From Polytrichum commune (lineage: Eukaryota > Streptophyta > Polytrichopsida > Polytrichales > Polytrichaceae): a DNA stretch of 64,000 bases. This document shows positions 1 to 64,000 of this stretch, piece after piece; the stretch's first letter is position 1, and every line of letters starts with the position of its first letter. The notes below the pieces were generated by a model. The model saw only the letters and a program-made list of their open reading frames with translations. It was not told the DNA's origin and ran no database searches. The stretch lies in contig OX485809.1 of assembly GCA_950295325.1 (NCBI GenBank), forward strand, positions 37,763,081 to 37,827,080, in the 5' to 3' direction. Position numbers and translations under genes: made by a program.

Positions 1-23
1 TGTCGGTAAGAAAAGGAGGTAGC

Positions 24-35
24 GTGTATAAATAC
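24..35 (+). promoter_or_regulatory. TATA-box-like sequence, weak
   Basis: The word TGTATAAATACC resembles a plant TATA box. It is followed at a distance by pyrimidine/purine-rich leader-like DNA, but no coding sequence follows within reach. It may be chance in AT-rich DNA. Confidence 0.15.
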
Positions 36-230
36 CCTACGAACAAGAATTCTCCCACTCACCAAAGGCCAACATTATTTCTGATCGCAAACCAGGATAG
101 AAAACCAAACCAGATCAAACCCCCACCACCTTACCTCAATCAGCTCGATCATTCACTGAGAATGAAAAGCCAACAAGTACCTAGAGCCACCCACGATTGG
201 ATGGGCTTGAAGGAGCCTGCAATTTAACCT

Positions 231-233
<3 letters not shown>

Positions 234-289
<56 letters not shown>
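234..289. repeat. (GA)n microsatellite
   Basis: A nearly uninterrupted run of GA dinucleotides of about 56 bases, read directly. It produces the spurious Ser-Leu frames on the minus strand. Confidence 0.97.
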
Positions 290-292
<3 letters not shown>

Positions 293-678
293 AATGACAG
301 CACGTGAACAAAAGACACACAGACGGATCTCTTACTGATTGAGATGCAAAAAGTTCGATGATGGCGGGGTCGGTCGGTCGGTTGGCACCTCGAGGATGCA
401 AAAATCCCCCAGTACAGGCGACACAAAGCACTCACTCTGTGTATGATGTATGTGTGTGTGGATGTGGATGTGATGTTTCTCTTTCTCTTCCTCTTTCCGT
501 CTGTCTCTCTGCAGCCCAACCCAAATAATTATGCAACCATCCTCCTGCTACTGCCCAGCAGCAGCATAATTCACAAGCATTTCACATGCAAATCCATCCG
601 AACTCCACTCCACTCCACTAAATTTCCACACCCCAGCTAAAAGCTTAACCCAAACAGAGCACTCCACTCCTCCTTTTT

Positions 679-708
679 CTCTCTCTCTCTCTCTCTCTCC
701 CTCTCTCC
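679..708. repeat. (CT)n microsatellite
   Basis: A run of CT dinucleotides with one CCCT interruption near its right end, seen directly. It makes the Arg-Glu repeats in the minus-strand frames here. Confidence 0.93.
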
Positions 709-1540
709 ACAACACACAAAAAGTAGAAGAAGACGAAGACGAAGATGGGGGGAAAGGGCTGACACCACTATGAGACACAATTGCAATGTTATATAGGAGA
801 CGGTGATGCCATCGGTGGCCCCCCACACCAACAGAGGAAGATGAAGAATAATGAGCACTAGTAGTAGTACTTGCGGAGTAGTAGTCGTAGACCTCCTGCA
901 GCAATCATCATCATCATCCCATCGCCTCCCCAAAATTCCTACTACTCTAATCCACTATCCATAAATCCCACCCCCCTGCTGGCACCGAAATGATAAATGC
1001 CTAACCCATCCCCACTCAACTTACCGTGACAATATGGGATGCTACCACCGCCTCTTCTCTCTCTTCTCTTTCTCTTACTCTTTCTCCTTGCCGATTCTGA
1101 GTCCTTCACTACAATCGCTGCATTACTGCCGCTGCTGACTATGCAGCTACATACAAAAAGCCAACAAGCTGCCGCGTATGTATGTAAGTTGTTAGATGTG
1201 GATACACTACAGTTACACGGGATGATTCCCCCTTCCAGTGCCCCATCATTCATTCATCACCCACTCCAAGCTGGAGCAGAAGGAGATGACTGCAAGCAGG
1301 TTGACGAAAGGGAGGTAGACGTAGAGGTAGGGTAGCCAGGAAGGAAGGCAGAAGCAATTTAAAGGGGTGCTGGCCCGGGACCGGGTAGGGGGTTAGCCGG
1401 TCCTTTATGCCGGGGCCATGACGGGGGCCATGACGGAGGCCGCACCGGCTGGGTTTGTGCCGGTGACCCCTAACGTTCATCCATCCAAAAACAATTATCG
1501 TTGGCTCTCCAATGGCTCTCCGCTGCGGCTAACTTATAGG

Positions 1541-1930
1541 GCATCCCCACTAGTGCCGAAACCTTAAGCCCTTAAGTTTGCCATATGGATGATTGAGGGT
1601 TAGGGTAAAGGCGAATGTCGTAGTGGTGGCCGCTCGCAGGGACCTTTAAAGACCTTTAACGACATCGCTCCCTACATCTCGCAACCAAGTTTTTTCTATC
1701 GAGGATACCAACGACGGTGTAGAGGAAGAAGCGGGAGAAGCGGGAGAAGCTAATACTATTTCCGGCACTTACAGCCGACCTGAAACGGGCGGAAGTTTTC
1801 AGGTCGACGGGCCCTCCCTACCCTGAACCTGGATGATAAAGCTACTTAGAGGTCACCACTAGGAGCATTTGGGACCCCTAAGCCTCTAACTTGGATGGAG
1901 GCTTAAGGGGTAAAGGCACTAGTGGGGAGC
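1541..1930. mobile_element. MITE-like element with about 20-bp TIRs
   Basis: The left end reads GCATCCCCACTAGTGCC and the right end, reverse-complemented, reads GCTCCCCACTAGTGCC. Homology continues a few bases inward to CCTTAAGCC words on both sides. The 390-bp interior has no coding frame. Ends of the type GGGCATCCCCA are common in PIF/Harbinger (Tourist-like) MITEs of plants, but I find no clean target duplication, so the superfamily is a guess. The inverted ends themselves are directly visible. Confidence 0.55.
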
Positions 1931-2492
1931 TTCATTTCCTCTTTCTCTCCTCCATCCCCTCCCCTCCCCCCCCCCCCCTTTTCAGCACTCTGTGCATCAT
2001 GTCATGCACTCCACCTTCAAACCGAGACACTTCGCTGTTTTTTTAGAGCCCTACGACTCCCATTTTTGCTCAGATCCCATCTTCTTCTTGCCAAGTTACT
2101 TGCTCTCTTGTTTTGGTGGCACTTTGTGGATCAAATTCGCTTTCTCCCCTCCGTATCTCCCTTTCCTCACTAATCTTCACCTCTTTCTTCTCTATGTAAT
2201 TGGAGATTTCCCGTGCCTTTTTTGGACCTCTACAACACCCGGTCTTTCTCGGAATCCATCTTTTGCTTACTATTTTCTTGGTCGGTGCCCTAGCTGTGGA
2301 TTGGATCGGAGGGAGAGGAGTGTGTTTGAAATTGTGTTGGCAGGGGATCTGGTAGAGAGGGCTTGATTTTGGATTTTGAGCAGAGTGCGCAGCTAATCTT
2401 GCACAGTGGAAAGATGACAAGTTGATATGATAATCATCCGTTTGATAAGGATGGATTGAATCCATTCTTTGTAAGTAATGCAAATGCTATCT
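1931..2492. other. pyrimidine-rich non-coding stretch
   Basis: Strongly pyrimidine-biased on the plus strand from 1930 to about 2240, with a C-run at 1966-1978. A 124-codon plus frame (1992-2366) is composed of low-complexity Ser/Phe/Leu/Pro and resembles nothing I recognise. It could be an old 5' leader, but no gene is evident. Confidence 0.4.
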
Positions 2493-2906
2493 CTCGGGGA
2501 GTGCACTTAAAGTTAAGATTAGGAATACACGTGAGTGCATTTTAATGGCATACCCCCTACAATACTTGGCCTTAAAATAGTTTTTTAATTAAGACTTTTT
2601 AAGTGCCAAATCATTACGTATATATCTATCACTTGGTATAAATTTCAAGACAATTTTTTTTTTAAAAATATTAAAAAATTGATAGAGGTTTGAACTAAAA
2701 TGTGTTGTTTTTTGCTTCAAAAATCAATTTAAAAATATTTACAATTGATTATTTTTTGAAATTTATACAACAAGAACTTTAGATTGTGTTTAACAACTTC
2801 ATTTTTTTTTTACAATTTTTAGATGATTTTTTAGTACATACATAAGGGGGGTCAAAAGTACGCACTCACGTGATTCCTAGTCTTAACTTTAAGTGCACTC
2901 CCCGAG
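2493..2906. mobile_element. TIR element with 8-bp target duplication (hAT-like MITE)
   Basis: A 414-bp element with TIRs of about 45 bp: both ends begin CTCGGGGAGTGCACTTAAAG and continue with one substitution and one indel through an ACACGTGAGTGC-type word. It is flanked by a perfect 8-bp duplication, TGCTATCT, at 2485-2492 and 2907-2914. The interior is very AT-rich and has no ORF. An 8-bp duplication points to hAT or a relative; the terminus is not the usual hAT CAGNG, so the assignment is tentative. The intact duplication and TIRs suggest fairly recent movement. Confidence 0.85.
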
Positions 2907-3282
2907 TGCTATCTCAGCCATCCGTTCTCATCCAAGCTCACCCATAACGCTGCTTGGGAGCATTAGTTTAAAACCCTCCTCCCGGCAGCTTCTAACACAC
3001 CTACAAGATGTCCGGTATGAACCCACCAGATGCGGGTTCCAGATTTGCCCCAGGCCCGGTTCCGGTTCCAAACTGGCACCCTTAGGTGCGGCCCCGCCCT
3101 TAGGGCAACCATCATTTCGATGACTCTTAAGCCTAGCTCCCTTCCATCCAACCGTGGCAAGCAGTGGCTCTCAATGGAACTCCACATCAGCAACGCAACC
3201 ACAACCACCACCGGGCCTCACTCTTAACCTATTTATTAACCACTCCATGCCCTGCCCTGCCCTGCTATAGCTACATTGAATG

Positions 3283-3461
3283 GGTTACCATTTGGAGTTA
3301 CGCATTGCTATAACATTCTACTGAGCAAATGATTTTTTACTCGACCTACGTAAATAGTTAGTATGCACATCAAAGAACATGATACAACTTATTGGATAAA
3401 AAACAATGATGTTGGTAAAAAAACCTATAGCAACACGTAACTCCAAATGATAACCAACACT
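3283..3461. mobile_element. short MITE, family M1, copy A
   Basis: Inverted ends of the type GGTTACCATTTGGAGTTACG and, on the other side, CGTAACTCCAAATGATAACC. TGCTATA lies just inside the left end and TATAGCA just inside the right. Related copies lie near 14.2, 21.3, 22.8, 23.2 and 50.9 kb, sharing the pattern (T)TACTATTTGGA...TGCTATA. It is about 180 bp and non-coding. Superfamily not assigned. Confidence 0.6.
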
Positions 3462-3985
3462 AACAATTTAGGGTACATGTTCGGCCACTATCTTCAAGTA
3501 GCTTGTTGCCGATTCATCTCAAATGACCATGAGTAACTTATACCCCAATCTACACTTACTACAGTAGTGTGGGTGACCAGCAAACGGTTTCTATTAACAT
3601 TGGTTACATCAAGTAGTCATCACTAGCCAAATTGGAGTTAAAAGTGGCCCTTATTAATAAGAGCCGTTCATTGCTAGCCAACTCGAATAAGTGTGGGCAT
3701 GCTACTAGACCGTGTAATTTAAGAGCTTCGAAGTTGATTCCAGTGTTGAATCGACTACAAAAATTTGATAAATGTAAAAATGGGTGCATACTATTTGAGG
3801 GTTTTATGTTAGATGAATGAGAAGTACGCTCGCATCCGATTGGTCTCTCTCTCCATGCATGGCCTCAACTATTGTAGCTATCTATTTGGCCACTATCTTA
3901 GAGTAGCTTGCCTGCAGGCACTCTTGTAAGCTGAGGTGGTAGAAAGCGGGCCCGATTTGGTACCGGAGGGCGTACCCTTCTCATA
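3462..3985. other. no feature recognised
   Basis: Two short overlapping open frames on opposite strands (about 60 codons) have no family resemblance. GTAGCTTG with flanking CCACTATCTT recurs at about 3487 and 3890, suggesting a small degenerate local repeat. Confidence 0.4.
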
Positions 3986-4610
3986 CAGTCTACCCTCTAT
4001 AAATGTTAACCCTCGGGAGTGGATCAAAGTTAACATTTATAGAGGTGTTAACAGTTAACAATTATAAAATTACTTTTTTGAGAAATATATAAATCTTAAC
4101 ATTTATAAACATAAGCAATTGTGAAGAGTCCTTGTGAGAGAATACCATTCATAAAATTGCAAACCCAATCAAAACTTTATTCAATATCAAGTTTACAAAT
4201 CACGGGTGAAGTACGAATCAATGGTTCTTTGGTGAGATTCATCTGCATGCACAACTTGCAAATATTTCTCAATCTGCACCAACAAACCCACATACTTGGA
4301 CACATCACATGAACGTGATTCCATGTACCTTCTAATAGTACCAAAACTAGATTGCAAGTCACTATAAGATGGAATGGGTTTAGGTGAGAGAGAGAGGAAT
4401 GTAACTAGATGTGTAGTTTTTATCATCCATATTATGGTTGTATTTCATTCGTTAACATTTATAGAGTCAAATTTACAAAGAAGGGAGTACCATTTTGTTA
4501 ACAGTTAACACGTTTAACATTTATAGTGTGCAATATGTGGGGAGTAGAAGAAAGTTAACATTTAGAGAGGGTTAACACTTATAAGTGTAACATTTATAGA
4601 GGGTGGACTG
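3986..4610. mobile_element. pogo/Tigger-type deletion derivative, copy 1
   Basis: A 625-bp element, flanked by TA at 3984-3985 and 4611-4612, with TIRs starting CAGTCYACCCTCTATAAA. A CAGTC...CCTC start with a TA duplication is typical of the pogo branch of Tc1/mariner. The ends carry several copies of GTTAACATTTATAGAG in both orientations (near 3994, 4029, 4094, 4451, 4513, 4555, 4586), which look like transposase-binding iterons. The interior keeps a minus-strand frame like a transposase C-terminus. A nearly identical copy lies at 23795-24421, so the family moved recently. Confidence 0.85.
4193..4426 (-). pseudogene. C-terminal remnant of a pogo/Tigger-like DDE transposase
   Basis: A short minus-strand frame with the segments RRYMESRSCDVSKYVGLL and QIEKYLQVVHADESHQRTI, ending ...DSYF plus a few residues. 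The tails of plant Tigger/CENP-B-like transposases have the same layout: a helical segment with Ser/Cys-Asp-x-x-Lys-Tyr, then QIEK, then a polar end of the type QTTITDFF (here QRTIDSYF). Helix-turn-helix domains and the DDE core are missing, so it cannot encode an active enzyme. The frame is preserved in the second copy, which probably reflects recent common origin rather than selection. Identification is from family memory. Confidence 0.5.
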
Positions 4611-4612
4611 TA

Positions 4613-6855
4613 TATTGTTCAATCCAAAGTAGTTGTATTTGGAGGAGGAAGAAAATTGCCACATGTCACATTCACATAGGTCGACACCGTGCTCGCTCCA
4701 GCATGGCAATTAGCTTTCGGCAAGGTAACAACAACACCCCACGTGATTTTATTTGGCAAGAGCAAAAATTTGGACCCAAAGAGTTTACACTAGGGGTTCC
4801 AGTCCAAGGCATGAAAGAATGAAGTGGCAGTAATGTGTCACTATCACCTTCTATTGAGAAACCAATCTTCAAGCTTGGCTCCAATTTCTCGAGTTCAAAA
4901 GGAGGGTCAATTAAGGGGGGGGGGTTGGAACGCAAAGATCCAAACCTTTGATCGCCCTTGATCAAATATCTAAGATAAGGATGCCTAATTTGGCTACTCG
5001 TCTTACAAAGAAAACTATATTTGGGTGGTGCGTGATTAGGTGTGGATCTAAGAACAACCACTCAAAAGGCAAGTGCGTGGAAAATATTAGTCTATGTTCT
5101 CAATATATGTTAACCATTCTAAGCTCAATTTGTCAACTTAATTTGGGGGGGGGGGGGGGAGGGGGTATATGCTCATTTAATATAAGTTTCTCTTTGATAG
5201 TGAATAAGGTTTTTAAGTGAGCTCTAAAATATATGAGGGAAAATGAGTACACGCACGTTTCTAATTTGTTAGTCACCTCACACTAATTTTATTTGACCTC
5301 CAAGTTAATTACATGCTTCATTGATGGTTTCACTTCCGGAATGATATCCCAATGAATTGTTATTTACTAGTGGGAAGTGCACATATATATTGGATTTTAG
5401 ACCTTGAAGGTGAAGTGCACTCAATATGGGATTTGTAGCCAAGCGGCCTTCAAGAATGCAAGAGCAATATTTTTTTTGAAGTTGGGCGGGGCAGGCAGCA
5501 GTTTTCGGTCGGGTTCAGAAATTTCCGAGGAGGCTGCCCCCGCCCGGATCTGACACCCCCCATAGTTCGTATGGGGGGACTTAATGTCTACCCACACTAA
5601 GTGCATGTCTCATATCCTACAAGAAGTGGGTGTGGTTTAGGGTGGGTCTACATTAGGGTATGGGTCCAAGATACTTGGGATTTAAATGCCATGTAATGGA
5701 CCTATGTTGGGACTCAAAATTGGACCCCCAAGCTTGAAGATTGGTTTCTCAAACTAAAGGTGAATTTACACTAGGGTTCAAGACCAAATATACTTCAAAA
5801 TTGAGCAACCCTATTGGTTGATAGCAACATTTTTTATACAAGATGCATATATTTAAGTAAAATTGGACTATAACATGTTGAATTCTATCAAAGGATCCTA
5901 CGATAAAATTGTGTGGTAAGATCCTCCAATAATTTATCATAATCTATCATAATATTAATTTAACAACATAACATTGAAGTGGTCAATAAGGATTCACACA
6001 ACTTCCATAAAGTTTAGGTATATCAAAAGTGTATCATAGGTTGGGTCCGAAAGTAAGGTCCATTAAGGGGTGTTGTGGACCCCAAGTTTCTTGCACACAA
6101 ATGTAATGCTAACTCAACCCAACATGAGTGTTTCTTGAGTGGGGGCTGCCGAGATTTGGTGAGAAAGAAATGCCACATCATCGCCACTTCATTTTTTCAT
6201 ACATTGGACCTAGACCCTAGTAGAAATCCCTTGGGTACAAACTTTTGCTCTCAACCATTGGACTACTCGAGTTTGACGTTCTTTGGTTCTTGGATCCTAG
6301 CATGAACACACCTATTAGTCCAAGCTTTCCTTGGCTCTCGAGTTCATTTCTATTCGTAGGCTCCCATGATGACCATGATACCATACCAAGCCATAACGAA
6401 ATAGCAAAAAAACAAGTGGTGCCCAAGGCTTGGGACAAATGTAGAATATTCCCATATATTCTATACTAATATGTAAGGTGCATTGTTGTTTCATTATGTA
6501 TCTAGGCCCAAGAGTAGGTCTTCTATTGGGAATGGTAGGGAGCATTTTTTGGGACCTCAAATTTGACATTATCAACATGGCCCAACACCCATGACTCATG
6601 GGTTAGCATGTTGCATGAACCTTAGGACAAATTTCATGTGTTTTGTGGCTATTTTATGACACATACAAAAGTATGTGGAAAAGAGGTTGAATGTGGACCT
6701 TGGCCATGAGTCATGGCCCATGAAGGTTGGGCAAGGATGCTTTGCCATGATGTATGGCCCATGGAAGTTGGCCAAGATTCTTGGACATGGGCCTTGCCCA
6801 TGACGCATTGGGCCATATAGGTTAGGGATGGACCTTGGCATGATGGTCCACGTAT
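4613..6855. repeat. diverged local duplications, direct and inverted
   Basis: No coding region. About 5041-5310 resembles 7614-7870 in the same orientation: GGATCTAAGAA, ACCATTCTA(A/G)GCTCAAT, ATGCTCATTTAAT/ATGTTCATTTAAT, AGTCACCTCACACTAAT/AATCACTTTGCACTAAT. The segment 4850-4880 is the reverse complement of about 5725-5755 (AAGCTTGAAGATTGGTTTCT). The word TTTGGACCCAAAGAGTTTACACTAG-like at 4770 reappears inverted near 6230. A G-run lies at 5143-5164. The whole reads as an old, rearranged repeat block. Confidence 0.5.
6690..6840. repeat. degenerate tandem repeat rich in ATGGCCCATG
   Basis: At least three imperfect units of roughly 50-60 bases built from CATGGCCCATG, AAGTTGGCCAAG and ATTCTTGG words. 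The overlapping minus-strand frame (His-Gly-Pro-rich) is a by-product of the repeat. Confidence 0.5.
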
Positions 6856-6858
6856 TAA

Positions 6859-7232
6859 GGGCCGGTTTACACTACGGTGGAGAAGGCCTCCGGTCGGTCA
6901 AGAATGCTTGGCCAAGACATGGTTATATGAGGCAAATGGTGGATGTGCCGGAGAAGAATTAAAGGCAATAAAATATTTTTATTGAGTTGGGCTTCTCCGG
7001 CCTCTTGAGGCCGGACAAGAAACTCCTCCTCCGGAGAAGCCCAACTCCAAAAAGTGCCGCCATGTAGGCGGCCATGTCATTTTATCATCCATGAGAAAAG
7101 TTCACCACCATTGTTTTCTTCACCTAGTGTAAACACCCACCGGTCAAGAGTTGCATTTTCGACCAAGCACAATTGAGAAACGCCCTTCTTTTCATGACCG
7201 GTGGACTTCTCCACCGTAGTGTAAACCGGCCC
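6859..7232. mobile_element. PIF/Harbinger-like MITE, TAA target duplication
   Basis: A 374-bp element whose ends are GGGCCGGTTTACACTACG on both sides, continuing to GTGGAGAAG. It is flanked by TAA at 6856-6858 and 7233-7235. A 3-bp TWA duplication and GGGCC-type ends are hallmarks of PIF/Harbinger (Tourist) elements. The interior contains further inverted CTTCTCCGG/CCGGAGAAG words and no ORF. A degenerate relative sits at 21663-22085. Confidence 0.85.
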
Positions 7233-7907
7233 TAAGTCAGGTAGTTTACTTGTTTGTTTGTTTGTTTGTTAAGTATTATGGACTATCATCATAGTAGCTC
7301 AAAGAGGAGGGGTGCATGGACTCGATTATATTTTGGACTCTCTCATTTATTTCTTTGTAAATAGTTGGAATATAGAATACTTGATGGTTAAATTTTCATC
7401 GACTATGGCATCAAGCCAAATATGTGATCCATGAACTATGGAAATCACGTTGTATCCAAGTGTGCTTGAGGATATCTAGTAAGTCGTTAAGTGTACACAT
7501 CGAACATCGAATATTGAAAATGGCGAATTTGTAAGAGAATTTGGCGGGGCTAAAGTAGACGTGCCTAATTCCAACATAAAAAATATGGACACATATATTT
7601 GGACACATACATGTGGATCTAAGAATGGACATAAAAAGACAAGTGTCTTAGAGATATGGACTATGCGCTCAACACATGCTACCATTCTAGGCTCAATATT
7701 TAATATGAATTGAAGGAGCTACATGTTCATTTAATGAACACGAGAATATTCATTTTGATAATGAGTAAGATATTCATATGAACTATGAACATTACGAGGA
7801 AAATAGCTATGACCACGATTTGGATTTGCTAATCACTTTGCACTAATTGCATGTTTCACATCCTATGAGAAGTGGGAGTATTGGTAAAGTATCCAAATAA
7901 TGCATGT

Positions 7908-7936
7908 ATAGGGTTTAGGGTTAGGGTTTAGATCCA
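7908..7936 (+). repeat. short interstitial telomere-like tract
   Basis: Reads TAGGGTTTAGGGTTAGGG then TTTAG, about three imperfect units of the plant telomere repeat TTTAGGG. It is too short to be more than an interstitial remnant or chance. Confidence 0.4.
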
Positions 7937-8500
7937 AGTCTTAACCACATGACTAGAAGTATTAAGAAAAGAAGGGACACTCGCTGGTTGTTTGGGGGCA
8001 AGTAAGTTATTGTAGCCACTGTACCCGCACATGAGAAGAAGGGCAGTAATGGTCCGAGATGACCTTAAACTACCGGATGATGGTGGAGAGATACCCAAAT
8101 CTCAAGGAAGAGGTTGCCGGTTTGAATCCTGGCTGTGAAATCTCCTCTCTACTTGATGGAAAGCTTGCCAGGTGGTCAACTGCCTCATGTGCTTTGGCGT
8201 TGGCCTGTCGACTTTCTGTCTCAAAAAAAAAAGAAAAAAAAGGGCAGTAATGCACTCTTGCTTATTTGTCAATGTATTTTTGGTGCAATGAAAGTGAGGT
8301 TGGAAAATCTGCTGGGCAAAAAGAGCAACAATATTGTAAAGCAGCAGTATTAAAAAAAAACTTCTGGGCATTTTAGTTGTTAGCTAGAAATCTAAGTCCA
8401 AGTCCAAGTCTGCCTTACCACGTGACTGGAAGTATTAAAAAGGAAGAAGAGCTCATTAGTTGTTCAGGGGAAGTACTGGAGCTACTGCACCACATGTGAA
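7935..8500. repeat. local direct duplication, interrupted by the SINE
   Basis: About 7935-8040 (TCCAAGTCTTAACCACATGA, AGTATTAA, GGTTGTTTGGGGGCAAGTA) matches about 8392-8500 (TCCAAGTCTGCCTTACCACG, AGTATTAA, AGTTGTTCAGGGGAAGTA) in the same orientation. A tRNA-like SINE lies immediately after the first copy. No coding sequence. Confidence 0.55.
8052..8241 (+). mobile_element. tRNA-related SINE, copy 1
   Basis: A 190-bp unit starting GTCCGAGATGACC and ending in an A-rich tail (8222-8241). It is flanked by a perfect 11-bp duplication, GGGCAGTAATG, at 8041-8051 and 8242-8252. GGTTTGAATCC at 8119-8129 matches the RNA polymerase III B box, and TGACCTTAAACTACCGG near 8061 is A-box-like. Diverged copies lie at 50660-50838 (plus) and about 58655-58810 (minus). 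The duplication and tail show LINE-type retrotransposition. The frames across it are not real genes. Confidence 0.88.
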
Positions 8501-11500
8501 GGGGAGGTCACGTTCATTTGAAAACATCGGTTTCACAATGGAGTTTGGTAAGCCAAGCTAAAATAATTGCGGTTTTGACATGTGCTAGTTTCGAAGAATT
8601 TAGTTTTAAAGTTTGTCCTCTTCTTTTGGTTAAAACCGTTCGATTCCAACTCTGATCTGAAACAAAGATTTTACGCCTTGTAAAATCAAAATCTTGAATG
8701 AGAATTTGAAATGGACGTTTATATCAATGTTGGACTAGTATATAGGTGAGTGCATGGTATCAATATTCAACATCAATTATGGTATCAACGAACTACCCAT
8801 GGGTATCAAATTTGTAAAACCAATTGAATATTGATATTTGGTGGGTTTGTCAAGGTGAGAGAATCTTTGTATACCTGAGTTTTTAGTTGGGTCGATACCA
8901 TGCTAAACCATATCCATACTAGGGTATTTTTACCTAGGTATGAAATTTCTTGCATGGTATATAGACCCAAATGGTATCGAAAACAAAAATACCATCAATC
9001 ACCCATACCCATATCCATCAAAAGTAAAAAATTCTCATTATGGATACCCAAATGACATCAAAAAAAGACGATACCAATCCAACACTAGTTTATACCCAAA
9101 AAAAAAGGGACCCTATCATGAAACCAAACTCCTTGAAGTTAGGCACATGCCAAGGTCAAAATTATTTTATCTTGGCTTACCATACTCCATTTCGAACGCA
9201 ATGTTTTCAAACGTGTGTGGCCTTCACATAAGAGGAAGGCCAATAGTGAGGTGTTCGCTTACTTGTCATTTTATATTTTTGGTATGGTCAAGTTAGGTTC
9301 AAAAAACTCATGTGGCAAGACAATAGCCGATATTATGGCAATTGAGCCATACTAGGAAGAAAAAAATTGGACTCTATTTGCCTAGGAATTTCAGAAGTGG
9401 AGAGGAATAGTGAGAACTAGAAGAGGGAGGAGTTTTTTTCCCTTTTGTATTGGACACTTTTACTTTATGATTGCCACTCTAGGAGAAGAACATACTCATT
9501 GTTTGTAGGATGTGGGAAAACACCCTAAGCTAAGTGACTAGTCTGTGGTCACTTCCAACTCTACATGCATTGTTGGCTATGGGATTGAGTTGGGAGTTGA
9601 CCATCAATTGCGAATCATGAAGATACGTACTTAAAGTTTCAAAATGACATTTGAGGTGCAAAACTTATAAGAGGTGAAAGTAAACCCTCTCCCTCTCAAT
9701 ATTGCGATGTCTAGATTATGAGCATATGATCCAATCTTGTTGAAACATTTCTTTTGTTAGAGTTGATTCTTAACTGCAAACTTGTCATAAACCACTTAAA
9801 TATAGGTGTCTCATGAAGGAGAGTGGCCACATTTAGTTCACAAACTTTACACACCATTCCTTGGATACAATATGATCATTTTTTGTTATTTCCCAAGTAT
9901 CAGTATGACATAACAATACTTAGCCTACCCCATATGTAGCCTTCCTAGAAGGGGAGGGGTAGGCAATAGACTTACATCTGTGGCATCGACCATTTATGAA
10001 TTCAAGGGTCGGAATACGGGTGCAAGTACATAGCATCGGTGATCGCCTTTCAAATAAGTCGTTATACCCACATGGGCCCCGGGAAAATAACACAACAATA
10101 ATTGATCAATATTCTAGGCAAGCCTAAGTCCACGAATCCTCACATGTCAATTTAGTGTGTCAAGATGAACACTTCTTAGGCTTAGTACTCTTATTTTGTA
10201 TGGAGGCCCCACCATAAAAAGGGCATCATGCCAAAAAAACACTCATGGTCCAAGACCAAATTGATTGTGAAGTCCACTAAACACTAAACCCATTCAAGCG
10301 ATGTCACGTGAATGATGATATAGCAATTTTTGATTTAACTAAAAGAATTACAAGACCCCAAATTAGTGTAGCAAGACACTTATGGAATGAGTATACCAAA
10401 TATATATCATATGTAGGTTTTTATATGGATGGATGGCAAACATGCTCATAGGTAACAATTCTCTTTCACTATGTTTTCATGCCCATAACACATAAGACCT
10501 TTAGTGAGAACTCTAACTCACAAGGGTGTCTATGTCTACACAACCTTCTATCTAAATATAGTTTGGGACATATTGTGACATGCACTACTCAGGGGAGGTT
10601 TACAAAATTGCCTCATATATAAAAATGCCTTCACTCCCCCATCCCACACATAAAGTTTCCACTAACTTCTTTCCCTACCACTGCATGGCAACTCCTCGTC
10701 GCATCCTCCATTATCACCATCACCATCACCATCACCATCATTACCAACTCTCATTGAAAAATAGCATATTTGGGCAGGCTAATGGGACGGAAGCCTAGCA
10801 ATCGCCGGTTCTTTGAAACCCATCATTGCATTCACATATATTCAACCCCACACATCTATGGCAAGCGTGACAATGCACATGCAATCGTATTATCCATTGG
10901 TTGTCTATTCAAGCAAGTGGTAGATAACGCCCTATGACCATGGCACTATGCATATAATGGCATGCATGAGGATAGGGCCATTTTTCATGGACTACCTTGG
11001 TATGAGGGCATTACCTATTATAAAGACCGGGATCAAAGGCCGACCATTGGATTCACGTCAAGATTTGTGGCTCATATGCCATTATGTTTGAGGTCCCCCA
11101 TGATAATCAGACAAAAAATTTTGGCGTGTAAGGAAAATACGATGAGGGCTTCATGACAAGGTGAGGTAGATAGAAACCTCAAGCCTCCCTCCCCCCCCCC
11201 CCCCTAGGGCAACCACACATGGAAAGTCTCACCACCCAAGGGCTTTTGTCACATGTTAGGTGAGGTGAGGTAAGCGGGTCTTAAATGGACGTTTTTCTCT
11301 TTGCATCCACTTGTACAATATGAAACGCTCAATTAGTGCAAGATTTTTAGCAAATCCAAATCATTCCCATAGTCATGATTTTTACCTTGTAGTTTTTGGA
11401 GCTCTTGTGAATATCATAATCCTTGTCAAAGTGAGGATTCTCTTGGTTGTATAGCCCCCCCCTCCCAAATTAAAATCATGTTGACAATTATGTCTAGAAT

Positions 11501-12740
11501 GGTTAACAAATTTTTAACATGTGGTTCACTTTTTCTTTCAATACATGTCATTTTGGTGTTCATTCTTTGATTTATACCCAGCCATGCACCACTCAAGTAT
11601 AGATGTTCGTTTAGGATCAAAATAAAATAAAATAAAGCACATCTACCTTATATGTTTGGCTAATGTGAAACTTGAAGGGAAGTCCACATGTTGTTGTATT
11701 TACTCAACAAATGCTCCCACATCCATTCATTTTTTGTAATTGTGTTGGTGGATATGGTCACTAAACCAATAATTGCCGTATCCATGTTGAATTCAACAAA
11801 AAATTTGTTGATTTCACATTGTCTTGCAAGAGAAAAACAATAAAGCTCATCAATCAAAGCATCGTGGATTAGTTTAGGAAGATGACTTGATTTGAGGTGG
11901 AATGAGTCACCTTCCTTGAATTGATTCACCTTCAAGTGAATTTTGGAGGGAATTAAGAACATTGATCGTTTGTCTCATTATAATTGTGAAGATTTTCTAG
12001 TGGCTTCAAGCCTTGAGAGGTTCATTGGGTGGTAATTAGTGAAAGGTGTGAGTTACAATATAAGATGCAATCTATTCCTTTGAGGTGTTTTGGATTTGAA
12101 GTAACATGGCATAAATTATCATCCTTCTTGAAAATTACATTTTATATAGCATCCTACAAATTCCACAACAATAAGTTTACGATTCTTTGAATATAATGTG
12201 TAAATAAAAAAATAAAAAAAACCTTCTTGTAGTAGGTTCAATGGGGATGGGTGGGAAAATGCACATTTATATGGAAGTATGGATGTACCATGAAAGACTA
12301 TTGTTTGGGTGGGGCTAGAGATTTAGGACCTTATGAGGTTCAAAGTTTCCAATTGAGGTCTAGCTTGTGGTTGTGTGCATTGTGCTCCTTTTCTTTCTCA
12401 TGAAGAAAAACTTTTCTTCTTGTGTGTTTTTGCTGTTCAGTACAAGATATACTCTGCAACCTTAGGGTGGCCTACTTCATATTTCTAGGCAAGTCTCCAT
12501 GATTCATTTGTGGCTAAAATGTGCACATTTTGAAGTTCTAAAAATGCTTACTACTGGGAAGGGTTTGAGTGTGTAAAAATGGCCTTATTTTTGGATTTAT
12601 GGTTGATTAACTAATTTTTTTCTTGGGTAAAAAAAATTCAATTGCAAGAGAAACCAAGAACAAACCACCATAGGTCCCCCAAAAAGGGCGAGTGGGCCAC
12701 GAAGTGATAATACCCATCTTGGGCCTAACCTTCCAAAGAA
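8501..12740. other. no gene recognised; simple repeats and GATACC-rich block
   Basis: AT-rich DNA without a convincing coding region. At 8750-9105 the words GGTATC and GATACC are clustered, with GGTATC dominant in the left half and GATACC in the right, as in a decayed inverted repeat. A (CAC/CAT)n trinucleotide tract lies at about 10710-10741 and a C-run at about 11190-11204. The 100-codon minus frame at 11660-11962 resembles no family I can name. Confidence 0.4.
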
Positions 12741-12743
12741 CCA

Positions 12744-13130
12744 CTAAATTGCTCCTAGTGGCAATAAGGCCTTTAACACACCAAGGTTTAGGAAGATTCT
12801 TGTCAAAAAGATATTAGAACATTGAGAAGAAATTATGTGGTCTAATATTAATACATTTAGTATGGAGTTGCCACGAAATGTTAGCCGCATAACACCATAC
12901 TTGTTGCACCAACGAGCAATCAAAAAACCTATGTTCCATAGACACACAATGGCTAACAATGTGGGCAACTTTTATCCACCTCGTCCAAGATTTGGCTTCT
13001 CCATTTGTTAGCCACCACAACTTCAAGAAGAACATAACAAAGAAAGACAAGTTCTTTTTGAGCCCAATATTCTAGCCAAACCACATCCCAATGGGGTCTT
13101 ACCATGCCCGGAGGAAAATGCTTCCACTTC
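12744..13130 (-). pseudogene. relic of a LINE reverse-transcriptase C-terminal zinc finger (zf-RVT-like)
   Basis: Minus-strand frames 12814-13050 and 12744-12968 overlap in different phases. The first reads LWWLTNGEAK...WTRWIKVAH...SHCVSMEHRFFDCSLVQQ, VWCYAANISW. This resembles the region after the RT domain in plant LINEs, where a W-rich stretch is followed by C-x2-C...(S/T)xEHxxxxC...VW. The first Cys pair is degraded and the frame shifts afterwards, so this is a dead fragment. No RT core is visible nearby. Recognition is by pattern only. Confidence 0.4.
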
Positions 13131-14188
13131 TTGGCAACATTTTAATCCCTAACTTCCCAAGCATGTGAAAGGGTTGTTTTGAGTACATTGCACTCAATGT
13201 TAGTTTTGGAATTTCCATGGACAAATTTTGAGGTTAAATTGGGACTTCTTGAAACATGGGAGATGAGCAATTTCGAGGGAAAAAGGGCAAGAAAAAACCT
13301 TTGGGTATTAAGAAGGGATGCACAAGAAATTGTCTCATTTTATCCCCCAAACAAGACCTTTGACCAATCAACTTACATGAAAAGTTGCGCAGTCCTTGTG
13401 TGATCCACTAGATGGAAACAACTCAATAGCTTTACACCTCCACAAATTCTCATGCCAAAATATGCAAACCACAATAGGCTAGCCAACTTGCATTTAGTGT
13501 ATGTAAATTATCCCATATTTCTAAGCACATGTTTGCAAAGAATTCCCCTAAAATTAGAGAGTGTCCAATTGTTAAATTGAATTGTCAATGTGAACAATTT
13601 TTTTGATGTTCATGTCTTTACATGAGCATCAAAAAAAATTCACTTCTACAAAAGTAAACATCATATAAAGTTGGTATTGAAGTGATAACCACTAATGGGA
13701 GTCAACACCCTCACATGAGCTCCCAACACAACAAAAACATGACCACATTCCACTTTGACAAAAAAATTCCCACATTTCAATAATCTCCAAATTGCACAAC
13801 TCAGATGTCTATGGGTAGATATCCATGATGGCTTGATGTTTATAGTTATTTTGATTGTGGATGAATGAGTTGGGTGTGATTAATGTGGGGAAGAAATCAT
13901 CCATCATCCGAAAATGGGTTCCTTGGGAAGTTAGGGGTCAAGAAGATCACTCTACTCAGCGAGCCATTTGCCTTCCAAGTTTAACAAAGAATTTGAGAAA
14001 AGGAGTAGCATGTGGGCACCACCAATGTGCCAACTCAACGTTGAGCTTATCCAACCTCCCAAAAAATAGTTGATTTTGCTTTTGGGTAACTCCCACATGA
14101 GAGATCCACTCTCACTCTAACTAACTGACCTGAAATTCAACCCCAAGAGGTGCTCCAATCATGTTAATTAGATACATTAAATATTGTA
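13131..14188. other. no feature recognised
   Basis: Low-complexity AT-rich DNA. Plus frames at 13179-13403 and 13855-14073 are under 75 codons and lack recognisable motifs. Confidence 0.4.
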
Positions 14189-14376
14189 TTTAGTGTCACT
14201 TACTATTTGGAACTATGTAATGCTATAAAATTTTAATGCATACCTTTTTTTCTCAACAAAGGTCAAATCGGATGTTTGCACATTACATAATATTAGCATC
14301 TTTATTTGGTACAAAATTTACATCAATAGGAAAAAGGTATAGCATTGTGTAATTCAAAATAGTAAGTAACCCTAAA
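14189..14376. mobile_element. short MITE, family M1, copy B
   Basis: The left end reads TTTAGTGTCACTTACTATTT and the right end reverse-complemented reads TTTAGGGTTACTTACTATTT. GCTATA-type words lie about 30 bp inside each end. The 188 bp are non-coding. This is the best-preserved pair of arms in the family together with the copy at 22.8 kb. Confidence 0.72.
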
Positions 14377-14598
14377 TATAAACATTTAGTGTAGCCGTGC
14401 TTTCAATGTGCACAATCTGAACCTCTGAAAATGCGTGTGAGACATGTGTTTGTTCTTTATGCAATGAAACCAATAATAAGGGAATAAAGAACTTGATTCG
14501 ATTCAAGTTAACCTCGTGCAAAAAGGATATCCACTACTTTGCATGTTTGCATTGTTTTCTAAAGCTTGCAGTTCAAGCAAATATAAATATGATCTATT

Positions 14599-14781
14599 CA
14601 ACATTTATAACATTATTAAACAATGTGTGTTCATTCAGTTCATTTGGGTCCTAAGAATATAACCATGGATGCCCCAACTTGAGTCTTACTCTGAGTCTCC
14701 TTGCACTAGGTTGGGGCATCTCATGATTATATTCTTAGGACCCACATGAATGTATGCACACTACATAATAATGTTATGTTG
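14599..14781. repeat. long imperfect hairpin (foldback element or miRNA-like precursor)
   Basis: Two arms of about 85-90 bases pair around an axis near 14690. Left-arm words GGGTCCTAAGAATATAAC and GGATGCCCCAAC are matched on the right by GATTATATTCTTAGGACC and GTTGGGGCATC. Pairing continues outward to CATTATTA/TAATAATG. The loop is short. A TIR-only foldback MITE is the likeliest reading; a young miRNA precursor is the alternative. Confidence 0.75.
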
Positions 14782-17459
14782 TGTGGGTTAATGTTGTTCG
14801 TATCTAAGCTATTGTTGATTTGACTTACAATTATGCTACTAAAGTACATACTCTAGACCTTGAGGATGCTACCTCGTTTAATGAACAAGAAATGATATCT
14901 TCAGCAAGTCATGTAAATTTTATCGGAATGTAATCTCTTATGTGCATAACATTACTCACCTGCATGGTCGTATATCATTCTATATTTAGCACTTGACATG
15001 AGCCTCTACTATCTTATCTTCATGGGAAGAAATTGACGTTGGTACAAATAATGAATAATGTCAATATTTTCAATGATATTGTTTCTATTAATAGTCATCA
15101 CATGGAATAATAATGGGATGACCAATGTTTTCCACGAATACTCTTGTAATGAACAATTTTTCATGCACATAGTGCTAGGAGTATAACTTCACCCAAATCT
15201 CCAAGTTAAGCTTGAATGTATGAATCCAATTGTTCGAGGGGCCCATGGAATATAATTGGCAAGTTCCAAGGTCATGGAACCAACCCACATGATTAAAAAT
15301 TGTGATTATTGCAAATGATCCATGCAAATTGTGTGATGTTCGTTTTGTAGTTCTAGACACAGTAGGAATACAAAGCTATATCATGCATGTTTGGCATTTG
15401 ATTCAATGCATAAGGTATTGCAATGCCATAGTTATATTTGGATATGGTGTCATTCCATACCTTGCTTTACCTTTTCCCTATTTTGTATCATATGTTATTC
15501 TTCAACATTTTTAGATGTATCATTTTTAAGTTACTAGAAATAATATAGGACCTCAAAAGAATCACATGCTAAAATTTTATCCTAGAGGGGGGAGGGTGAC
15601 TTAGGAAAATTTAGTTGGATGGTACAGCCAAAGATATGGTGTAGTTTATTATTTGTACTTAAATTTTTGAAATTTTATAGAGGTAATATATGATGAATAA
15701 AATATGCCACATTGGATTATAACAAGTATAAGGTCCTTTGGTATTTTTAACATGTCCAATATTCTTAAATATAATATATCATGTACGATAAACTATCTTC
15801 ATATTGGTAATGGAGCAATTATGTCATTGAGTGTGTAATGGCAACATTTAAAAAAATAAATTACTAAAAGTTATAATTTTTGGTTGTCAATCCAAAATGT
15901 TGAATTTTTTAAATTTTGAATAAGGACATTGACTTTTATTTGTTGGGGCAACATGTAGGTGAAATGTTGGATAGCACCTAGAGAACAAAACTGTGTTCTT
16001 GAATAAATTTGGATGTCAACCTTGACATGCTTAGGGGTTCCTTTTCATTCCAATGGGTATCATAAGGATAGATTGTTCTTACCATGGTCCTTGAGGACAA
16101 ATTTTGTTTGAAGTTCGAGCATTTGAAAGATGTGACCATGACCAACCTTTAAAGGATAGAACCACAATCTTGTGCCATGGGTGTGATAACAAATATATAT
16201 GCTATGGATGATATGTTGTTGTGATATGCAAACCAAAGATATTGCAACCCAACTATGGTCTAGGAAACCACTTATGAAAAAATGTCGAGAATGGTATTCC
16301 CTACAATTTAGGAATTCATGTCGGACAATGCCCATGTGAAGTAATCATATAATGAAAAAATTACATGTTTAATGTTTACAATGTAGCCATAGAAGATCAT
16401 CAATGTAAGAAAAAAATTCATGTTTATGCCAATGTCAACAAGACCACCCAAAAACACATGCAATTTGTTCCTTCACTTTCACCACAAAAAAACTTTCAAG
16501 GGTTAGATGTACACGATACAATGGAGGATGTGGAAACATAATATCATGTCACTCTATGTTGATGGTTGTATTCTAGTGCGGCCACAAACAAAGGTTTTTA
16601 CATTCTTTCAAAACAATTGAGATTGTGGCCTTTCTATGACAAATAATGAGTTGGTCACGTGCTCTTGGTATGTTCTTAGAAGGACAACTAATATGTATCA
16701 TTATAAACATATGTGTTAAAAGGATATTTATTTGGGGATATTATGTTCATTGAAGGAGGAAGTGTTATAGAAGTGGGCCTCAAGTTTGAGAAATTTTTAT
16801 TGAATGCCCCTCCCCCAAAGAAAAATGTCCGACTATACTTTCTTTCTCATCCTATGTGGCATATAATGTGCCACACATGAAATCAGGTCAAGAAAATCGT
16901 TGTTCAAATATTTTGGCGCCAAAAACATGAGTGCCCCGCCAAACCAATACATGGGGAGATCCGACTCCTACTAATTATCTAAAGAGTCCAGTCTAGAGGT
17001 TCAGTCTTTCAATTTCCCGCTTTAATGACAACTACTCATATGAGATCTACTCATAAGATTCTCAGTTGCCCGACCCCATGAGCGGAAATCAAATTGCGGA
17101 AGCATTCTCATCTTCTTGATTTGTATGCACCCAATTGTTATACAAAACATCAAATTTTGTCAACTTCATTGATCTTATTGTAACTTAGATAGTGTAGGAG
17201 ACATAACTCTATAGCACGCTCTAGTTGTTGCAAAATTTAGTTATTATTAGAAAATTGATGTTGTTCCGGAACATACATGCTTGCAATCAATGGCCCAAAT
17301 AACATACACAAAGTACATACATTACAATCTAGTAGCTAAGGCTCTCATTGAAAATTTGGCTTTGGCTTATAAAGTATAAATTTGGGAGGGGTATTGTTTC
17401 ACCTAGTTTTGTAAAAATCAATAGGGTGATATGATTTTTTTTAATATTTTCTTTTTTTT
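14782..17459. other. no feature recognised
   Basis: AT-rich, non-coding. The longest frames (for example minus 16060-16335) lack family motifs. A G-rich word sits at 15584-15597. Confidence 0.4.
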
Positions 17460-17700
17460 TGGGGGGGGAGGTAAGCAAGCTCTTTGCACACCACAAATTA
17501 ATAGCACGAGTGTATAAAGGGAGATTTGTAGAGGCATTGATGTACATAATATATGTAAGGGGGAGTTATTGTTTACTATAAAATGTTGTTGTCTATAGAT
17601 ACAATGGCTATTGAGAATTTTAAAGCAAAGATAGATGTACAAATCACAATCCTATAGTTTAGAGAAAATTTTGACAGTATTTGCCCTTACCATACGACCT
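17460..17700 (-). repeat. dispersed repeat family R1, copy d (partial, diverged)
   Basis: Begins at a G-run (17460-17470) and carries GTATAAAGGGAG, GAGGCATTGATGTACATAA, TATATGTAAGGG, and AAGATAGATGTACAAA. These match the reverse complement of the copies at 20.5-21.2 kb and 58.3-58.5 kb and the same strand of the copy at 53.8-54.4 kb. A frame overlapping it is not conserved. Confidence 0.5.
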
Positions 17701-20469
17701 ACACAATCGTTTGACTACATGATGACGAACACCTTCATGCATGCGGCCATAACTTCAAACTACAACAAAGGTCAGGTCATGTGCATCACATAGGGTTGCA
17801 ACTATTGTCATGCCCTCTTGCCATTTGGAGCTTAATGTTTCATGGTGCCATTCTTTGATAACTCAATCTTAGTTTTGGCACTCAAATTGCTATAAAAATC
17901 TTTGTCTATGACCTTTGAATTTCACTTTTCTAATCCACTTAAATTTGCTATAGTAAATTTAGAAACTAGGAAAAACCCTTCACAATTTGTAGGTAATTAT
18001 ATAGACCCTTAAAATGCCATAAATCATATAACTGAGTGATTGAATGGTATGAATTCTCCAAGGATTTAACACATCATTTCCTTTAGGGGGCCAAATATCT
18101 CCATTCTCCGTGATAAAAAGAATTCATGGTCATATGTTTCAAGCATCGTAATTTGGGTAATCCTTTTGTAGATCCAACTCCTTTTGATGAATGGAACTAG
18201 TATGGACCATCAAAACAACCTCTGCAATAATGCCCCTTGGTTGCATGTGATATTAAGTCACAACCTCCCTCCTTTGTAAATGTTATAAATTCTAATCAGG
18301 TTCAAATGAATGGTTAAAAGACTAATCAACTTTAGAATTAGGGTTACTTAAATTCCCAAATCTTCACATAATATCCCCAAATAGAATAACACATCCGTGT
18401 ATGCACGTGTAGGCTACTCAACATTAGGCTAAGTGAACCCCGGGCCCCAATCATGTTCATTTTATTGGGAGATGTGGATGCCCGTATCCAACTTTCCGCA
18501 AATAGTTGCCAATATTGCGATCAATGGGAGCCCTTGGTGCAAGTATACCATCATAATATGCACTTCTTGTTCATATATACCTTATCATTGTTTGTTATGT
18601 GGATGTGACAACTACATGTGGGCTTGCCCTTATGTGGTCACATTGCTTAATTTGACGCCTATATTCGAGTGGTACATGGCAAGGGTTCTATTTAAGAACA
18701 CATTTAAACATAATTTCCGGTTCAATAGTGAACACAATTGGGACGGCCTACACGATCGTTAAAAAGCTAAGAGAATCTTACTTTTAACTCCTCTAACTTT
18801 CTCATCTTTGCTTAAAACTTGGAACTTGGTTTGGAATTGCTAGTTCTCGATGACATGATTTTTAGGTTGATCCAATGGTCATAAATGCATGTAGGGTTGG
18901 AAGCGTCCACGATACGACCATTAGATTGCATTGCATTGCATTGGATCAAAGATCTCTTAATTTCTCATCTAGTTATCAATGTTCATGTTCAAAAATTGGA
19001 GGTGAGATGGCAAACTTACAAGGAGGTCCAAATGAATATTATATTCATCTTTGAGTATGTTGCATAGGCCCTCCCAGTTGTGTCAACGACCGAAACTATA
19101 ATGGCTAATACGTTGTAAGTTAATACTTAAAATCACATTGTACCATGTGTCTTTCTTTCATTGTAAAAAAATCATGTGTAACATGTACAAGTTAGTTTAC
19201 AACTGCATATAACCTTATAAATTATGCATATCCAACCATGTATAATTTGTGCATATAATTTGTGGATATTGGAACCCATATGTTACATCTTTGCTTTGTA
19301 GACAATATACAAAATACTCTCTTACATGAAAAATATGAGTTGTGCTTGCATACAAGGCAATTCGACAAACACCTTCATTTTGACCTATTTCCTACAACAT
19401 TATGAATATGACACATGTCCATAAACATTAATTAGATCCATAAATATTCTAGAGAACATTGTTATGGACATTAATTAGTTCCATGGAATATTTCCCATAT
19501 TCAGACTAAATGCGGGAACATGTGAGCATATTTTGTGGATTACTGCTAGTCCCACTGAACATTGTTATGGAGCTTAATAATGTTATGTCATGAGTTTTGG
19601 AGGAGAGTCAAATAAAAAATGTCTATTTGAAGTTGTTGTGATTAGCTTGGGATTGCATGGTTTGATATGGTGATTTTGATGCCTAGTTTGTCCAGATTGA
19701 AGATTCGATACCTTTAAGGTCAAGGCATCTATAGTTGACTAGGTCCAATTTAACCACTCACTAGGGTCATGTAATATTGACATGGATGAGATTTATATAT
19801 TTTAGACAAACGGAATTCAAATTTATGTGCTGGTGGCTTATAATTGATGGCCTTCATAAGAATTTTAACAATTGACAATAACATTTAAATGATCGGTTAT
19901 GGGTTACCCTATGAATCAATTGTGTGTTACCCCTAACTTTAATGCTTCAACATTTATAGCCCATTTTGTCCACAATGGACGAGTTTACGTAAACATCTTT
20001 TAGGTGCCATGTTCTTTGCTCGGGATGCATGGGACCCCTTTACTTGGCCACACAAAATGAGTTTGGCTCTGCAAGAAAGATGTGGAGGGAAGGGGATTAA
20101 AGGATAAATAATATGGACGAAGGCACTAAAGGGGAAAGCATGCCTTCGTTAGGTAGGTAGAAACATGACCACTATTTTATAGTATACAAAAACAATCGAT
20201 TGAACTCCCAAAATGGAATTGTAGACTTTGAATCAATCTAGTGGAATCTACTTGGATGGATTAACCCTTACGCTATAGGGGCCTTGCTTTTACGAGAGCC
20301 CTAATTGGATGATCCACATTGGATGAGGTTACTAATATAAGGTATAGATGTCTTTTTCAAGCACCCCCTTCAGGGTGCAAAATGATTCTTGGGGTAGACT
20401 CTTCGTTGAAAACCTAAATGACGTGCGGATTGTCGTGAAATTAACCTCTTATATGCAAGAAGATTATAG
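17701..20469. other. no feature recognised
   Basis: AT-rich, non-coding. A 109-codon plus frame at 18433-18762 has no motif that I recognise. A repeated CATTGCATTGCATTGGATC word lies near 18930. Confidence 0.4.
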
Positions 20470-21205
20470 AGAAAAACAAGTGTATATTTACTAACGGCGA
20501 GCTGGGAAAAGAGCTCGTGTATTTATACTAAGCTTTTCAGTTTAATGTGATAAATGCTTCCATTCCATATACAAAATATATGCTATGAATTTAATAGCTT
20601 TAATTGCATATGAGATTCCTTATCACTTTCCAATGAAAAAAATCATTTTGATTCATAGCATGTAACGCAACGATCATATCAAATAAACAAAGATGAGAGC
20701 ATAATCACCTAGCCACAAACGAAGTGTTTAACTCAAGAAAGCCTATGAGCACTCCAAGAGCCTGTAATTTGTAAAAACCCATAACCCAAATGTGAACCAT
20801 AACAATAACATACATAGTAGTCATTGGTTGGGGCGAACCAACCCGTACACTAGTTCCTTGGAGGCCAAGGTTTAGGCATCCAACAAGGAACGAGTGTATG
20901 GGTTGATTCACCCAAACCGTAGTCATCAAGGACTACGAGCATATGACAACAATAAATGAAAACATGAATTGGATGAAACTCACACATATGGTGTCAATTT
21001 TCTCTAAATCTTAGGGCTCCCTTTTGTACATCTAGCTTTACTTCAAAATTTAATAGCCTTTTTGAATGCACACACTAGAGAAAAATAATACATCTCCTTT
21101 GTGTATACTAAGTATGTTAATGCCTTAGATAATACCCTTCTTACACTCACATTAGTTCATATGTGGTATGAAGAGTCCCCCCACCTCAAAAATGTTATCA
21201 GGAGG
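20470..21205 (+). repeat. dispersed repeat family R1, copy a (longest)
   Basis: About 735 bp shared with 53795-54370 (inverted), 58260-58545 (direct) and 17460-17700 (inverted). Diagnostic words in order: CTCGTGTATTTATAC, TTTAATGTGATAAATGCTTC, ATGAATTGGATG, TACATCTAGCTTTACTT, AATAGCCTTTTTGAATGCAC, TTCATATGTGGTATGAA, ending at an AGTCCCCCCACC run. A TATTTATAC word near the left end and the size would suit a solo LTR, but I cannot see TG...CA ends with a target duplication, so the class stays open. Confidence 0.6.
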
Positions 21206-21311
21206 ACTAATGCGATGGCTCATTCGTTGGGTAGCCAAAAGGCATCAAGTCAATCTTCAACACCTACTCAACACTAACTAAAGAAACTACAGTAAATTGG
21301 CCTATTACTAC

Positions 21312-21477
21312 GGGTTACCATTTGTAGTATGTGTGGTTAAAACTATTTGTTGACACTATCATTTTTACCAACTAAGCTATATCATATTCGTCGGTGTGCA
21401 TACTAACTACGTATGTTATCTGGATAAAAGATGATACCCTAAGTGAAATGTTATACCTCCAAATGGTAATCCACACT
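21312..21477. mobile_element. short MITE, family M1, copy C
   Basis: Left arm GGGTTACCATTTGTAGTATG and right arm, reverse-complemented, GTGTGGATTACCATTTGGAG. Closest to copy A at 3.3 kb. Non-coding, arms more diverged than in copies B and D. Confidence 0.5.
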
Positions 21478-21662
21478 AATTAGACAAAGAGGTGTACAAG
21501 CTAGATGGTAGACACACCATCCCACTTGATGTAATGTTAACTAAAGTTTGAAGTTAGTAATTATCTTACCTTGGAAAATATAGGTGCCCCCCCCCCGCCG
21601 CCCTCAACGTGTGTTTTTGGTTTTTAAAAATGAAATTCTTGTTTTTCCCTAGAAAAATCTCA

Positions 21663-22085
21663 GGGCCAATTCAAACTACATTGAGGAAGTACACCGGTCA
21701 ATCAAGAATTTCAGCATAAGGCAAAGTCATTTGAGGCGGCGGTTGGTATGGTGGACAAAGATGAAATAATAATCTTGAAAGGAACATATAAAATAAAAGG
21801 CCTCTAGGTGGAGCTCTCCAACGGCTACGTTTCCTTGTCCGAGGGTTTGAGGTAACCCAAAAAAACGAACCTGCAGAGAACTCACGTAGCAAAATATAAC
21901 GCTGCCATGCCATGCCATGTCATTTTCCCCTCCCGACTTGAAATTCCTCCACCAAATAAGTCTTGGTTGTAGTGCAGACCCCGGCCACTAAAGAATCCGT
22001 TCCGTAGCCAATCATACTACTCCATTCCCCTCAACTCCTTGACCGGCGTGGCTTTTCCCCACCGTAGTCTAACCTAATCCGGCCC
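21663..22085. mobile_element. PIF/Harbinger-like MITE, degenerate, TCA duplication
   Basis: A 423-bp element with ends GGGCCAATTCAAACTACATT and, reverse-complemented, GGGCCGGATTAGGTTAGACT then ACGGTGGGGAAAAG. It is flanked by TCA at 21660-21662 and 22086-22088. The inner words CCGGTCAATCAAG and CCGGTCAAGGAG pair. It is an older relative of the 6859-7232 element, which shares GGGCCGG and ACTACGGTGG. TCA is not the usual TWA, so one base may have mutated. Confidence 0.65.
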
Positions 22086-22088
22086 TCA

Positions 22089-22813
22089 AAGCCTGTGAGG
22101 CGGGTAACTTATTAGCTCCAAAATATCAAGGCCGAAGCCCCCCCACCCCCTCGAAAAAGCATTGTGTTTGCAGCCACAAGTTGCGGACTTTTGCCTTGTC
22201 CCCATTGGCTCCTTTGAAGTAGAGGCCCTCGGTTTTCCAATGCCCATATTCCCACGAATTTTAGAGGTCCAAATGCGCCGGCCCCACGCGCTCCTTGGTC
22301 CATAGCCCAAAGATATTATCGGTACTTTTGTGTCATCTCCCTATGTAACTTATTGTTGTTCTCGACCCGGACCGCCATGCCAAATGTCGGTTGAAGCCTC
22401 CATGTCGAGGTGGCTACTACTATTCACATCCGCCCTAGTCGTAAATACTTCATCCATGCACACTACCCCGATATCATGTGCGATTCGGTCGCCCACACTC
22501 ACGCCGAGTTTTTGCTACCATAGTAACAAAACCCACATGAGTTTGTTTTTTTAAGCCCCCCGCCCGCCCGCCCCTTGTGCGGGAAAAAGGTGTGGTAGTT
22601 ATATGGATGAATAAACAAGCTTAAATGTTCTTGTGATTTGATTTTGACCCTACGTAAATTGCATGGGTAAAGAGGCAACTTTCATGTAGGTAGGTGATTG
22701 GGCTTCGTAGAGTCTATGTCCACTTGAAATTCGTCGTGGATGAAGGGTTCATGGTTCACACCTAAAAATACAAGGTTCATGGTCAATTCATTCTCACTAC
22801 ATTAAGTATGATG
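22089..22813. other. GC-richer non-coding stretch
   Basis: Locally GC-richer than its surroundings, with a CCCGCCCGCCCG run at 22558-22572. Frames at 22086-22310 (minus) and 22330-22554 (plus) are short and motif-free. Nothing firm. Confidence 0.4.
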
Positions 22814-23003
22814 TTAAGTGTGACTTACTATTTGGAACTGCGCAATTCTTTATCTATTTGATGTACATTTCATATTTTACCAACAAATACTACATTGGTA
22901 GTTTGGACATTATAGAACATTGACAACTTTACTTGGTAAAAAATCATTTCAGTAGTAAAAAGATATAGAACCATGTAAATTCAAATAGTAAGTCACACTA
23001 AAT
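22814..23003. mobile_element. short MITE, family M1, copy D
   Basis: Left arm TTAAGTGTGACTTACTATTT, right arm reverse-complemented TTTAGTGTGACTTACTATTT, followed inside by GAACTGCG and GAATTTACATGG. About 190 bp, the most symmetric copy. The outer bases are TTAA/TTTA, so a TTA or TA target duplication is possible but not certain. Confidence 0.75.
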
Positions 23004-23089
23004 AGCATATTTGGTGTACATTGTTACGGTATTTATTGACCTTTACTATTTAGGATCGTTGTTATGGATTCCAAAAAAACAAAAAACCC

Positions 23090-23318
23090 AATGTCGGGTA
23101 ATGTGATGTGAATTTGAGCTTGTTGGTCCTACCCTACTCTAGAATCCCCTTGGTGCAGGGTGGAGTTTACTACCTACCTTGCCATTATAGATCTCATTTC
23201 CTAACCACAAAGGTCAAATAAGTTGTTTGGACATTACTGAACGTAGATGGTTTTGTTTTGTAAAAAATTACAAGTAGACGGTCATAGCACAACGTTACTC
23301 CGGATAGTAAGTGACTTT
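23090..23318. repeat. two dispersed repeat fragments (R2 and a partial M1 copy)
   Basis: About 23090-23200 (AATGTCGGGTAATGTG, GTGAATTTGAGCTTGTTGGT, CCTACCCTACTCTAGAATCC) is matched by 58590-58690 (AACGTCGGGCACTCTAATG, GTGAATTTGAGCCCGTCGG, CCTACCCTGCTCAAGAATCC). About 23190-23318 keeps mainly the right arm of an M1 MITE (GTTACTCCGGATAGTAAGTG). Confidence 0.5.
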
Positions 23319-23792
23319 AACACCAAAAACAAGAAAGACCTTATTACTAGAGATTTCTGTTGTTTACTTAGAGTCATTCCAAGTTGTGAAACATTTTGTT
23401 GCGTTTTGTTACCCTATGATGGATGAGTTGATATAGACACTGCAAATCCTCGGTCCCATTGGGAACCCACTTTAATCATTAAAAGGCGACTTTGAGTTCG
23501 TGGTATTGATGTAACTTGTCCATTGTGGATTGAGGGGCTATACTAAAAAACAAATCCCCTATAAGTCGAGGGTGGAATCATCCCAATCGCACACCACCCA
23601 ACTAATCTACGGTCTCTAACACCACTCCTTGGTGCGAAATCATCATCTTCAAATATTCATTTTGAACCATGTTATTGAACAATCCTTAGCATTCTCACCT
23701 TCCTCGTGCATGAATGTGTGTATGTAGACACTACAATTCTTGGTGCCAATACATCTTCAATGGTTTACTAGATAGGTCGTGTGCCTGCCAAA
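23319..23792. other. no feature recognised
   Basis: Non-coding, unremarkable composition; lies between the partial MITE and the pogo copy. Confidence 0.4.
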
Positions 23793-23794
23793 TA

Positions 23795-24421
23795 CAGTCT
23801 ACCCTCTATAAATGTTAACCCTCAGGAGTGGATCAAAGTTAACATTTATAGAGGTGTTAACAGTTAACAATTATAAAATTACTTTTTTGAGCAATATATA
23901 AATCTTAACATTTATAAATATAAGCAATTGTGAAGAGTCCTTGTGAGAGAATACCATTCATAAAATTGCAAACCCAATCAAAACTTTATTCAATATCAAG
24001 TTTACAAATCACGGGTGAAGTACGAATCAATGGTTCTTTGGTGAGATTCATCTGCATGCACAACTTGCAAATATTTCTCAATCTGCACCAACAAACCCAC
24101 ATACTTGGACACATCACATGAACGTGATTCCATGTACCTTCTAATGGTACCAAAACTAGATTGCAAGTCACTATAAGATGGAATGGGTTTAGGAGAGAGA
24201 GAGAGAGGAATGTAACTGGATGTGTAGTTTTTATCATCCATATTATGGTTGTATTTCATTCGTTAACATTTATAGAGTCAAATTTACAAAGAAGGGAGTA
24301 CCATTTTGTTAACAGTTAACACGTTTAACATTTATAGTGTGCAATATGTGGGGAGTAGAAGAAAGTTAACATTTAGAGAGGGTTAACACTTATAAGTGTA
24401 ACATTTATAGAGGGTGGACTG
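23795..24421. mobile_element. pogo/Tigger-type deletion derivative, copy 2
   Basis: A 627-bp element nearly identical over its whole length to 3986-4610, in the same orientation, bounded by TA at 23793-23794 and 24422-24423. The flanks differ completely from those of copy 1 (CTCTCATA against GCCAAATA on the left), which proves separate insertions rather than a segmental duplication. It holds the same GTTAACATTTATAGAG iterons and the same minus-strand C-terminal frame. Confidence 0.87.
24002..24259 (-). pseudogene. C-terminal transposase remnant, copy 2
   Basis: An 85-codon minus frame with the same TIRRYMESRSCDVSKYV and VQIEKYLQVVHADESHQRTI segments and the same stop as the copy at 4193-4426. 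It lacks the DNA-binding and DDE parts. An upstream single-base difference shifts where the open frame begins, as expected for sequence not under selection. Confidence 0.5.
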
Positions 24422-24423
24422 TA

Positions 24424-27400
24424 ATGATCAAAATGTAGAAAGTGACGTGGTCTATGAGAGTTTAATATGACCTCTTTACGAAGAAAGACTGAAAGCATTG
24501 TTACATATGACAACGATGATATGATATTGATATATGTGCGGTGTTTATTTAGATCTAGGTCATTTATGTAAGCTCAAAGTTCAAAATACTTCCCTTTACA
24601 TATACGTATGATCGGATTGTAGGAATATAACTAATGAATCGGTTCGTAATAAATGGGGGTTGATTTTTGACAATTTAAACTTAAATAAGTGACCTTCAAA
24701 AAGCTACTAACATGTTTTGGAGATCATAACATGTGGAGAACGAGAGAGGGAGAGAGAGGGAGTTATTGCATACGAGCATACCTCTCATCCATCCAAAATA
24801 AAAACGTGACCCCTTACATGTTTGATACCGATTGACCTCAAGTGATTTGGAGTAGACTACGTTGATTATCCTGATTAGTAAGGATGGGCTAATAGTGGGC
24901 GTGGTCTAATAATGAGTGTGGGAAATTAGTACAGGTGATGCTAAATTTCTGTGCCATGAAATTAGTGCATCCAACGATCTAGGAAGCGTTGTTCATCCTT
25001 ACACTATTCACTAAAAATACTAGCCGTAGCAACATTGTCCAGTATTGGCACTTAGCACTAGTCATTAAAAGTACCATCACTTGGCACTATTCACCGAATG
25101 TATCGGCACTTTTCATACAATTTTTTTTAATCACTCTACAAGCATCTTGGAGCAATGCACCAATTTTCTCAAAATGCATGGTAAATGACCATGTATTCAT
25201 GAATTTAGTGTCACTTAATTAAAAATTCAACCCTCAATAACTTTGAGATCGGAGTAAACAGAGCGTGCTTCAAGAATTATTATTGCCCTCACTAAATCGG
25301 GATAATTAGTGTAGTTTCACATCCTTAAAACTAACTACGGTATCAAATAAAAATTTGGAAGCAACTTTGGGTTGCATACGTAAATATCATCTTAGAGCTT
25401 TATGTTGGATGATTCAAAGGTACACTCATATGAGATAGTTCACTCTCTCCATAACATGCCTCTTGGAATTCCAAAGATAAACTATCTTGTAAAGATTGAG
25501 TGGCAAAATTTAGAGTAGGTGGAATGGGGCACTTGGTGCTGAATTGTTATTAAGCCCTACAAATCCAAATGTCCTAAATTAGGACTCTTGTTTTCAAAAT
25601 GTGGATCTTACTTTTAACCAAAAACATCCCACACATAGTGTTTGAAATTCTCTATCACACCTCCAATAGCTCTTGTCACAAATGACTATTTTCTACACCT
25701 TATGATGTTCTCACACCTCCAAACTTATTTCATTGACTCGATTGAACTTACCGATCTCTCCCGTGAGACTTTTCACCAATTATATCAAGCTCCTCCTCAA
25801 AACAATGTGATTGTGATGAAATTACAATCGTTTTGTTTCTACTCATTATGGGGTCGTGGTTCCTTTATGTTGCCTCACAACTCTTGTTTTGTGATAAGCC
25901 TAAAGTAAAATAAAATAATAAATGCTATAGCATAACAAATTTTAGAACCCCTCATGCGTTTAACCTTGAAAGGTCCAAGATGGCCATTAATGGGCCCAAT
26001 GATAAAATCATGTGATATTATTTGAGATATTGTTTGCTATACGTGTCAAAAGCAACCGTGGACAAGATTAGCTTATTTGTCAAATGCAATATTTGGTTGA
26101 AGCATACATATATGTACAATGATTATAAAAATGAGAGTTTGTATAAATAAGTTAATGACTTTTCTATATCATGCGTATCTAATCACTGATGCCACTTTCA
26201 TTTTATTTTTTCTACATTGTCTTGTTATTAGGTTAAGCTATAATTGAATTGAACTATAATTACATGTTGATTTTGAGAATGTACACTACCTTAATATCCT
26301 TCTATTGTGTTATTTTAAGGTCATCTATGAATAAAGCTTTGAACTTTCATAAATTTTGCATATAAAATTAAAATAAGACATATGTAAGTGCGTTGGAATT
26401 CCCTTTTGTGAGTTACCCAAACTGCTCGTAGTCATTCGTAGTTCGAGTTAAGGTTCATTGTCTAGTTAAAAATGAAGTTAGTTGTTAGAAATTACATCAA
26501 TATCAATTAGTTAGTATTGTTAGACAATTAGGCAATATATGAAAATCCAACACAAGGTTGAGTGGATGAAGATGTGTACAAATAAAAGTGCAAGTGGATA
26601 AAGATATGTGCGGATGGAAGTGAAGGCCGTTGGATTAAGATGGTGGCGAATGCAAATCGTTGGATTTAGGGGTTTAAAAGATTGATAGGTAGGGTGGAGT
26701 CGGCCATAGATGCTAACCGTTAGATTCAAGGGTATTTAAAAATCTATGGCCGGCAAGACTTTATGGCTGAAAGAGGGTGTTCCACAAAACTTAGCGCTGG
26801 ATTTTTCTTTAATTTTTGATTTTTGACTCTCTCTCTCTCTCTCTCTCTCTCTATACTATGTTTTTACTTTGCCATACATAAATTACTGAGCTCATTAAAT
26901 ATAATATTTAAAGGGTAAGTACCCTAGGGTTAAAAGAGCTCTACCTAACTACTGTCCACCATAGATTCTGATCACTGCATCTACGGACAAGGTTGAAAAC
27001 CTAATCGTATAATAAGAGCAAGGGCTTGAGAAAATACCCTTTCAACTCAAAGGTTAAACTGCACTAGGCATTTATCTTTGGTAAACTCTGTGATTAGGGT
27101 AGAGGAAGTTAACTAGTGGGTGGTCCAAGCTAAGTGCTTCAAACCGGCCCCACAAGAAACTTCAATGGCAAAGGAACAGGTAAAATACTCTTTTTTGGAG
27201 TATGTGGTAATGCAAAATCAATAGATGTATTGTTGAATGATTGTGTGACATAGATAACAATTGGGTTCTGCTGTTATTCACCTCGTGTACGTGACTAATC
27301 CTCATTGTTTGTTGGTTGGTTGTATGGGCACAGGTGAGGCAGACCCTTCACAATTTTGAACGACATCCCTAGGTTTTGCTTATCTTTTTGGGTTCATACA

Positions 27401-28690
27401 CTTAGTGCTCATATATTGTATGTATTCCATGATGAAGAAAGTGAATACTTACACATATATTGATTATTGGGTTATATTTTGAAGTGCATTTGATGACAAA
27501 GGATCTTTCAAGTTTTTGACTATAACTTGTTTAGTACATACAAGGTTATTTCAAACAATGAAAAGGGTGTAGAGTTAAGTGAGTATGGAATGCATACAAT
27601 AGATGGTGCTAACCCATGGTTACACCATAGGATAGAGTTGCTAAGACATGCATGGTATTGAAATGAGGAGGGATCCCACCCACCCACCCGGGTTTTTTGT
27701 TAAAAGTACAAAGATATGTATATGAATGGTATGGCCTCTGTATGGAGGATGTTTTCTGAATATGACTATGCTTGAATATAAGCTTAGTTCTTACCAAGAA
27801 ATGCCCAACTCTCTCTCTAGTGGTGCAACATTTCTAGAGTGCTAGCAAAATTAATGTTGAATAAAATGGTTTGTAACCATATTAGAGAACTGTTGTATGA
27901 ATATGTGACCACTAGAATGAATTGTTGTTAGATAGGTAGATGTTGGAGTTAACTGTGTAAGGACTTGTGGCTGTTGGAGTAAAGACCGCAATCGGTTGCA
28001 GTTCTAGGTTTTGCATGTTGTATTGATGTTGTTGTATTACTTCTGGTTGTGTTTCTTCTTGTTGTATTTATGATGTTATATTGCTTGTGGTTGTGTTACT
28101 GCTAGTTGAGTTGCTTCTCTGATATTGCTTCTAGTGTAAGGCTTAGGTTGTATTGTTGGTTGTTGAGGGTACTATTCTTTAGAAGGGTGGCTTAATCCTT
28201 AATTCTTCCACTACTCAACCAACACAACCAAGGGTGGCAGGTGTGGAATTTGGTGAAAGTTAGGTACCTTGAGCCAAACCCCTATGCGGTTGCAATTACA
28301 AGGTATGATGAATGAATTTTAGATGAAGTTAGGATGATTAGGTTGGATGAAGAACAATTTTGTGAGGGATGAAATGATGGATTTAAGGTGATACGCATGG
28401 ATGAATGTGATACATTTGAATGATTATAGGAGATAGAAAGTCATTGCTTGGACGCACTAGAGTAATCCATATATATCCGGCCAATCTTGCGGGTTATTAC
28501 TTCAATTGGAGTAGCAATTGTCACCACACCTTCCAATTGCTAACAAAGAACATTTAAAACCTAATATTACGGTCTAATACGGTAGTAGTTACTCAGTGAA
28601 CACTTAAAATGACCATTTTAGCACTATCCATGTTACCTTACAAAGTAATCATCAACTCCTCGATTCTCAAATGCCTCGATTTTAGGTTAT
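24424..28690. other. no gene; simple repeats
   Basis: AT-rich DNA without a supported coding region. A (CT)n tract lies at about 26828-26853. A G/T-rich block at 27990-28180 repeats GTTGTATT/GTTGTGTT and CTTCTGGTTGTG words at irregular spacing. The frame at 25642-25908 has no motif I recognise. Confidence 0.45.
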
Positions 28691-30810
28691 ATGTCCGAAT
28701 ATGCTAAAATTAATGCGATAAGACAATTTGGGATTAACCTAATCAATCTGGCTACATGTGACGCATCATGTCACACTGCATATGCCCGTTTTACTTACCT
28801 TACGAATTAAGGGCCACCTTACACTAGAGATCAAGAACCTTGGACTCGTGAATACAAATCATGGGATTGGTTGAGGAGTTGGATATGATTCAAGTACACA
28901 TTACAAAGGGGGCCTAGGGACCAATGAATATTGAATGGATGAAAAATAAGCATGACGTCCTACATGGCGCCAAGTGGATAATGAACCATGGTCTAATAGA
29001 TGTTGTGGCAGTCCCATCAAAAAGAGGAGGGTCTCACGCAATAGTAGGGGCATGTACTAAGCAATTAAATTGTCTTTGGTTCCTACAAATATTATATTGC
29101 CATGGTGGGGTTCTAGACTATGGACAACTTTGGATTGTCTATACAATGTGTTGAGGTCCCCCAACATGGTCCCCCCTCACTGTACACCAAGCTTGAGAGC
29201 CCATCAACAACATTTGAATGGTTTTCATGGTCATGGCTCTTGGTCCATGTGGCCCTTACCTTACGAATTAAGAACGAATCGACCTCTTGACTCTTAAAAC
29301 TCCAACTCCCTTATCAATGAACAAGGTGGACCGACAACTATACCAAACAATCCTACAACTATGGGTAGGAAATTAACGTGAAAATCATTAGCGTGGGCCA
29401 CACTAATTTCTAGTCAAGGTGGAATTAACGTGGGTTCAAGACCCTGGTCTTCCCCTAAGTCTTCATAAAGACTTCCGACCAACACCTTAAATATTAGCTG
29501 AAAGGAAAAAGTAGCATAGATCAAACAATCATCCACCTTAATATTCCAGGAAAACAAATATTGTGGCCCACTCGTTTTCTCCTAGAAATTTAGCATGGTT
29601 TGAAAATTAGTGTGGCCTCTATAAAATTATTGTGACCCACAATAATAAGACTAGTTGGTGTACTTAAAGATGAACCGGATGAGATTGATAAGTAACTGCT
29701 TCAAATTCAAGATTTCAGGAAACTTACTGACCAATTTAGAGGAACTTACAGAATACCCCTAAACTTAATAAACATGAAAACATGTAACGATGTCAACATG
29801 TAACTGTTTGATAGTGGAAAAAATAGGATCTCGACTAATTTATGCCCAAAATCTCCCCGGACACTGTCCCTCATCTGTCCAAATCTGCCAAATTTATTGC
29901 GATGAGACAAGATGAGATTAACCAAATCAAATTTGAGCTGCATGTGATGCAACGTTTCGCACCCCTGAGCCCAATTCACACGATCATTCTCACAGGCGCT
30001 GAATTATTGTAAGCCGCATCAACGTGTCAAATCATACCTCCATCAATTTCGACTCTTAGATATTTTCATTCTCATAAGCCCTGACTCTCACATCCGCCCA
30101 ACTGTATGAGATGGGGACACGACGTGATTATGCGAATCCATCCTGCCGCTGCAACAATTCACACCCGTCGCTTTGTCCCGACGGACTAACCTCTCAAATC
30201 GATCGTCAGGTTTGATTTTCACGACTCGAGTCGAATCCCATCTAAATCTTACAGTATTCATGCGATGAGACAAGTTGGGGTTGAGTTAACGAGACTCGAA
30301 AGAAGTTGTGTGACAAGACAAGATGAGGACGAGATTACGTGAATCCATCCTGCCGCAACAGCTATTCATGCCCATCACTTTACCTCTCAAGTCGATCGTC
30401 AGGTTTGATTTCCACGACCCGCGTCGAATCGCATCTGAATCTCACAAAATTTATGTGACGAGACAAGCTGGGGTTAAGTTAACGAGATTCGAAAGACGTT
30501 GTGTGACATGACAAGATGAGGACGAGATTACACGAATCCATCCTGCTGCAACGGCTATTCATGCCCGTCACTTTACCTCTCAAGTCGATCGTCAGTTTTG
30601 ATTTTCGCGACCCGAGTCGAATCCCATCTGAATCCTGCACTATTTATGTGATGAGACAAGCTGGGGTTAAGTTAAAGAGACTCAAAAGGAGTTATGTGAC
30701 AAGACAAGAGGAGATTACACCAGATCACTCCAGGCTGCACTTCGATGCTACATCTCACACCTGGTTGTCCTGATTCGCACGAATGGTTTCACAGGCGCCA
30801 GCTAAAACTG
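28690..30810. repeat. tandem array of about 190-bp units with diverged outliers
   Basis: The best units begin near 30121, 30332 and 30525 with ATTACGTGAATCCATCCTGC and run through ACCTCTCAAGTCGATCGTCA, the GTCGAATC word, ATGAGACAAG, and GGGGTTAAGTTAACGAGA. The second-to-third spacing is about 193 bp; the first unit carries about 20 extra bases. Diverged pieces (GATGAGACAAGATGAGATTA, TGTGATGCAACG) recur at about 29885 and 28705, and TCACAGGCGC recurs at 29980 and 30795. Arg/Thr-rich frames in three units are by-products of the repeat. Confidence 0.75.
28811..29255. mobile_element. PIF/Harbinger-like MITE with an unusual 16-bp flanking repeat
   Basis: The left end is GGGCCACCTTACACTAGAG and the right end reverse-complemented is GGGCCACATGGACCAAGAGC then CATGACCATG. 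It belongs with 63271-63691, whose left end is GGGCCACTTCACACACGAGC followed by CAAGAGCCATGACCATGG. The flanks are identical for 16 bases (TTACCTTACGAATTAA at 28795-28810 and 29256-29271), far longer than the usual 3-bp duplication. It holds two short frames with no family match. Confidence 0.65.
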
Positions 30811-33800
30811 TTTCATCAAAGGCAATGCCTGAATCATCACTCCATCCAATCCGACATTGACATCTCTTCATGGAGGGAGGGAGAGAGGACTCCACTGCTT
30901 ATGGAACATAGAGTGACGTACACTATTTGCGAACGTCCTAACCTAGGTGCCTAGAATGTCTCAACGTCCTAATTGCTCTTATGATTCTATTTGCCAAGTA
31001 ACAAAAGTTACTTGCATCATGACATCTAGCATAGCACATGCTTGTGATGGTATAGTTTTATGTTATAGTATGCATGGGGAGGAGCACATTAATGGCAAGT
31101 ATGTTGTATGACATATTTTCAAAATCTGGACTTTTTGGTTGCTTCCAAAAGGATCGTACAGTATACATGTGTAAACCTAAAGTTCATGGAAGATGTGTGA
31201 ATTCTTATTGATTACTTGGATGTTGAATTCTTTCTTTTGAGCTCCTGGAATGCTTGGATTGTGGCATTAGTGAAGGAAACCAACAGTTTCAAAGCCTCTG
31301 TGGGCCCCTATCACTTGTGTTTTTTTTTTGCAATTCATAGTTTTTTTAAATGTTTATTTTTACATTTTAAATATTAACTTGTAATAGTTTCCTAACACCA
31401 ACGGTTCAAGGATGATAATTGATTAATTGATGTGATTCTAAGTTACCTTATAAAGAGTCAATGCCTTCAATCAACAACTATAGTGTCCCCAACTTGAAGT
31501 CTGAAGACATGAAGGTGGTCAGTAAGTACCATGCAACATCATCTTCTTTTATTTCTATCCGTCACAACGTTTCAAATCTCAAGCCATGGATTAGAATCGA
31601 GATTTGATGGGGTCAGGTGTGTAGGTGTTATTTGGCTAGTTTTTCCCATTTTATTCCAAATCTTTTATGTGTTTGAAATTATGTTGTGTTACATAATGAA
31701 TCTATGATGAAACATCAACATAAATGGTATTGAAAATTGGACCTTCCTTGATTTAGTTATGGTTGTTGGAAGTGCATGTTTGTTGATTCCTCAACAAAAT
31801 ATAAAATTCCCTTTAACTATGTTCACTATAAAGTGCAGAGTAGTTGATAAAATATTCAAACATAGTCAAAAAAAATTTATAGCCATGATGTTTGTTCTTT
31901 GACCAACCATGGAGGACTGTGAAAATGCATAAAACCATAATACAACTTGATGATTCCTATTTGTAGTCATATGAACTAAAAATATGAATAATTTGGTTGT
32001 ACAATGGTCAAGGGGGTTGTTTGTAAATTGAGAAGACTTAAAAATGAAAGATATTTCATTCCTCAATGTTGTTTAAATTAAGAGAGAAGACATTACAATG
32101 CCCTTCAAGATTGCATCCATGCGGTTGATAATCAAATTTAATATATTTTCTTACATGTAAAGAACTGTGGCTGGTTGCAAATGTTCACAAAATTCATGAT
32201 ATTAATAAAATTATGTTGCAAGACTTAGAACTAAGTCATGCTCCGCATAATTTGAAAGTTGCAAAAATCACCATCACATGTAGTAGTGATTGCTCATAAT
32301 GTGTTAGACATTACATAGCATTGCAAGTTTGATTTCCTTCAGCTACTTGACCATAAACTCAATATTAAAAGCTAAATAGAGAGAAACAATAGAACAATAG
32401 AACAATTTGGTTTAGTTTTTACAAATCTTCTTTGAGAGGATTTTCTTTTTTACTTGTATATTAAGAGATATAAGGCCTTATGATAACTCACTAATTTGTG
32501 TTAGGACATGGGAGTTGCACCTGTAATGGTGTTGTTGGGTATATGGGCATAGTTACCGTTATTATTGTATCACCTTATTTTTGGCGATTTTTTTTATAAT
32601 TGAAATAATGATCTTAGCATGTAAATTCTGGACATTGTATGATCAAAGTATCAATGTTGGAATTCTTCTTGTTATATGTGTGTTTAAAACTAATCCATGC
32701 TCTCATGTTCAAATAATGTTCTCTATAGGCAATAATACTATGGGAGGTGCTTTTGGGCAAGGTTCATAAATATGTTGAGTCATCATAAACTGTATTGTAT
32801 ATCAAGGATATCTTCACACCATGACCCATACATGAACATCTCGCTTCTCAATATGCAGTGTTCTAATCTTCAAAATCGATATCAACACCCAATTGGGAGC
32901 TTCACCCAAATTACTATTTATAATTAACCTACATTGAACATGAAAACATAGCATCGGTTTTGGATAATTGTGTATTCAACATTTGAAAAATTCAAAATTT
33001 ATTCATATAATGTCCAAAAACTACAAGTGTTTGAGCTAGTTTTGTGGAACTAAGATTCGTTCATACTGGCACTTATCTAGTTAGGTAAGAGTGTAATCCA
33101 AAATTTTGCCTAGAATAAATAATTTTTGAATTTGGATGCTTTGTTAGCTAAAATATTGTATATGAATGACAATGTAGTGAAGAAACCTTGAACTTAGTAA
33201 AGACTAAGTCAGAGTAGGTTAGTAGCTGCTAAATTAACATTCTGACTATTGGCAAGGGTTAGTGAGGGGGATGTGAGACAAATTTTAGGTCAATTAATTT
33301 CACTATGGGTAGCTAGAAAGTAAGTGGGTGAAGTTAGTGCCTAGGTAGTAGATAACTATAGGCAATGGATAGGTGGTTACAACCATAAGCGCATGCTTAG
33401 GAGTTATTAGTTGGTTACAAAGTAACTATCATCTTCCCCACCAGGCACAAAGAGGCAAGGTAAGTCAAGGAAGGCATGCATTTCTTAGGCAACCCGAGAG
33501 CATTGTTGAACTGAGCAATTTTGTCTCCCTCAGCACCGAGAGTGTGCGAGCTAATAATTAACTATATTATGCAAACCAAGAGTAATCACCGCAGTGAGTA
33601 TGGGAATACCACTTTGTGATAAAGCATGGTGTTCATTTTGAATATAAGTGACACTGAGTGGCCAAAGTTTGATCGAATTATTTTCTTGTCTTGATTGAGT
33701 GAATGTGAACCTATGAACCATTGTCTTATTATGTGTTTGCATTTGAGTAAGTCCAACGTTGTGAGTGCAATTGAGTAAGTTAGAGTTGTAAAACTAATCA

Positions 33801-34261
33801 ATAATTGACCAGTGTATGAGAAAAAGATGATATGATTAAAAAGAAGGAACAAGTGATGAACGAGTGGAAATGTATAAGAAACTATAGAGTGAATCCATAA
33901 GCTAAACATATTGTTGGAAGAGATTGAATATTTTGTTTCGAAGTTCAACATAAGAAAGAGGGTTAACCTAAGTGGAGAAAACAAAATTATTGTCGCATAG
34001 AGTGATGGAATGACTATTTTGCGAGGATGAACAAGGTGAAACTATAGTCTGTTAGTGCCTTGAGAGGAGAAACCCCGACCGGCAAAGAGAGGGAGAGAGA
34101 TCACACCAATATTCACAGAAGGATTTGGCGTGTGAAAAAAAAGGGAACATCTCTAGGACTGAATATAAATTTACATATGAGAAGCCAAATATCAATGATC
34201 GACCATTGCTACCTAACTTCGTAGATTGAAATCTGTTATATCCACTACGGTAGATTTTAAA
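30811..34261. other. AT-rich non-coding stretch; possible 5' LTR/leader at its right end
   Basis: No coding region to about 33.2 kb. From about 33.3 to 34.1 kb the sequence (GAGAGCATTGTTGAACTGAG, CCCTCAGCACCGAGAGTGTG, GAGAGGAGAAACCCCGACCG) lies immediately upstream of a Ty3/gypsy Gag start and has the look of an LTR plus leader. I found no matching 3' copy and no clear primer-binding site, so this is inference. Confidence 0.35.
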
Positions 34262-34644
34262 ATGTTATACATGTAGCAACATTGGATATTGCCTCAGAAT
34301 GGCCTTTACCAAATGACAAAAGAGATTTCCTAACACCAAAGAATTTGTTTGCAACATCTTCTAAAAAGAATTCGCCAACCAATTCTAATTCTAGTGCTAT
34401 CCCATCTCCACGAGTTGTCTTAATAGTTAATATACAAGCCAACCCATTGTTTTCACCAAATACTCTGCTTGTGAATACAAACATAATATCACCTCCTAAA
34501 ATGGTAGCTAATCCACTACCTAAAATAAATGGTGTAGTTAATTTACCCCATTTCTTAGGTAGACCAAAAACATACATTGATGTACACGTGAGAAATTTTG
34601 AGATTGCATGTGTTGCAAATAATGTATGTCGCGACTCTTGCTAG
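34262..34644 (+). pseudogene. Ty3/gypsy Gag, N-terminal piece
   Basis: An open frame of about 120 codons. It is Pro/Ser-rich at first, then has VNLPHFLGRPKTYIDVHVRN followed by FEIACVANNV. The motif LPxFxGxPxxxxxxHxxxFExxCxANxV is the start of the capsid-like domain of many plant gypsy Gags. After VANNV the frame runs into unrelated DNA and stops, where the next Gag piece resumes only at about 35635. Confidence 0.6.
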
Positions 34645-35634
34645 CTCGTCTTAACTTATTTTCACCATTGTGTAACTCTAGCAAGTGCCATGAGCATTGG
34701 GCCTGCACATCCCATACATGCGTATGATTAGCTCCCCATACCAACCTCCAAGCTCATAGCTTGGTTACCAAACCCTCCTACACATACATTCTCCCCTTTG
34801 CAGGTAGCCAATGGTTAGATGCGGACTTCCATTCATGTGCATCCAATTTTGAGTTGATCATCGTGTTGCCGGAGCAACACTACAACAACCCAAAGCATAC
34901 TTGGCAACTTTGCACTCACGTTGGGCCAATGCCTATGGAGGTTGCGTTGTTTTGTAGCAGGTAAGGTTGGTCGGCAAAACCACCTTCCCATATAAGCCTC
35001 TAGGACTTTGTGCATGGCCCTTGCGCCACTGTCAAGTAACATTTTGTCTCACTTCTAAGAATTGGGGCCATGTAGACGTTCTCCCTTAGCCGCTGGGGCT
35101 GTAGCCCCCCCCCCCCCCCCCCCGTAGCTTCAAACCTCCATAATTTCATTTTTTTTTATCTTGAAGTTTATTAAGCAACTAGTCCATTGACATCCATTCT
35201 TTACGGAGATGCCAATAGACTCTTCACTTGCCCCATTCGGGAAAGCATTGCGTAAGTTTTGGCTATCCCAACCTCGGCAATTTTGAGCGCCACTCCCGGG
35301 TCACTGTTGTCCCACCACAACGCCCTCTTGAGCGTTGGGCGCCATCCCTAGGTTGAACCCCACTCAAATCGTCATATCTACTAGCTCACACCTCTCATTG
35401 GGGAGTTCTTGAGCATTCTAAGCTATAAGCTACCCAATGCTCATGGCCTTACACTTGTGATTCTTAATTTCCGTGGGTGCGAGGCGTTCTCAACGCTTGG
35501 GACCCTCACCCACACTAGGATCACTTGGGCCCCCTCACTAATGACACCACAAGTCATGGCTGTTACTCTCGAATCCCCTTTGTGCCCAGGGTGTTGCGTC
35601 ACTCCTCATGGAGAGGTGTGTGACGATGTCCTTG
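34641..35634. mobile_element. insertion of about 1 kb in Gag, class unknown
   Basis: DNA between two Gag pieces that adjoin in intact homologues (ANNV | MEIFATTLQKNAFLWFF). The ends share a similar word: TGTCGCGACTCTTGCTAG on the left and TGTGACGATGTCCTTGCTGA on the right, possibly a degraded target duplication. The interior has a C-run at about 35107-35123 and short motif-free frames. No TIR was found. Confidence 0.4.
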
Positions 35635-35750
35635 CTGACATGATGATGGAAATATTTGCAACCACTTTGCAAAAAAACGCATTCTTATGGTTTTTCCATT
35701 AAACACCACTTGTTGACTAGGATGCCCTTAAAATTAGAAACCACGTGAGA
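35635..35750 (+). pseudogene. Ty3/gypsy Gag, core piece
   Basis: The frame reads MMMEIFATTLQKNAFLWFFH, then (after a stop) DALKIRNHVR. Gypsy Gags have (L)FPTTLxxxAxxWY here, followed by W(D/E)xLxxxFxxxF. The first block is the tail of a 97-codon frame whose earlier part is the preceding insertion. Confidence 0.55.
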
Positions 35751-36520
35751 TAAAAATTAGGATCAATTTAATTTGTTGAGGGAAAAAATATAAATTTATT
35801 AGAATTACCATAGCATTGGAAATATGTCCCCTACATGATTATATGTAAAATAGGGTGGTGACTAATTCCTTCATTTTATTAATTAGTAGAAAAAGAACAG
35901 GGTTATAGATATTGGATCCCCCTAGAAGTGTGTAGTAGGATCAATAGAATAATTATGGTTTTTGAATTTGAATGCAATTCTTTTTTGGAGTAGGTGTTTG
36001 TGCAAAATTCTATGTCTTGTCACAACTGATTGTAATTCTTGTTTTGTTCTATCTGTGTTTATAACTTGTCTATGTTAGCTTGTATATTTTGTTATCTCCA
36101 TGTTTATTGGTAACCCTTTAACTTGTACCCAAATGCTATTGGTTGTGTTTTGAATGGTTCTTTGAATGATTTAGGATTGGTATAATTAATTAAAACCAAT
36201 TAAATGACAAGATGAATGATGTGAAATGTTTGTTGCTCACATACTTGATTTTGCAATACTATAGTATTATGTCCATTATTTGGTACTTGTACAATATATA
36301 AAAACGTATGGTGCCAAAAATTAGCCTCTCTAAATAATTACAAATAAATATAGGTTGTTAAAAAATACATCAAAGTAGCTTTATATTTACAAATAGGGCA
36401 AGAAAAAAATATTGAGAGGTGCATGAATATCACCCCATTGAATACCCCATTATCGCACGTGGTTACAAAACGTAAGGGGGTGTGATCGCCCCGAGTTATT
36501 ATATTTCAAGTCCTCGGGGT
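35751..36520. mobile_element. second insertion of about 0.75 kb in Gag, class unknown
   Basis: AT-rich, non-coding DNA separating two Gag blocks that should be some 30-40 codons apart. Boundaries are approximate. Words such as TAAGGGGGTGTGATCGCCCC near the right end are locally GC-rich. No TIR or tail identified, so simple expansion is not excluded. Confidence 0.35.
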
Positions 36521-36843
36521 TTGAATATAGTTTGATGGAAAGAGTAAGAACCATTCGTATGGGTATAAATGAAATTATTGATAGTTATTTGGGGAGAATG
36601 AGTGATATATTCTTAAGAATGGGCACACACCATATTCCTGATAACATTTTGAGACACATTTTTATAGAAGGATTTGTACACGTTTGAGTTAAAGATTTAT
36701 GTGAGAGACCATACACTAGCCACTAGAGAAGATGCGTTTGCATCAGTATAGGCATGGAAAGAATCTCAAGTGGAGGATTGGTATTTTTTTATAATTATAA
36801 TTACGACCTCTATGACCGACCCAAAATGATCACCAATGTAACC
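36521..36843 (+). pseudogene. Ty3/gypsy Gag, C-terminal helical piece
   Basis: Translates as MERVRTIRMGINEIIDSYLG, RMSDIFLRMGTHHIPDNILR, HIFIEGFVHV, stop, then further residues ending near a Trp/Glu-type word. Gypsy Gags have here a series MxxxxxxxxESVxxYxxRxxxLxxRxxxxIPDxxLxxxFIxGL. The RT-like LINE begins 11 bases after the last recognisable part. Confidence 0.6.
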
Positions 36844-36854
36844 TTGTTCTACCT

Positions 36855-37985
36855 AATAAATCATTGACATATCTAAATGCTAAGCCAATGATTGACGCCA
36901 CATAGTTCAATCATCCTAGTGCATATGTGGTTATTCTAGCAGCCTACACAAATGACGTAGCACTTCTAACCAACAAACTAACATTTCTCCAACTTCAATT
37001 CAACAAACTCGACCAATAATGTGCATGGGTAGGAATGGACCTAGACATACCAAAATGTGCAGTCACTGGTTGCCCCAACAAATCAAAACTAAACCCACGA
37101 ACCTTTAAAACACAACTACGGGACACAAACATTAACTTCAGAAACCAACCAATACTCATACTTAGCCAACACGAATCATATGTCTACCTTGGAATAAGCC
37201 TAGTCCCATCATTACAATGGAAAACACAAACACACATACCAACGACCAAATTAATAAAACAATGTAAATTGTTAATCACATGCCTAGCCACCATAAAACA
37301 AAAAATACATATGGCAGACATAGTAATACGAGCAAGTATTGCATATAGTTTTTACGCCGTCCCATACTCACTCCTAGCCATTAAAAAACTTGATAGGAAA
37401 ATAACCGCTCTACACAAAGCTATTTGCGGCCTACCAAAATGTACTTTGAATGCAGTTACACAATTTTCATACGACATGTTTGGCACAAAGACATTCTCAC
37501 TCAAAAATGCATACATCACATGGATAGGAGAACAACTCATTAACGCCCTCAACAATAATGATAGACTAGGAAGGATATACAACAGATTAGTAAAACACAT
37601 ACTCACCAAACATGGAGGTGCACAAAATCTTACACGCATATCACACCACGGTTGTATAAGATCACCAATCACAAGAACCTTATTCCTACTTAAAACAAGT
37701 TGTGGAGCCCATCTCAAAAGCACAATAGACAAATTTTCCCTCCTCCCCACACCACTGGAAACACAATGGATGCGGCAAGCAAGGAATATACCAACAATAA
37801 CCCCCGCACTATCCTTAAAATATCTACACAAATTAACATTACATAACATAACTGAAATCAAACACATAACACACCCCAACGGTACATACCTAATGACAAA
37901 TGATGAATTTAAACACTACTATAGCTCACCCACTAAAATTATAAAAAGAAACTGCATTAAACCACACCAGAAAACTCTTTTGTGA
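36855..37985 (+). pseudogene. LINE reverse transcriptase, C-terminal half
   Basis: Reads KPMIDAT, stop, FNHPSAYVVILAAYTNDVAL, LTNKLTFLQLQFNKLDQ, stop, then an open frame of 316 codons from 37035. AYTNDVALL is the YADD motif C with the second residue changed to Thr and the third to Asn; the Asp that follows is kept. CAVTGCPNK and SYVYLGISL (the YLGxxL block of motif D/E) follow at the usual distance, then a long thumb region. Motifs 0-B and the endonuclease are absent by truncation. Two stops make it a pseudogene. Confidence 0.75.
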
Positions 37986-38088
37986 AACCTCATGCCACAA
38001 CCAATGCCCAAATATATGCCTAACATACATCACACCAAACACCTTAAAAAACGAATATCACATACAAAACCATAGCATACACACAAGG

Positions 38089-38625
38089 TTGCAAGAACAC
38101 AATACACACCCTCTACCCCCACCATCTCTAGAATACCCAAAACCACCCCTACACATCTTAAAGGACCCCACACATTTCCCAATATACACCATACTTAATG
38201 ATCGCCTGAGTACATACAAAGATAAATACAAAATCACAAAAAAATTCACATCCTACCTATGCCAATGGTCATTCCCAAATGAGGAAACTTACAACAAATG
38301 GGTGTCCCAAAGAGATTTGTTTCCTTGGAACCACCAAAACATCATAAGCCATAATATCCTAATCTTAACACAATACTACACACGGAAACAACACCAACAC
38401 TTCACTACCATACTACAAACAAACTTCAATCAGGAACAAATGAGAGACACCCGATTTATACCCCCACCACGAATCATACCTCTATGCCTTCACACCAATG
38501 AATGCAACCCAGAAAACGATATTGCCTACACACAAAACACTATTCAAACTCAACACAGAGTATCCCACATATACGATAACACTGGCCATCACTTGATCAC
38601 CATTCCCAAACAAAGACTAAAATGA
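38089..38625 (+). pseudogene. LINE linker between RT and RNase H
   Basis: A 178-codon plus frame, rich in His, Thr, Pro and Asn, between the RT and RNase H parts of the same element. I recognise no catalytic motif. Its preserved length and same-strand position fit the connecting region of the LINE ORF2. A frameshift separates it from the preceding and following frames. Confidence 0.5.
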
Positions 38626-38917
38626 CTATGGGAACAATACCAAACAACTTTAAAGAAACCCCAACATCTCGAGCCCCCCCACCCAACCATTTGAAACGGA
38701 AGTTGCATGGTTATATCAACGATATAAATATAGAACTTTCAAAAATGATCCCCTAAAACTTTTACAATACTCGCTTCCAGAGGCCATCCTTGAACACTTC
38801 ATAGACTCCTACCAGATCACACACTCTTACTTTTCATCACCAATAACATGCCCCACCACACTTAAACAATTATACTTTTCATTTCCCCGAGACGGAGTTT
38901 TTGGATCAATAGGCACA

Positions 38918-39927
38918 TTGTTTCAATACAAATGGCAAGGACACCTCAACCTCCACGAAAGACCTTTTCCAGACTCACATGTTATTGCACACTTCAAAGC
39001 TGACACCATCACATACAAAGAACCAACAATTCCACCAAAACTACGAAGTGAACTTAGAACAGAAAGTCGCGCCATACACACTCTATGTGTCCATCACAAA
39101 GGCACACCCACTGGATCAAAAGGATATACCCAACAAATGTACAATATTGCTAACACCCTACAAATATCCGCAATGCTCACTCAACCCGCACCACCTACAC
39201 CGCAAGACACCCCGGTAAATCGTAGTATAAAATGGTCTAAACTCACAAACCCCCCTCATCCACCAACCACCCAAACCCCCAATGTTCCACTAAACACTAA
39301 CACTAATAGATGTCTACCCCTCAAATACATACCACAATTCTGCTACTACACAGATGGATCATTCAAACCACCTAAAGAAACATCCCAAGGACACTGGAAA
39401 CGCGGAAACACTAGAAACCACTGGACATTGATAGGTATGGTATCTACAATTCTAAAAATCTAAAAATTGCAATAAGACTACCAGGGCTACAAAACATACT
39501 ACGAGCTGAAATGATGGCCATACACCACATTCTCCAACTCCTGACCACCACATATCGTGATGAACCAACACATATCTTCACGGATTGCCTTAATGTCCTA
39601 CATTTACTAAACAATCAAATCAAACACCCCACACTACATAATAGCCACCCAGACAAAAATATTCTTGAATCCATGACCACAATGCTACAATCCCGCACAC
39701 AAACCACCACACTTCATAAAGTCAAAGCCCATGCTAGCATAAATGGCAATGAACAAGCAAACACATTAGCCAAAGTAGGATGCGAACTAGATCATAGAGA
39801 CGCCAAATGCCACATGACATGCACACTCTACACCATACTACCTCCAAAAAGATGGGTGGCACTCAATGCAAGAAACACCAGACAAAGGCCCCATACGACA
39901 CCTTGGAAAACACGTCCTCAAATATGA
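38918..39927 (+). pseudogene. LINE RNase H domain (two frames)
   Basis: Frame 38918-39463 ends with FCYYTDGSFKPPKE, the first Asp block (TDGS) of RNase H. After a shift at about 39440-39510 come LRAEMMAIHHIL (second acidic residue, Glu), HIFTDCLNVLHLLNN (third, Asp) and LHKVKAHASINGNEQANTLA (the KVxAHxxxxGNExAD block; the last acidic residue is replaced, since ADxLA reads ANTLA). The order and spacing match eukaryotic LINE RNase H. The frameshift and Asp-to-Asn change mark it inactive. Confidence 0.75.
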
Positions 39928-40276
39928 CAACAACCATAATTTAGAAGTGATAGCTAACCAAACACACCAACTACACAAGTGGCTCGAAAATAAAGATATT
40001 GACAAGACCTTATCAAACAATTTTTGAAAAAATCCAAGTATTACGAATAAACAAAAAAATATGCCTGATCATATTTCAAACGGGACAATACATGGGCCAC
40101 GCCCGGAAGCAACTCTTCTTTGGTAGAGAAGCTTACCCATAAAAGCGTGTCCCATCTGCAACTCATCAGACGCAGATTCATGGTTACATGTACTACTTAA
40201 ATGGAAACAACAACACATTCATGCACTTATAATAAAACAACATAACAAAGTTGTATGGGAAGTACATAGACTAATT

Positions 40277-40729
40277 ATGTCAAATAAAATATCTAGACAC
40301 TATACACTTATGAACGCGGGAACATTCAATGAACGACCCCAAGAAAATACCATGCCAACATGGCTATTGCCATGCACATGTGGTACCCAGAGATGCCATT
40401 GCAATGCGAGGTTTAAACCGGACATATTGTGCATCATAGGACATCCATATAACCACCCCCCACCAGAAGCCCCTACAACAGGAATCACCATACAATTCAT
40501 AGAATTTACATATTGTAATGACATATTTGCTGTAGAAACCCTTGATAGGAAAATCACAAAATACCAACCGCTCATCAATAACATCATAACAAGAGGATGG
40601 AATGTAGCCCCACTCATGGTACTAGTCGCAGGCGCAAGAGCCACTACACACATCCCATCAATGAAAAACCTGGAAACAAAATTCAAACTCCCTCTCATAA
40701 AAATAAAAAAACACATTCCAACAAATTAA
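40277..40729 (+). pseudogene. LINE ORF2 C-terminal segment
   Basis: A 150-codon plus frame following RNase H in the same element, with CGTQRCHCN and PDILCIIGHPYNHPPPE. The Cys/His cluster recalls the C-terminal metal-binding region of RNase H-bearing LINEs, but I cannot name a domain. It shares the A+C-rich coding bias of the rest of the element. Confidence 0.5.
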
Positions 40730-41045
40730 CATAATTGCCACACAATATGCACGCTCAATACTAGTTCATAAACGAAGACTAGAGAACCAACAATCTATCA
40801 CAGACCTTCATGACCTAGCATAACTAAATAAACACACTTATAACCCGGTACACTTTACCCTGTAAAACAATGCCACTATACTAGATAAACCCCACTAACA
40901 ACTTTCACATGCTACCAGTTACCGGTTAATCATTTATTAGTTACTAATATAGTGTCTACTCCCTGCAAAGGATGAAGTAGTTTTACATCTAACTCCATTG
41001 GCCTAGGGCGTGGCCAAGGATGTTTTACGAACATACACTCTATTC

Positions 41046-41098
41046 ACTCCGGCTTCCTTTGGAGACCGGAGTTCTGCTTCTTCTTCTTCTTCTTATGG
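41046..41098 (+). other. LINE 3' end: stem-loop followed by (CTT)n tail
   Basis: ACTCCGG (41046-41052) pairs with CCGGAGT (about 41066-41072) around a short loop. (TTC/CTT)n follows directly. A small 3' stem-loop plus a simple repeat is a usual RT-recognition arrangement in LINEs that end in microsatellites rather than poly-A. Confidence 0.6.
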
Positions 41099-41108
41099 TT
41101 GTTCCACC

Positions 41109-41760
41109 AAAAGGTTATATTGAAACTTTCATCGGTTGTTTAAACTACTCAGCAAGTGTTAGCCCTTATAGACATTACTAAGAAGTTGACAAATCTAGAA
41201 GTCAAATTTACTAAAGGTACTAACAAACGACCGCAACCAACTACAAAGAAGATTACTATTTGGTGTATTAATTATAAGGGACATGGTCATTTATCTAATG
41301 AATGCCCCACTCCAAAAGATTACGAATCAAATGTACATTTTTTGGAGGGAAACATTCGGTCAATGAGTGTTGGAATGTGACTAGGAGTCGTGCAGTTAAC
41401 CTTATAGCAACCAATCAATTGCAACCTTGGCAACAAGAGTAAATTGATGAGGGCCTAAGGCAAGCTATAACCCCCAAAAGAAATTTTAATCGTAGAGAAG
41501 TACCTCTTAGTTTTGGATTAGACCAAGTTGGGGTGATACTAATCAACCACCAAACTGGAATGGTCCACCACATAACCCTAGAACCCAATATTATAAGGCA
41601 CATATACCAAATCAATTTGTTGTATGTTTTTGTTGTGGACAAGTAGATCATTTTGCTAGAGATTATCCTAATCCCATAAAAGTTTAGTAGTATATTCCAT
41701 TGTGTGGAAATTGTAAAGAAGCAGGGCATCCCACAGTTGAGTATACCCAACCAAGGAAGT
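41109..41760 (+). pseudogene. Ty3/gypsy Gag zinc-knuckle region
   Basis: The frame at 41156-41380 contains TIWCINYKGHGHLSNECPTP, a CCHC knuckle with its second Cys changed to Tyr. About 41620-41680 reads CFCCGQVDHFARDYPNP (a knuckle whose last Cys is Tyr), and about 41700-41750 reads LCGNCKEAGHPTVEYTQP (another, last Cys lost). Three degenerate knuckles in a row belong to a gypsy nucleocapsid with repeated CCHC motifs. Stops interrupt all frames. Confidence 0.65.
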
Positions 41761-42479
41761 AGGGTTCACCATTTAATAGAGATTGAAAAAAAGGGTAAAC
41801 ATATAACTATTTGAGAAGAAGGGAAACAACATACAATGTGCATATAGTACAATATTCCAAATTTGATCCTTTGAGAGAAAATCAAATGGAGGAGAAAGTG
41901 AATGTGGTGACTACTAGATTCCACAAAAAAAACCTTTAATACAACATGAAGGGTCTAGTATTGAGAGGCTTAATGAACAACACAATGATGTAGAGACTGA
42001 TCTCTATGAATATTCCCAAGCACCATTGATTAGAGATCCAATTGATAAACCAATATTGGAATCTACCTTGTTACCTACAAATCCATTACAAATAATGGTC
42101 CCTTGTGACACCGGGATTCCATTGCCCACTTTCGTTGTTGATTCTCTAGTCCACGTCAATTTGCCCATATCACCAACAAATATTTCTTGATCTAACGTTG
42201 TAAGAAATGGTACTCCTATTAAGAATAGACCTCAACCTCATCATACACACCAATGGTGAGAAACCAAAGGCCTTAAACTAAAGCATCACCTTCTAGATTA
42301 TCGAGGGTGATGGCATTATCCAAAGACCTTAAACCCTACGATATCATGGAAGATTTAGACAAAATACAACCACATATAACCATGAAACAATTTCTGGTTG
42401 TAACACCACAATGTCATAGTTCTTTAAGTATGCGCATGATACGTAGATGGTCTAGATTAGTAGTGATACATGACATAAC

Positions 42480-42850
42480 CTTAAGTCAAGATCCAGGAGC
42501 CCCTACAACTGATGTCATTATAGGAGGTGCTCTTATACTAGGATGCCAAACTGACATGGGATCAAGTGTCAATTTGATGAATGTCAAAACCATGAATGAA
42601 TTAGGAATAACATCAAAATGAACAACTATTATTATTTTGAAGATGGTGGATAGTAGTCAAGTCAAACCATTGGGAGTTTTTGAACAGATCCCAACTCTCA
42701 TAGCAAATATTGAGTATAAAATTAAGTATGTCATTTTTAAACAATAAACGTTACACCATCCTATCCACGTCTTCTTGGACGCACGTGGTTGCTAGATGCA
42801 CACACCTAAGAAGATTGGAGGAAGGGTACATTTACAATAGGAAAAAGATT
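42480..42850 (+). pseudogene. Ty3/gypsy aspartic protease remnant
   Basis: The frame 42307-42621 ends with GCQTDMGSSVNLMNVKTMNE, LG: the D-(S/T)-G active-site loop with Met in place of Ser/Thr, followed by the SSVNLMxxxTMxELG helix. Beyond a stop come VDSSQVKPLGVFEQIPTLIA and NIEYKIKYVIF, then degraded HHPIHVFLDARGC, equivalent to the YPxLLGRPWL block. The changed catalytic triplet and stops indicate inactivity. Confidence 0.65.
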
Positions 42851-43199
42851 GGAAAACATAATTCTACCTTATAACCTACCCAATACCATGGTGAAACCCA
42901 ATTCAATGAGATTGAATTCGCTACTGATGGTGTTTATGAAATAGAAAATGAAACTACTATAAGCGAGTCTATACATTATGTGAATGATGTATCATTTAAG
43001 TATACCACTTGGTGATGGAGATTCGGATGATGTTATTTTGGCATGGCAAAATACCGTACCAATAAACACGATTTCTATCCATCTACCATTGATGTATGAA
43101 CCACAAAATTTGAGAACAATCAATATTGTACAACCATAAGCAAAACCTAAAGCATTAGATGAGGATGAGTTAGCTAAAAAATGAGAGTCTTCCATGTTT

Positions 43200-43893
43200 G
43201 AGTTTGATTGACCTATTAAGAATTATGTGGTCAAAGACGTGTGTATGCATATGGATTTGGGTGATGATGATACACCTCATATTATCAAGATATATGAGAA
43301 AATATCCAAAGTTGAGTATTGGAGACTATTAATGATGATGATCGGTTATGACTAGTAATGGATGGGTTTTCCGGATACAATCAAATTCAATATATTCACC
43401 ACATCGTCTTCTAATATCTTTCATTACATCATGGGGAACATTCACACATGGACGAATGTTATTCGGTCTATGTAATTATTTTGGTATTGCTTCTAGGCTA
43501 GGAACCAACACCTTTTGGAAATACCTTCATCTTACTATAAAGTTATTTTTGGATGATTTTGTAGTATACAGTGCAATGGAGAAACATGCCCAACACTTAC
43601 AAGAGTGTTTTGATGAATGTATGGCGGAATGGATCTCTAGCAACACTACAAAATCTGTGTTTCTAGTTCCATTTGGCAAATTAGTTGGTCATATAGTTTT
43701 TAAGCAAGGAGTTGCTATCAATCATGCTAAGATTGCAACCATTGTGTTTTTACCTATCCCAACTACAGTTACTAAAGTAAAAAGATTTTTGGAACATACT
43801 GGATATTATCAAAGATTTATTTTTAGGTATTTTGTCATTGCCTTACCATTGACAAAATTATCAAAAATCATAGATACCCCACGCATATTTTAA
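43200..43893 (+). pseudogene. Ty3/gypsy reverse transcriptase with internal deletion
   Basis: About 43215-43320 reads VVKDVCMHMDLGDDDTPHII, KIYEKISK, the segment just before RT. It jumps without the first RT motifs to MDGFSGYNQIQ (43360-43392), then after a shift FITSWGTFTHGRMLFGLCNY, FLDDFVVYSAMEKHAQHLQE, LVGHIVFKQGVAINHAKIA and KVKRFLEHTGYYQRFI. LDD is the catalytic pair. Around 100-150 residues, including motifs 1-2, are missing between 43320 and 43360. Confidence 0.75.
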
Positions 43894-44240
43894 GCCAATA
43901 TTTTGTTTGATCATTCATTTGTTGCAAAGTGAATGGTCTAGATGAATTAATACAAATTGGCATAATTCAAGCAATAGTCTAAATAGAGGGAAAAAACACT
44001 TGGTTGTGAAGCTTTGTGCTATGGTCTAAGTGATAACTCTATTGTCTAGAGTGTGAAACCCTTGACAACATTTGGCTAAATAGGATTTTGTCTTGTGATT
44101 GTGAGTGACCTTCTATTATGAATGAAAGCCAAAGTGGTCTTAGTAAATGGTATGATGGGAAAGAATTAATGAGGTTTGAAATAAATTATGTCATCATTTA
44201 CAAAGTCAAGTTGTGAAATCATGTGTTGTTTAATTGTCAA
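43894..44240 (+). pseudogene. possible Ty3/gypsy RNase H remnant
   Basis: Broken frames contain LGCEALCYGLSDNSIV, then a weak FVIVSD...LSKWYDGKELMRFEINYV, which could correspond to the E...AL block and the (D)HxxL...RLxRWxxxLxxF(D)xxI block of gypsy RNase H. Many stops. Position directly after RT supports it, but similarity is weak. Confidence 0.35.
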
Positions 44241-47202
44241 ATGAAAATACAATTGTCCAAAATGAAGTTGCTTATGTCAAAGTTGTATTGGATCATTCTA
44301 AAAATAAATAAATAAATAGTTTAAAAAATCATGCCCAATCATCACATAAAAGTGGAGCCTGAGAAGGGCCATCACTAAAGCAAGCATCGCAATTGAAGTG
44401 TGGAACCCCAAAGCTATGATTTGGTTATTATCCTTTGGAATTTGAAGGGTCAAAGCAAGGTGACGGCCATGGTCAGTACATGTCCATCGTCCTTTGGAGA
44501 CCAAGAGGCGAGGACTAGGACTTGTGGCAAGTTCATGAGCAAATGAAAACACAAGATACTTGTTGCTCCAATGAAGAGACTACAAAAGGTGAACAAGAAA
44601 ATTACCTCGGTAACATAAAGTTGTGACTAGCAAATCTCATGTAAAGGTTGAACATAGTCCTTTGCAACCTTTTGATTAATTAAACGAACTGAGAATTAAT
44701 TAATCATTTCATGAATCATTGAGATTAAGAGGAGATAGACTAATTAATGAAAGAAACTATTAAATCATTAAATTTACTTGGATTGAATTGCACAATAAGA
44801 TTAATCCACCAAGGCGTATGTTGCAGACTATGCTCTTGGTTACTATTTAATTCGCTTTGACCCATGGTTTTGGATTACAAGCTAAGGTCCTTCGGTTAGT
44901 CCGGGTGAGGATGATGGTCACATTGCCTCATTAAATTCAAGATAAATTAGTAAACACTGTAACCTACAAGGTTTGCACCACTGTATTTCATGATCCATTA
45001 AATGATCGAGTAATTAAGGAAAATTTAGTATTCATATTGGGTTGCCCTTGGCCTTGGTTACGTGTGGTTACTAGAACTCAAAAAGACTATTGATGAGTTG
45101 TGACTCCTTGCATTGAAATCCATGGTATAGCGAGTCATGACTATTGGCCTATGGTTAATTATAAGGGAGAGACCATGCAATTGCATGTACTGCACTATTT
45201 ATATTCCACTCCTTAATCTCATAATATCCTAAAAGTTACATAAAACAAGGTTTCACCTCGGTTTTGTACTCAAATTGCATTCTTAAATCATTATGACTTA
45301 TCAATTAACCTAATAGTGACACTTAGAACTCAATCTATCACTAATTTAGTCTTCTTTGTGAGGTTTTCCTTAAGTGGGACCCAATCCAAAAGCCTATCTA
45401 CAGAGAGTGTTTTGAAATGTTGTGGGTATGAACAACATTATATAAAGTTTCCACACATAGACTTGGTATTTGTAAATCACAAAGTTGCCCTCGGCCTTTA
45501 CTACTCATAACACAAGCCATTTATTTACAAGCTCACCACTTAGCTGGTAATCTCTAACAAAATGTGGAAGTACCTGTAAAAACTCACACATAGCTACAAG
45601 TTATGCTACCATAAGTACTACTCAAGACATTTATTTTGCAACAATTTTGGGGAGGTTTTCCTTCTAGTGGTTGAGAATGGAGATGACAATGGGAGCTTTG
45701 AAATGTTTTATTGGTCCAATTAGTGTGAGGAATGAAAACATAAGTTATTAACACCATCCATTTTTTAGTTGCTACTATTTGGACTTCTAACAACATGTTA
45801 AGATACATCAAATTTTTGTTTCAGTTACCAACAAAACCCCATCAAAGGTCATATAACAATGGTAAAATACACCAAATCTTGAAAAGGGAAAATATAGGTC
45901 TTGTTACAATACATAGTGTTAATGTGATTCACACCAATTGTGTGGAATATATTTCACATGTGATTACCTATGATGTTGGTTGGAAAGTGGCCTTTAAAGT
46001 AACCATCAAGATACTTGGTGATGAGGACAAATGCTTTGCCACCTAGGAGAAAAGGATGAAGGGTCATTTAAACTAGAGGTCGTTGTAGTAGTGATTTACC
46101 CTCTTTGGTTCTATTCCATGGGAAAGGCACAATACATGTTAACCACAACCACCACAACCACCACTTACTCCATCAACTCGCCAACTCCTCAACCCTTGGT
46201 CAATGATATCAATGATGAGAGAGCTTCCAAGTCAAGATTTAGGAATAAAATTGAGAAGGCAATCACTTCACCACCACAATCCAAAGCCAACAATGGTGTG
46301 TCCACCTTTGACCATACTTTGAATAACTAAAAACTAAATAGGCAAGAAAGTCTCACAAGTCACAAGTCACAAGTCATATGAAATTTGATGATAAAGATGA
46401 AATTTAAAGTGTACGCCCTCAAAGCCTATGGCTAAATTACGCCCATGAATAAAAACATCACACAACAAGGTCAGAATTTGTGCAAGGTGAATAGTAGTGG
46501 TAAGGCATGTGTTACGCAGTAATAAGAGAAAAAGCGTAGAGTAAACATCATACATTATAGTAAGTAGTTTTCTTTCTCATTTGGAAAAACATCCTTATTC
46601 ACTGAGGAGATCCTCCTTGCAACTTGTTGCTCAAGCTTGTCTTAAGCAAGTTTACCTAGAGTAAGACAATTTTGGTAAAGGGTAATTGAATCCTAAAAGA
46701 AGTAAGGTAGGTTGTCCTATTTAAAGAACTACTCCTTGGAGCAATTTTATTCATTTTATTTACATTGGCATTTGGCAATAAATATTTTCATTTAGAGGAA
46801 GTGGAAATCTACTATAATTGTTTTTGAATTTGAATTTATCATTTTTATATAGGTATGAATATTCAAAGTTTTTTTCTAGAGTGTGTCATAATTCAAATTT
46901 TGTAATTTTAGACTTGAAGAACTCGTATTATGGAATCAAGTCTTGTCTACTTATTATCTCTAACGTTTTCTTTACACATTCATGATGTCTCTTGGCACTC
47001 GACACTTAATGAACCAATCACACACTAACTTGGCTTTATACACCCTCACCAAGTGTCCTATATCTAATACCTTATCCAACCGATTATTGCAAAGGCGTAA
47101 GAAGTAATTTTCTTGTCCTTGAAAATCATGCTAACCTTGTCATATTTAAAGAGACATTGCAGAGTTGAGATATTAATGTTCTTGATTTTGGGTACTTGCC
47201 TC

Positions 47203-47239
<37 letters not shown>

Positions 47240-49089
47240 TATTATTATCATCATTATCTTGAGATTGAAGGCCAAAAAACCAACCCCAAATGCATTAAAA
47301 ACGAAGGAAGGTGTAATAGGTGATAGTCATAGCAAACCCAAGTACAATACCTAGATTAGAAAATCCCTCTTGGGAAGAGAGTAGACAATATTTTGGATTT
47401 ATTTGTATAATTTCATTGTTTGATTGAAGTAATCAGGTGTATAGCCCTTGTTGTTTTGTGTGATGTTTGTCAAATTGCCTCACCTGGTTGATCAATCAAT
47501 TGCCAAATCCTCCAAGATAGAGTGGGAAATTCAAGTTAAAAAAGTGATCAACGCCGTTATTGATTCATGTTCCAACTGAGAGAAATTGAATTAATTTAAA
47601 GTTGATTTGCTTGAGGCTAGCCTAAGCAGAGTGAAGCCATAATAAGATATTTTGTATTGTGTGTATTATGGAGCAAAAGACTATTGTTTAGAGTGTAGTT
47701 GTTCATTCATGACTCATTAAAGTCATAGGCTAGAGTGTGAAGCTTCATTTTATAAGGTCAAGAAATAGACAAGGGTCAATCAACCATATGATCTCATTAA
47801 ATCTAAATCATGGTCTTGAGATGGCAAAAGCATGTCAATCAAATCTTCAATTCATAGTCTAAGGATAGTGGAATTAGCTTCAGAAAAGGGGAATGGAAAT
47901 TACTACCATGTGAGGTTGACATATAGAACTTAGTGGCCATCAATCCATGCTTAATCACAATGAGATTCATAGTATAGTTTAATTCCACAAGCATGGGATT
48001 CCACTCAAAAATTTAGAGTTGAACTATAAATTGTCATCTAAATTAACCAAGGCTCAAGTGAGTACAAAAACTCTAGCATGTTATGACTGGAATTATGGTC
48101 GAGAGTTGTACCAAAAAAAATTTGAATATGGGAAGGATCATAGTCTAGAGCTGAAGGATGCTAAGTAAGACAATTACCCTTTGCAACCATGGAAGTAACT
48201 TTCCTGAAAGTCTCCCAAATGCACTTCCATCCAATAGAAACATTGTAACCTACATTGTAAACCTCCGATATTTTAAACTGCAAGCCATAATGCAGTGTGC
48301 ATCCACAATAATACCTCCAATTTTCATGTATTAGTTTCCTTGTTTACAATTTTCCCCATTTAATATACACATTTATTTACTATGTTTACTATGAACATTG
48401 TAGCTTCGTGATGAAGCAACACTGTAATTAACGTCCATGGCAACATCAAAATCATCTCTTCTAAAGGGCCCTCATAAGGTGAAAGTGCCTTAAAAAAAAA
48501 ACTGAGCACTTCAATAAAGTAGCAATAAATCCATAACAAGGCTATTGCATTTTGGCTGTAGAATAGTACCATTTGTACCTAATCACTTGAGGCACATAGT
48601 TGCTCACTTTGACAAAAGAAAAAGATGTTAGCTTGGGACACTGATTGTACAAGTCCATATTACCACAACACCTTACCAATGGGCCCCAAACCAATGAAAT
48701 ATCAAGCAGGTTGTTGATTGATCATGAAATCTCCTTTCTTTTAAGATTATTATCCACTTGATATCACACTTCTGAGCGCAGCCACTTTCCACTTTTTATT
48801 GGAAGCTTCAAGATTGGTCAAAAAGTGTGCAAGCCTCTCAAGAGTTTGAGCCTTGGATGAAAGCTTGTCCAATCCAAGAAACGAACTCCTCAAAATGGCA
48901 ACTTGAGCACTCAATTGAACTTGTCAACCCTTCTAGTGTAGACAATGCCCTAGAGCAAGCCCAGTCATTTCTGGATTTGCATCTAAATGAAAAGTGGCCT
49001 CCGTCTAGGATGCAGATGCAGACACAGGAAAATCTGCCACTCAGCATCATGCATAACTTTTGAAATTCTTCTAAAATGATCAATAATTT
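44241..49089. other. no gene recognised; ATC microsatellite
   Basis: AT-rich DNA with no supported coding region; I see no integrase or 3' LTR following the gypsy element. (ATC/TCA)n runs from about 47197 to 47260, with an ATT-rich end. ACC/ACA-rich words lie at 46140-46170. Frames of up to 99 codons (46031-46330) are motif-free. Confidence 0.45.
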
Positions 49090-49355
49090 TTTTGAAGCCT
49101 CAAACCTCGACCGCTTATCTCTCAGTCACGTCTGGTCCATCTATAACTAGTATTTTTCCTAAAGACCCTAAACCTCAACCGGTTATTTCTCAAGCACATC
49201 CGGTTCATCTATAACTAGTAATTTTCCTGAAGTCCCAAACCTCAACCAATTATTTCTCAAGCACAAACGGTTCATCTGTGACAAGGAATTCTCCTGAGGT
49301 CCCATGCCTCAACCGGTTATTTCTCAAACACATCCGGTTCATACATATTCGCCTA
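49090..49355. repeat. minisatellite with 67-68-bp unit, four copies
   Basis: Units start near 49105, 49173, 49240 and 49307 with CCTCAACCGGTTATTTCTCA, followed by GCACATCCGGTTCATCTATA and ACTAGTAATTTTCCTGA. One single diverged unit occurs 14 kb away at about 63175-63245 (TTTAACTGGTCATTTCTCAA, ACTCAACCGGTTCATTTGCA), so the unit also exists dispersed. Confidence 0.82.
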
Positions 49356-50659
49356 TCATTCACTAGGAAGGTAAACTATCAACTCGTCTCTTTTGAAAAG
49401 TTGCACTAATGTTACTTGTCCTTAATGATAGAAGGCTCCTTGCATATCTCGACATTATGCAGGAAGTTCAACAATTCCTATAGTAGAGTTCATCCAATTT
49501 GAAACTATATGGCTTTGAGTGGGCCACTTCCATGTATCTGAATTTGCATTGCGGATGTAAAAGTGCATCTGCAAATGTAGATGCAGGATGAGTGGCCTTG
49601 CCCTTATGATTTTTAACCAAGAGATTCTAAAGGTAAAACAAGAGCTTGTCATAGACATGCCACATGAAACCCATCAAGGTGTCACTCAAACATCGTAAAT
49701 CAAGTAACTCTCATCTTGAAAGTCCTATGGTGTCACAAGCTTGTTGGGAGGTTTCAACTTGTAAACAACGAACTTGAGACCACATGTGTTGACAATAAAA
49801 TTGGATTTTTTTATTTATTTTTAAATTTTTTGGTAAGGGATGGTATAAGAACCGTGATAGTGTCGGATGCATTTTCAAATGTGTGGTTAGTGCAATAGAT
49901 GGGGCGTCTATCATCACCTACCAACTAACCGAACCTTTTCCTATATTCCTTGACTAGTTTATGTCCACAATCATTGGTGTATGAGGTCAATTCCCCTCTT
50001 GAACAAAACCGTTTACGGTATTTGTGTCACATGCGTAATAGTGCCACTTAGCCTATTTTGAGACGTATGCTAGGTAACAACTTCATCATTGGTGTACACC
50101 TCATGACACTTAGCATTATTTCAGTGCAACACATTGGGATATCTTGGCATGAGTATGAGTGTAGGGTTACGCAATGGTTTATAAACCTTGATTGAAAGTG
50201 TACACAAATGGCACTTGCCATTAGTATGTTCAAGAAGGTATCCCCCTTGCATACTAAAATGTAAAACCATCATCTCAAACATCTCAATGTGCTACAGTAA
50301 AATACCATAATGTCAATGAATTTTCAATTTTAAAAAGTTACTTATGTTGATGCACAATATCATAATGACAATTAGCGGATGTGACACTTGAAGACCTCTA
50401 AGCATCTAGTTTAAACCTTTCATAAATAATGTATGTGCCACTAAAGACCAAAACATGGTTTACAACTACACCTGCATAAATGAAAGTAGAAAAAAAGTTG
50501 AAGCCATGGGTCGAATGTGGGGTTGAACCACACCCACAACCACTCCAAGAGTTGTGTTTAAACTCCTTTTGAAGCGTGACTGTACACAGGAAAAGTTGAA
50601 AGGCTCGTGGTGTTGGCAGTCGAACTCGAAAGTTAGGTCTTGAAAAGTGCCTTGCTTTG
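49356..50659. other. no feature recognised
   Basis: Non-coding; frames below 90 codons, no motifs. ATGCAGATGCAG/TGCATCTGCAAATGTAGATG words recur between 49010 and 49590. Confidence 0.4.
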
Positions 50660-50838
50660 GTCAAAGATGACCCTAACCTACCGAATGAGAGTGGAGAGGT
50701 AACTAAGTGAAGTAGTTGGCCATTCGTTTCCGGTCGTGAAATCTTCTCTATACTTGATGGAAAACTAGGCAGGTAGCCATGTGCCTCTTGTGTTCTAAAA
50801 GGACAAAAACAAAAAAAAAAAAAACAAACAAAAAAAAA
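50660..50838 (+). mobile_element. tRNA-related SINE, copy 2
   Basis: GTCAAAGATGACCCTAACCT, then AGTGGAGAGGTAACTAAGTG, TCGTGAAATCTTCTCTATAC and TTGATGGAAAACTAGGCAGG follow the order of the copy at 8052-8241 and end in a long A-rich tail. The B box is degraded (CATTCGTTTCC). No clear target duplication remains, so this is an older insertion. Confidence 0.78.
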
Positions 50839-50940
50839 TTGTCTTCGTTTTTAACATTTGTGAATCATGGAGGGTGAAAATTCCCAAGCCCATGGACTCC
50901 CTAATACCCTTGGGTTATAATCAAATGCAAATAAGTACAC

Positions 50941-51708
50941 TAAATTATGTATCTATTATCACTTACTATTTGGAATCATGCAATGCTATATCTATTTACT
51001 ACATATCTCATTTTTTGTTAACAAAGCCCGAACTGGCTATTGGATATTATAGAACATTAACATCTTTACTTGGTAAAAAATTACATTATAGTAAAAATAA
51101 TTAGAATATCCATTGCAGGGATGTGCAAATGGATGTGATGTCGTCCATGGTCATCACATCATGTCACAAATGATGTGATGCATGTTGACGTGGTACTTTT
51201 TTTTATCGGAGCAATGTTTTGTAAAAAAATACTTTCTTGGTTGATTGCTCTAGTTGACATCTAGTAGTCGACTAGCAGTTGATTTCTTTTTAAATATTTT
51301 ACAAATTCAAAAAATATTATGGAACATGAAATCTTATTGGGATGCAAGATCTAAAAATTCTTTTTTTGGATTTCTAAAAAGGCAATCCTAGAATTTGACT
51401 ACTAGTATGAGTCGACTAGCCAACCGACTACTTTTGGTCAACTGCAATAGTCAGTTTGGACCGTTAGATCTTGTATTTAATAAGACCTCACGGTCTAAAT
51501 AATATTTTTTCTTTCTTTTGTACTTTACTAGACCATTGACCCAATGGTTGATTGTGCCAAGGATAAACTGTCGGACTTACTCCTCCCCCTGCCAACGTGA
51601 TGTTTTTGGGTTTGATGTCACGTCTCTATCACATGATGTGACATAACGAACACTGACTTGAAATCCATATAGCATTGTCTAACACCAAATAGTAAACGAC
51701 ACTAAATA
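50941..51708. mobile_element. M1 MITE copy E, split by a 0.55-kb insertion
   Basis: The left arm (TATTATCACTTACTATTTGG then AATCATGCAATGCTATAT) and the right arm (ATATAGCATTGTCTAACACC then AAATAGTAAACGACACTAAA) belong to one M1 element but stand about 550 bp too far apart. The extra DNA, about 51114-51662, begins TGCAGGGATGTGCAAATGG and is bordered by ATATCCAT and AAATCCAT (7 of 8 bases equal). A CAGGGATG start with an 8-bp duplication suits a hAT element, but its right end is not a matching TIR. Confidence 0.55.
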
Positions 51709-52679
51709 CACTATTTAGAATATTGAGTTGCGACACTAAATAGTTGAGAATGCCACCGTAATATTGATTGGGTGAAGAATAATGTATTGGCTAGGAGGAA
51801 GGCGGGGGGAGTTTTCCTATCACTCTTGTGTGAGGGGTACAAATGGCAAGTCTTCAGTAAGGTAAAAAGGGAATGTAGCACATGTGGTGAGTTGTGGGTT
51901 ACCACTTATTTGGGAAGGCGGCGCGACAAAAGGTTGGGTGGCTTTAAGTAATTCATTGAGGGTGTGTGCGTGGAGGGCAACTAAAACATGAGCAATGAGT
52001 AGTGAGCAATGAGCGGTGAACAATAACATATGAGTGGAGACTGGTATCTCGTGAGCAATGAGTGCCAACATGTGAGCGGTGAGCTCAAAATGTTGAAATC
52101 ATAGGGTTTATAATGTAAATTGTACACTTGGTTTGATAATTGTATGAAAAGATGTGGATATTAAGTTTCCAATTTACACATAAAATAGTGCCTATGACCA
52201 TGCACTATAGTAAATGTCATGAAATCATAAGCATTTTATACAATTTCCAAATTGATTATTGGTTGTAATCACCATTGAATACAAACATTTAATGTCATTT
52301 ACTATAAATAAAAAACCTTGGGTGATTATTGAACACAAACCATGTGATTTAGAATATAAAGTGCAATTCACTCCTTCAAAAAAAAATTTGAAAAACAGAG
52401 TAGAAGTACTATAATCACGTCAAAACTCCAAGCAATAGACATTTCCTAGTGCATATAAAACTAACAACATGCTACCAGTTAAGAGAACAAAATATTGAAC
52501 CAAAAAGGGACTCACTAGATATTAGAACCAAACCATAAAATCACTCACAATTAACCATAAAAGTGGCTAACATTACATTGGAAACTTCATATCACAAAAC
52601 AAAAACCTTTCATGGCACAACGTTTTGGTAGGCTTAAGCACAATGACAATCAAACTTTTCTGACAATAAATTGAGCAAC
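51709..52679. other. no feature recognised
   Basis: Non-coding. GAGCAATGAGCGGTGAACAA-type words repeat at 51985-52085 as a short degenerate tandem of about 20-30 bp. Confidence 0.4.
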
Positions 52680-53215
52680 ACAAACTCCATCCTGAATCAA
52701 GCTCCAATTTTTTGGATACACAAGAGTTAGTTCCACATTTATTTCTTTATGAAATTCTTCAAAAATGACTTTCACAATGTTTCTTGAGGTTTTCCCAGGG
52801 CTCTAGAAAGTTCCCAAAAATTTGATTTTGTTGTTTTGGATCTGCAACTATAATGATGGCACACAAGGATCGGCTGCAAATTTTTATATTGAATTTTTGA
52901 ATTTTTCAGAAAGGAATCACATAATACTTCCCAAGGTCTTTCTAGGGCTTTCAAAGAGTGCCCAAAACATTGAAAAGTGTCATCTTGGATCCTAATTTTT
53001 TTAATATTTTGGACGCATAAGAGTTGGTTCCAAATTTTATGTATTTATTTGAATTCTTCAAAGACGATTTTTGCAACGCTTCCTAGAATTTTCCTAGGGC
53101 TATTGAAAAGTGCCCAAAATTTTGGAAATTGTTGTGTCGGAGTCCAAATTTTGGATGCATTTTTTAGTTCTTTAAAAAATGGCTCTCACAATGTTTCCCA
53201 AGGTTTTCTTAGAAT
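52680..53215. repeat. degenerate tandem repeat, about 150-bp period, four copies
   Basis: The block CAATGTTTCTTGAGGTTTTC, CCAGGGCT, AGAAAGTTCCCAAAAATTTG and TTGTTTTGGATC recurs near 52775, 52930, 53075 and 53195. GGATACACAAGAGTTAGTTC (52715) recurs as GGACGCATAAGAGTTGGTTC (53010). Copies are well diverged. Confidence 0.7.
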
Positions 53216-53794
53216 CTAGCATATGAGTGGTGACATGTGAGTAGTGAGGGACAAAATTATTGGAAGTCAATAGGACTAGAGATGAGATTGTATAAGCATA
53301 TACACATTCACCAAGGCATATGGACAATGCTTGTAGTGAGATAGTCTCCTTGCTTTGCCTTTTATTGCTTTTCTTCTTATCCTTAGTTCATACAAACAAT
53401 ATGGGATAACTCTTATCCCTCTCAGACCATCATTGTGGCCTTATTCTAACCTTATCATTTCTCATGCCTCTTCCATTACATTCTTATTAACTACAAGTAA
53501 TCTAATGCTCTACCTTCTACACCTTCTAGTATAACATTATTATAACTACGAGCAATCTAATGCTCCACCTTCAACAAACCCTTGTGTCAGCATCGTGATT
53601 ATCAATTTTCAAAGTAGAGTAAGGTATTTCATTAGGCCAAACGTTTTTTGCTTGCATATTATTATGACCAAAGTTGGCATTCCCTTTGCCAAATTATCAT
53701 GAGTATAGGATACTAGTAAGTGTATTTCCATACATTTCTTACTCCCTCTCTGCTCATTTGTTACCACTCAATGCTTCTTGTTCACTATTCACAT

Positions 53795-54370
53795 GATCGC
53801 CCAGGGGGGGTGGACTCTTCATACCACATACAAACTAGGATACGCGTAAGCAAGGGGATTATTTAAGGCACTAATGTACATAATATATATAAGGGAGAGG
53901 TATTAATTTTCTTTAGTGCATACATTTGGAAAGGTTATTTATTTATCTGAAGTAGAGGTAGATGCACAAAAGGGGGCTCTAAGATTTAGGATTTTTTTTT
54001 GACAATAGATGCATTAGTTTCATCCAATTCATGTTGTCATTCATTGTTATCATGTGGTCATAATCCTTAATGACTGTCATGTATGTTCTAATTAGGGTTT
54101 GCATTTGGGTTCTAGGTTCTACAAACTAAAGGTTCTCAGAGTGCTCATGGCTTCCTTGAGTTTTGCTCTTCAGCTTGAAGTTAAGTTATTATGCTCTTGT
54201 CTTTGTTTAATTGATACAATCATTGAGTTACATGCTAATAGATCAATAGACCTTTCCACTAACATGTGAAAAAGGATTCCATGAGCAATAAAGGCTATAT
54301 AATTCATTATATAGCTTTTGTATATGTAGTGGAAGCATTTATCACATTAAATTGAAAATCTTAACATAAA
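53795..54370 (-). repeat. dispersed repeat family R1, copy c
   Basis: Inverted relative to the 20470-21205 copy. On the plus strand it starts after a G-run with GTGGACTCTTCATACCACAT and passes through GAAGTAGAGGTAGATGCACA and TGGAAGCATTTATCACATTA, to ACATAAATACATGAGCCC. These are the reverse complements of the marker words of copy a, in reversed order. Confidence 0.65.
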
Positions 54371-55328
54371 TACATGAGCCCATTTCCTAGCATGTTGTTA
54401 ATATGTATACACTTGTTTTTGTCTATATACTTCTTGTATATAGGAGTTAAATTTCATAGTGTCCCATGCACATCATTTAGATTTCCAATGAAGAGTCCGC
54501 CCCTAGACATGATAGCAATCCGTTGTGTGTGCGCAAGAGTGATGTTTGTGTGTGTCAGAGTCTCCGAAGATGATGGCCATGCAGGCCCAGGGTTTGACAC
54601 AAGTGCCAGGTCCTCAGCTATTTAGGCCTCCCATGTATTTTTATTTTGCATGAAGTAAAGTTTATGCTTTTGGAAGTATGTGTGTGTGTGTGAGTTGTTT
54701 TTTTCAATTTTTTTTCGGTAATCACTATATTCGTTAATTGGAGACTTTTTCATGATTTGGAAATTATTTAAGAACGTGGTTTTCAAATAAAGAACAAGAA
54801 AAACACAAAAAAATACTCAATGTGACTTAACAAAGTGATTTGCATGGGCGGCACTAACCAACTTGGCACAAATACATGTCATCACAATAAGAAATTACAT
54901 TAGATATTAAACCATTTGCATTTCTTTTGAGACTTTCCAAAGTCTCTAATTAACTTGTAAAGATAATGATGGTATTGTTTGTGTGGGGCTTGTTGTAAAT
55001 TACTTGATAGTCCAATAAGAGGATCCAACTAACAAATTAATGTGACCATATGAGGGTTTGGTAAACTACAAGAATATGCATCCTAGGCAATTGACTAGAG
55101 AGATGTTCCACGTCGTCGGAAACTACTCAAATCTGCCACAGTGATGGATTTGCATTATTCTTTCACCGATGTAGGAAAAATGTCTACGGCACATATGGTA
55201 GTATTGTTAGTTGTGTGGAAGTGGGAAAGTTGTGAAAACTTTTCACTAAGGTAGAAGCCATTCATAGTCACTTTGAGCACTACGATCTCTTACCTAATGC
55301 ATACAAATTACCTAATATTTGATTTGGA
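54371..55328. other. no feature recognised
   Basis: Non-coding; a TGTGTGTGTG run lies at 54679-54692. Nothing with family resemblance. Confidence 0.4.
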
Positions 55329-55787
55329 TTAGCAATTTACATTAAGAAGCACAATGTCATTAAGATAACATGAATAAGAGCATACACGAGTTTTACACAA
55401 ACGTTCATTTGTTCTCGGTCTAACCAATGGATCAATGGGGTCTTCCTCCGGTATGGGACCATTGTCATCCCCTCGCCGTGCCATGTCGACCGATGGATCT
55501 TCTCTTATGTCCCTATCAATGTGTATCGGAATCTCTTCCCTAGATGTATAAGTATCCGATGATATCTCACCACTCAACTTAGAGGGAGTTGCCTTCTTCT
55601 CAACTCTATGCTCCACTTCTAATGTCTCTAGCAATGGACTAAAACTAGGCTCAACATTTAAAAAACTTTCTAATCTAACATCAACTTGTTCTACAACATC
55701 ACTAATCCTAGATGATCTCCTCTTACGTATAGATCTTTCTAATCCTAATGTCAAGCTTGGTTTTTTTAATCGAATCTTACCTTGCAT
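55329..55787 (-). CDS. hypothetical 152-residue protein, possible retroelement Gag N-terminus
   Basis: An open minus frame starting at ATG 55787. It is hydrophilic and charged: basic start (RLKKPSLTLGLERSIRKRRS), acidic middle, then DMARRGDDNGPIPEEDPIDP and LVRPRTNERL. No domain I can name. The run MARRGDD...PIDPLVRPR recalls the linker ahead of the capsid-like part in some plant gypsy Gags. A TATA box 2.1 kb upstream and a long leader with a minisatellite would fit a retroelement 5' end. CAAGGTAAGA after the ATG could be a splice donor, so it may not be one exon. Function unknown. Confidence 0.3.
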   Translation of the reverse strand: MQGKIRLKKPSLTLGLERSIRKRRSSRISDVVEQVDVRLESFLNVEPSFSPLLETLEVEHRVEKKATPSKLSGEISSDTYTSREEIPIHIDRDIREDPSVDMARRGDDNGPIPEEDPIDPLVRPRTNERLCKTRVCSYSCYLNDIVLLNVNC

Positions 55788-57063
55788 TCCCCAAATAATC
55801 GATCAATCATCACTTGACCAATTATGTTCTTCACTACCTTCACTCATTAATATTATCACTTCTCTTGGTGTGAATTAAAAATTGAGGAGGTGAAGAAAAG
55901 AACCTACAAGCCCACTTAAATGAACAATCCCAAACATGGGATATGCATGTTCATGTTAATTTTTGGTCAGGCTAGAGCATCACCTCTAAAACCTTCTCTC
56001 CAACTGACACTCACCACAATACCGAGAGTGACGGGCTGACCTTCGTCATCCACCGCATCAAAGACTGAGGCATCACCCTCTTATCTCCAATACAATGCTA
56101 TGACTAGGGAATTACCCTCTACAACGGATAACAACAACAACAAGTACTAAAATCATTCCTTAATTAATTAACAATTCACTTTGAAAAAGTCGTCGTACCT
56201 TAAGCATTCGCATCCCACTACAAGTTAGCACTCCCCTCGACCGTGACTCAATGTGATAATAAGAAAAAAAATTCTAAACTAACAATCTAATCTAAAACAT
56301 CAAATGTCAAATCCCCAAGACTTGGAGACTTACCCCGAGGTGAGTGTCAAAATCTAATCTTCCTAAGATTAATTACTCCTCTAATGTCTTAGTGAACTAA
56401 TGATCATAGATTATTTTTATGTTTTTAGCAAATCTCCAAAAATGTTAAGGACATACCTTAGCTGCGCTCCCTCCTCAAAACAAAATACATAAATGAAATA
56501 TGCAATCCATTCCAAGGAAACAAAGAAAATGAAATAAACTAGTAAATAACAAAAATCAACAAGTCTAAGTAAGACACTTACCATGAGCTACGCGCTCATT
56601 CCCTTCCCCTACGATGTCGCCTCCAAGTCTTCCCTAATCGCCTCCAAATCTTCTTTAATCCCGCTTCACTCCCAGCAGACGCACCATTTATGTGAGGCCA
56701 AACCGCCCACCCTTAAGCGTCCTAGTCCGGGTGAGGGCATGGATATCACATTCATGTTCACATAACTCCCTCTTACCAACTTCGTAAAAATCCACTTCTT
56801 TTCCCATCAACTCTTGCACACCAATTTATTCCATAATAAGAGTACAAGCATTGAAAAATGCTCTTCTTTATTTATCCCCTCCTCCCTACACTAATTCACA
56901 CTCCAACCCTCAACTCATTACCAAAATCTCATCCCCCTAGTCCATCCTCTAATTCATGTGAAACTAAATCCCCTAATACCCTTAGCCATTACCCGGCTTA
57001 TACCCGGTCTTCTAGCTATTCCGATAACCGTGTCTTCGACCAAGCTTCGGCCACAGCCAGTAG
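55788..57063. other. leader-like non-coding stretch
   Basis: Pyrimidine-rich on the plus strand, with scattered CCTCC and CTAATC words. Frames at 56583-56765 and 56858-57127 are short and Pro/Ser/Thr-rich. It may be the transcribed leader of the minus-strand unit ending at 55329; otherwise nothing. Confidence 0.35.
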
Positions 57064-57440
57064 CCCTTCAAATTCTGTAGCAGTTCGGCCAAGCTCGGCC
57101 ACACCAGTAACCCCTCAAATTCTGTAGCAGTTCGGCCAGCTTCGGCCACACTAGTAGCTCTTCAAATTCTGTAGTAGTTCGGCCAAACTCGGCCACAACC
57201 AGCAACTCTTCAAATTATGTAGCAGTTGGCCAGCTTCGGCCACACCATTAGCTCTTCAAATTTTGTAGTAGTTCGGCCAGCTTCGGCCACACCAATAGCT
57301 CTTCAAATTCTATAGCAGTTCGGCCAAGCTCGGCCACAGCCAACAGCTCTTCAAATTCTGTAGCAGTTGGCCAGCTTCGGCCACACCAGTAGCCCTTCAA
57401 ATTCTGTAGCAGTTCGGCCAAGCTCGGCCACAACTAGCAG
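57064..57440. repeat. minisatellite with 47-bp unit, eight copies
   Basis: Units of CTTCAAATTCTGTAGCAGTT, CGGCCAAGCTCGGCCACACC and AGTAGCC start their CAGTTCGGCC block at 57081, 57128, 57175, 57223, 57269, 57316, 57364 and 57410, a period of 46-48. CGGCCAGCTTCGGCC and CGGCCAAGCTCGGCC versions alternate. The frames it opens (TEFEELLAVAELGRT) are by-products. Confidence 0.92.
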
Positions 57441-58259
57441 CTAATTAAGCCCCGGCCTTAAAACTAAGTCCCCTAACTAATTCCCTACCTAATCCCACTA
57501 ATTTCATTAAGTTCCCTAACTAATTTCCCTACCTAATTCCACTAATTCCCCTAAGTCCCCTCCTAAGTCCCACATTCTTCCAAGCTCTAAAAGCTCAAAA
57601 TCCTAGAGAGAGAGAGAGAGAAGGAAGAGAGGAAGGAAGAAGAGGAGAGGGCACCCAAGACCACAAACCCCTTAACCTTCTCCTACTTAGTAGGACCTTA
57701 TCCTATCCACTAAACCCTCACCCCCTAAACCAACAAGAACATGTTCTAAATCAACCATTTAAATCCAAGGCCCTTCCCCTTGCTTCATCAAACACTACTC
57801 ACTTAACCAAAACACTCCCTAATGCCACTAAGCTTCTAATTAACCACACGAAATAGGCTTAAGGCCTAAAACAATAAATCCACACCAAGCCTCACTCTTT
57901 TTATACTTTTGATTGTTTCAATAACAACTTCAAATGCAATTTTAAGTAAATTCTAAGCATAAAACAAATATGAGCAACCATTTTGGGCTCATACGAGGTG
58001 AGGAAGATGATAATTCTAATCGACAAGGAGCTCCTAAGCCCATGATTATAGTTCTTATTGCCTGACTTCGTTCATAGTTCACTACTTTCATCCATTGAAG
58101 TACAATTTCTATCTGCATATCTCTAAAATGTTCACAGTGAAAATATTAACCTAAAATTTTGGCTCACAATAGCATTACTCTTTGTTTTTAAAACAAAATC
58201 CTAGAAGAGGCATATCATTTAAGAACAAAAATACTATTTCTCTAGGTTCTAAGAAGAAT
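57441..58259. other. non-coding; short tandem words and GA tract
   Basis: CCCTAACTAATTCCC and CTAATTCCACTAATTCC words repeat at 57470-57560. An AGAGAGAG tract lies at 57605-57625. No coding region. Confidence 0.45.
57899..57905 (-). promoter_or_regulatory. TATA box candidate, minus strand
   Basis: On the minus strand the sequence reads CAAAAGTATAAAAAGAGTGA, a good plant TATA box in a promoter-like setting. Downstream (towards lower coordinates) come a purine-rich leader, the 47-bp minisatellite and the 55329-55787 frame. It could be the promoter of a retroelement LTR. Confidence 0.3.
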
Positions 58260-58545
58260 CCCCATGGTCGTCATTGAGCATTGTTATCATATCACAACAA
58301 TTGATGACATGTGAATTGGATGGAACTAACACATTTGTTGTCAAGTTTTATCTCTAAACCTGAGGTCCCCCCTTTTTGCTACATCTACCTTTACTTTAGA
58401 TTTCTCAATAGCCTTTTTGCATGTACACACTAGAGGAAAACAATTCCTCTCCCATGAATGCTAATGCCTCAAATAATTCTCCTTGCTTATATGCTCACGT
58501 TGGTTCATATGTGGCATGAAAGTCCACCCCCCAAACATGGAACCA
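58260..58545 (+). repeat. dispersed repeat family R1, copy b (partial)
   Basis: Carries GTGAATTGGATGGAACTAAC, CTACATCTACCTTTACTTTA, AATAGCCTTTTTGCATGTAC and TTCATATGTGGCATGAAAGT, ending in a C-run, in the same order as 20960-21205. The left 450 bp of copy a are absent. Confidence 0.65.
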
Positions 58546-58589
58546 AGGTGGCAACATGCCATGAGCATATTTATATTTGTATTAACCAA

Positions 58590-58690
58590 CGTCGGGCACT
58601 CTAATGTGAATTTGAGCCCGTCGGCCCTACCCTGCTCAAGAATCCACTTGGGTGCAAGGTAGGCTCTTGCCTTGCTACCTATGTACCTAC
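58590..58690. repeat. dispersed repeat R2, copy 2
   Basis: AACGTCGGGCACTCTAATGT, GAATTTGAGCCCGTCGGCCC and TACCCTGCTCAAGAATCCAC match 23090-23190 in the same orientation. A weaker match (ATATCGGCGTGAATATGAGC, CCGTTGGTC) lies at 63818-63850. Confidence 0.55.
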
Positions 58691-58810
58691 CTAGTTTTTT
58701 CCTCTGTCAAGTACAAAGAAGATTTCACAGCAGGAATCGAACGGCCAACCACTCCGTTCGAAGATGGGTACCTCTGCACTATCACCCAATGGTTCAGCGT
58801 CAGTTTGGAC
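58655..58810 (-). mobile_element. tRNA-related SINE, copy 3
   Basis: On the minus strand: GTCCAAACTGACGCTGAACC, GATAGTGCAGAGGTACCCAT, GGTTGGCCGTTCGATTCC and TGCTGTGAAATCTTCTTTGT, then ACTTGACAGAGGAAAAAACT. GTTCGATTCC is a better B box than in copy 1. The 3' tail is GGAAAAAACTAGGTAGGTA rather than pure A, and no target duplication is clear. Confidence 0.7.
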
Positions 58811-59404
58811 CATAGCATGAGCAATAGGATAAAGTAGGACAATTTAATATTATATAAAAACACCAATCCCTTTTTATTCTTCTTCTTCTTCTCCTCCTCC
58901 TCCTCCTCAATGCGCTCCATAAATGCATTGTCACAAAGGCACTGTCACAGGTCATGAAGTGCTCACGAACAAGGACATGTGCATACACGCATACGTCATG
59001 TACACGTGGACATTGGAAGCATATGGACATGTGTAATTCATATGGATGGGTGCAACAACATGGGGTCCAAGCTAGTGCGAGACACCATTATTAGAAGAGA
59101 GTGCAAGCCAATATGGAAGGGAAAGGGAAGGGTGGGGTAAGCCAGTAACAACAACAAGTCACAGAGCGGCAACCTCCCAAAGCGTGGTCTATTACTGGTA
59201 GCCAGGTGAGCCACATCAGCAGGCAGGCCCATTAGTCCCTTTTAAGGGGGCTCTCCTTTGGCTCGCTTTTTGGCTGCGGCCCACGCAGGGCTCACCTGGC
59301 AGCTTGCTGCTGAACTCCCATATCCATCCTAGAGGCTGAGGACTGACGAGAGAACTCGTGGCTCACATTGCCCCGCCACACGCGTGCGTCTGTACCTCAC
59401 CTTC
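58811..59404. other. no gene; short CTT/CTC tract
   Basis: (TTC)n/(CTC)n at about 58876-58910 gives the Glu/Lys/Arg runs on the minus strand. A hydrophilic, GC-richer stretch follows to 59400 with no convincing coding frame. Confidence 0.4.
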
Positions 59405-59430
59405 CCCCCCCCGGCCCCCCCCCCCCCTCC
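59405..59430. repeat. C-run immediately left of the Crypton-like element
   Basis: An almost pure C tract interrupted by GG, ending one base before the left TIR. Such runs are prone to length errors in sequencing, so the exact left flank may be unreliable. Confidence 0.9.
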
Positions 59431-59431
59431 T

Positions 59432-59458
59432 CGTTAAAGGACCGTATGTCCAATTCGG
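59432..59458 (+). repeat. left terminal inverted repeat
   Basis: CGTTAAAGGACCGTATGTC followed by CAATTCGG. It differs from the right repeat (reverse-complemented) by one base, C against A at position 20. It contains the TTAA at 59434-59437 and one recombinase-arm-like GACCGTATGTC, without the opposing arm seen at the right end. Confidence 0.9.
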
Positions 59459-59484
59459 CCAATTTTTGAGCCCTTTTTTTGGGT

Positions 59485-59590
59485 AGAATCGGCAGCTGAG
59501 GTGGACTGCCGATTCTGCCAGTCATAATCGGCCAGGCCTGCCGATTCGGTGATCGTATTTTGTAAACCGTATTCCGTATATCGTATATAA
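59485..59590. repeat. left subterminal structures: hairpin and CCGTAT iterons
   Basis: AGAATCGGCAG (59485-59495) and CTGCCGATTCT (59506-59516) form a perfect 11-bp stem. AATCGGC/GCCGATT pair again around 59526-59546. ACCGTATTCCGTATATCG at 59566-59583 iterates the CCGTAT core of the TIR three times. These are plausible protein-binding or 3' processing sites of the element. Confidence 0.65.
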
Positions 59591-60039
59591 ATGCCATTTG
59601 AATTTGACGAGCTTCCCGCGCATGAGACAGTACTACGTACCCGATGGAAATGTACTGACTGTAGGCTTTTCCTTTGATTGTTGATATTAATTGTGGTTTC
59701 CTTATGACTAGTGTTCACTCAATTCTTGTTGTGTGTTACACTGATGGTGAAGAAATGTCCAGTATACTCAGAACTCACGTTTACACAACATCAAATATAA
59801 GTGAGTGATTAATAAACAGAGTGTACCGTCTTGCAAATCGGTTCTTGGCAGCAAAATTGGTTCATTCAACGTTCACTTAGTATCCATCTCGTGTCATCAA
59901 TCATCAATCAAAACCAAAACCTCTAACAATGAAAGCATCCACCATCCAATCATGCGATCACAATTACTGAACTCAAAGAGGCTTCTCAATCCACAATTAC
60001 TGAACTCAAGGCTGCATGTAAAAACCTCGGCTGCTTCGA

Positions 60040-60195
60040 ATCATTCACAGTTTGGAATCGTTCTTACTAAATCTATCACAGTTTTGAATCGTTCTCACTA
60101 AATCTATCAATGTTTTTTCACACAATCGATCTCACTTAGTTAATCACTGCTTCGAATCGATCTCACTAAATCTATCGATCACTGCTTCGAATCGT
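60040..60195. repeat. short tandem repeats downstream of the recombinase stop
   Basis: Words GAATCGTTCTCACTAAATCT and ATCACTGCTTCGAATCGATC recur about every 35-45 bases, four to five times, ending just before the stop codon at 60198. They would lie in the 3' untranslated region of the minus-strand transcript. Confidence 0.65.
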
Positions 60196-60197
60196 TA

Positions 60198-62340
60198 TTA
60201 CTGGTTCTTCAAAGAGTTAAAAAACGCTGATGCTGACGCTGCATCTGGAATACTCAGCTGAATGGTACAATTACTGATATTCCCATGGAATACGTTGCTA
60301 ACATTACCGATGTTGTTAACACGGGAAATTTCAACTGCCTGCTTCTTGGAAGTAATCAGAGCTTCAATCTCTTGCTGAACATCGGAATTAGACCACCAAT
60401 CGTCCTCCTCAATCATCCGCTTGCAGTTCACATCAGGTGCAGGAACAAGTTGAGCAATCATTGCACGATCCTGGGCGTTAACAATTTCGGATCCATCTCT
60501 AACATCACAGATCGAAGAAGAAACCGATGGTGAAGGCATAATCGACTGGGGTTGCTTATTCTGAGATTCGTAAAATCTTCGCCGCTCATAATTGAGAGCT
60601 TGATGCCAAAAGATATCACCACCGGTGCCAGACACCGCACTGGCTATATTCTGGAGAGCACGCATTTCTATTCCATCTTCGTCTGTATTGTAACGCATAT
60701 AACCTTCTCGAGAATTGTGACCAGTAAGCTTCATTCCTATTTCGGCTGGCACTCCCATAGCATTCAAGCGGCTAACAGTGGTAACTCGAGCAGTCTTATT
60801 GGAGAAGCATCCAACATCACAACCCGGAATGTCTTGCACCATCTGCTTGAGCCACTTTGAAATGCTTTTTATTCCAACTCGAGATTTGGAGTACCACTTC
60901 AAACACAGCCAAGGAGTAAAATCAGCGCATGAAGGAAAACGACCGATTCATATACCAAATCACCTACCGGTTAGGAAGAGAAAAAATCCTAGCGAACTGG
61001 ATCTACCAAACCACCGAACTGGATCTTAAAACAAAAAGCCAGAAACATGGAATTGAACTACTTACAACCCCAGGATCACGTAGGATGCCATCTATTGGTC
61101 GCAGGAACAACGGATGAGGCCCTGGTTCATTAGGAAGCCACTTAGGGAGGTGCGCAAAGTACGTATCAAAAGTAAGAACCACATCTGGCAGGTAGCACGT
61201 AACTGGACGCCGAAGTTTCTCAGGCTGACAATGCTTTAGATCAATCTTATGGTTCTTAGATGATCTCTCGTCAAACCGAACGAATATGCCAAAGCGATCT
61301 TCAGAAAACTCAAAGTCGATATCACACAGATTATACAATTTTTGTTGAGCTCTCACACAAAAATTCACACTAACATAGAAGGCTAGTCGGAGTTGACAAC
61401 CACGCCTGTCCGATTTGGACATAAAAGCCTGGGCCAAGATCGCAACATCTTGCTCAGGAGTGAGCGCTGCAGTAACCCTCCGCTTACGTCCTACACCGGC
61501 CATTCCAGAATGTCGTGCTGATGTAGTGCATGCAACACATGCTTTCATGAACCGAGGATCCTCCAAAATGTAAAACTCCTCCTCAGGTTTGGAAGTCTCC
61601 ACACTTCTCTGGCAACATCTGGCTCGGATGATTCGGCCAATCGCCCGCAGTAGTCCGACAAGCGTTTCACCAGGGTAGAGCTTCCCATCTCTACGTTGGA
61701 CTTGAAGAAAAAATGTTGACAATTGTTCGTTCAGTAAGGCGCATGAATTCTCGAACATGTCTTCAATAGTATCTTGGCTGGTAATGCCAGAAATGATCCG
61801 CCAGTCATTGAATCGATTACGAGCCCAATTGTCGAGATACGCAGACTTCCTGTGACCGCCCTTGGCAACTATATTAACCTCCTCCTTTTCAAGCTGCCTA
61901 AAACCTTTTCGAAGATACTCCAAAGCGGCATCAGAAGTTGGCTCAGGAACATCGACCAGATTCGCATCAGCTGCAGGCTCAGAAATCTCAAAAACGTCTG
62001 CCTCGCCTCCTAAGATATCAGCGACTTCAAGATAATCTTCCCCGTCAATGAGCCAAGCAGGATCCTCGCCAGGATCAATCTCTCTAACACCGTCAAGATC
62101 ACCAGAAATGCGCCAGAAACCACACGGATCATGTGAAACAGGCTTAGAAACAATAGTTTCTGTTGTTGGAAGCTCCTCCGTTGGTTTGCGAAGTAAACCG
62201 TTGTTCACACTCTCTGACTCCAAAATTAGAGATGTACTTGGCGATGCACCGCTGTCCCCCGCATCCAACGCCGAAATCACAGGTGTAATTGCCAAGGAAT
62301 TGGACACATCCTTCAACGGAACACGATCAATTGACGTCAT
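60198..62340 (-). CDS. Crypton-like tyrosine recombinase (DUF3504-type), two exons
   Basis: Exon 1 is 62340-61066 (425 codons from the first ATG), exon 2 is 60896-60198. The intron 61065-60897 (169 bp) has GTAAGT at its donor and AG at its acceptor, and splicing joins ...GILRDPGV to WYSKSRVGIKSI in phase 0, restoring a block conserved in DUF3504 proteins. The product is 657 residues. About 1-150 is acidic and disordered. 165-245 is a core-binding domain (NWARNRFNDWR, LYPGETLVGLLRAI). 260-500 is the catalytic domain: R330 in NFCVRAQQK, K459-x-x-R462 in NKTAR, H485 in LTGH, Y494 in YMRY. R-to-H is 23 and H-to-Tyr 9 residues, as in XerD. K459 replaces the usual His of HxxR. The C-terminus NVFHGNISNCTIQLSI resembles the Asn/Cys-rich tails of animal DUF3504 proteins. 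Expected role: DNA cutting and rejoining through a 3'-phosphotyrosine. All key residues are intact, so it could be active. Confidence 0.82.
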
Positions 62341-62447
62341 TGCTGTCAATCGGCACAAAACAAGCAAAAAGAAATTGAAATGGACGTAAAACTGCTTCAC
62401 GGTGACGTCGATGAAAGTTCGGAGGAGGTATATGGTTTCCGTAGAGA

Positions 62448-62485
62448 TACGGTCTCGACCGTATGTCCGAATTTGACATACGGTC
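62448..62485. other. loxP-like recombination site candidate at the right end
   Basis: GACCGTATGTC (62457-62467) and GACATACGGTC (62475-62485) are perfect 11-bp inverted arms around the 7-bp core CGAATTT. This is the architecture of tyrosine-recombinase crossover sites (two inverted arms, 6-8-bp core). TACGGTC at 62448-62454 adds a third box, inverted to the first arm. The second arm is part of the right TIR. The left TIR holds one arm and a similar core (CAATTCG) but no second arm. Confidence 0.6.
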
Positions 62486-62493
62486 CTTTAACG
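62467..62493 (-). repeat. right terminal inverted repeat
   Basis: Plus strand CCGAATTTGACATACGG then TCCTTTAACG, the reverse complement of the left repeat except for one base. It ends TTAACG, mirroring the left CGTTAA. The first ATG of the recombinase gene lies about 127 bp inside it, so promoter and recombination site share this end. Confidence 0.9.
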
Positions 62494-62495
62494 CC

Positions 62496-62611
62496 AGAGA
62501 AGCTGCAGGGTAGTGCCGATTCGGCAGTATGGTTCGGCCAGCTGGCTCGCCCTACGGGCTCGCCAGTGACCTCACCATACTGCCGAATCGGCACTACCCT
62601 GCAGCTTCTCT
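62496..62611. repeat. perfect palindrome, 38-bp arms, abutting the element
   Basis: Arms 62496-62533 and 62574-62611 are perfectly complementary (AGAGAAGCTGCAGGGTAGTG, CCGATTCGGCAGTATGG and T on the left) around a 40-nt loop rich in GGCTCGCC. It begins two bases after the right TIR. The CCGATTCGGC motif also occurs inside the left end of the element (59507-59547). It may be a separate foldback element, part of the recombinase element, or its preferred target. Confidence 0.88.
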
Positions 62612-63174
62612 AGTACGTTATGAGCTAGCCTCGCTCCCTCCCTCGCTCGCTGGCAGGCTCGCTGGCAGGCTCGCTGGCAGGCTCGCTCGCGCGCGGGCGG
62701 GCGGACGGGCGGAGGCGGCTGGCTGCTACCGCTCCTGCGGCGTATGTGCGTAGGAAGGTAGGTAGGAAGGAAGGTAGGTATATCGCCACCACGGCCACTA
62801 CGCCGGCTGCCGCTGCCAAGTGGCGGTTCCTGGTCTTCGTCAGACTTGCCAATCCCGGGGCTTCAAAAGGACAAGGCGACCAGCCCCAGCTCCACAGAAT
62901 CGCCCCCCTTCTGCGCAGACAGGACTCTGCCACGTGGCACCTTCTGTCAGGGGGCCATTTCCCCAAAACGCCACAAAGAGTCCCCATCCCCTCCCCCTTC
63001 CCCTCCTCCAACATTGTCAAGATAGATCAGTGATCGGGGAGATTTTTGGGCATAAGTTAATCGGTTGAGATCCTAGTGTTTGCATGTCCAACTGGTTACA
63101 TGTTGACATCTTTCGGTTTTCCTGTATTGATTTGGGGTATATTTCATATATTCCTCTAAAGTGATCGGTAATTC
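62612..63174. other. GC-rich, CpG-rich stretch with short tandem repeats
   Basis: GGCAGGCTCGCT is repeated three to four times at about 62645-62692, followed by GC-rich DNA and GGAAGGTAGGTA words at 62752-62780. GC stays high to about 63000. Arg/Ala-rich frames on both strands are products of composition. It could be a CpG-rich promoter, but no gene follows. Confidence 0.5.
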
Positions 63175-63245
63175 TCTTGAAGTCTTGAGCTTTAACTGGT
63201 CATTTCTCAAACTCAACCGGTTCATTTGCAACTAATTGTTGGTTC
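63175..63245. repeat. single dispersed unit of the 67-bp minisatellite
   Basis: CTTGAAGTCTTGAGCTTTAA, CTGGTCATTTCTCAAACTCA, ACCGGTTCATTTGCAACTAA: the same word order as the units at 49090-49355, diverged. Confidence 0.6.
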
Positions 63246-63270
63246 TTCCCAATCATAGGTCAGATAGTTA

Positions 63271-63691
63271 GGGCCACTTCACACACGAGCCAAGAGCCAT
63301 GACCATGGAAATTGTGAGCCCCCGAAAGGGAAGTGTCCACATGCGGTCCCACGACACCCTCCAAAATTGTGTAGTGTGGTCACGGGCTCTTGAGTGTAGT
63401 GTGAAGTCATATGTGACCGGGTCCTCAACCAAATGCTATTTTGATGAATTTCTATTCGTGCGGGTCCTCGCACATGATCAAAATAGAATAAATCAATGGT
63501 TGTGAGCGTTCAAAGTGCCATGGTCTCCGGATGGTTTTGTGTTAGAGTTTACATCCGTCTTGCATTCACATGCCCTGTTGGTCCCTCAGGCGTAGTCTGA
63601 AGCAAACTTGGACTGGCTCTGCCTTTCCCACCAATGAGAGTGCTTGAACTGTAAGGGTCATGGGCTCTCAGTCTCATGTGTGAAGTGGCCC
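63271..63691. mobile_element. PIF/Harbinger-like MITE, TTA target duplication
   Basis: A 421-bp element with ends GGGCCACTTCACACACGAG and, reverse-complemented, GGGCCACTTCACACATGAG; the arms continue with AGAGCC and CATGACC. It is flanked by TTA at 63268-63270 and 63692-63694. Well preserved. It groups with 28811-29255 by terminal and subterminal sequence. Non-coding inside. Confidence 0.85.
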
Positions 63692-63694
63692 TTA

Positions 63695-64000
63695 GTGACC
63701 ACACTGGCACTAACGATTGAAATGATGAAGCCACAAATGGATGACAATACATATGTTCATCCAAAGTGAGCATAAGCATCCAAGAAGAAAAGAAAAGAAA
63801 AATTACGCCCGTAACTAAATATCGGCGTGAATATGAGCCCGTTGGTCTTATGTTGATCATGGTCTCCTGTGATGCGACAAGAGATTTATGCCTCCGTTAG
63901 GAGGTGGGCTCTTGGTAGGTGTAATATTTAATCCAATTTCATTGTGGTGGGGGGACCGGTGTTTGTTTGTTATCTAGTTTTCCTTTGTTTAGGATTAGGT
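63695..64000. other. no gene; weak R2 repeat match
   Basis: About 63818-63920 weakly matches repeat R2 (CGGCGTGAATATGAGCCCGT, TGGTC). A GTGGTGGGGGGACCGG word lies at 63941-63958. Nothing coding. Confidence 0.35.

Follow-up and report, generated by a model that had tools for sequence, protein, structure and literature searches.

The closest described systems are the Cryptons and the DIRS1-like retrotransposons. In the available parts of Kojima and Jurka (2011; PMC3212892), Cryptons are described without terminal inverted repeats (TIRs) and with only 4-6 bp direct repeats at their ends; the Table 1 given there lists no plant, and the legend of the tree includes a Chlamydomonas sequence. The internal complementary regions of DIRS elements are explained in the consulted sections of PMC3266345 via a rolling-circle intermediate of a retroelement. 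For the YR retrotransposons, an origin by fusion of a Crypton with a Gypsy/LTR-type RT/RH was proposed (Poulter and Butler, 2015, cited after an excerpt of PMC6681497; similar in an excerpt of PMC4157794). No paper on a plant Crypton with DIRS-type ends was found by title or abstract in a literature search that had most subscription journals outside its range.

The locus described here lies in a window of 64,000 nucleotides, the whole stretch of DNA that was analyzed, and had been taken in a sequence-only reading for a Crypton-like element bounded by 27-bp TIRs with exactly one gene between them. The inverted repeats are real and form a 30-nt pair (59432-59461 and 62464-62493) with a complementarity of 93%, the degenerate 23-nt core of which has two matches in the window, both of them these repeats (maximum of 0 matches in 100 shuffles). 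The single gene was likewise confirmed, as were the residues R330, K459, R462, H485, and Y494 at the places given. As an element end, the left repeat could be retained within one base, whereas the right one could not, as the similarity between copies runs 123 bases past 62493. With the boundaries placed where genome copies cease to match, the element has a length of 3,184 bp and carries its gene on the minus strand (Table 1). Its parts follow in the order L, minus-strand recombinase gene, L', R', loop, and R, which ends in ...TAGTAC. The base 59432 (C) is common to the target and the element end.

Table 1. Features of the element, with positions counted in the window.
Feature	Position	Strand	Basis
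Whole element	59433..62616	-	Boundaries from the divergence of copies
L, left end (GTTAAAGGACCGTATGTCC...), downstream of the gene	59433..59461	+	Start of 9/9 family A copies, flanks differing each time
Exon 2 (K459, R462, H485, Y494)	60198..60896	-	Splice backed by alignment of Riccia protein P0002 across the junction
GT-AG intron, 169 nt	60897..61065	-	Retained in 4/4 gene-bearing copies
Exon 1 (R330, core-binding region)	61066..62340	-	Reading frame and splice reconstruction
Perfect 11-7-11 inverted repeat, GACCGTATGTC-7 nt-GACATACGGTC, overlapping L'	62457..62485		Read from the sequence
L', internal inverted copy of L (formerly read as right TIR)	62464..62492	-	Sequence pairing with L
GCC linker, unpaired, at the L'/R' boundary; faces AGTAC at the joint	62493..62495		Joint comparison and fold
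R', inner arm of the terminal hairpin	62496..62533	+	Fold z-score -13.1
R, outer arm of the terminal hairpin	62574..62611	+	Inverted-repeat and fold analysis
AGTAC, unpaired right tail and true right end	62612..62616	+	Same end in 9/9 family A copies

In the same genome, four near-full or gene-bearing copies with 98-100% identity were found, which bears out the earlier view of the locus as mobile, with a tyrosine recombinase that is Crypton-like and probably related to DUF3504. Whether the genome copies end at the 27-bp repeats had been proposed as a check: all nine copies of this family (family A) begin at the left repeat, and none stops at the right one. Where the right side is intact (L001, L002, L003, and L005-L008), the similarity extends beyond 62493 across a long hairpin and ceases only after TAGTAC at 62616. 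L010 terminates at the same TAGTAC, and so does L004, which is without L' and R' and may have lost them after insertion. Thus 9/9 family A copies end at TAGTAC, including five gene-less copies of 255-265 bp. In these short copies L' is reduced to about 12 nt, which adjoin R' and R in the four short copies available there in full. In a comparison among the copies, the flanks differ from one another.

The right-hand repeat is therefore internal and represents half of a DIRS1-like internal complementary region, with the true right end beyond it. The 'DNA-transposon-like ends' of the sequence-only reading fall away with this, and the combination is one of a Crypton-type recombinase with DIRS-type ends and without reverse transcriptase (RT), not one with ordinary TIRs. 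A transposon bounded by 27-bp TIRs at 59432 and 62493 is hardly credible: the repeats exist and the gene lies between them, but all nine family A copies, five of them gene-less, end at TAGTAC, and the boundary at 62493 is refuted by the copy boundaries. An ordinary TIR transposon was rejected also in general, as the element is without inverted repeats at both ends and without a consistent target duplication. The probability of a domesticated host gene with flanking repeats by chance is practically negligible. Domesticated DUF3504 genes of animals are on record (PMC3212892, in the part available), but here near-identical copies lie at unrelated sites, small non-autonomous copies accompany them and the catalytic residues are intact. 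The case named beforehand as speaking against a transposon, a single conserved orthologue with no further copies, is refuted by the multiple near-identical copies in the genome.

The gene starts with an ATG at 62340 and encodes a product of 657 amino acids in two exons. As in Cryptons, the tyrosine recombinase residues R, K, H/K..R, H, and Y are present in the window protein, and the catalytic-site motifs are retained across the families A, B, and C. The named proteins closest to the window protein come from the liverwort Riccia sorocarpa: R1sor_010268, R1sor_003432, R1sor_008025, and R1sor_000615 (best 33% identity at 68% query coverage). Against the DUF3504 profile the window protein scored 15.2 bits and the Riccia protein P0002 24.7 bits, both under the cut-off of 29.7; among seven aligned proteins, Pfam DUF3504 matches four (best E 9.6e-8) and Phage_integrase two. 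For the structure model of a Riccia relative, Cre and the Tn1549 integrase were found at ranks 1, 2, and 5 of 151 fold matches (best E 2.9e-3); as the pLDDT of this model is only 47.8, the YR fold matches are merely supportive. The search of NCBIfam revealed no match for either A1 protein, the PDB sequence search with the A1 query no YR, and Rfam at gathering scores no match in the window.

No reverse transcriptase was detected: outside the recombinase frames, no stop-to-stop ORF of more than 117 amino acids overlaps the element, which leaves no space for such an enzyme. A profile of Dam (PF05869), which we take to be the DIRS methyltransferase, matched nowhere in the genome; the only positive control genome was that of E. 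coli, so that the sensitivity of this search for DIRS is uncertain. These results bear on the explanation of the element as a DIRS1-like derivative that lost its RT and moves through RNA with RT supplied in trans, L'R' then being an ordinary DIRS internal complementary region. The internal complementary region, the missing target duplication and the short joint fit the description of DIRS1 in the accessible part of PMC3266345, but several observations make this derivation improbable. The intron is kept in all four gene-bearing copies, so that their template was no spliced sense transcript, though it may have been an unspliced or antisense RNA. Furthermore, the recombinase appears DUF3504-like, RT would have to be missing in both family A and family C, and L is dissimilar to the reverse complement of R, unlike the ITRs of DIRS: in an ungapped comparison, 8/30 positions are alike in family A and 12/30 in family C, and there is no ITR between the termini.

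The internal complementary regions match both termini and meet at the circular junction, as in DIRS1. Read as its reverse complement, L'R' gives the R|L joint that a circle would contain, except for a short mismatch at the joint itself, where AGTAC faces GCC in family A. In the best 24-mer, the circle joint and the reverse complement of L'R' agree at 23/24 positions in family A and 22/24 in family C, compared to maxima of 17 and 18 in 2,000 shuffles. In the predicted folds (z-scores -11.9 and -15.5), nucleotide 1 is placed at the base of the stem L:L', adjoining the stem R':R with its 3' tail of 5-6 nt. In integron attC sites, a tyrosine recombinase acts on a folded single strand, in which two stems are separated by an unpaired spacer where the exchange takes place.

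The architecture of the ends is observed in the copies, and from their sequences we infer how it may be used. According to the reading to which we give a slightly better than even chance, the element belongs to the Crypton/DUF3504 type of DNA transposons, lacks RT, and has its ends aligned by a splint within its own sequence, probably in single-stranded or cruciform form. One strand, freed while the element is replicated or excised, or else extruded to form a cruciform, would fold on itself into the stems L:L' and R:R'. As the splint, L'R' would hold the two ends next to each other, while the TARTAC tail stays unpaired where they meet. The ends would then be joined into a circle by the recombinase, which would recombine C|GTW with a similar sequence elsewhere; the R|L circle joints expected are ...CTCTAGTAC|GTTAAAGG... 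and ...GTTACCTAATAC|GTAACCGG.... A more specific proposal, which we put forward tentatively and rate somewhat short of an even chance, is that of a eukaryotic DNA transposon moving via a self-splinted single strand, the internal inverted circle joint making an attC-like folded substrate for its tyrosine recombinase.

The insertions are without consistent target duplication and show a preference for C|RTA or C|RTW, similar to the joint of the element itself (C|GTA or C|GTT). The left end reads C|GTA or C|GTT and the right mostly C|RTA or C|RTW, forming a near-repeat of four bases. For 18 insertions of family C, position -1 is C in 17, +1 is R in 18, +2 is T in 16, and +3 is A in 14. Among nine family A and two family C copies, no target-site duplication was found except for a possible one of 8 bp in L004 (ACGTTGAT), for which a tandem target is equally likely, since the joined flank reads CGTTGATCGTTGAT. 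Apart from L004, a possible exception, the element thus integrates as DIRS1 does, at a short matching core and with no duplication of the target.

Family C has the same plan as family A at a protein identity of 28% over 172 aligned residues. Its left end, GTAACCGGTTGGCCGCTTTG, was deduced from the internal repeat before the left flanks were examined, and lies 2 bases inside the start of C1/C2 similarity. The L/L' word of this family has 432 sites in the genome (216 + 216) at up to two mismatches, and the reversed control has none. Of the first 100 sites listed, with coordinates copied by hand, 74 make 37 convergent pairs 160-251 bp apart and 26 are without a listed partner; in other orientations no close neighbours occur. 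All 16 short copies examined, each picked from convergent pairs and hence selected for having L/L', retain L, L', R', and R, with the tail TAATAC in 15 and TACTAC in one. The joint mismatch (GGAC or GGAT facing TAATAC) is retained in 17/18 family C copies; in L078, the change at the joint is consistent with gene conversion. The 16 nt of R/R' adjoining the joint show no difference in 11 of the 18 copies and one of 1-2 nt in the other seven, and the sequence on the joint side varies, both arms of C2 having CAACAAAACGGTTACC where most short copies have CAATAAAACGATTACC. Such likeness of palindrome arms can stem from gene conversion instead of selection. An extra match to the L pattern, L068, appeared unrelated on reading and was set aside.

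Family C also bears on the explanation by a conventional Crypton, the recombinase of which uses double-stranded ends, with L' and the hairpin as binding or regulatory sites or by-products without a role as splint. The 11-7-11 repeat over L', upstream of the gene, resembles a recombinase-binding operator, and its layout corresponds to the format of tyrosine recombinase binding sites quoted in PMC3212892. C|RTA at both ends also fits the short direct repeats that serve as substrates at Crypton ends (same source, in part). However, a binding site would have no need of an adjacent R' that reproduces, together with L', how the ends are ordered and spaced at the joint of the circle, and this explanation would not have foretold the then-unseen left end of family C. 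The 11-7-11 repeat itself is present in L001-L003 but missing in L004 and in 5/5 family A short copies, four of which keep about 12 nt of L'. We therefore regard a conventional Crypton as unlikely, though as a serious candidate beside the splinted transposon.

In family B, the right half of the plan is present. The predicted left-end word was absent from 2 kb of extra sequence of two copies, and the exact 17-mer occurs genome-wide at six sites, all of them internal L' of family B copies, with no left end. Two of these six sites form a near-duplicate pair at C7:30.50 and 30.53 Mb. The full plan is therefore shown in two families (A and C), and its right half in a third. In a hairpin scan of 12 loci, both controls (L001 and L046) were positive, and no strong hairpin was detected at the ten further recombinase loci L015, L016, L017, L027, L031, L034, L037, L038, L040, and L044, where the scanned stretches may stop short of the ends. 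An earlier, stricter scan, which did not include the controls L001 and L046, gave no matches.

An inverted copy of the circle joint, previously described in retrotransposons, is present here in an element without reverse transcriptase. With an RT-less Crypton-type element that follows the DIRS end plan, present in a single genome as two divergent families, one of which has many small copies, two questions become testable: whether this plan is older than the RT, and whether the splint acts at the level of DNA. Should the self-splinted strand prove true, DIRS-type ends are not a device of reverse transcription and could predate the acquisition of RT, in a Crypton-like ancestor. If the host is a plant, as was held in the sequence-only reading and as the Riccia relatives suggest, the range of such transposons, here with a large brood of small non-autonomous copies, would extend to that lineage.

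With the Cryptons (CryptonF/S/A/I), the element shares the tyrosine recombinase as the sole recognised enzyme, a probable DUF3504 relationship, a few bases that nearly repeat at the two ends, and the lack of a consistent target duplication and of RT. It differs from them in L, L'R' and the terminal hairpin with 38-bp arms, the Crypton side of this comparison being taken from descriptions in the available part of PMC3212892. With the DIRS1-like retrotransposons, as far as PMC3266345 could be consulted, it shares two internal complementary regions near one end, which meet at a short circular junction, furthermore the element start NTT found in most, the right extension and the missing target duplication. 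In contrast to these, it has no reverse transcriptase, RNase H or methyltransferase and retains its intron, L and R are not mutual inverted repeats, the recombinase appears Crypton/DUF3504-like, and the joint is mismatched (AGTAC facing GCC) instead of overlapping by 3 bases. As in integron attC sites, two stems would flank an unpaired exchange point, judged here from predicted folds. Those sites are bacterial and belong to cassettes without a recombinase of their own, and the likeness considered here is one of fold.

The 408-Mb assembly of 64 contigs that holds the window contains seven large contigs of 42-78 Mb, totaling about 406 of the 408 Mb, which suggests seven chromosomes. The inverted pair described in the sequence-only reading was recovered with 93% complementarity over 30 nt, beyond chance, as was the single minus-strand gene, which encodes a 657-aa protein after removal of a 169-nt GT-AG intron. 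All five proposed catalytic residues (R330, K459, R462, H485, and Y494) were found in the spliced protein. The splice is backed by a protein of the liverwort Riccia sorocarpa aligning unbroken over the junction (WYSKSRVG / WYAKSAVG), and all seven aligned relatives share the lysine of the SK(N) stretch. Among organism-named matches, recombinase relatives came from Riccia sorocarpa only.

The same genome was queried with the 3062 bases proposed earlier as the element. Besides the window, three near-full or gene-bearing copies (98-99% identity) and five further short matches, covering about the first 118 query bases, were detected. In the copy alignment, the left ends of this family (family A) start with (C)GTTAAAGG and the preceding DNA differs per copy; an A replaces the C before the left end of copy L008. 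These left ends are 9 among 14 genome-wide pattern matches. The right sides run past 62493 via CCAGAGAAGCTGCAGGG...CCCTGCAGCTTCTCTAGTAC and diverge only afterwards, TAGTAC being the right end in 9/9 copies, L004 and L010 included. The right-hand repeat, previously taken as a terminus, is therefore internal (L′), and the element had to be extended to TAGTAC.

Coordinates of the element, its copies and neighboring features
Feature	Location
Family A element	window 59433-62616
Inverted pair, left	window 59432-59461
Inverted pair, right	window 62464-62493
11-7-11 inverted repeat	window 62457-62485
Dispersed repeat	window 58249-58531
GC-rich tandem copies	window 62633-62700
Near-full copy L002	C6:38542917-38545977
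Small family C copy (example)	C1:10798553-10798732
Family C inverted repeat	L045:2723-2749
Family B	around L041:4545

L′ is adjoined by R′, the inner arm of the terminal hairpin, whose arms match perfectly over 38 bp and whose fold z-score is -13.1. Retained in the five short copies (255-265 bp in length) are roughly 118 bases on the left, some 12 bases of L′, and the hairpin; in L006 the L′ remnant is rearranged. L004, the fourth gene-bearing copy, carries neither L′ nor R′. The near-full copies are not all intact, as the recombinase frame of L002 is broken near residue 351. A perfect 11-7-11 inverted repeat occurs in L001-L003 but not in L004 or the five short copies; it may serve the autonomous element as a recombinase operator. 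Left of and outside the transposon lies a dispersed repeat that recurs in L038 and L051 at roughly 70-75% similarity, and short GC-rich tandem copies (GCTCGCTGGCAG) lie immediately right of the insertion.

The opposite strand of L′R′ reads ...CTGCAGCTTCTCT-GGC-GTTAAAGGACC..., and a circle joining the right (R) and left (L) ends would have ...CTGCAGCTTCTCT-AGTAC-GTTAAAGGACC... at its joint. The element thus contains this circle joint in inverted form, the sole mismatch over the compared stretch sitting at the joint. In the single-strand fold of a whole short copy, L and L′ are paired from nucleotide 1, R′ and R form a second stem, and an unpaired AGTAC tail adjoins the foot of the L:L′ stem. 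A family C copy folds likewise.

The divergent families B and C were found by a genome search with a Riccia recombinase relative, whose 55 matches are exon pieces and hence represent fewer genes. Aligned-residue identity was 32% between B and A, 53% between B and C, and 28% between C and A. Families A, B and C all end in TARTAC, with the hairpin upstream of the gene. The family C hairpin terminates in GGTTACC-TAATAC and the internal sequence is GGTTACC-GGAC-GTAACCGGTTGGCCGCTTTG. This internal repeat foretold the left end before the left flanks were fetched: GTAACCGGTTGGCCGCTTTG is present there, two bases inside the point where two copies become alike. Family B, with 47-nt hairpin arms (87-89% complementary), terminates in GCTACC-TAGTAC and reads GCTACC-ATAC-GTAGCCGATGAAGG internally; its left end was found neither with the predicted word in 2 kb of extra sequence nor by a genome-wide word search. 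By sequence downstream of the gene, family B (L041, L042, L043, and L032) falls into two types without mutual blastn match beyond CACAAAATATG, perhaps larger elements with other cargo or nested insertions. In family C, an inverted repeat (CAGGTGACC-9 nt-GGTCACCTG) between L′ and the gene resembles the 11-7-11 repeat of family A and is a possible recombinase operator. A further recombinase family (L017 and L044), which may use other ends, shows repeats close to its gene and, within the stretch read, no terminal hairpin.

Small non-autonomous copies are far more numerous in family C than in A. In family C the 20-base L/L′ word has 216 sites per strand genome-wide (≤2 mismatches), and the reversed-word control gave 0 matches. 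Among the first 100 sites listed, 74 form 37 convergent pairs spaced 160, 169, 225, 232 or 251 bp, and 26 have no listed partner, mismatched partners falling outside those 100; other-orientation neighbors within 400 bp were not observed for these sites. Sixteen short copies, each from a convergent pair, were read, and in 16/16 the flanks differ directly outside GTAACCGG and TAATAC (TACTAC in one). Adjoining the joint, R and R′ agree over 16 nt in 11/18 family C copies and show 1-2 differences in 7/18, and this sequence itself differs between gene-bearing C2 and the majority of short copies. The joint mismatch (TAATAC opposite GGAC or GGAT) is retained in 17/18.

For 18 family C insertions, C precedes the left end in 17, and TAATAC is followed by R in all 18, then T in 16 and A in 14. 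Nine family A and two gene-bearing family C copies, the latter belonging to both counts, gave C in 10/11, followed by R in 9, W in 11 and W in 9. Since the joint of the element itself reads C|GTA or C|GTT, targets look like this joint, as would be predicted for a tyrosine recombinase exchanging across a short core. The insertions show no target duplication consistently, with a possible one in L004 alone.

The intron is retained in 4/4 gene-bearing copies, which were thus not made from a spliced gene transcript. Recombinase frames aside, no ORF >117 aa overlaps the element. Pfam Dam, which we take to be the DIRS methyltransferase domain, had no match in the genome; since the sole positive control of this search was E. 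coli, the result leaves DIRS possible. The best reading is movement as DNA, in which L′R′ would serve as a splint. A plain double-strand Crypton reaction, with the inverted repeat decorative or regulatory, is a possible alternative.

According to PMC3266345, internal complementary regions of DIRS1-like retrotransposons meet at the circular junction, and integration uses a short matching core without duplication. The window element shares the end plan (complementary regions, junction, and short core) but has neither reverse transcriptase nor ITRs. Cryptons are tyrosine recombinase DNA transposons, reportedly without TIRs (PMC3212892), with which the element agrees in enzyme content. The DUF3504 score of the window protein is below the Pfam cut-off, and relatives score better, not uniformly. 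Given DIRS-like ends without reverse transcriptase or ITRs and a Crypton enzyme content, the element is described as working like a DIRS end system powered by a Crypton-type enzyme and is classed, with moderate confidence, as a Crypton variant.
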